Source of the DNA: Verrucomicrobiota bacterium
GTDB lineage: Bacteria > Verrucomicrobiota > Verrucomicrobiia > Chthoniobacterales > JAFAMB01
Assembly (NCBI GenBank): GCA_019247695.1
Contig: JAFBAP010000086.1
Location: forward strand, 1 to 46,894
DNA: 46,894 bases
Direction: 5' to 3'
Shown: positions 1 to 46,894 of the stretch, one piece after another
Layout of the letters: every line of letters begins with the position of its first letter
Position numbering within the stretch: the first letter of the stretch is position 1
Position numbers and translations under genes: made by a program
The notes under the pieces: generated by a model
Seen by the model: only the letters and a program-made list of their open reading frames with translations
Told to the model about the DNA's origin: nothing
Database searches by the model: none

Positions 1-5
1 TGCCG

Positions 6-103
6 CTCCGAACTCCGACCTCCGACCTCCGAACTCCGAACTCCGAACTCCGAACTCCGAACTCCGAACTCCGAACTCCGAACTCCGAACTCCGAACTCC
101 GAA
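6..103. repeat. Heptanucleotide tandem array, CTCCGAA x14
   Basis: There are fourteen consecutive 7-bp units (98 bp). Units 2 and 3 are CTCCGAC and the rest are CTCCGAA. The array ends about 40 bp before the nadC start codon, so it lies in the upstream region of that gene. It is preceded by TGCCG, the same lead-in seen before the array at 37260. The reverse complement TTCGGAG occurs in arrays elsewhere in the window. The period of 7 is not a multiple of 3, so the array is not a natural coding repeat. Confidence 0.97.
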
Positions 104-142
104 CTCGTTCGACACCCGGCGCCCGGCACTTTAGATTTTGGC

Positions 143-970
143 GTGCAATCCGTGATCGAGTTGATCGATTTAGCCTTGACGGAAGATGTCGGGACCGGCG
201 ACCTGACCAGCCAGTACTTCATCCCGGCCGAACAGCGTTCCCGGGCCCGTATTTTCGCCAAAGAACCGTTGGTGGTGGCGGGGACGGAGGCGGCGCGCGC
301 CGTTTTCGGCCGGCTGAGTGCCGAACTGCGCATTGATGTGATTCGGGCTGACGGGACGGCGGCCGAGGCAGGCGACACCATTTTGGAACTGGCGGGTTCG
401 ACCAGGGCAATTCTTACGGGTGAACGGCTCGCGCTGAACTTTCTCCAGAGACTTTCAGGGATCGCCACGCTGACAAGGACGTTCGTGCGCGCCGTGGAAG
501 GTACCGGCGCCACGGTCCTGGATACCCGCAAGACGACTCCGGGATTGCGCGCGCTGGAAAAGGCGGCCGTGCGAGCCGGCGGGGGCAGGAATCACCGGAT
601 GGGCCTTTATGACGGGGTGATGGTTAAGGACAACCATCTCCTGGCCCATCCTGACCTGCCGGGCGTGCTGCGGGAGCTGCGGGAACAGCACCCGAAATTG
701 CTGGTGGAGCTTGAGGCCGACACCGTCGAACAAGTCCGCCGGTTCGTAATCTGGCCCGAAGTTGACGTCATTTTACTGGACAACATGACCCCCGACCAGT
801 TGCGAGCCTGCGTCGCCCTGAGACGTCCCGGGGTGAAATTTGAGGCGAGCGGCGGGATCAACCTGAACTGCGTCCGGGCCATTGCCGAAACCGGGGTAGA
901 CTACATCTCCGTTGGCCAGCTCACGCATTCGGCTCGGGCGGTTGACTTATCGCTGGAACTGGTGACGTGA
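143..970 (+). CDS. nadC: Nicotinate-nucleotide pyrophosphorylase (carboxylating)
   Basis: This is quinolinate phosphoribosyltransferase, which converts quinolinate and PRPP to nicotinate mononucleotide in de novo NAD synthesis in the cytoplasm. The 275-aa length matches the family. Visible signatures are the N-terminal LTEDVGTGDLTS, the TRKTTPGLRALEK active-site segment near residues 129-141, GGGRNHRMGLYDGVMVKDNHL (H, R and K phosphate/quinolinate contacts), and the C-terminal EASGGI...GVDYISVGQLTHS barrel end. Translation starts at a GTG with no strong Shine-Dalgarno. The stop overlaps the birA start in GTGA, so the two are translationally coupled. nadA and nadB are not in the window. Confidence 0.96.
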   Translation: MQSVIELIDLALTEDVGTGDLTSQYFIPAEQRSRARIFAKEPLVVAGTEAARAVFGRLSAELRIDVIRADGTAAEAGDTILELAGSTRAILTGERLALNFLQRLSGIATLTRTFVRAVEGTGATVLDTRKTTPGLRALEKAAVRAGGGRNHRMGLYDGVMVKDNHLLAHPDLPGVLRELREQHPKLLVELEADTVEQVRRFVIWPEVDVILLDNMTPDQLRACVALRRPGVKFEASGGINLNCVRAIAETGVDYISVGQLTHSARAVDLSLELVT

Positions 971-1827
971 CGGAGTCGCTGCGGCTACGGATGTTGCGCT
1001 TGCTGGCTTCGCCTTTCGGAAAAGCCTGGGCACCCGCCGAACTGGCCGGCAAGGCAGAAGGTTCAGAAGCTGAGGCGGCAGCCGCGCTGGAGGCGTTGCG
1101 GGAAGACGGGTGGCTTATCAAATTCAGCGGTGACGGCGTGAGTTGCGCAGGGGAGCCGCCCTGGCTGAACCCGGAGGCCGTTGAACTGCATTTACAAACC
1201 AAATGCCTGGGACGGCCGCTCGTCGTCTATCACGAAACCAGTTCGACCAACGACCGGGCGCGCCAAGCCGCCCAGGGCGGAGCGGCCGAAGGGCTGACCA
1301 TCTTTGCGGAAAGCCAGACGTCCGGACGGGGACAGCACGGCCGCCGCTGGCTGTCTCCGCCGGGAACGGGGCTCTGGTTTACGGTCCTGTTGCGTTCAAC
1401 GCTGCCCGTAGAGAATTATCCGCAACTGGTGCAGGCGGCCGCCCTCTCGACGGCGGAAGTCCTGGACCGGTACCTGGCCGTTCCTGTCCTGATCAAGCGG
1501 CCGAATGACCTGTACGTCGGGCCTTCCAAACTGGCGGGTTTTCTCCTGGAAAGCGCTTCGGACGCCACCTGGCAGGTGCTCGGCTTCGGAATAAACGTTC
1601 ACGCCGCGCCCGATCTGCCCGGTGCACAGATCACTTGCGTGGATAAACACGCCAACTCTCCCCCGGTAGCGCGGGCCAGGCTGGCGGCCGAGATACTTTA
1701 CCGCTTCGAAACCTGGTATCGAAGGGGGAACGCGCACCGGCTTGAAGACTGCGTCCGCGCCCGGCAATGGGAGCGGACGGGAATGAGCCGCCCGGATTTG
1801 GAGCCACCGGCCGGCAGCATGAGTTGA
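967..1827 (+). CDS. birA: Biotin--[acetyl-CoA-carboxylase] ligase, short C-terminus
   Basis: The enzyme activates biotin to biotinyl-AMP and attaches it to carrier-protein lysines. An N-terminal winged-helix-like segment (residues 1-60) suggests the bifunctional BirA type that also represses transcription. The catalytic domain shows SSTNDRA, GRGQHGRRWLSP (biotinyl-AMP loop), KRPNDLYV (usually KWPNDL, with W replaced by R) and KLAGFLLE. At 286 aa it is shorter than E. coli BirA (about 320 aa): the sequence runs out after RARQWER, where the C-terminal SH3-like domain should follow, and ends in an unrelated-looking PDLEPPAGSMS tail. This may be a natural short form or a late frameshift. The start codon is the GTG overlapping the nadC stop. 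Confidence 0.9.
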   Translation: MTESLRLRMLRLLASPFGKAWAPAELAGKAEGSEAEAAAALEALREDGWLIKFSGDGVSCAGEPPWLNPEAVELHLQTKCLGRPLVVYHETSSTNDRARQAAQGGAAEGLTIFAESQTSGRGQHGRRWLSPPGTGLWFTVLLRSTLPVENYPQLVQAAALSTAEVLDRYLAVPVLIKRPNDLYVGPSKLAGFLLESASDATWQVLGFGINVHAAPDLPGAQITCVDKHANSPPVARARLAAEILYRFETWYRRGNAHRLEDCVRARQWERTGMSRPDLEPPAGSMS

Positions 1828-1898
1828 TGAGCCGTTATCGTTCAATTTATGCGAAAACCTTTTGACCGTCTAACTCTTATAATGTTTAAGAGCAGAAG

Positions 1899-2666
1899 AT
1901 GGAGTTTTCCGGAAGTATGTCTGATTATCCAAACGTCGTGGATTCCAGAAATGCATTCCCAAAGGCTTTGCCGGAAACGAAATTGCCGGGCAAGGTCGCC
2001 CCGGTCGCCCCGGTTTACTTCCCGCCGCAGCAATACACCCGGCTTTTGGCGGGTCTCATCCACAAACTGAACAACGTCATCACCGTTCTGTCAGGACATA
2101 CCGGCCTGCTTCTGCTCCAGCCGAAGCTGAGTCGCGCCGTGCGCGAACCGGTTGAACAAATGCTGGAGGCGACGCAACTGCTCTCGCGTTACCTCGACGA
2201 AGCCGTCCTGCTGGCAAGGGCGCCACGGTTAGAACTCGGAGCGGTAGACGTTGCGCCGCTGTTGGCCGAACTGCCTGAGCGTACCGGTTTTCCGGTGACC
2301 TTTGCGGCATTGCCGTCAACCGCCACCGCCTGGGGCGACGCGCAGCAACTCCGGGCCTGTTTCGAACAGGTGGTACAAAATGCCCGCGAAGCGCACGCCA
2401 AGAACGTCACCTGCCGCGCTGAGGATGGCAGTGAATGGCTGCAAATCAGTTTTCGCGACGACGGCAAAGGGATCAGCAGCGACGTAATCAACCGGATCTT
2501 CGAGCCGTTTTTCACGACGAAAAAGAACGGGAACATCGGCCTCGGCCTTTTCCGGATCCAAGGTTACCTGGCCCTGACCGGCGGCGGCCTGAAGGTGTCA
2601 AGCGATAACAAGACGTACACCGAAGCCTCGTTTTTTCTCGCGAAAACCTCACCGGCGGCAGCCTGA
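1899..2666 (+). CDS. Soluble sensor histidine kinase
   Basis: This 255-aa protein has a DHp-like H box (LIHKLNN, His near residue 55, as in NtrB/HAMP-less kinases) followed by a HATPase_c domain: N box QNAREA (about 160), G1 DDGKGIS, F box IFEPFFTTKK and G2 GLGL. No membrane segment or PAS domain is visible, so it is probably cytoplasmic and may sense through partners or use only its first 45 residues. No response regulator is adjacent in the same operon. An alternative ATG lies at 1917 (MSDYPN), and neither start has a strong Shine-Dalgarno. It is convergent with polX, separated by a single base. Confidence 0.85.
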   Translation: MEFSGSMSDYPNVVDSRNAFPKALPETKLPGKVAPVAPVYFPPQQYTRLLAGLIHKLNNVITVLSGHTGLLLLQPKLSRAVREPVEQMLEATQLLSRYLDEAVLLARAPRLELGAVDVAPLLAELPERTGFPVTFAALPSTATAWGDAQQLRACFEQVVQNAREAHAKNVTCRAEDGSEWLQISFRDDGKGISSDVINRIFEPFFTTKKNGNIGLGLFRIQGYLALTGGGLKVSSDNKTYTEASFFLAKTSPAAA

Positions 2667-2667
2667 G

Positions 2668-4437
2668 CTAAGCATTTGCCCCGGCGGCAGGCGGTGTTTT
2701 TTTTGCGTTAAGAACCGGAACGATGCTCGAAAGCGACAGGCAGTTCACCACGTCTTCGCGAGTCAGCCAGCCTTTGCGAGCGCTTAGCACGCCGAACCAG
2801 AGATCGTGGAGACCCTGCGTGGAGTGCGCGTCAGGGTTGATGGCGCATTTAACGCCTTGCTCTTTCGCCAGCTTCCAGAACCGCCAGTCCATGTCCAAAC
2901 GTCGCGGATTGGCGTTAAGCTCGATGATGGTGCGCGTCTCTGCCGCGGCCCGGATGACCTCCACCAGATCGACCTGGTAAGGTTCGCGGGCCAACAGCAA
3001 ACGCCCGGTCGGATGGCCCAGAATGGTCACATACGGGCTTTCCAGGGCGCGAATGATGCGTCTGGTCATTTCCGCTTCGGGCTGGGTGAAGGACGCGTGG
3101 ACGCTGGCCACCACGTAGTCCAATTGTGCGAGGACCTCATTTGAGAAATCAAGCCGGCCGTCGCGGAGGATGTCGCATTCCAGGCCGGCAAAGAGGCGGA
3201 ATTCCCTGCCGTATTGCCGGTTTAGTTCCCGGATGGCTTCGACCTGGGCCAGCAGGCGCTTTTCATCGAGGCCGTTGGCCTGAAAAGAGCTTTTGCTGTG
3301 GTCGGCGATCCCCAGGTACCGCAAACCGAGTTCCCGGGCGGCTGCCGCCATCTCCTCGAGGCTGTTCCGTCCGTCGCTGGCGTGGGTATGACAATGGAAT
3401 GCCCCGCGAAGGTTGTTCCACTCCACCAGCGCAGGAAGCTGATGGGACGCAGCCGCTTCGATTTCCCCCAGGTTCTCGCGCAGCTCGGGGGGGACGTAGT
3501 CCAGTTCGAGCGCGTGGTACAGGTCCTCCTCGGTGTTGATCGCCGGAATCGGCTTGACGCCTTTACGCGCGCCCGGATCCGGGGCGATACGGTATTCATT
3601 AAGCGTCCATCCGAAGCCCAAGGCGCGCCCGCGCAGGGCCACATTGTGCTCTTTGCTGCCGATGAAATAGTTCTGTGCAAATGGGAATTCGTGGTTGGCG
3701 ACCACGCGCAGGTCCGCCTGAATGCCGCCTTGCAACAGCACGCTGGCTTTCGTGTCCCCCTTCGCCAGAACGCGCTCAATTAACCCGTAGCTGACGAAGT
3801 GATCGATGACGCCCGAGGGATTTTTTGTAGCGATCAGAAAATCCAGGTCGCCGATTGTCTCCCTGCCGCGCTGCAGGCTTCCGGCGACGCTGATCTGGGA
3901 GATATCCGGGTGCGCTTTCAAATGGGCCAGGATTTGCTCGGACCAAAGCGTGGCGTCGGAAAGCAGGTAACGGCCGGCGTGCTTTCGGCGCTGTTCGATG
4001 GCCTGCAGGATATTCTGAGCGGTTTTAGAGCCGAACCCGGGCAGTTCGGCTACGCGCCCGTCGCGGCAGGCGGCCTCCAGTTCCGCGATGGTCTTGATGC
4101 CGAGGCGGTCATACAACGCCTTCACCTTCTTGGCGCCGAGCCCCTGGAGTTCAAACAATTCAAACAGCGTGTCCGGAAAGCCCGCCCGGAGTTGCTCGTA
4201 ATATTCCAGTCTGCCGGTCTGATAAAACTCGGTGATCTTCCCGGCGATAGCCTCGCCTATACCGCCCAACTCGTCGAGTCTGCCGTTTTCAACGATTTCG
4301 CTGAAGTTGGCTGAGGACGCCTCGAGGTTCCGGGCGGCGTTGACGTACGCCCGAACTTTAAAAGGATTTTCACCTTTCAGCTCCAGGAGGCGGGCGATCG
4401 TTTCCAACATGGCTACCGTTTGATCTTTGCTGACCAT
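2668..4437 (-). CDS. polX: DNA polymerase X family with C-terminal PHP domain
   Basis: This family X DNA polymerase does gap filling in base-excision repair, and the PHP module gives 3'-5' exonuclease and AP-site processing activity in characterised bacterial homologues. At 589 aa it has the typical PolX+PHP length. Residues 1-150 carry helix-hairpin-helix motifs (LGGIGEAIAGKI, LQGLGAKKVK, LPGFGSKTAQ). The palm follows with the nucleotidyltransferase motif GSLQRGRETIGDLDFL (D197, D199) and third carboxylate ADLRV (D242). The PHP domain begins at about 345 with HCHTHASDG (H348, H350, H352) and continues with IADHS and the C-terminal NPDAH. All catalytic residues appear intact. It is the last gene of the purK-DUF192-polX operon, 15 bp after DUF192. 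Confidence 0.96.
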   Translation of the reverse strand: MVSKDQTVAMLETIARLLELKGENPFKVRAYVNAARNLEASSANFSEIVENGRLDELGGIGEAIAGKITEFYQTGRLEYYEQLRAGFPDTLFELFELQGLGAKKVKALYDRLGIKTIAELEAACRDGRVAELPGFGSKTAQNILQAIEQRRKHAGRYLLSDATLWSEQILAHLKAHPDISQISVAGSLQRGRETIGDLDFLIATKNPSGVIDHFVSYGLIERVLAKGDTKASVLLQGGIQADLRVVANHEFPFAQNYFIGSKEHNVALRGRALGFGWTLNEYRIAPDPGARKGVKPIPAINTEEDLYHALELDYVPPELRENLGEIEAAASHQLPALVEWNNLRGAFHCHTHASDGRNSLEEMAAAARELGLRYLGIADHSKSSFQANGLDEKRLLAQVEAIRELNRQYGREFRLFAGLECDILRDGRLDFSNEVLAQLDYVVASVHASFTQPEAEMTRRIIRALESPYVTILGHPTGRLLLAREPYQVDLVEVIRAAAETRTIIELNANPRRLDMDWRFWKLAKEQGVKCAINPDAHSTQGLHDLWFGVLSARKGWLTREDVVNCLSLSSIVPVLNAKKTPPAAGANA

Positions 4438-4452
4438 AAACCGCGGGTGCGC

Positions 4453-4923
4453 TTATCGTTTATTCAACCCTTCCACCTTGCTTCCGGCCGGAACGTGGTT
4501 TCGCTCGAACCAGCCCTGGTTAACCTCCAGAGCGTACGCAATGCGCTCCGACCGGCTCAGGATGGGCGTCTCGTCAAAAGGTTGCATATCCCGAACTTCC
4601 AACAAGGTGCCTGCACTGTCGATAAAGCCTACCGACAGCGGAATCCTGGTATTTTTCATCCAGAAGCTCGCGCGTTGGGGAGTTTCAAAGACAAAGAGCA
4701 TACCGCGATCCGGCGCCAAGGAATCGCGGAACATCAACCCGGTTTCGCGGCTCTGGGGGGTATCGGCCACCTCGGCCATGACGTGAGCCGGTCCCGGGCG
4801 CAACTCGATCGTCCGGAGCCCGAACGCGTTGCTGCCGGGGGGCGTGCGGTCCTGGCACGCAACCTGGCCGGCACCAAAAACCAAAAAGCTACACAGGAGC
4901 AGGAGCCATCGCTGAATGAGCAT
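4453..4923 (-). CDS. DUF192 family secreted protein
   Basis: This 156-aa protein has an N-terminal hydrophobic segment (WLLLLCSFLVFGAG) followed by a Cys at residue 23. It is therefore exported, and possibly a lipoprotein, although the lipobox (GQVAC) is weak. The rest matches the DUF192 pattern: VMAEVADTPQSRETGLMFRDSL, GMLFVF, ASFWMKNTRIPLSVGFID and the C-terminal ALEVNQGWFERN...GSKV. No enzymatic activity is established for the family. Its start lies inside the 3' end of purK (35-bp overlap), which makes co-transcription and coupling likely. Confidence 0.9.
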   Translation of the reverse strand: MLIQRWLLLLCSFLVFGAGQVACQDRTPPGSNAFGLRTIELRPGPAHVMAEVADTPQSRETGLMFRDSLAPDRGMLFVFETPQRASFWMKNTRIPLSVGFIDSAGTLLEVRDMQPFDETPILSRSERIAYALEVNQGWFERNHVPAGSKVEGLNKR

Positions 4924-6052
4924 CGTGCAGTTCCTTTTTTATACGCAGGGCGGTCGCCACGGCAGTCTCGATGTTCTCGTCCAAAACGCAAAAATGCCCC
5001 ATCTTGCGCCCCGGCCGGCCTTCACTCTTGCCGTAGAGGTGGAATTTGGCGTTGGGCTCGCTGAGAATCGGGTGCCAATCGGGCATCTGCCCTCCGATCC
5101 AGAGGTCGCCAAGAAGGTTGACCATCACCGCGGGAGAACGCAGGGCTGGAGAACCGAAAGGCAGACCGCAGACCGCCCGGAGCTGTTGCTCGAACTGGCT
5201 GGTGACGCAGGCGTCGAAGGTGAAGTGCCCCGAATTGTGCGGCCGGGGCGCAAGCTCATTGACGAGTAAGCGCCCGTCCTTCGCGAGAAAATATTCCACC
5301 GCCAGCAGGCCGACCACCTCGAGATCGTGAGTGATCGCCTCAGCTATCTCCAAAGCTTGGGAAACCACCTGCGGGGCAAAGCGCCCGGGGGCGATGGTAT
5401 GGTCAAGAATGTGGCGGGCATGGTGGTTCTCCGCTACCGGAAACGGCAAGGCGCGCCCGCGTTGATCGCGCGCGCACACGACCGATAATTCCCGGTCGAA
5501 ATCGATCCAGGCTTCTAGGATCGCCGGGCCGCGAAACGCCTGCAGCACCTCGGACCGGTTCTCAGCGGTGACTTTCACCTGGCCTTTACCGTCATACCCG
5601 AAATCAGCCGTCTTCAGAACCGCCGGCAGGCCGATCCGCTCAAAGGCGAGGTCCAACTCGGCCGGCGTCTCAATCAGCGCAAAGGGGACATGGGGGTAAC
5701 CGCCGGCCTGGAGAAAGCCCTTTTCCCGGGCACGATTTTGACAGACGTGGAGAACTTCGGCGCGCGGGAAAACCGGGCGCCGGAGGGCCAGTTCTTCGAC
5801 CACGCCGGCCGGGATGTTTTCGAACTCGAAGGTGATGACGTCGACGGAAGCGACAAATTGCCCCAGCAGGTCCCTGTCCTGGTAAGACCCGGTGAATTCA
5901 CGGTCGGAGATCTGGCCTGCCGGGCTGTCCGGCGCCGGTTCGTACGTGTGGACGCGATACCCCATCCGGCGAGCCGCGATTCCGAACATCCTGCCCAATT
6001 GGCCGCCGCCGAGCAGGCCGACCGTCGAACCAGGTGGTGTGATGGCAAACAT
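4889..6052 (-). CDS. purK: N5-carboxyaminoimidazole ribonucleotide synthase
   Basis: This ATP-grasp enzyme makes N5-CAIR from AIR, bicarbonate and ATP in purine biosynthesis. I chose the start at MFAITPP because the conserved N-terminal GLLGGGQLGRMF follows directly. The reading frame extends another 48 codons upstream, but that extension is low in conservation and lies in the divergent promoter gap. Visible motifs are YEPAPDSPAGQISD, ITFEFENIPAG, VLKTADFGYDGKGQ (ATP-binding Lys and glycine loop), EAWIDFDRELSV, VEYFLAKDGRLLVNELAPRPHNSGH and the C-terminal HLYGKSEGRPGRKMGH. The resulting length of 387 aa is normal. purE is not in the window. Confidence 0.95.
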   Translation of the reverse strand: MFAITPPGSTVGLLGGGQLGRMFGIAARRMGYRVHTYEPAPDSPAGQISDREFTGSYQDRDLLGQFVASVDVITFEFENIPAGVVEELALRRPVFPRAEVLHVCQNRAREKGFLQAGGYPHVPFALIETPAELDLAFERIGLPAVLKTADFGYDGKGQVKVTAENRSEVLQAFRGPAILEAWIDFDRELSVVCARDQRGRALPFPVAENHHARHILDHTIAPGRFAPQVVSQALEIAEAITHDLEVVGLLAVEYFLAKDGRLLVNELAPRPHNSGHFTFDACVTSQFEQQLRAVCGLPFGSPALRSPAVMVNLLGDLWIGGQMPDWHPILSEPNAKFHLYGKSEGRPGRKMGHFCVLDENIETAVATALRIKKELHDAHSAMAPAPV

Positions 6053-6173
6053 AGCGTGCGCGTTGAAGTGATCCTTGAACCTGAACGAAGCAAGCAATTT
6101 CCGGCCTGACCATCCACGAAAAATCCAGGCGCCGGTTGCCCGAACCCTTTGCCTGAGGCATGATCCGGGTCGC

Positions 6174-6707
6174 ATGCTTTCAGATTGGGAAATCAAGGCC
6201 CGGGCCCACCGGTGTTCGCGAACGGACGAACCTTTCGAGGATGGGGCCCCGATCTATACCCTCCTTTTCCGAGACAAGACCCGTTTTGTACGCGAGGACA
6301 TTTCCGAAGCCGCCTGGCGCCGGTTGAAAGACACCATCAAACCTTTTTCGTTTTGGAAAAGCCAATACCAGGCGCCTGCCGCCAAACCGCCGGAGGCCGT
6401 TCCACGCGAGTCGGCAGAGAGTCTGCTGCGCCGTTTACCGGATGAAGACAACACCGGCACCGTAAACGCGCGTTACGTTCTGGCCATCATGCTCGAACGG
6501 AAACGGATTTTGCGGCAGGTTGACGTGCGGGAGTCTGCAGACGAGCGGATCCTGGTTTACGAGCACGTCAAGACCGGTGAAGTGTTCCTGATTCTGGATC
6601 CCCGGCTTAACCTCGCCGACGTCGAACCCGTCCAGCAGGAGGTTTACCGGCTCTTGAATGCCACAAATGGAGAGCGTGTCGAGTGTCGAGTGCCGGGTGT
6701 CGAGTGA
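6174..6707 (+). CDS. Hypothetical protein with a C-terminus built from a heptamer repeat
   Basis: This 177-aa protein begins MLSDWEIKARAHRCSRTDEPF. I do not recognise a family. It has no signal peptide or membrane segment and is rich in charged residues. A more conserved-looking middle includes VYEHVKTGEVFLILDP and EVYRLLN. The last 10 residues (RVECRVPGVE) are encoded entirely by the GTGTCGA-type tandem array at 6676-6703, so the native C-terminus has probably been replaced or extended by repeat insertion. It is divergent from purK and lies 26 bp before dusB, so it is probably co-transcribed with dusB. Confidence 0.72.
   Translation: MLSDWEIKARAHRCSRTDEPFEDGAPIYTLLFRDKTRFVREDISEAAWRRLKDTIKPFSFWKSQYQAPAAKPPEAVPRESAESLLRRLPDEDNTGTVNARYVLAIMLERKRILRQVDVRESADERILVYEHVKTGEVFLILDPRLNLADVEPVQQEVYRLLNATNGERVECRVPGVE
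6676..6703. repeat. Heptanucleotide array GTGTCGA x4 in a coding end
   Basis: There are four 7-bp units (GTGTCGA, GTGTCGA, GTGCCGG, GTGTCGA) followed by GTGA, whose TGA is the stop codon of the hypothetical gene. It belongs to the same family as GTGTCGG x4 at 26508, which also ends in GTGA. Confidence 0.9.
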
Positions 6708-6733
6708 GCCCCTGAATTTGCGTTAATCTGTGG

Positions 6734-7735
6734 ATGGATTTCTTTCCTGCGTTGTCTGAACCGTTGCTTTACCTGGCGCCGATGGCGGGGGTGACTGATT
6801 CCGTGTTCCGCCGTCTCTGCAAGGAATTCGGCGCGGACGTGATGGTAACGGAATTCGTTTCAGCCGAAGGCATTCTGCACCGCAACCAGCGTACGCGCGA
6901 AATGGTCGCTTTTGCGGCTTCCGAACGGCCCTTGGGGGTGCAACTTTTTGGGGCGGACCCTGACCGGTTGGCGGCAGCGGCGGCGGCAGTCGTCGACTGG
7001 GTGACGCCCGATTTTATCGACCTGAACTTTGGTTGTCCGGTAAACAAGGTGGTTTGCCGGCACGGCGGCTCGGCCCTGCTCCGCGATTGCCCGCTCCTGG
7101 AGAAGGTGGCCGGAACCGTGGTCCGCGAAGTCGCCCCGGTGCCGGTTACGGCCAAGATCCGGCTGGGTTGGGATGCGGCGACCATCAACGCGACGGTAAC
7201 GGCGCGGCTCCTGGAAGCGGCCGGGGTTCGTGTTGTGGCGGTGCACGGGCGAACCAAAGAACAAGGCTACTCGGGCGAGGCGGACTGGGACGAGATCGCC
7301 CGTGTGGCTGAAGCCGTGCGTATCCCGGTGATCGGCAACGGCGACATACGAACGGCGCACGACGTCCGGCACCGGTTGCAAACGACCCCGGTACGCGGGG
7401 TGATGATCGGTCGCGGCGCGATGACCGCCCCCTGGATCTTCCGGCAGGCGAAAGCGTTGCTGCGGGGCTTGCCCGATTTTCCCGAACCGACGCTGGAGGA
7501 GCAATGGAACCACATCATCCGGCACTGCGAGATGGCGGTGGCCGAAGGTGACGCCGAGCCTCACACCCTGGCATCGCTCCGAGGGCAATTGATGGCCTAC
7601 TCGCGCGGGATGCCGGGGGGCCGCCAACTCCGGTCCCGTCTGCAGCAGGTCACCCGCTTGGAGCAAGTGCGGGACTTGGCGGCCGAACACGTGGCCCAGG
7701 CTCCAAACCTGGAAGTTGCGGGGATGGCGGCCTGA
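6734..7735 (+). CDS. dusB: tRNA-dihydrouridine synthase (DusB type)
   Basis: This is an FMN- and NADPH-dependent enzyme that reduces uridines in tRNA D-loops. The 333-aa protein begins with the Dus signature LYLAPMAGVTDSVFRRLCKEFGA. It then has VQLFGADP, the catalytic-cysteine segment DLNFGCPVNKV, KIRLGW, AVHGRTKEQGYSG, VIGNGDI and GVMIGRGAMTAPWIF. Barrel and C-terminal helical domain appear complete. The gene follows the hypothetical gene by 26 bp, and a short TTAATCTGTGGATGG fragment of the dispersed repeat family lies just before its ATG. It is convergent with the MATE gene. Confidence 0.95.
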   Translation: MDFFPALSEPLLYLAPMAGVTDSVFRRLCKEFGADVMVTEFVSAEGILHRNQRTREMVAFAASERPLGVQLFGADPDRLAAAAAAVVDWVTPDFIDLNFGCPVNKVVCRHGGSALLRDCPLLEKVAGTVVREVAPVPVTAKIRLGWDAATINATVTARLLEAAGVRVVAVHGRTKEQGYSGEADWDEIARVAEAVRIPVIGNGDIRTAHDVRHRLQTTPVRGVMIGRGAMTAPWIFRQAKALLRGLPDFPEPTLEEQWNHIIRHCEMAVAEGDAEPHTLASLRGQLMAYSRGMPGGRQLRSRLQQVTRLEQVRDLAAEHVAQAPNLEVAGMAA

Positions 7736-7794
7736 ACGCTTCCGGAGCCGGCTTCAAATGCACTCGCGGCGGTGGCGCCGTCCATCGCCCCGGG

Positions 7795-9204
7795 TCAAAC
7801 CGGCGCCGAGTTCCGGGCCCGGTCCTCGGGGCCGGCTGTACCCGCCTGGTACGCCCTTACCGAAAGCGAGCCGGGCCGAGTCAACGCAAACGCCCGCCCG
7901 GTGAGCGTCACGGCGGCCAGGAGCAGACCGGTGGCCAGCCCGATCCAAATGCCCGAGGCGCCTTGCCCGAAGTGGAAGGCGATGAGAGACGCCAAGGGAA
8001 TGGCGACGACCCAATAAAACAGGTATCCCAGCAGCATGGGCGCGCGGACGTCCGCTAATCCCCGCAGCACACCCGCCGCCGTCACCTGCACGCCATCGGC
8101 GAGTTGGAATAGGGCGGCAATCAGAAGCAGGCGGCCGGCCAGCGAGACGACCGCCGGGTCAGCGTTGAACGCCAGAGCGATGGCGTGCCGGCCGAATCCC
8201 AGGATCCCCGCGAAGGCGAGCATGAGCGCAGCGGACAAACCGATACCGGTAAAGCCGATCACGGGCACCCGCCGGAGCGCGCGCCCGCCGACCGCATGCC
8301 CGATTCGCACGGCGACGGCCTGGGAAACGCCAAGCGGGAACATAAATGTTAGTGCGGCGCACGAGATGGCGATCTGGTGGGCCGCCAGGGCGATCGTGCC
8401 GATCCACCCCATCATGACGGCGCCAAAATTAAACGCGGCAACCTCACCCAGATACTGGAACGCCACCGGCGCCCCCAGGCGGAGCAACCGGCCGAGCAAA
8501 CCTTGATCCAGTCCTGCCGGCAACAGCGTTCGTCGCCAGCTTTCACCCGTCAATGAACACGCGTACCACGTTGTCGCCGCAAACGTGAACCAGCGCGAAA
8601 TCGCCGTTGCCCACCCCGAACCAACGAGCCCCAGCGCCGGAAACCCGAACCACCCAAACACCAGGGCCGATGCAAGGATCAGATTCAGCATCACCCCCCC
8701 GAACAGGAACCACATCGGAGCCAGAGGACAGTTCAGCGATTCGCAGAAAATTTTAGCTCCAAAATACCCGATAGCCGGCAGTAACGACCATCCCGTCACG
8801 GACAGGTAGGGTTGAGCGGCTTCGAACACGTCTGCAGGCGGGTGAAACCAATCGCCGAGGCATCCCTGCAATGCATTGATTGCAATCGCAAGGCATGTCC
8901 CGAGCGACACCGAAAGCCAGAACGCGGCCCGGAGGATACGCGCCCGCCCGTTGAGGTTGCCGGCCCCGTGCTCGCGGGATCCGACCACGCCGATCGAAGT
9001 GAGCAGGCCGATGCCGAAAACCATCAACGTCGTCAAAGCGGTATTGGCAAAAGCCACGGCCGCCAACGGGACCGGGCCCAGGCGCCCGACGATCACGCTG
9101 TCGGTCAACCCCATCAGCATCTGGCCGGCCTGACCGAAAACGATCGGCAGCGCCAGCAGCACCGTAGCCCTGAGCTCGGCCCGCCAATGGGCGTGGAAAT
9201 TCAT
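7795..9204 (-). CDS. MATE family efflux transporter (NorM-like)
   Basis: This multidrug and toxin extrusion antiporter exports cationic compounds using a Na+ or H+ gradient. I chose the start at MNFHAHWRAELRATVLLALP, giving 469 aa, a normal MATE length. The longer frame upstream has an unlikely Arg/Ser-rich composition. About twelve hydrophobic segments arranged as two similar halves can be counted. Family features include IVFGQAGQMLMGLTDSVIVGRLGPVPLAAVAFAN in the first half and GVSQAVAVRIGHAVG in the second. The substrate cannot be told from sequence. It is divergent from the iscA-like gene with a 124-bp gap. Confidence 0.93.
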   Translation of the reverse strand: MNFHAHWRAELRATVLLALPIVFGQAGQMLMGLTDSVIVGRLGPVPLAAVAFANTALTTLMVFGIGLLTSIGVVGSREHGAGNLNGRARILRAAFWLSVSLGTCLAIAINALQGCLGDWFHPPADVFEAAQPYLSVTGWSLLPAIGYFGAKIFCESLNCPLAPMWFLFGGVMLNLILASALVFGWFGFPALGLVGSGWATAISRWFTFAATTWYACSLTGESWRRTLLPAGLDQGLLGRLLRLGAPVAFQYLGEVAAFNFGAVMMGWIGTIALAAHQIAISCAALTFMFPLGVSQAVAVRIGHAVGGRALRRVPVIGFTGIGLSAALMLAFAGILGFGRHAIALAFNADPAVVSLAGRLLLIAALFQLADGVQVTAAGVLRGLADVRAPMLLGYLFYWVVAIPLASLIAFHFGQGASGIWIGLATGLLLAAVTLTGRAFALTRPGSLSVRAYQAGTAGPEDRARNSAPV

Positions 9205-9328
9205 GCGCCACACCAAACAATAATGCCTGCAAACGGCAACCCCGGGAATGCGGTTAAGCGTGGCCGGGCTCCGCCGCGAGGACCACTGAAGTTGATTTCT
9301 CGAGGAGCGATTCGATATTCCGGACGTG

Positions 9329-9694
9329 ATGGCTGCAGCTGAAGTCCAATTTAAACGCGGGAATGAACGCCTCGTGAAAGTAACGGAGCGGGCAGCGGCC
9401 AAGCTCACGCAGCTCTTGACCCGGCAGGGCAGGCCTCAAGGCGCTTTGCGGGTGGCCGTGATCGGAGGCGGCTGCTCGGGACTCCAATATAAAATGGATT
9501 TGGTCGACGGGCCTGCCAACCGGGACATCCTGGTGGAGTCGAACCAGGTGCGCGTGGTGATTGACCCCAAAAGCGCCCTCTTTGTGAGTGGATCGCTGCT
9601 CGATTACAGCGACGATCTGCAACACGGAGGTTTCAAGGTAACTAATCCTAATGCGGTGGCCCATTGCTCCTGCGGCGAGAGCTTTTCGGCATGA
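9329..9694 (+). CDS. iscA: IscA/ErpA (HesB) family iron-sulfur carrier
   Basis: This A-type carrier delivers Fe-S clusters to apoproteins. The 121-aa protein has the three conserved cysteines: GGGCSGLQY (C49) and HCSCGESF (C113, C115). A GTG immediately precedes the ATG, and I chose the ATG. Its stop overlaps the hscB ATG (ATGA), and hscA follows, giving a chaperone operon. IscS, IscU and ferredoxin genes are absent here. The name iscA is used in the family sense; ErpA or SufA assignment would need phylogeny. Confidence 0.92.
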   Translation: MAAAEVQFKRGNERLVKVTERAAAKLTQLLTRQGRPQGALRVAVIGGGCSGLQYKMDLVDGPANRDILVESNQVRVVIDPKSALFVSGSLLDYSDDLQHGGFKVTNPNAVAHCSCGESFSA

Positions 9695-10257
9695 CGGATT
9701 TTTTTGCCGGGCTGCGGATGCCGGCCCGTCCCTGGCTGGATCCGGACGCCGTTAAAGACATTTACGTCCGCTTAAGCGAAGCGCTGCACCGGCAGGCCGG
9801 CTCGCAGGATGAACTGGCGGTGCTGAACCGTGCGTACCAGGTGTTAAGCAATCCCGCCACCCGCGTGGAGCACCTGCTCAGCCTGACCGGTGCGGCATCA
9901 GGCACACGCCGGATTGATCCCGTGATGGGCGAGGTTTTTGGCCGGGTCGCCAATTGCCTCCGGGAAGCCGACCTTCTGCTTGGGGAAATTTCGGTGCAAA
10001 ACTCGGCTCTGGCGCGCGCACTCCAGCTCCAGCGAGTCCATGGATTGCAAGGGGACCTTGATAACCTCGTGCGTGAGCTCGCCGCACAGGAGGCTCAACG
10101 CCTGGAAGCATTACGGGAACTGGATCAGGTGTGGCAGCACCAACCTGCAGATGCCCGTGAAGCCTTGGCCCAGGTTGCGCTGGACTTGACCTTTCTCCAA
10201 AAGTGGCAGGGACAAATTCGCGAACGTCTGTTACGCATGGATGAAATGATGGGCTAG
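9691..10257 (+). CDS. hscB: HscB-like J-domain co-chaperone without HPD
   Basis: HscB normally recruits the IscU scaffold and stimulates the ATPase of HscA. The 188-aa protein starts at MTDFFAGLRMPARPWLD, matching the HscB N-terminus, and contains LNRAYQVLSNPATRVEHLLSLTG, the typical J-domain helix III region. The C-terminal helical bundle (about 80-188) is of normal length. The HPD tripeptide, expected after the second helix, is replaced by HRQ (residues 33-35), so the canonical Hsp70-stimulating motif is missing. The position between iscA and hscA supports the assignment. The ATG overlaps the iscA stop. Confidence 0.88.
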   Translation: MTDFFAGLRMPARPWLDPDAVKDIYVRLSEALHRQAGSQDELAVLNRAYQVLSNPATRVEHLLSLTGAASGTRRIDPVMGEVFGRVANCLREADLLLGEISVQNSALARALQLQRVHGLQGDLDNLVRELAAQEAQRLEALRELDQVWQHQPADAREALAQVALDLTFLQKWQGQIRERLLRMDEMMG

Positions 10258-10264
10258 CCTGACG

Positions 10265-10285
10265 CCCTCATCCCTCATCCCTAAT
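10265..10285. repeat. Heptanucleotide repeat CCCTCAT x3
   Basis: Three 7-bp units (CCCTCAT, CCCTCAT, CCCTAAT) occupy most of the 50-bp gap between hscB and hscA. The sequence differs from the other arrays but has the same period. Confidence 0.75.
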
Positions 10286-10307
10286 CCCCCCAGCCTGCTT
10301 GCTTGTT

Positions 10308-12119
10308 ATGGAAGACATCGTCGGAATTGACCTCGGAACCACGAACTCGCTCATCGGCGTCATGGACTCCGGCTTCCCCATCCTCATCGCGGATTCCGAA
10401 GGCCATCGCCTTACCCCTTCGGTGGTTTACTTTCCCAAGAACGGCGAGCCGGTGGTCGGCTGGGCCGCCGAGCGGATGCGTGCGGTGGCTCCGGAACAAA
10501 CCGTCTATTCCGTGAAACGGTTGATGGGACGGCGGCCGGGAGAGTCCGAGAAACCTGATTTCCCTTACCCGGTTAAGCAAACCGGCGGACAAATCGCCCT
10601 GGAGATGAACGGGCAATCGCTCCGGCCGGAGGAAGTTTCGGCGCTGATCCTTCGTAAGCTCAGCGCCAATGCCATGGCGGCGCTTGGGCGCGAGGTTAAG
10701 CGGGCGGTGATCACGGTCCCGGCTTATTTCAATGACCTGCAGAGGCAGGCAACCAAGCAGGCGGGCGAACTGGCTGGTTTGACGGTGGAAAGGATCATCA
10801 ACGAGCCCACTGCCGCCGCGCTCGCTTACGGGCTCGATCGCCTGAGCGACAAAGCCAAAATCGCGGTGTACGACTTTGGGGGCGGCACGTTCGACATTTC
10901 GATCCTGGAACTGCATAACGGCGTTTTTCGGGTGCTGGCGACCAACGGCAACACCCGCCTGGGCGGAGACGACATCGATCGGGAACTGGTGCGTCTGTTG
11001 AAAGACCGCCTTACCAGCCGGTACCCGGAGTTGCGCGCAGACCTGGAGGATCCCGTCTTCACGGCCCGGTTGCGCCAGATCGCCCATGACGCCAAAATCA
11101 GGCTATCTGAGGAAACGGCGGTTCAGATCGAGATTCCTTTTATCTCCAAGGCCCAAAGCTTTTCGTACCTGCTCAGCCGCCAGGAACTGGAGGCCGCCGC
11201 GCGTCCGATCGTACGGCGCACCCGGGCCCACTGTCTGCGTTCACTGGATGACGCCAAGCTCGACGCGCACCAACTCGATGAAGTGATTCTGGCCGGGGGA
11301 GTCACCCGGATGCCGGTTGTCCGGCAGTTTGTGGCCGAACTGTTCCAGCGCCTCCCTAACATCACCCAGAATCCTGATGAAGCCGTTGCGGTCGGCGCTA
11401 CGATCCAGGCGGGGATGCTTTCGGGCCACATCCAAAATGTGGTTCTGCTTGACGTTACCCCCCTGTCGCTGGGGATCGAGACGTTTGGCGGCTTGATGAA
11501 TGTGATCATCCCGCGCAATTCAACGATCCCCTGCAAGGCGGGTGAAATGTTCACCAATGCCGTCGCTAACCAGCGTTCCATGCAGATCAAGGTTCTCCAA
11601 GGGGAACGCGAGTTGGCCAGGGACAATTGGCAACTTGGTTCCTTCGAAATCGAATTTGATCCGGTGCCGAAGGGGACAGCCCGCGTCGGTGTGCAGTTCG
11701 AGATTGACGTCAACGGCATCCTGCACGTGCTGGCGCGGGATACCAAGAGCGGTCGACAGAAAGAGGTCGACCTCAGCAGCGCGGTCGACGTTTCCGACGA
11801 GGCCGTGGAAAAGATGATTGCCGAGTCGCTCGACCAGGCGTTTGCGGATATGGCCGAACGCGTCTGGACGGAAACCGTGCTGAAGAGCAACGAACTTTTA
11901 CCCGCCGTCCGGAGCGCATTGATGCTGGTGGGCCAACAATTGACGGCGGAGGAACGCGACCGTATCGCGGGCCTGGTGCGCGAGGTTGAATCGGCTTTGA
12001 CCACGCACCACGTCCAGCGGCTTAAAGCCGCCAATGAAGCGCTGGACAAGGGCACGCAGCACCTGGCCACGTTGCTGATCGACCGCGCGATGGCTGAAGC
12101 GGCCAAGCGGAAACGTTAA
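10308..12119 (+). CDS. hscA: Hsp70-family Fe-S assembly chaperone HscA
   Basis: This Hsp70 is dedicated to releasing clusters from IscU. I chose the ATG at MEDIVGIDLGTTNSL, giving 603 aa. A TTG nine bases upstream is the only other option. Visible are the phosphate-1 loop GIDLGTTNS, the connect/phosphate-2 region VYDFGGGTFDIS, VPAYFNDLQRQATK, IINEPTAAALAYGL and the adenosine motif VILAGGVTRMPVV. The interdomain linker VLLDVTPLSLGIET leads to a shorter substrate domain and lid than in DnaK (about 640 aa), consistent with HscA. Its neighbours are iscA and hscB. Its stop overlaps the convergent kinase stop in the palindrome TTAA. Confidence 0.9.
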   Translation: MEDIVGIDLGTTNSLIGVMDSGFPILIADSEGHRLTPSVVYFPKNGEPVVGWAAERMRAVAPEQTVYSVKRLMGRRPGESEKPDFPYPVKQTGGQIALEMNGQSLRPEEVSALILRKLSANAMAALGREVKRAVITVPAYFNDLQRQATKQAGELAGLTVERIINEPTAAALAYGLDRLSDKAKIAVYDFGGGTFDISILELHNGVFRVLATNGNTRLGGDDIDRELVRLLKDRLTSRYPELRADLEDPVFTARLRQIAHDAKIRLSEETAVQIEIPFISKAQSFSYLLSRQELEAAARPIVRRTRAHCLRSLDDAKLDAHQLDEVILAGGVTRMPVVRQFVAELFQRLPNITQNPDEAVAVGATIQAGMLSGHIQNVVLLDVTPLSLGIETFGGLMNVIIPRNSTIPCKAGEMFTNAVANQRSMQIKVLQGERELARDNWQLGSFEIEFDPVPKGTARVGVQFEIDVNGILHVLARDTKSGRQKEVDLSSAVDVSDEAVEKMIAESLDQAFADMAERVWTETVLKSNELLPAVRSALMLVGQQLTAEERDRIAGLVREVESALTTHHVQRLKAANEALDKGTQHLATLLIDRAMAEAAKRKR

Positions 12120-13387
12120 GAAACTCTCGGGAACCGCAGGATAAACGTGGCCCCCTGGCCGGGACTGCTTTCGACGCTGACCGTGCCCCCGAGCAGCTGC
12201 ATGGTGTGTTTGACGATGGACAGCCCGAGGCCGGTGCCTCCGGCGTCTCGCGAGCGGTCCTTATGGACACGATAAAACCGCTCGAAGATGTGCGGCTGAT
12301 CGCGTAGCGGGATACCCGGTCCGTTATCCGAAACCCGAAGGACGATGTCCTGGCCGTCGAGTTCAGCTGCAAGACTAAGGCGGAGCCCGGGTTGGCGGCC
12401 GTATTTGAGCGCGTTATCAATCAAGTTGGAAAGTGCCTGCTCGAGCCGCAAAGTGTCAGTGGTAAAGGTTAGCCCTTCCGGGGCCGAGACCGTAACCGAG
12501 ATGCCGGCGCCGGCCATCACGGGCTCGAATCGCTCCAGCGCTCGTTGGCAGAAGTCTCCGGCCGCCACCGTGCTGAGGTGCAGCGGCAAACGCCCCGATT
12601 CAAGCTGTGACAGGAGCAACAGGTTTTCCAATAACGCGTTCAGGCGCCTGGCGTGGCGGTACATCGTTTCCAGGAAGCGGCGCGTGCTTTCGGGGTCGAC
12701 GTCGGTCTCAAGCAGCGTTTCCAGGTAGCCGGACAGGATCGATAACGGAGTCCGCAGTTCATGGGAAACGTTGGCCACGAATTCCTTGCGGACCGCCTCG
12801 AGCGAACGGATTTGCGAGATGTCATGGAAAACCAGGAGAACGCCGTCGAACCCGCCCTGCTCGCCTGGCCGCAGACCCACCGAGGTAACTTGAAAATGCC
12901 GGGTGATGAACCCCTCCGCCTCGCGAAGTTCGATCTGCAGCTCCGCGGACTGCGCCGAGTCACTCTGCAACGTCCGTTCGATGACCTGATGCAGGAAATG
13001 GTTACGAAATGCCTCCATGACGGTGCGCCCCAACGGCGGCCGTGGAAGCAGAAACATCTCCTGGAGCCGCTGGTTGAGAAGACGAATCCGGAGCTGCCGG
13101 TCCAGGATCATGACGCCTTCAACCATGCTCGACAGGATTGCTCGCAGGCTGAAATCCTCCTCGGTAACCTGCCGGCCGATTTCGCGCAGCCGGGTTTCGA
13201 GTTGGTGGAGGTCTTGCAAAGTTGCCCGAACAACGGGCAACCCGCTGGAAAATTGATCCACTTCCCCTTGCCGGACCAGCTGCCGGACGTTATGCCTGAT
13301 GCGCAACAGTTGGCGCCAGAGCCAAACAACAAGCCCGGCCGTCACCAGTTCCAGCCACAGCCACGGCATCCACCCGGGCAGAGTCAC
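12116..13387 (-). CDS. PhoR-type membrane sensor histidine kinase
   Basis: This 423-aa protein has one N-terminal membrane segment (about residues 7-25), then a coiled linker, a PAS domain (about 80-195: MVEGVMILDRQLRIRLLNQ ... GVLLVFHDIS), a DHp domain with FVANVSHELRTPL (H209), and a HATPase domain with N box NLIDNALKYG, G1 DNGPGI, F box IFERFYRV and G2 GGTGLGLSIV. Layout and length are those of PhoR. It sits immediately downstream of its regulator with a 4-bp overlap. The signal cannot be deduced from sequence; no pst or phoU genes are in the window. Confidence 0.92.
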   Translation of the reverse strand: MTLPGWMPWLWLELVTAGLVVWLWRQLLRIRHNVRQLVRQGEVDQFSSGLPVVRATLQDLHQLETRLREIGRQVTEEDFSLRAILSSMVEGVMILDRQLRIRLLNQRLQEMFLLPRPPLGRTVMEAFRNHFLHQVIERTLQSDSAQSAELQIELREAEGFITRHFQVTSVGLRPGEQGGFDGVLLVFHDISQIRSLEAVRKEFVANVSHELRTPLSILSGYLETLLETDVDPESTRRFLETMYRHARRLNALLENLLLLSQLESGRLPLHLSTVAAGDFCQRALERFEPVMAGAGISVTVSAPEGLTFTTDTLRLEQALSNLIDNALKYGRQPGLRLSLAAELDGQDIVLRVSDNGPGIPLRDQPHIFERFYRVHKDRSRDAGGTGLGLSIVKHTMQLLGGTVSVESSPGQGATFILRFPRVS

Positions 13388-14073
13388 GGGTTCACGGCGG
13401 GTAGAAACCGGTACCCCTCGCCGCGCACCGTCACGATACGGTTCGCCGCAGGCCCGAGCTTCTCCCGCAGCCTGCGCACGTGCGTATCGACGGTGCGGGT
13501 ATCAATGACGTTCTCGTAACGCCAGACGTCGTGGAGCAACGTCTCGCGGCTAAGTGTCCGTCCGCGGCATTCGACCAGGGCGGCAAGGAGCTTGAATTCG
13601 GTCGTCGTCAGGTCCAAGCGTCTCCCGGAGACGGTGATCTCGAAATTGCTTTTATCGAGGCGAAACTCATCAACGACGATCAAACCGGAATGCTGCGCAG
13701 CCTTGAGACGGCGAAGCAGGTTCTGAGTTCGCAACACAATTTCCCGTGGGCTGAAGGGTTTGGTGATGTAATCATCCACACCGAGTTCCAAACCGGCGAT
13801 GCGATCCGCAGGCTCGGCTTTGGCCGTCAGCATGAGCACGGGAATAGCGGCGGTTTCTGCCTGGCGTCGCAGCATCCGCAGGACCTCAGTACCGCTCATC
13901 TGTGGCAGCATGACGTCCAGGATGATCGCATCAGGAAGATGAAGGCGTGCCAGCTCCAAGGCGGTAGGTCCGTCATCCGCCGCAAGGACCGTGAAATCGG
14001 CCCGATGCAGGTGATACCTGACCAGATCGACCACGTCGGGCTCATCATCGACCACCAGAATGCTTTCGCGCAT
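13384..14073 (-). CDS. OmpR/PhoB family response regulator
   Basis: This 229-aa protein is counted from MRESILVVDDEPD. An upstream in-frame extension is unlikely because the ATG used here is preceded by GGTGG. The receiver domain has the acidic pair DDE (9-11), phospho-acceptor D53 (LDVMLPQ), T/S in LMLTAKA and K in YITKPFSP. The C-terminal winged helix shows LTTTEFKLLAALVECRGRTLSRETLLHDVW and RTVDTHVRRLREKLG, ending VRGEGYRF. It is co-transcribed with the kinase that overlaps it by 4 bp. PhoB-like by architecture; the target genes are unknown. Confidence 0.93.
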   Translation of the reverse strand: MRESILVVDDEPDVVDLVRYHLHRADFTVLAADDGPTALELARLHLPDAIILDVMLPQMSGTEVLRMLRRQAETAAIPVLMLTAKAEPADRIAGLELGVDDYITKPFSPREIVLRTQNLLRRLKAAQHSGLIVVDEFRLDKSNFEITVSGRRLDLTTTEFKLLAALVECRGRTLSRETLLHDVWRYENVIDTRTVDTHVRRLREKLGPAANRIVTVRGEGYRFLPAVNP

Positions 14074-14604
14074 CTGTCCACCACGGTAGGGGGGACGGCT
14101 AACGCGATCAAGCAGTACAAAAAAAAGATCCGGGCTGCGCACGCCAAGGAGTAGAAGTCGAGAGAAATCGTGCGCAGACCCGAATCGCCTTAACCATTGA
14201 TTTCGACAGCGGTCGCCGGAAATTCGTTCAAAGATATATTCACAATTTTGATTGGCCCGGCAGCCGAAACCTGTCCCCCTTTCATTGACCCGTCCCTTTC
14301 ATGCGCCCCTGCAGAACGTGCGGCCTCGCTGAGCGGCTCAGGCCTGACCCGCCCTTGCGGCCTGTCCCCATTGAAGTGACGTGCCTCGACGCTGGAGGAA
14401 ATGGGTCAGGGCCCAACGCGGAGCCGGCGGCGAACGCCCTTACCTCAGCGTCATTGCGACCTGTCCCCGTTTTGATGCCCCACCCGGCGCTGGTTGATTC
14501 GCTCCAGGCCTTGACGTGCCGATCAACGTTCCGTCCCTCTCTCCCGGACAACAATCGACACCCGCAGCCCGGGCATCGATATCGCCGTGGCGCTCGCTCC
14601 GGCC
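14074..14604. other. 531-bp gene-free stretch with CCTGTCCCC motifs
   Basis: I see no convincing gene. Three CCTGTCCCC copies (14270, 14361, 14460) are spaced about 90-100 bp apart, and related sequence follows each (for example ATTGA or TTTGATG). The same motif recurs at 19823 in the accessory region. The stretch separates the phoB-like promoter from the 3' end of the CheX gene, so it carries at least one promoter reading leftwards. An AT-rich patch lies at 14226-14252. I cannot place a confident -35/-10 pair. Confidence 0.6.
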
Positions 14605-15051
14605 CTACTCCAAACAGACCAGCAGGTAGGCGTGCTGATTGCGCCAGACGAGCGGCACCACGTAGTTGCGTGCATTTTCCGGAAATGGAAAATCAAAGTT
14701 CTGGCCGGTCACCACCACGGGTACGGTGATCAGAAAATTCTTGCCGAACTCCTCGCGCGCGTTGCCGCTGAGGGTATTGGCGATTTCACCCGCAAGGTCG
14801 CGGATCGCGTTCTCATCCTTGGGCTCATCATGGAGTTCCGCCAGGATTTGCCGGAGAAGGTCGCTGTTGGTTGTGAAACAGACAACGCCTTTGGCTCGAC
14901 CGGAAATCGAAATGATGCCGGTGTATTCAAGAAAGGGTTCAACGCGGTTCTTGACAAACGGCGGTTCGATGACCAGCGGCGACGAAGGGTCAACGGAGTG
15001 GAAGTAACGGCGTGCACAGGTGATAAAGACCTGAATGTCTTCGTCTTTCAT
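14605..15051 (-). CDS. cheX: CheX-type phosphatase domain protein
   Basis: This 148-aa protein is counted from MKDEDIQVF. It has the CheX/CheC fold signature: GRAKGVVCFTT, then LAGEIANTLSGNARE with the conserved acidic-x-x-Asn pair (E89, N92) and GN (96-97), and FLITVPVVVTGQNF. Family members dephosphorylate CheY-P. It is the third gene after the receptor-kinase and the stand-alone receiver, 4 bp beyond the receiver stop, so it most likely resets that receiver. No chemoreceptor or flagellar genes are nearby. The exact start is uncertain because no Shine-Dalgarno is visible. Confidence 0.85.
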   Translation of the reverse strand: MKDEDIQVFITCARRYFHSVDPSSPLVIEPPFVKNRVEPFLEYTGIISISGRAKGVVCFTTNSDLLRQILAELHDEPKDENAIRDLAGEIANTLSGNAREEFGKNFLITVPVVVTGQNFDFPFPENARNYVVPLVWRNQHAYLLVCLE

Positions 15052-15055
15052 GGGG

Positions 15056-15415
15056 TTAATCCGAAAGCAGGAGATGAAATGCTTCCCGCAATTCATCCGC
15101 ATTGATCGGCTTGCAGAGAAAACCGCTGGCGCCCCGTTTGATGGCGTCGATGGCCGTGGCGCGATCCCGCAATGCCGAGATGATTAACACGCGTGCGGCG
15201 GGATTGATCTGCAGGATTTTGTCAAGACAGGTTAAACCGTCCATCTTGGGCATCGTGATGTCCAGGGTGACCACGTCATGGCCCTTCAGGGAGTAAAGCC
15301 GCACTGCTTCCTCCCCGTTCTCCGCCTGATCAACTTCGGTGATCTCACCCGCGCTGAGGTCGCGTTCGATCGCGCGTCGTACTACGCTTGAATCGTCTAC
15401 GATAAGCAATTTCAT
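15056..15415 (-). CDS. Single-domain CheY-like response regulator
   Basis: This 119-aa receiver has no output domain: MKLLIVDDSS (acidic pocket D7-D8), phospho-acceptor D52 in LDITMPKMDG, switch residue in LIISALRD, and conserved Lys in FLCKPINADEL. Its start overlaps the kinase stop by one base. It probably takes phosphate from the CheA-like kinase upstream and is reset by the CheX protein downstream. What it binds when phosphorylated is unknown. Confidence 0.93.
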   Translation of the reverse strand: MKLLIVDDSSVVRRAIERDLSAGEITEVDQAENGEEAVRLYSLKGHDVVTLDITMPKMDGLTCLDKILQINPAARVLIISALRDRATAIDAIKRGASGFLCKPINADELREAFHLLLSD

Positions 15416-18400
15416 TAGACCGGCAGTTCCACCATAAAACGCGTGTATTGCCCTGGTTTGGTCTCGACGTCAATCCTGCCGCCGAGCCAGCAAAGCAAGT
15501 CATTAACGGCGTCCAAGCCCACCCCCCTCCCACCGTCGGGTGAAGGCTCCAGCAGCGTCGTAAAGCCGGAAGCGCATAAAATGTCGATGGCCTGTTCTCG
15601 ATTCAAGGTGTCCGGCGCATCCGGCGGCAGCATTTTGAGCTCAACCGCCCGTTGCCGCAGCGCCGGGAAGTTAAGCCCGGATCCGTCGTCTCGGACAGAG
15701 AAAAGCAGCAGCTTCGGGCCTTTACGACGTCCCGTTATTACGATCGAACCGGCAGGCGGCTTGTCGCGGGCCACCCGCTCCGCAGGCAGTTCGATACCAT
15801 GGATTATCGCGTTGCGCACAAGTTGAGCCAGCACACTCTGAACCGGACGGCGCAGCCGGTCCGGCAAGGTCAGCAAGGCAGGTTCAACATCAAGCTTCAC
15901 ACAAACCTGCTTCCCGTTTCGGGCAGCAACATCAACGGCTAGGTTAGCTAGGGCACCAAAATCGCCGTCTTTGCCCGACCCCTGGTTACGACCGAATACG
16001 CCCTGCATGCTGACGAGCCGCTCAATCAAGTCGCGCGTCATCTTCACCTGGTCAAGCAAGGAGGCTAAAGCCGTGGTAATCGGGACAAAGTGCTCCCCAA
16101 CCAACTGAGGGTTTTGTCTGGCAGCGCCGATCTTGTTTTCGAGTTGGTGCGCAAGCGTTTCAAAATACGAAAGCCGCAACATGGCAGCGTTTCCCTTGAT
16201 CACGTGAATGGAGCGTCCGATTCGCTGCAGGAGCCGCCCGTAACGCTGTTCCCGCTCGGACAGGGATTCGGCTGAAGGCCGTGCGTGCTGTTCGGCTTCC
16301 AGGTTTTGTAATACCTCCCTGATCTCGCGGTCCGTATCTTCCAGGAAATCGGACAGAATGGCCGAATCCACATGCAGGATGCCGAACAGCATTTCAACTT
16401 CGAGCCGCGCGTTCACCTGATTTTCGCGGATCTGACGGCCAAGGGAAATCCGTGAGGTCGCGTCGACCACAGTCACCATGATCTGACTGATCTGCCCGGC
16501 TTCCAACACCCGGTTAAAGCAGAACTCGAGGAATTTAGTCCGGGGTCGCCCGCCTTTGTCGCAAAAATGAAACTCAACTTCATTCAGCGGGTTAGTCTGC
16601 CGGATCAGTTTCTCTTTCACGCGCGGGTTTAACAAAAGTTCAAGGTAACTTTCGGCCGCGGCAAGTTCGTCTGTCGATAAAACCGCCCATGACCACTGTC
16701 CGGGAACGGGCCGGATCAGGTCAAGGAAGTTGAGACCTACAATTTTACGATGAAAGATCTCTTCCGTGGCGTGAGAGTAGCCCGGCTGGATGGTAAGTTT
16801 TCGATCAAGCAGGAACAATCCCTCATTAACCGTCTCGAAAATCTTCCGCATCTGGCGTCCATGATCTTCGATCTGGTCGATCATGTGGTTGAAACGTTCC
16901 GCCAGAAACCCGATCTCGTCCGTGCTTGAGATTGGGGTGCGGGCCGAGAGGTCGCCGGCGCCGATCTTCTCGGCTGTCGCCACCAATTGCGCAATCGGGT
17001 GTGACAAGATCTGTGCAAAGACCAGGGTGCTGCCAATCGCCAGAACGAGAATCGCGGCGCCTCCGCAGGCAATCAACCGGGTCAGGCGAGCGGCCGGCGC
17101 AAAAGCTTCTCCCGTGTCGATCCGGATCACGAGTCCCCAGTTGAGCTCCGGGATTGGCAAGGGTGCATACACGCCGAGGGATTCATGACCCAGTTCATCA
17201 TAAAAGGTGACCTCACCCTCATTGTTTGGGTTATTACCGGAAAAGATGTTTTCGACCGCGGCATTGGAAAGCGGGGCCGTCAGGAGCGACGTTTGGAAGC
17301 TTCTCAGACCGTCAGGCGTGTAAGTCTCGGCACGATACCGGGCAGGGAGGCGGTCGGCAAAACGGGACTCGGTGCGCAATCGCCGATCCGCCCCGACGAT
17401 ATACGCTTCACCGGAACGCCCCAGCCCGACCTGCTGCCAATGACGATCGAACGTCACCAAGTCAGTGAATGAGACGCTGGAGATTTCGTGCACCAGCACG
17501 CCCATGCGGCTGCCTAAACGGTTGGTAATCGGCGCGCCGAAAAACATCATTGCCGCGTTATACGCCGCCGGGTACTTCGCCAGATCACTCACCACCACGT
17601 GGTTAGTGCTGCCGCGATTCGCTTCCGTGAGTGGAACGTACCATGCGCCCAGGAAGATGCGCTTGAGGCTGGCCTGATTCTGCCAGCCCTTGAACACGTT
17701 GGTGCCGAAGTCCCAACTCTTCTTGAACGAGTAAATAACGTTGCCGAGATCGTCCACAAGGAGCAGGTCGTCGTACCGGTTGCGCTGGACCACGGATTGA
17801 AATGACTCGTGATACCGGTCCATGGCGCGTGCGAACATGGTTTTGGCAAAAGCTGAACGGAAAGTGGGTGCGAGCGCAGTGTTGGCCGCAATCTCATCGG
17901 ACGTGTTGTTGAGGTATTTGTGATCGATCGAGGCAGGATTCTTTAAAAAGTAAACGTACTGCAGCACCAAGCCTTCCCGGCTCACATCCGCAAAGGTTCC
18001 ATAATCCGGCGCTTCACCGCCGGGAAGGCTCAGGGCCGCAAGGAGATGATTCCGGTAAGCTTCGTTCAACTCCGTTCTGATCTGATCAAAAAACGCCTGA
18101 TCAACTCTGAAACCGCCGGCCGCCAAATCGTCCAGCAAATGTTCGTAGCCGGCCGCAAGCTCGGAAATGGCATACCGGCAGGTTTGCATTTCGGCTTGCG
18201 TCGCGATGCTGCGCCGGGCGGTATCAATGGCGGTATTGATGGTCTCAGCCAGCGACCGCCGCAGCGAGCGGAAGCCCTCCAGACGCGTCGTTCGCAACGA
18301 CACGGCCGAAAGAAAGAATGCCGTGGTGGTGAGTGCCACCAGGATGAAGCTGCAGATCGCCGCGGTAAAAAACAGCAGCTTGAAGCGGATCGTCAACCCG

Positions 18401-18456
18401 CGAGAGGGTAAACTCGCAAAGGTTAACTGCTCCTCCCTGGATCTCGCTCCGGCCAT
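15415..18456 (-). CDS. Membrane receptor fused to a CheA-type histidine kinase
   Basis: The protein has 1013 aa from the ATG at 18456. In that numbering the order is: transmembrane helix (about 25-52); a large periplasmic region of about 400 residues, probably Cache-like (VLVHEISSVSFTDL, GRSGEAYIVGADRRL, PELNWGLVIRID); a second helix (460-485); HAMP (about 485-530); a PAS-like segment (535-670); an Hpt/P1-like helix with SIHVIKGNAAML (His near 751); and a CheA-type ATPase domain with LVRNAIIHGIE, DDGSGLN and GRGVGLDAV. No CheW-like P5 domain follows, so it does not look able to dock to a normal chemoreceptor array. Upstream ATGs at 18546 and 18579 would overlap the preceding gene, so the start is tentative. 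A single-domain receiver and CheX follow. Confidence 0.88.
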   Translation of the reverse strand: MAGARSREEQLTFASLPSRGLTIRFKLLFFTAAICSFILVALTTTAFFLSAVSLRTTRLEGFRSLRRSLAETINTAIDTARRSIATQAEMQTCRYAISELAAGYEHLLDDLAAGGFRVDQAFFDQIRTELNEAYRNHLLAALSLPGGEAPDYGTFADVSREGLVLQYVYFLKNPASIDHKYLNNTSDEIAANTALAPTFRSAFAKTMFARAMDRYHESFQSVVQRNRYDDLLLVDDLGNVIYSFKKSWDFGTNVFKGWQNQASLKRIFLGAWYVPLTEANRGSTNHVVVSDLAKYPAAYNAAMMFFGAPITNRLGSRMGVLVHEISSVSFTDLVTFDRHWQQVGLGRSGEAYIVGADRRLRTESRFADRLPARYRAETYTPDGLRSFQTSLLTAPLSNAAVENIFSGNNPNNEGEVTFYDELGHESLGVYAPLPIPELNWGLVIRIDTGEAFAPAARLTRLIACGGAAILVLAIGSTLVFAQILSHPIAQLVATAEKIGAGDLSARTPISSTDEIGFLAERFNHMIDQIEDHGRQMRKIFETVNEGLFLLDRKLTIQPGYSHATEEIFHRKIVGLNFLDLIRPVPGQWSWAVLSTDELAAAESYLELLLNPRVKEKLIRQTNPLNEVEFHFCDKGGRPRTKFLEFCFNRVLEAGQISQIMVTVVDATSRISLGRQIRENQVNARLEVEMLFGILHVDSAILSDFLEDTDREIREVLQNLEAEQHARPSAESLSEREQRYGRLLQRIGRSIHVIKGNAAMLRLSYFETLAHQLENKIGAARQNPQLVGEHFVPITTALASLLDQVKMTRDLIERLVSMQGVFGRNQGSGKDGDFGALANLAVDVAARNGKQVCVKLDVEPALLTLPDRLRRPVQSVLAQLVRNAIIHGIELPAERVARDKPPAGSIVITGRRKGPKLLLFSVRDDGSGLNFPALRQRAVELKMLPPDAPDTLNREQAIDILCASGFTTLLEPSPDGGRGVGLDAVNDLLCWLGGRIDVETKPGQYTRFMVELPV

Positions 18457-18472
18457 CAGCGTGTTGATCGAT

Positions 18473-19207
18473 CTATCGGCTTGGCAGGCCGATCTGTTGA
18501 GTCGGAACCAGTCTACCGTGAGAGATTTGCGTGAGAAAAACCGCATAATTCCTCTGCTGGAGGTTCCCGTCGAAGCCAAACATTAATGGGCCACAGGTAA
18601 AGATTCCGTTTGCAAGGCCGTTGATCAAGGCCGGACCCGCGTTTTGCAGGGCCGCAACGAAAACGCGCGCACCGGCATAGCCTTCCAAACTCGCGTGCGT
18701 GAACTGCCTGTACCCTCGGACGATCATATCCGCCTGGTAATCCCGGACCAGCTCCGAACCTGAGCCCGGAGGAAACGGCATTACCTGCGATCCGATCACG
18801 CCCCCGGCGCGAGGCCCCGGCACACGTTGCACGTATTCCAGGTCAACGTTTGATGCACAGCATAAAATCAGGGGGCGGCCGGCTTGCCTCCGGGCATACC
18901 GGATCAAATGCGCGCATGCCGCATCCGCGCCGAACAGGATGACGGCCTCAGGGTCTCCGTCCATAACCCGGCTAAACGCTTCCTGTACTTCCACCGTGTT
19001 CCGAACGTAATCACCTTCAGACACCATCTGCAACGAATGCGCGGATAAAGCGGCCCGCAGTACACAAATGTTGAGCAACAGCAGCAACCCGCAAAACTGA
19101 ATTCGGGCGTAAACAGGTCCAATACGGTAAACGCAATTACGCAATCTGATTCCTGTCTTTTTGCCTTCGCCTTCGGATTTTGTCAAAGCTAACGCAATAC
19201 GGCGCAA
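18473..19207 (-). pseudogene. C-terminal half of a Leu/Ile/Val-type periplasmic binding protein
   Basis: The frame is open for 244 codons, but only residues from about 53 onward resemble ABC-transporter type I binding proteins: LSAHSLQMVSEGDYVRNTV, AVILFGADAACAHLIRYARR, GGVIGSQVMPFPP, ASLEGYAGARVFVAALQ, FDGNLQQRNYAVFLTQI. The first lobe (about 150 residues) is missing. The 50 residues in its place include a hydrophobic run (FCGLLLLLNICVL) that could act as a signal anchor. I read it as a truncated gene, possibly retained as a ligand-binding half. It ends 16 bp before the receptor-kinase start, so it was or is the first gene of that operon. Confidence 0.65.
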
Positions 19208-19455
19208 AATCTGCTCTCCCGTGAAAGATCTTCCCGGATTTCGACCCTCCGACTCAGCGTGGCGATGCCCGGCGGCAACTGGGCGGCGCGGGTCGAGCCG
19301 CGCATGTCATTTCCTGAAATCATCGGTTCGGCGGCCGTGCTCCTCGCCCAGAGCGCGGCCGTGTGTCTAACGTGCATCCGCGGCGTAAACCGGGTTCGCC
19401 GTAAAATCCACTTGGCGAAAAACGAACTTAGGCTACTCTAGCCCTCTGCCAGAAT

Positions 19456-19531
19456 GGTGGTCGTAGCTCAACGGTAGAGCCCTGGATTGTGGTTCCAGTT
19501 GTTGCGGGTTCGAATCCCGTCGGCCACCCCA
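19456..19531 (+). tRNA. tRNA-His (anticodon GTG)
   Basis: This is a full cloverleaf. The acceptor stem GTGGTCG pairs with CGGCCAC. The D arm contains AGCTCAACGGTAGAGC. The anticodon stem CTGGA/TCCAG encloses loop TTGTGGT with anticodon GTG. The T arm is GCGGG TTCGAAT CCCGT. The base before the stem is G (the -1 G typical of tRNA-His) opposite discriminator C, and CCA is encoded. It stands alone at the left edge of the repeat-rich accessory stretch, a typical insertion site, but I found no second copy of its 3' end. Confidence 0.97.
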
Positions 19532-19554
19532 GGCAACCCTCAGAATGGCCCGCT

Positions 19555-19742
19555 AACCGGTGATACCGGAAGCAAATATTGGCCGGGGCGGCTGCTTATT
19601 ATTTCCGGTTTCAGCGGCCAGGCCGCCCGGGGTAAAGAGTCGAGCAATTCCCACAAACCCCGACGGCCGTACTTGCCGGCGTACGGAAATCGGTAGCGCG
19701 GTCGGCCTCAGGCGGCGCTTTTGAGGCGGAGGGGCTCGCCGC
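19555..19742. repeat. 188-bp direct repeat, copy 1
   Basis: The copy begins AACCGGTGATACCGGAAGCA and ends around GGCTCGCCG. It matches 20735-20922 along its whole length with scattered substitutions. It opens with the inverted repeat CCGGT-GAT-ACCGG and contains a GC-rich imperfect hairpin (GGCCGGGGCGGC ... GGCCGCCCGGGG) and a short CGCC-TTTGA-GGCG-type hairpin near the right end. It starts 23 bp after the tRNA. No protein is evident. It may be the end of an insertion element. Confidence 0.9.
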
Positions 19743-19861
19743 GGGGCAGGTGTGGTCCTCGCTCAGGTCAGAAACCGCCGTCGGGGTCTGTCCCTGTTTG
19801 CGGACCGGACCTGGCATTGTGGCCTGTCCCCGTTGGGATTGTCGGCAAGAGTCCCACCCCG

Positions 19862-20104
19862 TTAGGCCGGGGTTTTGAGCTGGAATGGCTCTCCGACTGT
19901 GGACGCGTATCGGTCCGGGTTGGTCACCATGTCCTGCGCCAACGCCCCCTGTGCTTGGGCATTGGCGCCGTTCATGAAAATGGCCCCTTGCATCCGTTCG
20001 GCGCCGCCGCCAGTGGCAGCGGCCCTGGCCAGCAGGTTCCAAACCCCGGCCAGGAGATTGCCCACGTCCTTCAAGAAGCCGACCGAGGCTTCGCCCGGAG
20101 ATTA
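19862..20104 (-). pseudogene. 3' remnant of an unidentified gene
   Basis: The minus-strand frame reads GEASVGFLKDVGNLLAGVW ... AERMQGAIFMNGANAQAQGALAQDMVTNPDRYASTVGEPFQLKTPA before a stop. It has plausible protein composition but is preceded by an in-frame TAA about ten codons before the only start-like codon (TTG at 20074), with no Shine-Dalgarno. I read it as the surviving C-terminus of a decayed gene. I do not recognise the family. Confidence 0.4.
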
Positions 20105-20240
20105 GCCAGCCGCGGCCACGCTCGCTAAACCAGTTGCCCGCCGCTTGCAGAAAGGCCTGTTCCTGCGGTGTCTAGCGCTTGCACGGGGGGAGGTTGCCTC
20201 GGATGTGGCCGGAAAGCGGACCGGCGCCTATTTTGGATCC

Positions 20241-20540
20241 CTACGTCAACTGAGAATGGCCAGACTCGAGGCTAGTCGTCGATGGGACGAGCATGATCTC
20301 CTTTCCTTTCATCTTGGGCGGTTCGATCCCGTAAGTCATATGGGCCCATACTGACCGTTGCGGCCGGTTGTCAAGGACTTCGCCACCCACCAGTATCTTA
20401 CTTCGCTGTATTCCGTCGACCATGATGTCGGCCCAGCCTTTTGCTTCCGCACCGTCGAAGTGAATCAATTCTCCCGTGAAAACCAGCTTGTCTCCGATGA
20501 CGAACACGTCGTCAACGTGCATTTCGAAATTTGCACTCAC
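20241..20540 (-). CDS. Small hypothetical protein, possibly EF-Tu domain-2-like
   Basis: The protein has 99 aa from the GTG at 20540, chosen because AAAGGA lies nine bases upstream; the frame opens earlier (20618) without a visible ribosome site. The sequence MHVDDVFVIGDKLVFTGELI resembles the start of the beta-barrel domain 2 of translational GTPases (IEDVFSI...GTVVTGRV), and GIEPPKMKGKEIMLV resembles its last strand (GIKREEIERGQVLA). No GTPase domain is attached. The similarity is by eye and tentative. It lies between the two copies of the 188-bp repeat, so it is likely accessory DNA. Confidence 0.55.
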   Translation of the reverse strand: MSANFEMHVDDVFVIGDKLVFTGELIHFDGAEAKGWADIMVDGIQRSKILVGGEVLDNRPQRSVWAHMTYGIEPPKMKGKEIMLVPSTTSLESGHSQLT

Positions 20541-20611
20541 AGACCCATGTCCTTTAGGGGCCATTGAACCAAAGCGACGCGCGGCCACGCTCAGCTTTCG
20601 ATTTCGACTCC

Positions 20612-20722
20612 CGGCCACTTATTGGTTCCGAACGGACCTTTTGAGCTTAGTCAAGACCCAAAAACGCTCTCGGGAGAAAGGCTAAAACGGCCATTTATTG
20701 GTTCCGGCAGGCGGCCAATTCA
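20612..20722. repeat. Short repeats resembling insertion-sequence ends
   Basis: CGGCCACTTATTGGTTCCG (20612-20630) and CGGCCATTTATTGGTTCCG (20688-20706) are nearly identical 19-mers in direct orientation. The second runs into CCGGCAGGCGGCC followed by CAAAGTTCCGGT. A related CCGGCAGGCGGCC/CAAAGATTCCGGT block stands at 21578-21607. Such spaced GGCC...TTCCGGT repeats look like transposon end arrays. No transposase gene is present. Confidence 0.65.
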
Positions 20723-20734
20723 AAGTTCCGGTCT

Positions 20735-20922
20735 CAACCGGTGATACCGGAAGCAGTTAATGGCCGGGGCGGCTGCTTATTATTTCCGGTTTCAGCGGCC
20801 AGGCCGCCCGGGGTAAAGGGTCGAGCAATTCCCACAAACCCGGACGGCCGTACTTGCCGGCGTACGGAAATCGGTAGCGCGATCGCCCTCAGGCAGCGCC
20901 TTTGAGGCGGAGAGGTTTGCCG
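20735..20922. repeat. 188-bp direct repeat, copy 2
   Basis: This is the second copy of the element at 19555-19742, in the same orientation, starting about 1180 bp further on. Both begin with AACCGGTGATACCGGAAGCA and share TCGAGCAATTCCCACAAACC in the middle. They differ at scattered positions and by small indels, so the duplication is not recent. Its right end comes within 15 bp of the stop of the ferritin-like gene. Confidence 0.9.
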
Positions 20923-20936
20923 AGTGGATGGCGGGT

Positions 20937-21473
20937 TCATTTTTCCCCGACAAAGACTTCTCGCGCCGTTTCCAACCGGAGATCTTCCACACGCTCGCGC
21001 TGTTGCTGGGCCCGCCGCTTCAGCAGGTCGAGGTCCACCCCTTGCAACGGTGGCACGCCCGGGGCCACCGCCGCCAAGGCATTCCAGAGGGTCCGTTTGC
21101 CCTCAATGCCCAAAGAAAGCGCCTCGAGGGCTTCAAAGCGGCCCATCGCGCCGCCGCCCGCACCTTCCAAGAGTAGTTTGATCCGGGCAAGCTTTTCGCC
21201 CAACCATACTCCCGTGTTGCGGATCGGGCTTTCCGGGGAGCCAAACCGGCGAATGATGCCCTCCAGGGCCTGGCGGTCTTCAACGATTTCCTCACGCAAT
21301 TTTCTAAACACTGGCTCAAGGGGCGTTCCGGCATGGGTGGAAATAAGGTGCTCGAGCAGTTCCAGGGCACCGGTCGAGGCCGCCAGGTGATCCTTCAAGT
21401 AGGTCAGCAAATGCTTCGGGTTCACATTCAGAAGTTCGCACTTACCGGCGGTGAGGTCAGAAGGTGGTGACAC
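20937..21473 (-). CDS. Hypothetical helical protein, ferritin-like
   Basis: This 178-aa protein is almost entirely amphipathic helix: LLTYLKDHLAASTGALELLEHLI, LREEIVEDRQALEGIIRRFG, WLGEKLARIKLLLEG, RFEALEALSLGIEGKRTLWNAL and a C-terminal LLKRRAQQQRERVEDLRLETARE. The spacing of acidic residues and His in the first helices recalls ferritin-like four-helix bundles. I recall similar short proteins in Verrucomicrobiota and Acidobacteriota without assigned function. It starts at a GTG (21473); a second GTG at 21425 (NPKHLL) is equally plausible. No metal-binding set is certain. Confidence 0.7.
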   Translation of the reverse strand: MSPPSDLTAGKCELLNVNPKHLLTYLKDHLAASTGALELLEHLISTHAGTPLEPVFRKLREEIVEDRQALEGIIRRFGSPESPIRNTGVWLGEKLARIKLLLEGAGGGAMGRFEALEALSLGIEGKRTLWNALAAVAPGVPPLQGVDLDLLKRRAQQQRERVEDLRLETAREVFVGEK

Positions 21474-21652
21474 CTTTTTGAGGGCGATCTCTGCCAGACC
21501 AGTCGCGCGGCGCGCTACTGCCCTTGGATCCGTTTGGCGCGTTGTTCCTCACGCCGGGGGCCTGCGAGCTACATTCCCGGCAGGCGGCCGGTCCAAAGAT
21601 TCCGGTTTCTCGCAGGCGTATGACCGGTTCCAAGCCGTGCTGCACGCCCGGT

Positions 21653-22456
21653 CTAATCGGCATCATACGACGACCACCTTCTGATCTCCTGTTCGGTGAT
21701 CTGGCACCGGCCGGTGGTGCGGGCATCAACCAATCCCCAGGCAGAAATGTCCGTTTCGTATTGCCGCTTGGACAGGAGCGTTCCGTTGCAGAGCGGCTCC
21801 GAGGCTTGTGGCGGGCGCAACCAGGTTTCCGCCAATGCGGCCCGGATCCCGGCTGGAATCGACCCGGCACGAAACGGGTAAGCGTATTGAAACATCGCGA
21901 GTAACGAAAGAAGCAGCCCCTTGTCGTCGCTGAACCAGTCAAGGAGGCGATCCCAGTCAAGGTAATCGACTTGCCGGAACAGCAGGTGCAGGATGTCATG
22001 CCCGTCAAAACGTTCCCGTTCCATCACGAAGGCTTTCATGCGGATGAGGTCTTCGGACCGTACAATGTTTACGGAGCAGCCAAATATCTGCACCGTGGCT
22101 ACCCCCTCGAACCAACTGGAATCGATCGAGCATACCCCGTTGGAACCGCGGAAGATAAAATCTACCAGTGCATCATCCGATTTAACCTTGGCTAACCAGT
22201 GTGGAAAGGTAAGCTCGGTGGCAAATCCCCGTTCGCGAAGGTGATCCAGAATGGGCTGAATCGTTTCAGGCTGCAGGAAGATGTCGAGATCTTTTGTATC
22301 CCGCCAGATATCGGTATAAAACCCGAACGCCAATGCACCGCCGATAAGAAAAGGGAGGTCGGTCTCCGCCACGGCACCGACCACCGCTTCGTAAAATGCC
22401 CGGCGCTTGGGTGACAGCTGCAACTTGCCAAATTCGGGGTAGGCGCCAGCCTCCAT
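21653..22456 (-). CDS. Nucleotidyltransferase-fold protein
   Basis: This 267-aa protein has the minimal nucleotidyltransferase signature IGGALAFGFYTDIWRDTKDLDIFL: the GG at 39-40 and the metal-binding pair D56/D58. A later SVNIVRSEDLIRMKAFVMERERFDGHDILHLL is typical of the antitoxin- or aminoglycoside-like NTase families. The substrate is unknown. A helical C-terminal half follows (FRQVDYLDWDRLLDWF). No HEPN partner gene is next to it. It is divergent from the metallophosphoesterase with 38 bp between starts, so the two promoters must overlap. Confidence 0.85.
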   Translation of the reverse strand: MEAGAYPEFGKLQLSPKRRAFYEAVVGAVAETDLPFLIGGALAFGFYTDIWRDTKDLDIFLQPETIQPILDHLRERGFATELTFPHWLAKVKSDDALVDFIFRGSNGVCSIDSSWFEGVATVQIFGCSVNIVRSEDLIRMKAFVMERERFDGHDILHLLFRQVDYLDWDRLLDWFSDDKGLLLSLLAMFQYAYPFRAGSIPAGIRAALAETWLRPPQASEPLCNGTLLSKRQYETDISAWGLVDARTTGRCQITEQEIRRWSSYDAD

Positions 22457-22494
22457 ATACGCACATATTCGAAGGTGGGCACGAACACGGATTG

Positions 22495-23253
22495 ATGGAG
22501 CCTGGAAACGGACAGCATTTGAGGGTGGCTGCGTTGGCGGACCTGCATTACACGAAGGATGCCAAGGGTACGGCGGCGGAGCTTTTTCACGAAATTGCGG
22601 AGAAAGCCGACGTCTGCGTCTTATGCGGCGACCTGACCGACTACGGCTTGCCGGAAGAAGGGGAAGTGCTGCTTGCAGATTTGAAGCCGGTGCTGGCCAA
22701 GCCCTGCCTGGCGGTTCTGGGAAACCACGATTTCGAATCCGACGCCGCGGATAAGCTCACCGAGCTTTTTCTCCGGAGCGGAATTCACCTTCTTAATGGA
22801 GAAGCGATCGAGATTAACGGGGTCGGCTTCGCCGGGGTTCCCGGATTTGGCGGTGGGTTTGGGAAAAGCACGTTGAATGCCTGGGGGGAAAAGGTCATCA
22901 AGGAATTCGTGCGCGAGGCGGTCGACCAATCGCTCCGGCTCGAACGGGCGCTCGCCCGGCTTAAGACACCGAATAAAATCGCGGTTCTGCACTACGCACC
23001 GATTCGCGCGACCGTCATGGGTGAGAACCCGGAGATTTTTCCGTTTCTCGGCACGACCCGTTTGGAAGAGGCGATTGACCGGTATGACGCTTGCATTGCA
23101 CTGCATGGGCATGCACACAACGGCCAACTACACGGCAAAACCATGAGAGGCGCAGACGTCTACAATGTCGCCATACCCGTGTTGCGGCGTGAGAACACGA
23201 ACGCACGGCCGTACCGGTTGCTGGAGATTCCCGTGACTCAGCCCCTGCGCTGA
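22495..23253 (+). CDS. Calcineurin-like metallophosphoesterase
   Basis: This 252-aa protein starts at MEPGNGQHLRVAALADLHY. All metal-site motifs are present: ADLH (D16, H18), CGDLTDYG, LGNHDFE, LHYAPIRATV and LHGHAHNGQ. It therefore looks like an active dinuclear-metal phosphoesterase. Its substrate (nucleotide, phospholipid or protein) is not predictable. The upstream part of the open frame overlaps the nucleotidyltransferase start and is not used here. Confidence 0.92.
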   Translation: MEPGNGQHLRVAALADLHYTKDAKGTAAELFHEIAEKADVCVLCGDLTDYGLPEEGEVLLADLKPVLAKPCLAVLGNHDFESDAADKLTELFLRSGIHLLNGEAIEINGVGFAGVPGFGGGFGKSTLNAWGEKVIKEFVREAVDQSLRLERALARLKTPNKIAVLHYAPIRATVMGENPEIFPFLGTTRLEEAIDRYDACIALHGHAHNGQLHGKTMRGADVYNVAIPVLRRENTNARPYRLLEIPVTQPLR

Positions 23254-23421
23254 CCGGGGCTATGCTCCCGCCGGAGGCGCGCCGCGGCGACCCATGATGG
23301 AAACATGGAAGCAAGGTGCAGGCGACAAAAGCCACAGGCCGATGAATCTTGACAAGAGATCCGCGGCGATATTGAAGGAGGCATACAAAAGCCGCCTAAA
23401 CCTTAAATCGGACATTACCAA

Positions 23422-23667
23422 ATGCTACACATTATCTGGTCCATCATCGTGGGGTTCATCGTCGGAGCGATCGCGAGTGCAATCATGCATACCCACTTCG
23501 GCTTTATCGGCACCACCATTTTGGGTATCGTGGGCTCAGTGGTCGGAGGGCTGATTGCCCGACTCTTCTCCAGGCCGGCGGAAGGAGAAGCGTTTCATCC
23601 GGCCGGATTCATCATGTCGATCATCGGCGCGATTGTCGTGGTCTTCATCGTCTCCCGATTCGCGTAA
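23422..23667 (+). CDS. GlsB/YeaQ/YmgE family membrane protein
   Basis: This 81-aa protein has three hydrophobic segments (IIWSIIVGFIVGAIASAIM, GTTILGIVGSVVGGLIA, GFIMSIIGAIVVVFIV) with the glycine-zipper pattern of transglycosylase-associated/GlsB stress proteins. It is an inner-membrane protein of unclear biochemical role, often stress-induced. A GGAGG run (23379) lies about 40 bp upstream, too far to serve as its ribosome site. It stands alone between the phosphoesterase and a 272-bp gap in which I see no gene. Confidence 0.9.
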   Translation: MLHIIWSIIVGFIVGAIASAIMHTHFGFIGTTILGIVGSVVGGLIARLFSRPAEGEAFHPAGFIMSIIGAIVVVFIVSRFA

Positions 23668-23939
23668 CGAGGGAACCCGTCCAGGTTTTCTGCCGGCGGC
23701 GCGGCCTTCTGTCTGCTGCAACCTTCTTAAGTCGCCCCTTACCCGGGCGGCTGCGGGATGTACAGCGTGGCTTTGGCCCCCGAGAAACCGAGGCACAAAG
23801 AAGCGGAGCAAATCCGGGCACTTCAACCATCCCGTCTTTGCTCCGCAGGCCAACTTGACTCTAGCGGGCGTGCTCTGCTTTCAGGTCCACCCGGCGCCCA
23901 CGTAAGCAGGCAGTTCCAAACCAATTCGCTTTGGCCGGG

Positions 23940-24242
23940 CTAATGGCGGTAGAAGCCGTGCCCGTAGTAACCGCGCCCATAAAATCCCCGGCCGTAAAAA
24001 CCTCGGCCGTAGTAGCCGTGGTGCCAATACGGGCGATAGTAACCGTAGTAACCGCCGTAAAACGGGTAAGAGTAGCCGTACCAGTAGGGGTACGGTCCAT
24101 AGGGATAAGGTCCATAGGGATAAGGTCCGTAGTAGGCCGGCAGCCCAACCCCAAATACCACGTGCACTCCCGCACGAGCCGGCGCCAGCCCCGCGAACAA
24201 AAGCACGCACGCAATCAGCGCAGGAACGATAAACTTTTTCAT
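23940..24242 (-). CDS. Gly/Tyr-rich secreted repeat protein
   Basis: The protein has 100 aa from MKKFIVPALIACVLLFAGLAPARA, a classical signal peptide cleaved after ARA. The mature part is low-complexity: GPYPY repeats (from exact 15-bp DNA repeats at 24094-24123), then YGGYYGYYRPYWHHGYYG and GRGFY/GRGYY/GHGFY pentads. Almost all residues are Gly, Tyr, Pro, Arg, Phe or His. Such proteins are seen in many Gram-negative genomes as small exported proteins, perhaps surface- or metal-associated. Function unknown. It is divergent from rpmB. Confidence 0.8.
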   Translation of the reverse strand: MKKFIVPALIACVLLFAGLAPARAGVHVVFGVGLPAYYGPYPYGPYPYGPYPYWYGYSYPFYGGYYGYYRPYWHHGYYGRGFYGRGFYGRGYYGHGFYRH

Positions 24243-24416
24243 ATACAAAACGACGGCTTAACCTTGACAGGCAATCATACCATATCACCGGGTTGCCTTC
24301 ATCTTGTTGACGAGGTTTTTCCTTAAATAATTTGAGAAAATCCGTGAGCCACGCGCGAGGTATGAGACTTCACCCTTGACGGAACCTGCTCCCGGACGCA
24401 TTTTTCCCGCTCTTTT

Positions 24417-24423
24417 TAAAGGA
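24417..24423 (+). promoter_or_regulatory. Strong Shine-Dalgarno of rpmB
   Basis: AAAGGAG stands six bases before the ATG at 24430 and fixes the rpmB start, excluding the 18-codon upstream extension of the same frame. It is one of the few canonical ribosome sites in the window; most genes here have weak or no visible Shine-Dalgarno. Confidence 0.85.
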
Positions 24424-24429
24424 GCCGCT

Positions 24430-24693
24430 ATGTCCAGAGTTTGCAGCATTACCGGAGCCAAGCCTTCAAGAGGCCACGTCATTCATCGCCGCGGTCTCGC
24501 GAAGAAAAAAGGGGGGGTCGGCCAGCACGTCACGGCGAATACCCCGCGGATGTTTATCCCGAACCTGAAGGTGCGCCGCCTCTGGGTACCGGAGCTCAAC
24601 CGGTTTGTCACCGTTAAACTCAGCACCCGCGCCCTCAAGACGATTGCGAAGAACGGGGCGTACCGGACCCTAAAAAAGGCCGGTGTAATCTAA
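24430..24693 (+). CDS. rpmB: 50S ribosomal protein L28, zinc-free form
   Basis: This 87-aa ribosomal protein begins MSRVCSITGAKPSRGHVIHRRG and carries FIPNLKVRRLWVPELNRFVTVKLSTRALKTIAKNG, typical of L28. Only a single Cys (C5) is present and the CxxC pairs of the zinc-binding form are missing, so this is the C-minus type. The COG0523 GTPase follows six bases after the stop and is probably co-transcribed. Confidence 0.95.
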   Translation: MSRVCSITGAKPSRGHVIHRRGLAKKKGGVGQHVTANTPRMFIPNLKVRRLWVPELNRFVTVKLSTRALKTIAKNGAYRTLKKAGVI

Positions 24694-24698
24694 GCGGC

Positions 24699-25655
24699 AT
24701 GGCGCAACACAAAATCATTCCGGTAAGCGTATTGACCGGCTTTCTGGGGGCGGGAAAAACCACGCTCCTTAATCACATCCTCAAAGGGCAATCGCAGTAC
24801 CGTTTCGGCGTCCTCATCAACGAAGTCGGCGCGATCGGCATTGACGGGCAACTGGTCGAGACTCAGACCGAGGACGTGGTTGAAATGAGCAACGGTTGCA
24901 TCTGCTGCACCGTTCGCAAGGATCTGGTTAAAGGCGTGCAGAAGCTGCTTAAACGCGAAAACCTCGACTACATCCTCATTGAGACGACCGGCGTGGCCGA
25001 TCCAGGTCCGGTTGCGCAGACTTTCCTGAACATCCCTCAGCTTCAACAATACGCGCGTCTGGATGCGATCATCACGCTGGTTGATGCCGAGAACATCCTG
25101 TCGCAACTGCGTGAGACCAAGGTAGCGCACGAACAAATTGCGCTGGCCGATTTCGTATTGCTGAACAAGGTGGATCTTGTCAGCCCCGAACGGCTCGAAG
25201 CAGTCGAAGCGGCCATCACCGAACTGAATCCGCAAGCACGGATCTTCCGCACGGAACAGTCCAAAGTGAACCTGAATGAGCTTCTGGACATCAACGCTTT
25301 CGACCTGGACCGTAAACTGGCCGTCGCACCGGAACTGCTGAACGAGTACCGTGCAAGCACCCATGCCGATATTCAGTCCACGGCTTACCAGTTTGACCAA
25401 CCCTTTGACCTCTCGCGCCTGGAAGAGGTCTTGAACGCCATCTCGGAGAAAAGCCGCGTGTTCCGGTCCAAAGGCATTCTATGGATTGAGGGGACGCCCC
25501 GCCGGGCGGTTTTTCACGGCGTAAACAACCGGTTCACCATCTATTGGGACCGGCTTTGGGAAAAGCAGGAGACGCGGTCGAGCCAACTGGTATTTATTGG
25601 CAAGGACCTCGAGGTCGACGGCATCCGGCAGGATCTGGCGCGTTGTCTGGCCTGA
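24699..25655 (+). CDS. COG0523/CobW-family GTPase (metal chaperone)
   Basis: This G3E-family P-loop GTPase has 318 aa. Walker A is GFLGAGKTTLL (14-24). The metal-binding motif is CICC (about 67-70) in EMSNGCICCTVRKDL. Other G motifs are IETTGVADPGP and NKVDLVSP. The C-terminal CobW_C domain starts around SRVFRSKGILWIEG. Members deliver zinc, cobalt or other metals. Pairing with a zinc-free L28 copy resembles Zur-regulated zinc-sparing operons, but I see no clear Zur box upstream. It is convergent with rph. Confidence 0.92.
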   Translation: MAQHKIIPVSVLTGFLGAGKTTLLNHILKGQSQYRFGVLINEVGAIGIDGQLVETQTEDVVEMSNGCICCTVRKDLVKGVQKLLKRENLDYILIETTGVADPGPVAQTFLNIPQLQQYARLDAIITLVDAENILSQLRETKVAHEQIALADFVLLNKVDLVSPERLEAVEAAITELNPQARIFRTEQSKVNLNELLDINAFDLDRKLAVAPELLNEYRASTHADIQSTAYQFDQPFDLSRLEEVLNAISEKSRVFRSKGILWIEGTPRRAVFHGVNNRFTIYWDRLWEKQETRSSQLVFIGKDLEVDGIRQDLARCLA

Positions 25656-25656
25656 T

Positions 25657-25676
25657 CCGGCCTGATAAACGGCCGG
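25657..25676 (+). terminator. GC hairpin after the COG0523 gene
   Basis: CCGGCC-TGATAAAC-GGCCGG is a perfect 6-bp stem with an 8-nt loop, one base after the stop codon and 22 bp before the convergent rph stop. No T-run follows on either strand, so it is at best a weak or factor-assisted bidirectional terminator. Confidence 0.35.
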
Positions 25677-25698
25677 CGGGGCGCCCGGAAAGAGGGGG

Positions 25699-26496
25699 TC
25701 AGCCGGTCTGGTGAGGCGATTCCAACAGGTCTGCCACGTCCGGAGCATGTAAACGCAGGAAAGCGCGTTGCCGTTCGATAAGCCCCTGAATCGCCTTTCC
25801 TCCGGCGGCGAGCATGGCAAGGAGTTGCTCGTGGCTGAAACTGCTTTCCTCGCCGGCCCCTTGCACTTCGACGAACTCGCTGCGACTCGTCATCACAAGG
25901 TTCAGGTCCACGCTCGCGGCTCGATCCTCCTCATAATCGAGGTCGACCAGCGCCCTACCCTGAATAATCCCCACGCTGATAGCTGCAACCAAGCATCGCA
26001 CCGGCCAGGCCGGCAGGGACTGAGTCCCACGAAGCCGGGCGCACGCAAGGGTTACGGCCAGCGAAGCGCCGGTAATGGCGGCCGTGCGGGTTCCGCCGTC
26101 AGCCTGGAGCACGTCGCAGTCGATCCAGAGTGTGCGCTCGCCCAAGGCATCCAGGTCAACCGCCGTCCGTAAGGCGCGCCCGATCAGCCGCTGGATTTCC
26201 GTGCTGCGTCCATCGAGCTTGCCTCTGGCAATATCGCGCGGGCGCCGCGCCAATGTCGAGTAGGGCAGCATCGAATATTCCGCCGTGATCCATCCGCCGG
26301 CAACGCGCTGGTCCTTCATCCATCGGGGGACGCTTTCCTCAAAAGTAGCGGCGCAGATCACCTGCGTCCGGCCGGTGCCGATCAGCACCGAACCGTGCGC
26401 GTGCGGAGCGATGCCGGCCTGCAGCCGTAATTCGCGCGACTCGTCCGCTGGCCGTCCATCGCGACGCGACAAGGGTTGTTCTGCGGAATCGGACAT
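25699..26496 (-). CDS. rph: Ribonuclease PH
   Basis: This is a phosphorolytic 3'-5' exoribonuclease that trims tRNA 3' ends. The 265-aa protein has RRDGRPADESREL, GSVLIGTGRTQVICAATFEESVPRWM, GWITAEYSMLP, RARGKLDGRSTEIQRLIGRALR-like (here RDIARGKLDGRSTEIQRLIG), IDCDVLQADGGTRTAAITGA (phosphate-binding region) and DLNLVMTSRSEFVEVQGAGEESSFS. All are in family order and the length is normal. Its ATG is 12 bp from the GTGTCGG array, so the array lies in its leader or promoter. Confidence 0.96.
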   Translation of the reverse strand: MSDSAEQPLSRRDGRPADESRELRLQAGIAPHAHGSVLIGTGRTQVICAATFEESVPRWMKDQRVAGGWITAEYSMLPYSTLARRPRDIARGKLDGRSTEIQRLIGRALRTAVDLDALGERTLWIDCDVLQADGGTRTAAITGASLAVTLACARLRGTQSLPAWPVRCLVAAISVGIIQGRALVDLDYEEDRAASVDLNLVMTSRSEFVEVQGAGEESSFSHEQLLAMLAAGGKAIQGLIERQRAFLRLHAPDVADLLESPHQTG

Positions 26497-27082
26497 GGAG
26501 TGATGGAGTGTCGGGTGTCGGGTGTCGGGTGTCGGGTGAAGTTCGGGGTTCGGTCACACGGCGGCCGCAGCGGGTTTGGCGGTCACGGCGTAAGAGGTTC
26601 ACACGGCGAACACGGCGGGAAGAAGGGGGAAAGAGTTCGGAGTTCGGAGCGGCATGATGGGTGCGGAATGCAGGTGTCAAACGCCGGATGGGTGGATCTT
26701 TTTCTGCGTACTTCTGCGTGTTCTGCGGATGATTTAATCTTCTCGCCGTGTAAGCTTGACCCTCGGGGGAGATCGGACCCGGTTCTACGACGCCTTTGCA
26801 CTCCGAGCGCCAAACCCCGAGCTCCGAACTCTTCCTCTTTTCGCCGTGGTCGCCGTGACCCGCCGTGTGAACCTCTTTCGCTGTGACCGCCGAACCCGCT
26901 GCGGCCGCCGTGTGACCTTAATCTGTGTCAATCTGTGTAATCTGTGGATGCTTTCTCTTTTCTGCGTACTTCTGCGTGTTCTGCGGATGATTTAATCCTC
27001 TCGCCGTGGGCGCCGTGCCCGCCGTGTGACGGTGGGCCGTTGACGTCCGCGGCGGACCGGTTGATGATCGCCGTTGCCGTTT
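26497..27082. repeat. Composite intergenic repeat island
   Basis: No gene is apparent. From left to right there are: GTGTCGG x4; a CGGCG-rich block; GAGTTCGGAGTTCGGAGCGG (26634-26653), with its inverse near 26803-26834 (GCTCCGAACTCTTCC); TTCTGCGTACTTCTGCGTGT followed by TCTGCGGATGATTTAATC, present twice (26702-26739 and 26960-26997); 9-bp CGCCGTG-type repeats (26840-26870, 27001-27030); and AATCTGTGT-type repeats (26920-26950). The right end is the thrB promoter region. Confidence 0.88.
26508..26535. repeat. Heptanucleotide array GTGTCGG x4 next to the rph start
   Basis: Four exact 7-bp units are followed by GTGA, as at 6676-6707. It lies upstream of rph and begins the 580-bp repeat-rich, gene-free island that runs to thrB. 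Confidence 0.93.
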
Positions 27083-27940
27083 ATGCCAATGGTGAGAGTC
27101 CGAGTGCCCGCTTCCACGTCGAACCTGGGTCCAGGCTTTGATTGCCTGGGGCTTGCGCTGGAACTTTACAATGAGGTAAGCGTCGAGCCCGCGGCGGAAA
27201 CGCTGGCCTCGCCCTTTATGGAGGCGGCGGCCCAGGCCTTTTTCGCCGCGAGCGGCGCGATGCCGTTTCCGTTTCGGGTCGAAGTTCGAGGCGACGTACC
27301 TTCGGCGCGCGGTCTGGGCAGCAGCGTGACGGTGCGTCTGGGGGTATTGATGGCGTTGAATCGCCTTTGCGGCGAAACGCTGGACCAGCAGCGCCTCTTT
27401 GAGCTTGGCGCCCGGCTCGAGGGCCACCCGGACAACGCGGCGGCGGCGTGCTTCGGCGGATTCACGGTGGTACAGAAGCGCGGGGGCCACCTCAGCCAGG
27501 TGCTCCGGTATGACGTCGATCCCGCACTGAAAGTGGTCTTGTGCGTGCCGGATTTTGAAATCCAGACGGCCGAAGCCCGCAAGGTTCTGCCTTCGACCTA
27601 CCGGCGCGAAGAGGTGATCGACAACCTGGCGGGCATCGCCGCCGTGGTGGCGGCGTTTGTCTCGCGCAACTACCGGATCCTGCGTGGAGCTTTTACAGAT
27701 CAGCTGCATCAGCCATACCGCCAGACGCTCATTCCTTTTCTGCCGGAGGTGATTGCCGCCGGGGTCAAGGCGGGTGCGCTCGGCGGGTTCCTGAGCGGTT
27801 CCGGTTCGACCATTGCGTGCCTGACGCTGACCCGCGAACGGGAGGTCGCCGAGGCCATGCTGGCCGCAACACCGGGCCGTGCGGCTTTTACCTGTACCGT
27901 GGGCGTCGATAACGCCGGCGCGAAGTTAACCAATGGTTAG
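27083..27940 (+). CDS. thrB: Homoserine kinase
   Basis: This GHMP kinase phosphorylates homoserine in threonine biosynthesis. It has 285 aa from the ATG at 27083; a second ATG at 27089 gives MVRVRVPASTSNLGPGFD, which fits the family just as well. Motifs are VRVPASTSNLGPGFDCLGLAL (motif 1), the phosphate-binding loop VPSARGLGSSVTVRLG (motif 2, normally PxxxGLGSSxA) and the C-terminal GGFLSGSGSTIACLT (motif 3). lpxK begins directly after the stop, so the two are co-transcribed. thrA and thrC are not in the window. Confidence 0.94.
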   Translation: MPMVRVRVPASTSNLGPGFDCLGLALELYNEVSVEPAAETLASPFMEAAAQAFFAASGAMPFPFRVEVRGDVPSARGLGSSVTVRLGVLMALNRLCGETLDQQRLFELGARLEGHPDNAAAACFGGFTVVQKRGGHLSQVLRYDVDPALKVVLCVPDFEIQTAEARKVLPSTYRREEVIDNLAGIAAVVAAFVSRNYRILRGAFTDQLHQPYRQTLIPFLPEVIAAGVKAGALGGFLSGSGSTIACLTLTREREVAEAMLAATPGRAAFTCTVGVDNAGAKLTNG

Positions 27941-29173
27941 ATGAGGCGCTGGCTGGACGAATTAGAGCAATACGCCATCGACGTCATCCTGGAGCGGCGT
28001 CATGGGGTGCGCGCGTCTTTACTCCGGGCAACGCTGCATGCGTTATCCTTCCTGTACCTGACGATCGTGCAGTTGCGGCTGTTCCTGTACCGCAAACGGA
28101 TCCTGCGTGAACGCCAACTCGGGTGCCTGGTCATCAGCATCGGCAACCTCACCGTGGGCGGAACAGGAAAAACGCCGGTCGTTGAGAAGTTCGCCCGAGC
28201 CCTGCAGAAGGGAGGGCGCCGCGTTGCCATCCTGAGTCGCGGCTACAAAAGCGTGGACAACCGCAAGAAGCGGAAGTGGTGGCACAAGCTGCTTCGCAAG
28301 GGTACCGACCAACCGCCCCGGATGGTTTCTGATGGCGAGAAAGTGCTGCTCGACGCGACCAGTTCCGGTGACGAACCGTACATGCTGGCGACCAACCTGG
28401 CCGGCGTGGCCGTCGTGGTGGATAAAGACCGGGTGAAGGCGGGGCTCCACGCCATCAGGGCGCTCGACGTCGACACGCTTCTTCTCGATGACGGTCTGCA
28501 GTACCTGGACCTGAAGCATCGTCTCGATATCGTGCTGATCGACCGGCAGGCGCCTTTCGGCAACGAGTTCCTGCTGCCGCGTGGAACCTTACGTGAGCCG
28601 CCACAAAACCTTCGCCGTGCGAGTTATATCTTCATTACCAAGTGCGACGGCCGCTCTAATGCCGACCTGATCCAGCGGATACGCCGGTACAATCGCACCG
28701 CTGAAATCATCGAGTGTACCCACCAACCGCTCTACCTCCGGCACGTCTACAAGGATGAACGCCTGCCGCTGGATTACCTTAGAGGCTTGTACATCGGGGC
28801 TTTATCCGGCATTGCGGCGCCCGAGAGCTTTGAGAACGGTTTGCGCAGCCTGGGCGCCAACATCGAACTGTCCCGACACTTTGCCGACCACCACCGGTAC
28901 ACGGAAAAGGAACTTGGCGCCTTTTTTCAGCGGTGCGTGCGCCGCGACGTAAACGCAGTCATCACCACCGAGAAAGATGCCGTCCGGTTTCCGATGATCG
29001 AGCCCGTTCCCCTACCGGTTTATTACCTGCGCGTGGAGATCGAAATCCTCGGCGGACACGAGACCTGGGAACAGTGCGTGCAACGGATCTGCCAGCCATT
29101 CGGTACGGGCCATGCAGGGCTTGCCCCCTGGGCGGGTCGCGTCCCCGAACGGGAAGGCATCGTCACCGAATGA
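27941..29173 (+). CDS. lpxK: Tetraacyldisaccharide 4'-kinase
   Basis: This inner-membrane-bound kinase adds the 4'-phosphate of lipid A. At 410 aa it is at the long end for LpxK. An N-terminal amphipathic/hydrophobic stretch ([21 protein letters not shown], broken by charged residues) anchors it. The P-loop is [14 protein letters not shown] (about 66-79), followed by [54 protein letters not shown] and [17 protein letters not shown]. The C-terminal part has [10 protein letters not shown]. The ATG follows the thrB TAG with no gap. Its presence shows that the organism makes lipid A and has an outer membrane. Confidence 0.95.
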
Positions 29174-29242
29174 TCAATTCCCGCCAAAATCGTTGAGCAT
29201 TAAACGAGCGAGGGTAGCCGTTGTCTGACCTAAATACCTTTC

Positions 29243-30277
29243 ATGTCTACACGGCCCAGCAAATTACGAATCGGCGTGATAGGCGCCGGCAACATCGTCA
29301 AGTCCCGGCACCTGCCCGCGCTCAAACAGATCCCGGACGTATCGGTGGTGGCGGTCTGCAACTCAACCTACGAGAGCGCGGAGGCGTTCTGCCGGGAGTT
29401 CGCGCCCGAGGCCGTCCCTTACGGCAACTGGGCCGAACTTCTGGCCGATTCGGATGCGGACGTTGTGTGGATCGGGACGCCGCCCTACCTTCATGCCACG
29501 ATCGCGATCTCAGCGCTTGAGGCCGGCAAGCACGTGTTCTGCCAGGCGCGGATGGCGATGAACCTGAGTGAAGCTGAAGAGATGTACGTGGCCGCCCAAC
29601 GCCACCCGCACCTGGTGACCATGGTGTGCCCTCCCCGGCGCGGGCTGCGGGGGTCGCTTTTCATGCAGAAACTGCTCGCCGAGGAGTACCCGGGACGCAC
29701 GCACCATCTTCGGTTGCAAAGCCTCGCGGACACTTTCATCGACCCGGATGCGCCTCCCCATTGGCGGCAGCGTGACGAGTTGTCCGGCCTCAACGTGCTG
29801 ACCCTGGGCATTTACGCCGAGGTCGTCCAACGCTGGTTCGGTCCCATCACCCGGGTCTTTGCGCATGCCAAGACGATCAACCCGATTCGTCAGGGCTATG
29901 AAATCCGGGTCCCGGACATGGTCACGGTACTTTGCCGTTTTTCCAACGGAATGGAGGGGGTGATGGAATTCAGCGGGATCGCTCCTTTTGCCGGTCCTGA
30001 CCGCCTGGAGGTGTACGGCCACGAAGGCATGCTGGCTTATGATTTCGCTCACGACGAAATCTACGGGGGCCGCCTCGGTGACGGCTCCGCCAAGCGGATT
30101 CCGATCCCACCGGAACTCGAGCGGTCCTGGAGCGTTGAAGAAAATTTCATCGCGGCCGTGAGGGCGCCCGGTCACATCCTCCCTCAGCCCGGCTTCGGCG
30201 AGGGCGTTCAATACATGCAGGTGGTGCAGGCCGTCGCCGACTCGATCGAGCAAGGCAGAGAAATCGAGATCAGGTAG
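29243..30277 (+). CDS. Gfo/Idh/MocA-family protein with altered active site
   Basis: This 344-aa protein has the N-terminal Rossmann fold (IGVIGAGNIVKSRHLPAL, then VVAVCNSTYESAEAF, VWIGTPPYLHATIAISALEAGKHVFC) and an alpha/beta C-terminal domain. The usual catalytic EKP after this point is replaced by QAR (residues 101-103), so the catalytic lysine is lost; other usual contacts in the C-terminal domain are also not obvious. It may be a non-redox or differently acting relative. It starts 69 bp after lpxK and ends overlapping the convergent 436-aa gene by 8 bp. Confidence 0.88.
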   Translation: MSTRPSKLRIGVIGAGNIVKSRHLPALKQIPDVSVVAVCNSTYESAEAFCREFAPEAVPYGNWAELLADSDADVVWIGTPPYLHATIAISALEAGKHVFCQARMAMNLSEAEEMYVAAQRHPHLVTMVCPPRRGLRGSLFMQKLLAEEYPGRTHHLRLQSLADTFIDPDAPPHWRQRDELSGLNVLTLGIYAEVVQRWFGPITRVFAHAKTINPIRQGYEIRVPDMVTVLCRFSNGMEGVMEFSGIAPFAGPDRLEVYGHEGMLAYDFAHDEIYGGRLGDGSAKRIPIPPELERSWSVEENFIAAVRAPGHILPQPGFGEGVQYMQVVQAVADSIEQGREIEIR

Positions 30278-31580
30278 CTGGCCTGACCGCGACCGGCACC
30301 ATGACGGCGTCGCGCATCCCGTGCACGATCTTTTTGTCTGCGGGAACAACCGTCGCCAGAATGCCGCCGAGGCGGATATCGTCCTCCGACGCCACAAAGT
30401 AATAAGGACAGAGCCGAACCCGGCCCCGGAAGGTGCTGAAAGTCCCGGTGGCAGCCTGATACATCGATTGCTCAAAAAGCCGTCCCCGGTGAAACCGTTG
30501 CAGGATGAACGGCTGAATCGGAAAGGATGCCTTGGCTTCATCGATCAGCCGGGCCCATTCGGCCTGGGGCAAATCAGTCCCTACGTAAACGCCGCGGCTT
30601 CCCCAGGCGCGTTCGGAAAAGCCGCTGACTTTCAGCACGAAGTCGCGCTGCTTGTGGCTGAAATGCTTTAACTCGTCCCATTGCTGAATGCATAACCAGG
30701 GAATCACCGCGTGGTGCGGAATCGGCGCCGGGTCCACCACCCAGGTTTTGGGGATCATGGACTGCAGCTTGCGAAAATGCCGCTCACTCAGTTCCCGGAT
30801 CCAGAACTCCTGTAGCGGGTGCGACCAGAAGAGCGCGAACCAGAGTTTCTCCTCCAGGTAAGGTTTAAGCGGCGGCGTGATCTGCAGGCTTCCCGCGCGC
30901 GCCGCGTCCAAAAGGGTCGTCGTGGACGGCAGGTTCGGTAAATCGAACAGTTCGAAAAACCGGTATACCGGCGTCCCTGAACGAAAATCCCACGTCTCCG
31001 CCGCCTGCACGTCCCAATGGGGACCAAACCGGGCATTCAGCTCCCGCTGCAGCCACCGCATTTCGGGCCGGTAAGTGGCTGCCTCTTCCGAGACGACGAC
31101 GGTTCCCCCATGCGGCAGGATCGAATGGAAGCCCTCCACCATGCCGTCGCGGCCGCCGACGACGTCAAAGCCAAGGTCGGCGTACACCTGGTTAAGCCAG
31201 CCGGTCAGCCCGATACCTCCCGGTACCGAATCCAGCTCCGAAATAATCACCCCTTCCTGGGTCAGGATGATGTCCGGCCGGATAACGCGCGGCAGATCCC
31301 CCCGTGCGGTCGTCCACAAATCGCGCAAAACCTCCGGCTTGCCCGCATCCAGGTACTCGGCGATCCAGGCCGGCTTTTTTCCCCGGCGGGACTGCTGGTA
31401 CAGGAGATTGGCCGCGCGGACGAATTTGAAAAGCCAATGCCCCAGCCGTTCAAGGTAATCGGCCAAAGCGGGCTCGATAAAAAAAGGGTCCGGCCCGATG
31501 TTCCATTCCTTGTCGGCAAAGAGGCCCTCTTTAGGAAACCTTTGCTGAATCGCCGTGACTCGCTCCTGGGCGGTATTCAT
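30270..31580 (-). CDS. Uncharacterised protein, possible circularly permuted ATP-grasp
   Basis: The 436-aa product has no signal peptide or membrane segment. DIILTQEGVIISELDSVPGG (about 103-122) resembles the N/D-rich acidic loop of circularly permuted ATP-grasp proteins. GGTVVVSEEAATYRPEMRWLQ, FWIRELSERHFRKL, VLKVSGFSERAWGSRGVYVG and RFHRGRLFEQSMY add conserved-looking charged motifs, and the C-terminus RLGGILATVVPADKKIVHGMRDAVMVPV could carry the catalytic lysine. The family assignment is only by eye; the gene itself looks real in length and codon use. It is 41 bp downstream of ruvA on the same strand. Confidence 0.6.
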   Translation of the reverse strand: MNTAQERVTAIQQRFPKEGLFADKEWNIGPDPFFIEPALADYLERLGHWLFKFVRAANLLYQQSRRGKKPAWIAEYLDAGKPEVLRDLWTTARGDLPRVIRPDIILTQEGVIISELDSVPGGIGLTGWLNQVYADLGFDVVGGRDGMVEGFHSILPHGGTVVVSEEAATYRPEMRWLQRELNARFGPHWDVQAAETWDFRSGTPVYRFFELFDLPNLPSTTTLLDAARAGSLQITPPLKPYLEEKLWFALFWSHPLQEFWIRELSERHFRKLQSMIPKTWVVDPAPIPHHAVIPWLCIQQWDELKHFSHKQRDFVLKVSGFSERAWGSRGVYVGTDLPQAEWARLIDEAKASFPIQPFILQRFHRGRLFEQSMYQAATGTFSTFRGRVRLCPYYFVASEDDIRLGGILATVVPADKKIVHGMRDAVMVPVAVRPAT

Positions 31581-31621
31581 TGCTTCTGTTTATCTTCGAT
31601 TCGGGATGCGCCGGCCGGCTG

Positions 31622-32212
31622 TCAGGACAAGATCTTAAGCGCCTGCCGGATAAGCGTTTCGGTGTCCGCGTCCGCAGCGGCGGCCTGCGCCTGGCGCAAC
31701 GCCTTTTGCACTTCCACCTGTTTAAAGCCTAACGAGAGCAGGGCCATGAGCGCGTCATCCACTCGCTGGTCGGTTTTTCCTTCCGCAGCGGCCTCCCAGG
31801 CGGCAGCGACGCCGACCTTATCCTTCAGCTCCAGCACGATGCGTTCGGCCGTCTTTTTGCCGACACCCTTGACCCGGGCCAGGAGGTTCACCTCGCCCCG
31901 GGCGACCGCGCTTTTGAAACTGCTGACCGACATGCCGCTCAACACGGCCAGTGCCATCTTGGGCCCGACGCCACTCACGTGCTGGAGCAACAGCAGAAAC
32001 AAATCGCGCTCCTGAGCCGTCAGAAAGCCATACAACTGGTGCGCATCCTCCCTGACGACCAGGTGCGTCAGGAGACGCACCCGGTGATTCACCGGCGGAA
32101 GCTGGTTGAAACTTGAGAGTGGAACCTGCACCGAATACCCTAGGCCATTAACGGAAATCACAACCCGAGTAGGCAGAGCTTCAACGAGATCGCCCTCGAC
32201 AAACGCTATCAT
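31622..32212 (-). CDS. ruvA: Holliday junction branch migration protein RuvA
   Basis: RuvA binds four-way junctions and loads the RuvB motor. The 196-aa protein starts at MIAFVEGDLVEALPTRVVISVNGLGY (OB domain), continues with LTHLVVREDAHQLYGFLTAQERDLFLLL and the two HhH motifs (HVSGVGPKMALAVLSG and RVKGVGKKTAERIVLELKDK), and ends in a domain III (DDALMALLSLGFKQVEVQKAL) that contacts RuvB. ruvB and ruvC are absent here. Its start codon overlaps the divergent neighbour's start in CATG. Confidence 0.96.
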   Translation of the reverse strand: MIAFVEGDLVEALPTRVVISVNGLGYSVQVPLSSFNQLPPVNHRVRLLTHLVVREDAHQLYGFLTAQERDLFLLLLQHVSGVGPKMALAVLSGMSVSSFKSAVARGEVNLLARVKGVGKKTAERIVLELKDKVGVAAAWEAAAEGKTDQRVDDALMALLSLGFKQVEVQKALRQAQAAAADADTETLIRQALKILS

Positions 32213-32861
32213 GTCCGGCATTAGAAGTAACTTGGCTCCGCGAAACTGCAAACCGGGACCATTCTACCGCCGGCGTTTTCTCCTGAGCCTCCTGGTCGCG
32301 GGCAGCTTTTTTTGGGCGCCCGAAGCGCTGTGGGCTGACCTTATAGCCATCATTCAACCCGCCTTTTACCACCAGCCAGGCCAGCAGCCCATTCGCGGCT
32401 CGACCAGGACGGTGGTGGCCTATTACGACCTCGACCCGGACAAGGGACTCACGCCCTGCCCTGCCACCGACGAAGCAGGCGCACAAGCCCGGGCCGCCGC
32501 GGCGCAGGAGGCGGCTCGACGGCTGGCCGCAACCCTCCGGCCGGAAGTGGTCCGGGACGCCAAAGGGGTGCTCAGCGCGCTCGAGTTCCACAGCCCCAAC
32601 GCGGCCCTGAGCTCCGTCCTGCTCCTGCCGGAAACCTGGAACCGTTACTCCCAGGCGCTCGGCCCGGATTGCCTGGCAGCCGTTCCGAACCGTGAAACCT
32701 TGCTGCTCTTTCCCCGGCTCGGGGGCAACCTGCGCAGTTTCTCGGTAGAAGTACTTGGCCGTTACCGGAATCATCCGTACCCGGGCTCGACCGAGGTGCT
32801 CGAGTGCAGCAACGGCGTTTTAAGGGCAGTGCACGATTTTGCGGCTGATTTCGTCGATTGA
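32211..32861 (+). CDS. Hypothetical secreted protein
   Basis: The protein has 216 aa from the ATG at 32211, with RRRFLLSLLVAGSFFWAPEALWA as the likely signal peptide. The mature protein includes LIAIIQPAFYHQP, TVVAYYDLDPDKGLTPCPATDE, a helical Ala-rich stretch, and GPDCLAAVPNRETLLLFPRLGGNL. I recognise no family. An in-frame TTG at 32232 is another possible start. Its start codon overlaps the ruvA start on the opposite strand, so the two genes cannot have fully separate promoters upstream of both. Confidence 0.72.
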   Translation: MSGIRSNLAPRNCKPGPFYRRRFLLSLLVAGSFFWAPEALWADLIAIIQPAFYHQPGQQPIRGSTRTVVAYYDLDPDKGLTPCPATDEAGAQARAAAAQEAARRLAATLRPEVVRDAKGVLSALEFHSPNAALSSVLLLPETWNRYSQALGPDCLAAVPNRETLLLFPRLGGNLRSFSVEVLGRYRNHPYPGSTEVLECSNGVLRAVHDFAADFVD

Positions 32862-33082
32862 GACCTGCTTTATAAAAATATCATAGTTGCAGATCAATTT
32901 TGCAAGAATATGCGCGTTTGGACGGCGGAAGACGGCACAAGATCCTTCCAAATTCTTCAAAAAATCAGTTTTAATGCTCGTCGGCGCAACAGGGACGTCA
33001 TACAAAGAGGTTTTATACCCGTATTTTGACGTATCGCCTCAACCCTGAATCTGCCTGTCGCACGCCCTCACCGACCTTTCAC

Positions 33083-34306
33083 ATGAGGATCTTTGACCGT
33101 ATCCTGGTTTTTGCTGCCGCTTCCCTGCTGAGCTTCCCGGCGGTCGGCCACACGCAAAACCTGGCCGTCAGTTTACCCGGGAGCGCAACGCTGTTCCGTC
33201 CGCAAACTGATGTCCTCCAGGAGGGCAATTTTACGAGTTTGCCTTTTCGGGCGTCAATTTACGGCAATGTCGGCTACGATGACAACATCTACGATACCCA
33301 CTCCGACCGGAAGGGAAGCGGCTTCAACTCTGTAGGCGTAAACCTCGGCACCCAGATCGCCAATCCGAGGACCCGGCTGGACGCGCTTCTGTCCGCCGGC
33401 ATTGTGGCATACTGGGACCGCCCGGGGCATACTATCTCGCCGGACATCACCTTAAACCTTGATTTCACCCACCAGTTCAGCCCCCGGGCCATGATCGGGG
33501 TTTCGTCGTTCATGACGTACCAGAACCAACCCGACGTGGTCCTGGGCCTCAATCAAGCCAATAACGTCAGCAATTACTTTTTCAGCGCGAACACGGTCGC
33601 CTTCGGCTATCAGTGGACGCGCCGCTTCTCCACGGTGACCAGCTACACCCTGGAGACGCTGTTCTATGACAACGGCGTCGCGGCCCATGACGATGACTGG
33701 CTTCAGCACATCTTTGCGCAGCAGTTCCGTTTTCTGGTGCTGCCGATGATTAACGCCGTGGCGGAATACCGGTTCGGGTACGTCGATTACCTCTATCTCG
33801 ACAACAACTCCTATTCGCATTACCTCCTCGGCGGAATAGACGCCACGCTGAGCCCGCGGCTTGAATTCGGGTTTCGCGCGGGGGCCGAATTCCGGCACCT
33901 TGAAGGGCCGGAAGGGGGCGACGTAAGTTACCCGTACTTTGAGTCGACCCTTGCGTACAGGTACCAGCCGGGGTCAACCGTCCAATGGTACAATCGTTTC
34001 GGCCTTGAACAGCCTGACCTGGCTGGTCCCGGCTATCGTAAGACGTTCCGGACCGGCGTCAGGGTAATCCATCAGTTCGGCGAAAAATTGCGGGGCATTG
34101 CCGCGGGCTATTATTCCTGGAACGAGTACCACGTGGGTCCCACCTTCACGGAAGACGTCGTCGACCTGACCTTGCAGACTTCCTACCAGTTTACACGCGC
34201 CTTTTCGCTGGATGCCGGCTACACGTTCACCCGTGATTTCTCGGACATCGTCACGCGCGATTATTACCGTAACCGGGTCTTTGTCGGTGGCACCTTCAGT
34301 TTTTAG
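33083..34306 (+). CDS. Outer-membrane beta-barrel protein of a polysaccharide locus
   Basis: The protein has 407 aa from MRIFDRILVFAAASLLSFPAVGHTQ (signal peptide). The rest has alternating beta-strand patterns (for example SIYGNVGYDDNIYDTHSDR, GVNLGTQIANPRTRLDALLSAGIVAYWDRPG) and ends in an aromatic terminal strand NRVFVGGTFSF, the pattern recognised by BamA. It is similar by eye to the outer-membrane porins of Wzc/Wza-type exopolysaccharide clusters. It is followed by the Wzc-like and Wza-like genes on the same strand. An AT-rich 220-bp leader, including an AAAGAGG near 33004, precedes it. Confidence 0.82.
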   Translation: MRIFDRILVFAAASLLSFPAVGHTQNLAVSLPGSATLFRPQTDVLQEGNFTSLPFRASIYGNVGYDDNIYDTHSDRKGSGFNSVGVNLGTQIANPRTRLDALLSAGIVAYWDRPGHTISPDITLNLDFTHQFSPRAMIGVSSFMTYQNQPDVVLGLNQANNVSNYFFSANTVAFGYQWTRRFSTVTSYTLETLFYDNGVAAHDDDWLQHIFAQQFRFLVLPMINAVAEYRFGYVDYLYLDNNSYSHYLLGGIDATLSPRLEFGFRAGAEFRHLEGPEGGDVSYPYFESTLAYRYQPGSTVQWYNRFGLEQPDLAGPGYRKTFRTGVRVIHQFGEKLRGIAAGYYSWNEYHVGPTFTEDVVDLTLQTSYQFTRAFSLDAGYTFTRDFSDIVTRDYYRNRVFVGGTFSF

Positions 34307-34364
34307 CCGAGAAGCCCAGTCTTAGATAAAGTTCAGTCGTAACGCTCGGTAGTTCGGTCTGTTC

Positions 34365-36500
34365 ATGAATTATCCTAACGAAGCTAAGCTTCACTTCCTT
34401 GATTATTGGCGGGTCGTTCGCGTCCGGCTCGGGCTGGTGGTCCTGATCTTTCTGCTGGTGGTGCTGACGGCGGGCATCATCAGCTTTATCTCGCCCAAGC
34501 AGTACCGGTCGTTTGCGACCATTGAGGTGCAGCCAGACATGACGCCGGTTCGCATTTTCGAGAACCAGCCGACCAGCGCCAGCCTGGATCCGAAATTTAC
34601 GCAGACGCAGTTCCAGATCATCACGCGTAAAGGGGTGCTTTACCCTGTGATCGATCGGCTTGATCTCTGCCGCCGCTGGGGCACGCCGGGATTGCCGCTG
34701 CCGGAGGAACTGGCGTACGGCCGGCTGCAGCACATGATGTCGCTGCAGGAAGTCAGAAACACGAATCTCATCCAAATCACCGTCTTCAGCACCGACCCGA
34801 AAGAAGCGGCGGAACTGGCCAACACCATCGCGCAAGTCTACATGGACCAGCGCGTCCAGGAACAGCAGAACGTCGTCTCGAAGAGCCTCGAACAACTCCA
34901 GCAAGAGGTTCACCAGCAGGAAGAGGCGGTGGCCAAAGCCTATACCGACGCCTCCCGCCTCCGGACAGAAACCGGCATCATCGACCCGAACCCGGACAGC
35001 CTGGATAATTCCTCACGGGTCGAGGATTCGAGCGTTCTCTCCAACCAGGAGAAAGTTAACGACAGCCAATCCGAGGTTGCAACGTTGCGCAGCCGGGTGG
35101 CGCAACTGGACCGGCTCAAGAATGAGGATCTCATGCGCACTGCGAGCATTCTTAACCTGAATGACCCGGTGCTGGAGCAGAAACTACCGCTTTACCAGAC
35201 CGCACAGGCCGAGAAGGCGCGGCTGCTGAATTCCGGTCTCGGCCGTAATCACCCGGACGTGAAGGCAGCCCAGGCGCAGATCGACACGCTCGAACAGCAG
35301 TTACGACAGCAGATCGACAGCTTGCGCCGGGGAATGGCGGCACAGTTGGCCATCGCGGAAAATTCCCTGAAGGCGAGGGAGGAAAACCTGAACTCAAGCC
35401 AGACGGTGCAGCAGCAGAAGAAAACCGCGAGTGCGGCCTACCTGGACGCCAAGTACCGCTACATCCAGGAGCGTAAACTGCTCGAGTTAGCAAAAACGAG
35501 GCTGAATTCGCAGAGCATGGAGCGGACCATGCCCCAGCGCCCGGCGTATTTCCGGGATCGCGCCGAACCTGCGCTCTTTCCGAGCCGCCCGAGCATTCCG
35601 CTCAACATGGCGCTCGGCGTCGTGGCGGGACTGGTGTTCGGCATCGGCATCGCCTTCCTGCTCGAATACCTCGATACCAGCATCAAGACGATGGAAGACG
35701 TCGAGCGGGCTTTCAACAGCCCGGTCCTGGCGGTGATCCCGAAAAATATCCACGTCTTGAAGGCCCCGTATGAAGACACCCCTGACGCGGAGGCTTACCG
35801 GATCCTCAAGACCAATGCCGATATCAGCCGCAAGAAGATCAACGCTTCGATCCTCAGCGTCGTCAGTGGCGGCCCCGGCGAAGGCAAATCAACGACCGTC
35901 TGCAATCTCGCGCAAATCTACGCGGCCTGCGGCGCTCAGGTGCTGGTGATCGACGCCGACCTGCGGCGCCCGGCGCAGCACCGCTTGTTCGAACTGGAAA
36001 ACCGGCTCGGCCTCGGCAACTACCTCAAAGACGACCTCACCTTTGATGATGCCGTCCAGAACACGGGCTACCCCTCACTCCAGGTGCTCACCAGCGGAGC
36101 GTCGTCCACGGACGCCGTCGGGCTGCTGAATTCCCCGCGCATGCAAGCCCTGATGGAACTGGTTCGCGACCGTTACGAAGTCGTCATCTGCGATTGCCCC
36201 CCAATCCTCGGGGTAAGCGATGCCTCGGTGATTTCGACGCTGGTGGACGCTTCTATCGTCGTCGTGCAGCACCGGCGCTTTCCCCGCTCGATGTTATTGC
36301 GGGTTAGAAAAGCCCTAGACGGCGTCGATGCCAGCCTCCTGGGCATCGTGCTTAACAACGTCGATATCCGCCACGACGAAAATTACCAGTATTACACGAG
36401 TTACAGCCACTACTACACCAAGTCAGGCAAGGACAAGTCGAGTCGGAAAGGGGCGGCACGGATTGCGCCCGCAAATTCCATCACGGAAGACGACTATTGA
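34365..36500 (+). CDS. Wzc-like polysaccharide co-polymerase with tyrosine-kinase domain
   Basis: This 711-aa inner-membrane chain-length regulator and BY-kinase has TM1 at about 22-45 (LGLVVLIFLLVVLTAGIISF), a Wzz-type periplasmic region with long coiled coils (about 150-400: LEQLQQEVHQQEEAVAKAY ... AQAQIDTLEQQLRQQIDS), and TM2 at about 410-435 (MALGVVAGLVFGIGIAFLLEYL). The cytoplasmic kinase has Walker A GPGEGKSTT (about 503-511), Walker A' VLVIDADLRRP (about 525) and Walker B VVICDCPP (about 605). A C-terminal tyrosine cluster (YQYYTSYSHYY, about 674-685) is the autophosphorylation site. It acts with the Wza-like gene 15 bp downstream. Confidence 0.93.
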   Translation: MNYPNEAKLHFLDYWRVVRVRLGLVVLIFLLVVLTAGIISFISPKQYRSFATIEVQPDMTPVRIFENQPTSASLDPKFTQTQFQIITRKGVLYPVIDRLDLCRRWGTPGLPLPEELAYGRLQHMMSLQEVRNTNLIQITVFSTDPKEAAELANTIAQVYMDQRVQEQQNVVSKSLEQLQQEVHQQEEAVAKAYTDASRLRTETGIIDPNPDSLDNSSRVEDSSVLSNQEKVNDSQSEVATLRSRVAQLDRLKNEDLMRTASILNLNDPVLEQKLPLYQTAQAEKARLLNSGLGRNHPDVKAAQAQIDTLEQQLRQQIDSLRRGMAAQLAIAENSLKAREENLNSSQTVQQQKKTASAAYLDAKYRYIQERKLLELAKTRLNSQSMERTMPQRPAYFRDRAEPALFPSRPSIPLNMALGVVAGLVFGIGIAFLLEYLDTSIKTMEDVERAFNSPVLAVIPKNIHVLKAPYEDTPDAEAYRILKTNADISRKKINASILSVVSGGPGEGKSTTVCNLAQIYAACGAQVLVIDADLRRPAQHRLFELENRLGLGNYLKDDLTFDDAVQNTGYPSLQVLTSGASSTDAVGLLNSPRMQALMELVRDRYEVVICDCPPILGVSDASVISTLVDASIVVVQHRRFPRSMLLRVRKALDGVDASLLGIVLNNVDIRHDENYQYYTSYSHYYTKSGKDKSSRKGAARIAPANSITEDDY

Positions 36501-36515
36501 TTTCGCCTTGCCGCC

Positions 36516-37091
36516 ATGCATAGACGTCTGTTTTCCGTTCTTTATGGCCTGCTCGCCTGCGCCCTGTTCGTTGCCTGGGGTGTTCCGGACGCCCGGGCGC
36601 AAGCGACTCTGAGGAATGGTGATGTCCTCGAGATCAAGATCTCCGGGATCCCGTCCACCGACATAGCGTCCGTCAGTGGGCAGTACACGATCGATAACGA
36701 AGGCTTTATCAATCTGCCGTACATCGGCAGGGTGCGGGTGGCAGGTCTATCACCCGGGATCGCCCAGAGCACGATCGAGAGCGTTTACCGGAATCGCGAC
36801 ATCTATACCAACCCGACCATCACCATAGGCCAGCAACTGCAGTCGCGGTTTGTGAACGTGGGGGGCGAAGTCAAAACGCCGCAGCGCATTCCTTACACGG
36901 CCGACCTTACCGTGCTCAGCAGCATCAATGCGGCCGGGGGATTCTCGCCGTTTGCCGACCAGCGGAAGGTTCGCCTGCTGCGAGGAAGCGAGGTCATGGT
37001 GATCGACGTCAAGAAGATCCGCGGCAACCCGTCCCTCGACATCGCGGTGCAGCCAGGCGACCGGATCGAAGTGCCGCAAACGCTATTTTAG
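36516..37091 (+). CDS. Wza-like polysaccharide export protein
   Basis: The 191-aa protein has a signal peptide MHRRLFSVLYGLLACALFVA...DARA. A Poly_export domain follows (LRNGDVLEIKISGIPSTDIASVSGQYTIDNEGFINLPYIGRVRVAGLSP ... QLQSRFVNVGGEVKTPQRIPY), then one SLBB-like segment (DLTVLSSINAAGGFSPFADQRKVRLLRG). It lacks the C-terminal domain of E. coli Wza and a lipobox, so it is a short type that probably needs the barrel protein encoded two genes upstream to cross the outer membrane. A heptamer array starts at the base after its stop. Confidence 0.9.
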   Translation: MHRRLFSVLYGLLACALFVAWGVPDARAQATLRNGDVLEIKISGIPSTDIASVSGQYTIDNEGFINLPYIGRVRVAGLSPGIAQSTIESVYRNRDIYTNPTITIGQQLQSRFVNVGGEVKTPQRIPYTADLTVLSSINAAGGFSPFADQRKVRLLRGSEVMVIDVKKIRGNPSLDIAVQPGDRIEVPQTLF

Positions 37092-37119
37092 TTCGGCGTT
37101 CGGCGTTCGGCGTTCGGAG
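37092..37119. repeat. Heptanucleotide array TTCGGCG x3 + TTCGGAG
   Basis: Four 7-bp units begin immediately after the stop codon of the Wza-like gene. It is the reverse complement type of the array at 37260-37376, which faces it across about 140 bp. Confidence 0.95.
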
Positions 37120-37146
37120 ACGTCCTATAACTGGATCCAATCTTTC

Positions 37147-37204
37147 GGCGGAACACGCAGAAGAACGCAGAAAAGAGAAAACATCCACAGATTACACAGA
37201 TTAC
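37147..37204 (-). repeat. Dispersed CTGTG/CTGCG element, inverted copy
   Basis: Read on the minus strand this gives TAATCTGTGTAATCTGTGG, ATGTTTTCTCTTTTCTGCG, then TTCTTCTGCGTGTTCCGCC. It closely matches 26929-26988 on the plus strand (TAATCTGTGGATGCTTTCTC, TTTTCTGCGTACTTCTGCG). It is a 55-60 bp dispersed repeat in opposite orientation, about 10.2 kb away. Confidence 0.9.
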
Positions 37205-37259
37205 GGGGACCCGGCGACAACTCTAAGCTTGACACTCGCACTGACCCCCCATGCTGCCG

Positions 37260-37376
37260 CTCCGAACTCCGAACTCCGAACTCCGAACTCCGAACGCCGA
37301 ACGCCGAACGCCGAACGCCGAACGCCGAACGCCGAACTCCGAACTCCGAACTCCGAACTCCGAACTCCGAACGCCG
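37260..37376. repeat. Heptanucleotide array CTCCGAA/CGCCGAA, 16.7 units
   Basis: There are five CTCCGAA, six CGCCGAA and five CTCCGAA units, then CGCCG, then the complement of the pgsA stop codon. The array abuts the pgsA coding end directly. The block arrangement of variants suggests amplification by slippage or unequal exchange. It is preceded by CATGCTGCCG, the lead-in shared with the window start and, inverted, with 26650. Confidence 0.97.
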
Positions 37377-37949
37377 TCAATTCTCCCGCAGCAGGTCCCA
37401 GTGGCGCGCCAGGTACGAGAGGCCCGACCACAGAGTCAACGCCACGGTTACGGCCAGGAACAAAGTCCCGAGCTTCTCCAGGCCGGCCAGGGTTGAACCG
37501 GTCAGGCTGCGCGGCGCCGAATCCCTGACCGACACCAAGAGCAGGTAGTAGACAATGGTCACCATCTGCCACACGGTCTTGTGTTTCCCGAGCTTTTCCG
37601 CCGGCAAGACCAGACCCCGCGAAGCCGCTACCAGCCGCAGGCCGGTGATGAGGAATTCCCGGCTGACGATTGCGATGACGGCCCAGGCCGGGATCAGGCC
37701 CAGCGCCACCAGGCAAATGAACGCGGCCACGGTCATGATCTTGTCTACCAGCGGATCCATCAGCCGCCCGAAATCCGTGATCAGGTGAAATTTCCGGGCG
37801 ATCACACCGTCCGCATAATCGGTGGCGCTGCCGGCCAGAAAAATGAGGAGCGCAAAAATTTTGCCGCCGGTGAAGTCCAGGCTGAGAGCCGCGACAAACG
37901 GTAGAATAAGCACCAGGCGGAGCAAGGTCAGACGGTTCGGGAGATTCAT
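37377..37949 (-). CDS. pgsA: CDP-diacylglycerol--glycerol-3-phosphate 3-phosphatidyltransferase
   Basis: This membrane enzyme of phosphatidylglycerol synthesis has 190 aa and four to five hydrophobic segments. It carries the CDP-alcohol phosphotransferase signature DYADGVIARKFHLITDFGRL followed by MDPLVDK (D-x2-DG-x2-AR-x8-G-x3-D-x3-D). Its N-terminus MNLPNRLTLLRLVLILPF is typical of PgsA. It overlaps moaE by 4 bp (ATGA). The heptamer array sits directly against its stop, so transcription termination must occur in or beyond repeat DNA. Confidence 0.94.
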   Translation of the reverse strand: MNLPNRLTLLRLVLILPFVAALSLDFTGGKIFALLIFLAGSATDYADGVIARKFHLITDFGRLMDPLVDKIMTVAAFICLVALGLIPAWAVIAIVSREFLITGLRLVAASRGLVLPAEKLGKHKTVWQMVTIVYYLLLVSVRDSAPRSLTGSTLAGLEKLGTLFLAVTVALTLWSGLSYLARHWDLLREN

Positions 37950-38347
37950 GTGACCTGCGCGGCAGCGTAGACCGGATGTTTCCAGATCGGTACGAGCGCT
38001 TTTAATTTTTCGACGATTTCGGTACTGGCACGGAAAGCCGCCGCTCTGCGCTCAGCGCAAACCCGCAGGAACAGGGACGGTTCGCCCGCAGGGACAAACC
38101 CGATGCGGTGATGCAAAATCACCCGGCTAAGCCCGTGCTGCTCACCGGCTGCCTGGGCAATCTCGGCCAGCAACCGTTCGGCCATTGGTTCGAAGGCTTC
38201 GTATTCGATCCCTTCGATCCGACGATCACCCTCGAGCTCGCGCACAATCCCGTAAAAATCCACCATCGCGCCTTCGGTGCGGCGGTAATCAGCTCCGCCG
38301 GACGCCAACGGTTCCCGGGTGAGCTTCGCCTCCCAAAAGAATAGCAT
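37946..38347 (-). CDS. moaE: Molybdopterin synthase catalytic subunit MoaE
   Basis: This 133-aa subunit transfers sulfur from MoaD thiocarboxylate to precursor Z. Motifs are GAMVDFYGIVRELEGDRRIEGIEYEAFEPMAE, LSRVILHHRIGFVPAGEPSLFLRV, HR-like AERRAAAFRA, and the active-site lysines in EKLKALVPIWKHPVY. The partner moaD is not adjacent. It is divergent from gnd and overlaps pgsA by 4 bp. Slightly shorter than E. coli MoaE (150 aa) but complete. Confidence 0.92.
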   Translation of the reverse strand: MLFFWEAKLTREPLASGGADYRRTEGAMVDFYGIVRELEGDRRIEGIEYEAFEPMAERLLAEIAQAAGEQHGLSRVILHHRIGFVPAGEPSLFLRVCAERRAAAFRASTEIVEKLKALVPIWKHPVYAAAQVT

Positions 38348-38527
38348 TTTTACTTATATGCCCGTCTCGGCGGCTTGCGCCACTACAACCCGCCAGGCGT
38401 CACGCGCCGCAAATAAACACTTGTGCAACCAACACAGCGTATGCAGCTTCGTCAGGGGCAGGTGACGTGACATCAGGGAGGTCACCGACTCCATACCGGC
38501 CTGTTCAATGTTTCACCCTTGCAGCAC

Positions 38528-39940
38528 ATGAACCAATCAGACATCGGCTTAGTCGGTCTCGCCGTCATGGGCGAGAACCTGGTGCTTAACATGGAAAGTA
38601 AAGGTTTCCCGGTCTCGGTGTTCAACCGCACCACCGGCGTAACCGAAAAGTTTGCGGCCGGCCGCGCCAAGGGCAAGCGGATCAGCGCCACCCGCTCGAT
38701 CGAAGAGTTCGTGCAGAGCCTGGCCAGCCCGCGGAAGATCATGATCATGGTTAAAGCCGGCTCGGCGGTCGATGCGGTGATCGACCAGTTGTTACCGCAC
38801 CTGGACAAGGGTGACGTCATTATCGATGGCGGCAACTCGCTTTATACCGACACGCAGCGCCGGGACAAAAAGTTGACCGAGCTCGGGTTTCACTTTCTCG
38901 GCATGGGCGTTTCCGGCGGAGAGGAAGGCGCACTGAAAGGGCCTTCGCTGATGCCCGGCGGGGCGCATCAGGCCTGGGAAATCGTCGCACCGATCTTCCA
39001 GAAAATCGCCGCGCAGGTCGATGGCGAACCCTGTTGTCGCTACATGGGCCCGGACGGCGCCGGTCACTACGTGAAGATGGTTCACAACGGGATCGAATAC
39101 GGCGACATGCAACTCATCTGCGAAGCTTACGCCATCCTCAAGGACATCCTCGGGATGCAGACCGATGAATTACACGAAGTCTTTGCCGGGTGGAACCGGG
39201 GCGACCTGGACAGCTTCCTGATCGAAATTACCACGAACATTTTCACCAAAAAGGATCCCGACACCGGCAAGCCGCTCGTCGACGTGATTCTCGATAAAGC
39301 CGGCCAGAAAGGAACCGGCAGATGGACGCTGATCTCCGCGATCGACCAGGGTATCGTCGTCTCGACGATCAACGCGGCCGTCGAAGCCCGCGTATTGTCC
39401 TCGATGAAAGAGCAGCGGGTGCGTGCATCGAAGCAACTGACGGGCCCCGCCCGGAAGCCGTTCGAGGGCGATCGCCAGGAGTTCATCGACGCCGTCCGCG
39501 ATGCCCTTTATGCTTCCAAAATCATTTCTTACGCCCAGGGTTTCACCCTGCTGGCGGCGGCCAGCAAGCAGTTTAACTGGAACCTGCACTACGGCGATAT
39601 TGCGACGATCTGGCGAGGCGGGTGCATCATCCGGGCCAAGTTTTTGAACCGGATCAAAGAAGCGTTCGATCGCAATCCGCAGCTTGAGAACCTGATGCTG
39701 GATCCGTTCTTCAGCGACGTCCTGAAACAGACTCAGGACCATTGGCGGCAGGCGGTGACGGCCGCCGTACGGCACGGGGTCGCCGTCCCGGCGTTCAGCG
39801 CCTCGCTGGGCTACTATGATTCTTACCGCCAGGAACGGTTACCGGCAAACCTGCTCCAGGCGCAACGGGATTATTTCGGGGCGCACACGTACGAACGGGT
39901 GGACCGGTCCGGCAGCTTCCACACCGAATGGCTGCAATAG
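38528..39940 (+). CDS. gnd: 6-phosphogluconate dehydrogenase, decarboxylating
   Basis: This enzyme of the oxidative pentose phosphate pathway makes ribulose-5-phosphate, CO2 and NADPH. It has 470 aa from [27 protein letters not shown]. Motifs are the dinucleotide-binding GLAVMGENL, the substrate-binding [18 protein letters not shown], the catalytic Lys/Glu segment [18 protein letters not shown], and the C-terminal dimer-partner tail [32 protein letters not shown]. The length is that of the long, dimeric class. A TTG three codons upstream is not chosen. Confidence 0.97.
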
Positions 39941-40016
39941 AAACCAGAGGGTAACCTGCCCAACGCAACCCGGCTGCCCGAGCCCGGGGCGAGAGGACGC
40001 GACCGCCACCGACCGA

Positions 40017-40913
40017 ATGCCTATGAACTTGATCGACGGTAAGGTCATCGCCGCGAGGATCAACCAGGAGACGCGTGAACGCGTGCTGCAACTGAACCGG
40101 CATGGGGTCACGCCCGGCCTGGCGGTGGTGCTCGTCGGCGATCACCCGGCGTCGATGGTTTACGTCCGCAACAAGGACCGGACCTCGAAGGAGCTCGGAC
40201 TTTACTCGCGCAAAGTCGAGCTGCCCGGCGCCACCTCGCAGGCGGACCTGTTGCGGCTGATCGACGAGCTCAACCGCGACCCGCAGGTGCACGGCATCCT
40301 GGTTCAATCCCCTCTGCCTCCCCAGATCGATGAACCCACCGCCGTTCGCAACATCGACCCGCTGAAAGACGTTGACGGGTTTCACCCGCTGAACGTCGGC
40401 AAACTCGCCATGGGCGACCCCACTGCGCTGGTACCGTGTACGCCGCGCGGCTGCCAGCGCCTTCTCCTGGAAAGCAACATCCCGACCTCCGGCGCCCACG
40501 TCGTGGTGGTCGGCCGGAGCATGATCGTCGGTAAGCCGGTTGCCCTTTTGCTCATGCAAAAAGGACCGGGCGGCGACGCCACCGTGACGGTGGCGCACTC
40601 CCGCTCGCGCCACCTGCCGGAAATCACCCGGCAAGCCGACATTTTGATCGCCGCCATCGGCCAGGCGCAGTTCATCCGGGCGGAACACGTTCGCGAAGGC
40701 GCCACCGTCATCGATGTCGGCATCAACCGCATCAATGCCCCGTCCAAACCGGCAGGGTATCGCCTCGTCGGCGACGTCGCCTTTGACGAAGTGGCGGAAA
40801 AAGCGGGAGCCATCACCCCGGTGCCCGGCGGCGTCGGACCGATGACCATCGCCATGTTGATGGCAAATACCCTGCAGGCTTGCCGGTTGCAGACCGGCTT
40901 GGACCGCTTATAA
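40017..40913 (+). CDS. folD: Bifunctional methylenetetrahydrofolate dehydrogenase/cyclohydrolase
   Basis: FolD interconverts 5,10-methylene-, methenyl- and 10-formyl-THF, supplying one-carbon units. It has 298 aa from the ATG at 40017; the ATG at 40023 ([13 protein letters not shown]) may be the true start. Motifs are [13 protein letters not shown] (catalytic Tyr/Lys), [52 protein letters not shown] (NADP site) and the C-terminal [24 protein letters not shown] is about 20 bp upstream. lysA follows 45 bp later. Confidence 0.96.
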
Positions 40914-40958
40914 GCGGCGAGTGCCGGATTGCGACACGCCGCCGGTACCGGTTTTTCC

Positions 40959-42263
40959 ATGCATTCCTTTCACTACCAAAATAACGAGCTCGCGTGCGAA
41001 TCGGTTCGATTGCAGGACCTTGCCGAATCGTACGGCACTCCCCTTTACGTCTATAGCAGCCAAACCGTCACGGATCATTTCCGGCGATTGGACCATGCCC
41101 TCGGCGATCTCGATCACGAGATCTGCTACGCCGTGAAGGCCAATTCCAACCTTGCCATCCTGCGCCTCCTGGCGGCTCAGGGCTCGGGCTTCGACATCGT
41201 GTCCGGGGGCGAGCTCTACCGCGTGATTCAGGCCGGCGGCGAGCCCGGCAAATGCACTTTTGCAGGGGTCGGCAAGACCGAGGACGAGATCGCCTACGCT
41301 TTGCATTCCGGCATCTACAGCTTCAACGTCGAATCGGAAGCTGAGCTCCGAACGATCAATGACGTCGCACGATCGATGGATCGCCGGGCGCCGATCGCCC
41401 TTCGCGTTAATCCCGACGTTGACCCCCACACGCATCACTACATTTCTACCGGGAAGAGCGAAAATAAGTTCGGCATCGCGATCGACCGAATCATGGAGGC
41501 TTACGAACTGGCGGCCTCCCTGCCCAACCTGGATATCCGCGGGTTGCAAATGCACATCGGTTCCCAGATCACCGAGCCGGAACCGTTTGCCGAGGCCATT
41601 GCCAAAGTGTTGCCGCTGGCGGAGGATTTGAGACGCCGGTTTCGCCTTGAGTTCATGAGCATCGGCGGCGGCATCGGCATCGTTTACCGGGGTTCGCTCG
41701 AGAGCGGCGATGCCGTCTGGTGGCAGGAAGACGGAGCCCGGGATGCCCTGACCATCGAGCAATACGTGCAGGCGATCTCGCCATCATTGCGCCGGCTGAA
41801 GCTGCGCGTGCTGCTTGAACCCGGGCGCTTCCTCGTCGGCAATGCCGGCGTCCTGCTCACCCGGGTGCTGTACATCAAACGGGCGCAGCAAAAGACTTTC
41901 GTCATCGTCGACGCCGGCATGAACGACCTGATCCGGCCCGCACTTTACAGCGGCTATCATGAGATCGTTCCCGTCCGCCGCCGCTCCGATGCCGGCATGG
42001 AAGTGGTTGACGTCGTCGGACCGGTCTGCGAAAGCGGCGACTTCTTCGCGCAGGACCGGGAAGTGGCCCGAACGGTTGAAGGCGATCTCCTGGCCTTGAT
42101 GAGCGCCGGCGCCTACGGGTTTTCCATGGCCTCCACCTACAATTCGCGCCCGCTCCCGGCCGAGGTCCTGGTTGCAGGCGCCGGACACCGATTGATCCGC
42201 CGCCGCCAAAACTATGCCGACCTCATCGCGGCGGAACTTGAAGCCGAAGAGGTGGAAGCGTGA
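40959..42263 (+). CDS. lysA: Diaminopimelate decarboxylase
   Basis: This PLP enzyme converts meso-diaminopimelate to lysine. It has 434 aa from MHSFHYQNNELACESVRLQDLAESYGTPLYVYSS. Motifs are the PLP-lysine segment CYAVKANSN (K60), GFDIVSGGELYRV, LRVNPDVDPHTHHYISTGKSENKFG, MHIGSQIT, the EPGR phosphate site (LLEPGRFLVG) and VCESGDFFAQDR plus AGAYGFSMASTYNSRP. The length is normal. It runs after folD on the same strand and is convergent with the toxin gene. Confidence 0.96.
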   Translation: MHSFHYQNNELACESVRLQDLAESYGTPLYVYSSQTVTDHFRRLDHALGDLDHEICYAVKANSNLAILRLLAAQGSGFDIVSGGELYRVIQAGGEPGKCTFAGVGKTEDEIAYALHSGIYSFNVESEAELRTINDVARSMDRRAPIALRVNPDVDPHTHHYISTGKSENKFGIAIDRIMEAYELAASLPNLDIRGLQMHIGSQITEPEPFAEAIAKVLPLAEDLRRRFRLEFMSIGGGIGIVYRGSLESGDAVWWQEDGARDALTIEQYVQAISPSLRRLKLRVLLEPGRFLVGNAGVLLTRVLYIKRAQQKTFVIVDAGMNDLIRPALYSGYHEIVPVRRRSDAGMEVVDVVGPVCESGDFFAQDREVARTVEGDLLALMSAGAYGFSMASTYNSRPLPAEVLVAGAGHRLIRRRQNYADLIAAELEAEEVEA

Positions 42264-42321
42264 ATGCCGCTGCCCGGTAGACCCTGAGAGACTTTGTGCT
42301 CTCATCCGGAGAATCTGTCAG

Positions 42322-42658
42322 CTACGCGCCAATAATCTCGTTCAGCCCATCGATCACCTGGTCCAGCGCCTCGACAGAAATGCGTCCAAGCTTCTTGCCC
42401 AGCCGCTCGACCGAAAGGGTTCTAACCTGGCTGATGTTAACCCATGAGCGTTTCGGCAGCTTTGTGCCGGTCAATTCCAACGTCAGCGGAAAGCCTGCTC
42501 GCGGCTGCTGACTCGTAAGCGCACAGGCGATCACGGTCCCAGAACGCTCGTTGAAGACATCCTGGCTCAGCACCACGATCGGACGGCGGCCCGATTGCTC
42601 GTGGCCTTCTCGGGTCGAGATCGGCCCAGACGATGTCGCCCCTCAATATTCTGGCCAT
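42322..42658 (-). pseudogene. mazF: Frameshifted MazF/PemK-family toxin
   Basis: The N-terminal part MARILRGDIVWADLDP is the MazF start in one frame. The continuation GHEQSGRRPIVVLSQDVFNERSGTVIACALTSQQ and the rest, to LNEIIGA, is in another frame. The break lies around 42604-42614, in CCGAGAAGGCC, where about one base is extra or two are missing; read together the two pieces make one full-length toxin of roughly 110 aa. As sequenced no full toxin is made. It overlaps the antitoxin gene by 16 bp. A sequencing error in this spot remains possible. Confidence 0.85.
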
Positions 42659-42885
42659 TCAGCGGCGTCTTTCGCCATGCCTTCGTCAGCCATCGCTTGC
42701 TCTTCAGCCGGTAAGAGCTTGGCGCACTCGCGTGCAAGGCGATTACCCTCCAACCGGGCGAGTTTCTCGGCAACCGCCTTCCGGATCGCTTCGCTACGGC
42801 TGCGAAAGACCTTCCGTTCGACGAGCGCATCCAACCGCCGAAGCAACTCGGCATTCATGGAAACGGCGACTTTTGCAACGCCCAC
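42643..42885 (-). CDS. Ribbon-helix-helix antitoxin of the MazF-type locus
   Basis: The 80-aa protein begins GTG GGC GTT: MGVAKVAVSMNAELLRRLDALVERKVFRSRSEAIRKAVAEKLARLE, a clear ribbon-helix-helix DNA-binding domain (CopG/MetJ type; strand VAKVAVSM, helices about 11-20 and 29-44). The C-terminus (LPAEEQAMADEGMAKDAAEWPEY) is acidic and would wrap the toxin. It is intact although the toxin is frameshifted. The perfect palindrome 8 bp upstream is a likely autoregulatory operator. Confidence 0.9.
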   Translation of the reverse strand: MGVAKVAVSMNAELLRRLDALVERKVFRSRSEAIRKAVAEKLARLEGNRLARECAKLLPAEEQAMADEGMAKDAAEWPEY

Positions 42886-42892
42886 GGATTGG

Positions 42893-42909
42893 TCATACCA
42901 CTGGTATGA
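42893..42909. promoter_or_regulatory. Palindromic candidate operator of the antitoxin
   Basis: TCATACCACTGGTATGA is a perfect inverted repeat (8 bp arms, 1 bp centre) starting 8 bp upstream of the antitoxin GTG and lying in the 78-bp gap after metH. The spacing and symmetry fit binding by a dimeric ribbon-helix-helix repressor. This is an inference from position and symmetry. Confidence 0.7.
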
Positions 42910-42963
42910 ATGGCCGTCAATACCACGCCGACGCCCGCTGGCTGCTTCGTACAGGCCCGGCCA

Positions 42964-45900
42964 TCACCCGCCCACCCCGGCCTGTACCGGCACGATCTGC
43001 GGACGGTAATTGAGGTAAGGTCCCAGCCACCGCTCGATCTCAGCCAGCGGCAGTCCCTTACGGGCTTGGTAATCGAGCACCTGGTCACGCCCAAGTTTGC
43101 CCACCCCAAAGTATTTGGATTCCGGGTGCGCAAAATAGAGGCCGCTGACCGAAGCTCCCGGCCACATGGCGAAGTTTTCCGTCAACCAGATGCCCGTATT
43201 TGCCTCCGCCTTAAGCAGGCCAAATAACGCCCGCTTCTCGGTGTGGTCCGGACAGGCCGGGTAACCCGCAGCCGGACGGATGCCGCGGTAAGCCTCCCGG
43301 ATCAGATCCTCTTTGGTCAGATGCTCGTTCCGGCCGTAGCCCCAGTCGCCCCGGGTCCGTTCGTGCAGGTATTCGGCAAATGCCTCCGCCAGGCGATCCG
43401 CCAGGGCCTTGGCCATGATGGCATTGTAATCGTCGTGATCCGCTTCAAACTGTTTGGCCAGTTCATCTGCACCCAGGCCCGCCGTCACGGCAAAAGCACC
43501 CAGGTAATCGCAACGGCCGCTGTCCACCGGCGCAATGTAGTCGGCCAGACAATGGTTGAACTGATTTGCCGGTTTCCGCATCTGCTGCCGCAGAAAATGG
43601 AACGTCGCCAGCCGGTCACGCCGGGACTCATCGGCATAAAGGTCGACGTCATCCCCGCGGCTGTTGGCCGGCCAGAACCCGTAGACGCCCCGCGCCTGGT
43701 ACAGTTTCCCATTCACAATGTCCTGCAGCAGCTTCTGGGCGTCCTCATACAGGTGCCGGGCCTGTTCGCCCACCGCCGGATCGTCGAGGATCGCCGGGAA
43801 ACGGCCTCGCAATTCCCACGTATGAAAGAACGGTGACCAATCGATGAACGGCACCAACTCGTCCAGCGGCAGGTTAGTCACGGCGCGCAAGCCGGTGAAA
43901 GCCGGGACATCAATGACGGTTTGCGCCCAGTCAAAGCGCGGCCGGCGTTCCCTGGCCTCCTGGATCGTCAGCAGCTCTTTAACGTTATTGCGCGCCTCAA
44001 ACTCCTGGCGCAATCGCTTCTGGTCAGCCTCGTTCTGCCGGAGGTACGCAGCCTTTTGATCCGCGCTCAGCAATGAGCTCACCACCCCGACCGCCCGCGA
44101 GGCATCCACCACGTGGACCGTCGGCCCCTGGTAATGAGGTGCGATTTTTACCGCGGTGTGCGCCCGGCTGGTGGTCGCACCGCCGATCAGCAGCGGCAGC
44201 CGAATCTCCAGCCGTTCCATTTCCTGCGCCACGTGCGCCATCTCGTCGAGCGAAGGCGTAATAAGGCCGCTGAGGCCGATCACATCCACCTTCTCCCGGC
44301 CGGCCGTTTCCAGGATTTTTTCGGCCGGCACCATCACACCGAGATCGATCACCTCGAAGTTGTTACAGCCCAACACCACCGAAACGATGTTTTTGCCGAT
44401 GTCATGGACGTCGCCTTTGACCGTCGCCATCAGCACTTTGCCCTGCGAACGCGAACCGGGCGTCGCTGCCTTCTCCGCTTCCAGAAAAGGCGTCAGGTAC
44501 GCAACGCTCTTCTTCATGACCCGCGCGCTCTTGACCACTTGCGGCAGAAACATTTTGCCGGCCCCGAACAAGTCGCCGACCACGCTCATACCCGCCATCA
44601 ACGGGCCTTCGATCACCGCCAGAGGCCGGCCGTATTTCCGGCGCGCCTCTTCGGTGTCCTGATCGATAAAATCGACGATGCCTTTGACGAGGGCATGCGC
44701 GAGGCGTTCCTCCACCGTGCCCTGCCGCCACGCGTCATCTTTGGCCTGGACCTTGCCTGCTCCCTTCACTTTGTCGGCAAACTCGATCAGCCGCTCGGTC
44801 GCGTCCGGCCGCCGGTTCAGCAGCACGTCTTCCACCAGGTCCCGCAGGTCGCGCGGGATCTCTTCGTAAACCGCCAACTGGCCGGCGTTCACGATCCCCA
44901 TATCCAGGCCGGCCTGAATGGCATGATAAAGGAACGCCGCGTGCATCGCTTCCCGGACGACGTTATTTCCCCGGAATGAAAACGAGATGTTCGACACGCC
45001 GCCGCTCACCCGGCAGTGCGGCAGGTTTTGCTTGATCCAGCGCGTCGCCTCGATAAACGCGATGGCGTAACCGTTGTGTTCCTCGATACCCGTCGCCACC
45101 GTGAGGATGTTCGGGTCAAAAACGATGTCCTGCGGCGGGAAACCGACCTCTTCGGTAAGGATCCGGTAAGCCCGGGCGCATATCTCGGTCTTACGCTCGT
45201 ACGTGTCGGCCTGGCCGGCTTCATCAAACGCCATCACGACCACCGCCGCCCCGTAACGGCGAACCAGGCTCGCTTGTTCCTTGAACTTCGCCTCGCCCTC
45301 CTTGAGGCTGATCGAATTAACGATGCCTTTGCCCTGAATGCATTGCAGCCCGGCTTCCAGCACGTTCCAGCGCGAGCTGTCGACCATGATCGGAATCCGG
45401 GCGATGTCGGGCTCGGACGCGATCAGGTTAAGAAATTTAACCATGGCCGCCCGGGAATCGATCATCCCCTCGTCCATGTTGACGTCCAGAATGTTCGCAC
45501 CGCCTTCCACCTGCTGGCGCGCTACGGCGAGCGCCCCGTCGAAATCCCCGGCCAGGATCAATTTCGAAAACCTGGGCGACCCGGTGATGTTGGTCCGTTC
45601 GCCGATCACCGTAAAACTGTCAGTGACCGTGTAAGGCTCCAAGCCGCTGAGTTGAGTTCTGACCGGCAGGCCAGGTAAGGGCCGCGGCGGTATTCCCTTC
45701 ACCGCCTCAGCCAGCGCCGCAATGTGGTCCGGCGTCGTGCCGCAGCATCCCCCGACGATGTTTAACCAGCCGCGCTCCGCCCAGTCCCGCAGTTGCGGCG
45801 CCAGCGATTCGGGCGTTTCAGGGAAACCGGTGGGTGACAAGGGATCCGGCAACCCGGCATTCGGGTAACAGGAAACATAAATCGGAGCGATGCGCGCAAG

Positions 45901-46695
45901 TTCTTCAACGTACGGGCGAAGTTCCTTGGGTCCTAACGCGCAGTTGAGACCAACGCTCAGGAGCGGAGCGTGCGAGATTGAAATCCAGAACGCCTCGGTG
46001 GTTTGTCCGGTCAAAGTGCGGCCGCTCGCGTCGGTGATCGTTCCAGACGCCATGACCGGTACCCGCCACCCCAGCGCTTCGAAGACCTCTTCCACGGCAA
46101 ACAAGGCCGCTTTCAGGTTCAGCGTGTCGAAGGTGGTCTCCAGCAGGAGCAGGTCTGCCCCCCCTTCCAGGAGAGATTGCACCTGCTGGCGGTACGCTTC
46201 CCTGACCTGCTGCCACGTGACATCGCGCTTGCCCGGATCATTCACGTCCCGCGAAATCGAAAGGGTGCGGTTCAACGGCCCGACCGATCCCGCCACGTAC
46301 CGGCGCCGGCCCGGGTCGGCCGCCATTGCCGCCGTTACCGCTTCCCTGGCGATCTGCGCGGCTGCACGATTGATCTCCGGTACCAGGGACTCGAGCCCGA
46401 AATCCGCCTGCGAAACGACCGTGGCATTAAACGTGTTTGTCTCGATGATGTCCGCACCGGCGGCCAGGTAGGCGTCGTGCACCTGACGGATGAGCTCCGG
46501 CCGGGTAAGGCAGAGCACATCGTTATTGTTCTTCAACGGGTAGGGGTGCGCCGCCAACCGGGTCCCGCGATAATCCTCCTCACCCAGCTTGAAACGCTGC
46601 AGCATCGTGCCCATGGCACCGTCCAGGATAAGAATGCGTTGTCGCAGCGCGTGTTCGATATCGAAAGAATCCGCTCGTTTCAGATGAACAGCCAT
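42964..46695 (-). CDS. metH: Cobalamin-dependent methionine synthase
   Basis: This is the four-module enzyme transferring methyl from 5-methyl-THF to homocysteine through cobalamin (1243 aa, full length). The homocysteine domain has the zinc cysteines GLNC (C252) and GGCC (C317, C318). The folate domain has [16 protein letters not shown] and [10 protein letters not shown]. The cap and B12 domain has the cobalt-ligand motif [10 protein letters not shown] (His764). The C-terminal SAM reactivation domain has [38 protein letters not shown] and [26 protein letters not shown] see no frameshift. No cobalamin or SAM riboswitch is recognisable in the 199 bp upstream; a heptamer array occupies half of it. 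Confidence 0.98.
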
Positions 46696-46776
46696 GATGA
46701 CGGCGAGAGACTACCACCCGGCTCGAGCGAGTGCAACGCCTGAAAACATCAAAGCATCAGGATGGGTTGATGTGAT

Positions 46777-46874
46777 GGGTAACGGGTAACGGGTAACGGG
46801 TAACGGGTAACGGGTAACGGGTAACGGGTAACGGGTAACGGGTAACGGGTAACGGGTAACGGGTAACGGGGAAC
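46777..46874. repeat. Heptanucleotide array GGGTAAC x14
   Basis: There are thirteen exact GGGTAAC units plus one GGGGAAC (98 bp). It lies 82 bp upstream of the metH start. The spacing and unit count equal those of the CTCCGAA array at the window start, although the sequence is different. Confidence 0.97.
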
Positions 46875-46894
46875 GGGTACGACGGTGGGGGTGA

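Follow-up and report, generated by a model that had tools for sequence, protein, structure and literature searches.

A putative membrane sensor kinase with CheA-type catalytic domains is encoded with its own receiver and a predicted CheX phosphatase in a Verrucomicrobiota bacterium

The window, by which we mean the whole 46,894-nucleotide stretch of DNA analyzed, covers positions 1 to 46,894 of contig JAFBAP010000086.1 from a Verrucomicrobiota bacterium (GCA_019247695.1, here G000; 5.19 Mb, 191 contigs, 96.7% complete). It carries a tight operon in which genes for a transmembrane kinase, a receiver, and CheX all lie on the minus strand, with a 1-nt overlap between the kinase stop and the receiver start and 4 nt between the receiver and CheX. 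These open reading frame positions agree with both the coordinates and the single operon proposed in an earlier reading of the letters alone (the sequence-only reading). The kinase was assigned the ATG at 18456, upstream of which a longer in-frame start is possible (TTG at 18579). The features of the locus are as follows:

15415..18456, minus strand: transmembrane CheA-type sensor kinase, 1013 aa
18304..18378, minus strand: transmembrane helix 1 of the kinase, approximately residues 27 to 51
17077..18303, minus strand: periplasmic helical and dCache sensor
17008..17076, minus strand: transmembrane helix 2, approximately residues 461 to 483
16864..17019, minus strand: HAMP domain
16477..16839, minus strand: PAS-like region
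16006..16365, minus strand: P1/Hpt four-helix bundle, residues 698 to 817
16204..16206, minus strand: predicted phospho-acceptor His751 (HxxKG)
15418..15966, minus strand: P4 ATPase domain, residues 831 to 1013, the C-terminal end of the protein
15056..15415, minus strand: stand-alone CheY-like receiver, 119 aa
14605..15051, minus strand: CheX-type phosphatase (predicted)
18473..19207, minus strand: periplasmic binding protein remnant (Peripla_BP_6)
12116..14142, minus strand: PhoB-PhoR two-component pair

The PhoB-PhoR pair is listed as context, without implying membership in the module; it adjoins the module in most of the family and also in G020, a genome of another family. The sequence-only reading had missed these conserved neighbors, the damaged binding-protein gene as a fourth member of the operon, and the absence of P3 from the kinase.

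The N-terminal half of the kinase resembles a receptor. Of the parts assigned to it by the sequence-only reading, the two transmembrane helices were recovered as hydrophobic runs read by eye and HAMP as a Pfam match (PF00672, 1.9e-15). The large periplasmic sensor was substantiated by alignment: sensor and HAMP together align to MCPs and adenylate cyclases at 95 to 100% coverage (E values of ~1e-27 to 1e-17). Because of this alignment we take the periplasmic sensor to be real and the kinase to be a receptor in the homology sense. The dCache_1 match is weak (E value of 1.5e-4, below the Pfam cut-off). The PAS-like domain fared less well: a by-eye pattern is common to the region, to a paralog lacking P4, and to homologs in L132 and L133, but no Pfam match was obtained at an E value of 0.05, and "PAS-like" is a description only. 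Sensor and PAS-like region were not resolved in the AF2 model of the whole kinase (mean pLDDT of 48.6), since its alignment had just 12 sequences, and nothing about their fold is asserted from it. Across loci, sensors interchange while the core is retained (dCache in the window, PilJ in L055 and L133).

The catalytic half is of CheA type. The His-containing, P1-like helix of the sequence-only reading belongs to a four-helix bundle (Pfam Hpt, 5e-8; AF2 crop pLDDT of 81) in which H, K, and G of the HxxKG motif are all invariant; His751 is invariant across 13 aligned homologs and in alignment A3, although its phosphorylation is itself a prediction. P4 matches HATPase_c in Pfam (2.1e-10), and its best solved relatives in a PDB search are Thermotoga CheA P4 domains (1.7e-22). 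In an IQ-TREE phylogeny of 55 ATPase domains, 12 of them from HisKA kinases, a branch with 100/100 support split the CheA-type domains, the window's P4 included, from all 12 HisKA kinases, and the window's kinase fell within a group of 15 P5-less proteins (support of 93/91). An AF2 crop of residues 660 to 1013 (pLDDT of 80.8; pTM of 0.79) matched CheA P4 structures at Z 20 to 22, compared to Z ~16 for HisKA kinases. These results uphold the CheA-type ATPase domain proposed earlier (Z 22). No Pfam match to a HisKA (DHp) domain was found in the kinase, and an ordinary hybrid kinase was rejected on the tree, where P4 falls outside the HisKA clade. The motifs His751-x-x-K-G, N-box, DDG, and GRG-x-GL are conserved in family homologs.

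The protein stops at P4, with 0 residues remaining, and neither a CheW/P5 domain nor a P3 dimerization hairpin gave a Pfam match in the kinase; the lack of a CheW-like domain noted earlier is thus borne out. P3 consists of two helices of ~60 residues (PMC10782961), and we consider it absent because there is no space for it between P1 and P4. In the AF2 crop, the four-helix P1 is followed by a 13-aa disordered linker and then by P4, and the distance from the His to the N-box Asn is 131 residues. This distance is 120 to 136 aa in the close clade, 161 to 170 aa in a second P5-less group (L072, L076, L085, and L089), and 208 to 985 aa in every P5-containing CheA of the set in which both motifs were found. 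In a survey of 13,673 CheA sequences, P1, P3, P4, and P5 were present in all; CheA is described there as having no sensor domain of its own and as needing P3 for dimerization and P5/CheW for control by receptor arrays (PMC10782961). Because P3 and P5 are absent, the kinase is not a CheA by this definition, despite its CheA catalytic parts. For archaea, the survey gathered its sequences via the CheW domain (PMC10782961) and would, by that entry criterion, leave out such proteins.

The receiver (Pfam Response_reg, 8.6e-27) has no output domain and retains D7, D8, D52, S80, and K102 in the alignment. CheX scores 69.9 bits against a Pfam cut-off of 27 (2e-19) and has relatives in the PDB (2e-7 to 2e-3). 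Active CheX carries an ExxN motif, and the corresponding E89 and N92 are invariant in alignment A2. By their conserved residues, the kinase, receiver, and CheX all look functional. Comparison with the same-genus genome G001 gave dN/dS values of 0.105 for the kinase (0.046 for its P1 region), 0.043 for the receiver, and 0.015 for CheX. All three genes are under strong purifying selection, and a pseudogene was rejected on these values (0.015 to 0.105).

Gene order was compared across relatives. Kinase, receiver, and CheX are contiguous in 10 of the 10 family genomes having the kinase (the window and L046 to L054; the family comprises 11 genomes). The same order recurs in G056 (two loci), G099, and G424, and in G020, where a DUF4388 gene separates the receiver from CheX. 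In a sample of 387 genomes from the phylum, G099 and G424 gave the only other strong P1 matches. The order is receiver-CheX-kinase in a spirochaete locus (L067), and kinase-CheX-receiver followed by a further gene in two others (encoding a GGDEF protein in L072). A GGDEF gene adjoining a spirochaete locus hints at c-di-GMP; nothing comparable is adjacent in the window. The P4-less, P1-like paralog, on contig C99, has as its neighbor a hybrid kinase that carries two receivers. The same pairing occurs in G001, and the paralog was detected only in the window's genus.

The sequence-only reading had found no MCP, CheW, or flagellar gene near the operon, and this extends genome-wide: CheW (PF01584), MCPsignal, and FliG_C each gave 0 matches in the 96.7% complete assembly. 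CheW and MCPsignal are absent from 9 of the 10 family genomes with the module (the window's and 8 others), the exception being G001, which has its own che genes and a CheW-based system. FliG_C was found in none of the 11 family genomes, and CheW was not detected in G020 or G424. The module occurs alongside CheW-based systems in G056, G099, and the spirochaete and proteobacterial relatives. These absence calls are based on MAGs of 70 to 97% completeness; given this incompleteness single absences are weak, but the agreement of nine genomes is strong. Of the complete circuit without a receptor array envisaged earlier, the array-free part stands, whereas "complete" goes too far for a circuit whose phosphotransfer, CheX activity, and output are predicted.

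The fourth operon gene, 16 nt upstream of the kinase, has lost its N-lobe through an internal deletion. An intact Peripla_BP_6 gene with a product of ~400 aa lies directly upstream of the kinase in five relatives, and L055 (PBP_like_2) and L089 (SBP_bac_3) likewise have a binding-protein gene in front of the kinase. Judged from these neighborhoods, the Peripla_BP_6 gene is a member of the ancestral operon. Given that binding-protein genes precede the kinase in relatives, the ancestral input may have been a loaded binding protein. The window's remnant is less constrained (dN/dS of 0.203); because the gene is damaged in this genome, the input to the kinase may have changed, and the kinase probably senses directly or via another protein.

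We consider it likely that the locus encodes a self-contained two-component circuit, in which CheA-type P1 and P4 sit on an MCP-style membrane receptor with its own receiver and with CheX as the off-switch. Binding of an extracellular ligand, ancestrally perhaps aided by the co-encoded periplasmic binding protein, would be relayed to P1-P4 by HAMP and a coiled coil. Since P3 is missing, dimerization would come from the receptor part, and since P5 is missing, CheW and receptor arrays would not be needed. P4 would phosphorylate His751 of P1, and the phosphoryl group would pass to Asp52 of the receiver, as the conserved residues suggest. CheX would then remove it by means of E89 and N92, giving a short-lived signal. 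Lacking an output domain, the receiver would act by binding a partner protein, predicted to be something other than the flagellar motor. No dedicated output gene was found in the family operon. The conserved fifth gene downstream in sister loci (A5) was rejected as the output, since no copy was found in the window's family. Type IV pili were also considered as an output; PilT-family matches in this family are weaker and non-specific (best E value of ~1e-92, whereas most other families reach 1e-125 or better). Counting against this explanation, the distant P5-less relatives L077, L078, L081, and L083 lack the P1 His. With less assurance, we also lean toward a broader, sensor-swappable class of membrane receptors carrying CheA P1-P4 without P3 or P5, consistently accompanied by a dedicated receiver and CheX and putatively free of arrays, CheW, and adaptation enzymes.

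Single-domain receivers can serve as shuttles, and the receiver might instead relay phosphoryl groups to another Hpt or regulator, for example the P4-less paralog on C99, its neighboring hybrid kinase, or PhoB-PhoR. The presence of an ATPase-less, P1-like paralog beside a two-receiver hybrid kinase in both the window's genome and G001 is consistent with such a relay, as is the conservation of PhoB-PhoR as a neighbor in another family too. However, the paralog is seen just in the genus whereas the triad is family-wide, and a dedicated CheX phosphatase is more in keeping with a terminal receiver than with a reversible shuttle; we therefore regard the relay as unlikely. Lower still is the probability that the module supplies an ordinary chemosensory pathway with an accessory input, in which case its receiver would feed the output that a standard CheA array also feeds. 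G001, G056, G099, and the spirochaete and proteobacterial relatives, which have both the module and CheW-based systems, would fit this arrangement, but the window's genome and eight other family genomes with the module lack CheW and MCPs, G020 and G424 also lack CheW, and FliG is absent from the family.

The missing N-lobe of the upstream binding protein could also be taken to mean that the operon is all that remains, in decay, of a chemotaxis system since lost. Decay is contradicted by the dN/dS values of 0.015 to 0.105, which show all three genes to be under strong purifying selection. In addition, the catalytic motifs are intact, gene order is conserved across genera and families, and the kinase is placed in the tree away from P5-containing CheAs of the same order. 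We give this explanation the least credence of all, and consider it highly improbable.

The self-contained circuit combines parts of several known systems. Like CheA, the kinase has a CheA-type P4 (29 to 30% identity to T. maritima CheA P4; Z 22) and an HxxKG Hpt/P1, and like CheA systems it is accompanied by a CheY-like receiver and a CheX partner; unlike CheA, it is fused to a membrane sensor, has no P3 or P5/CheW, and is found in a genome without CheW or MCPs. With HisKA-type HAMP sensor kinases such as PhoR it shares the order sensor-TM-HAMP-PAS-like-kinase in one polypeptide and an adjoining cognate receiver, but it has a predicted Hpt bundle as phospho-acceptor, a CheA-type ATPase, and a dedicated CheX. 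MCPs and HAMP adenylate cyclases have the same helical/dCache sensor plus HAMP, where PAS-like-P1-P4 replaces the MCPsignal hairpin or cyclase. The window's CheX belongs to the sequence family of Thermotoga and Desulfovibrio CheX (CheX/CheC) and shares its ExxN motif; in contrast, it is found without detectable flagella, MCPs, or CheW. CheA-CheC/CheX fusions of Leptospirae belong to F1 CheAs (PMC10782961). The second P5-less group likewise has a CheA-type P4 without P5, and L072 and L076 have CheX and a receiver in the operon, but this group differs in its 161- to 170-aa His-to-N-box distance, in its separate tree branch, and, in L072, in the downstream GGDEF gene. No description of P5-less or membrane CheA-like kinases was found in the open-access literature searched (subscription papers excluded).

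The comparative case is strong for an ordinary membrane sensor kinase that is built on the CheA catalytic core and has a CheX of its own. The family suggests that evolution dispensed with a separate sensor, P3, and P5/CheW by wiring P1-P4 directly to a receptor. Surveys that collect CheA via the CheW domain would miss such kinases. If the proposed circuit is correct, it would separate the needs of CheA chemistry from those of array control, provide a small natural system for testing the control of an Hpt-ATPase pair by HAMP signals, and represent a case of CheX serving a pathway without flagella.

The periplasmic binding-protein gene preceding the CheA-type kinase has lost its entire N-lobe through an in-frame deletion, and it is intact in five relatives, with copies of about 400 aa. 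The operon also neighbors a PhoB-PhoR pair, an adjacency kept in most of the window's family and in a different family (genome G020).

Window features:
18473-19207, minus strand, periplasmic binding-protein gene, N-lobe deleted
19457-19531, plus strand, tRNA-His gene, just upstream of it
12116-14142, PhoB-PhoR pair, also at homologous loci L047, L048, L050-L054, and L057

Features at other loci:
L089, 3921-7869, Campylobacterota operon: solute-binding protein, P5-less CheA-like membrane kinase, two receivers
L072, 5457-9956, and L076, 5793-10265, spirochaete kinase-CheX-receiver operons, then a diguanylate cyclase gene
L135, 3909-11128, Ideonella dechloratans plasmid region with an Hpt-ATPase protein related to the window's kinase
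L130, 4061-5725, membrane paralog of the kinase (window's own genome, contig C99); counterpart L131 in the same-genus genome G001
L055, 10439-11209; L056, 9296-10009; L057, 9936-10691; L132, 9827-10651, conserved fifth gene following kinase-receiver-CheX

The Campylobacterota operon is flanked on both sides by similar proteins. For the spirochaete cyclase, GGDEF was demonstrated in L072, and the L076 gene is near-identical. The plasmid-borne L135 gene is near the Avd and reverse-transcriptase genes of a diversity-generating retroelement. With the P1 phospho-His replaced, the proteobacterial P5-less relatives L077, L078, L081, and L083 would be unable to use the same phosphotransfer route as the window's kinase.

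The paralog L130/L131, found only in the window's genus and adjoined by a hybrid kinase with two receivers, has PAS-like and P1-like regions similar to the kinase's and lacks the ATPase domain. Its P1-like region retains the His and has lost KG; the protein is possibly a heterodimer partner or a phosphate acceptor.

At L055, L056, and L132, CheX genes occur in tandem, and the altered Asn of ExxN in the second copy (e.g., GEIASTIASNARE) suggests a non-catalytic partner. The fifth-gene product has a winged-helix-like N terminus and a short GQxxVYRxF domain with no family match. This gene was not found in the window's family; fused versions occur in G013 (contig C10) and in G056 (contig C55). We consider the fifth gene a candidate for the output.
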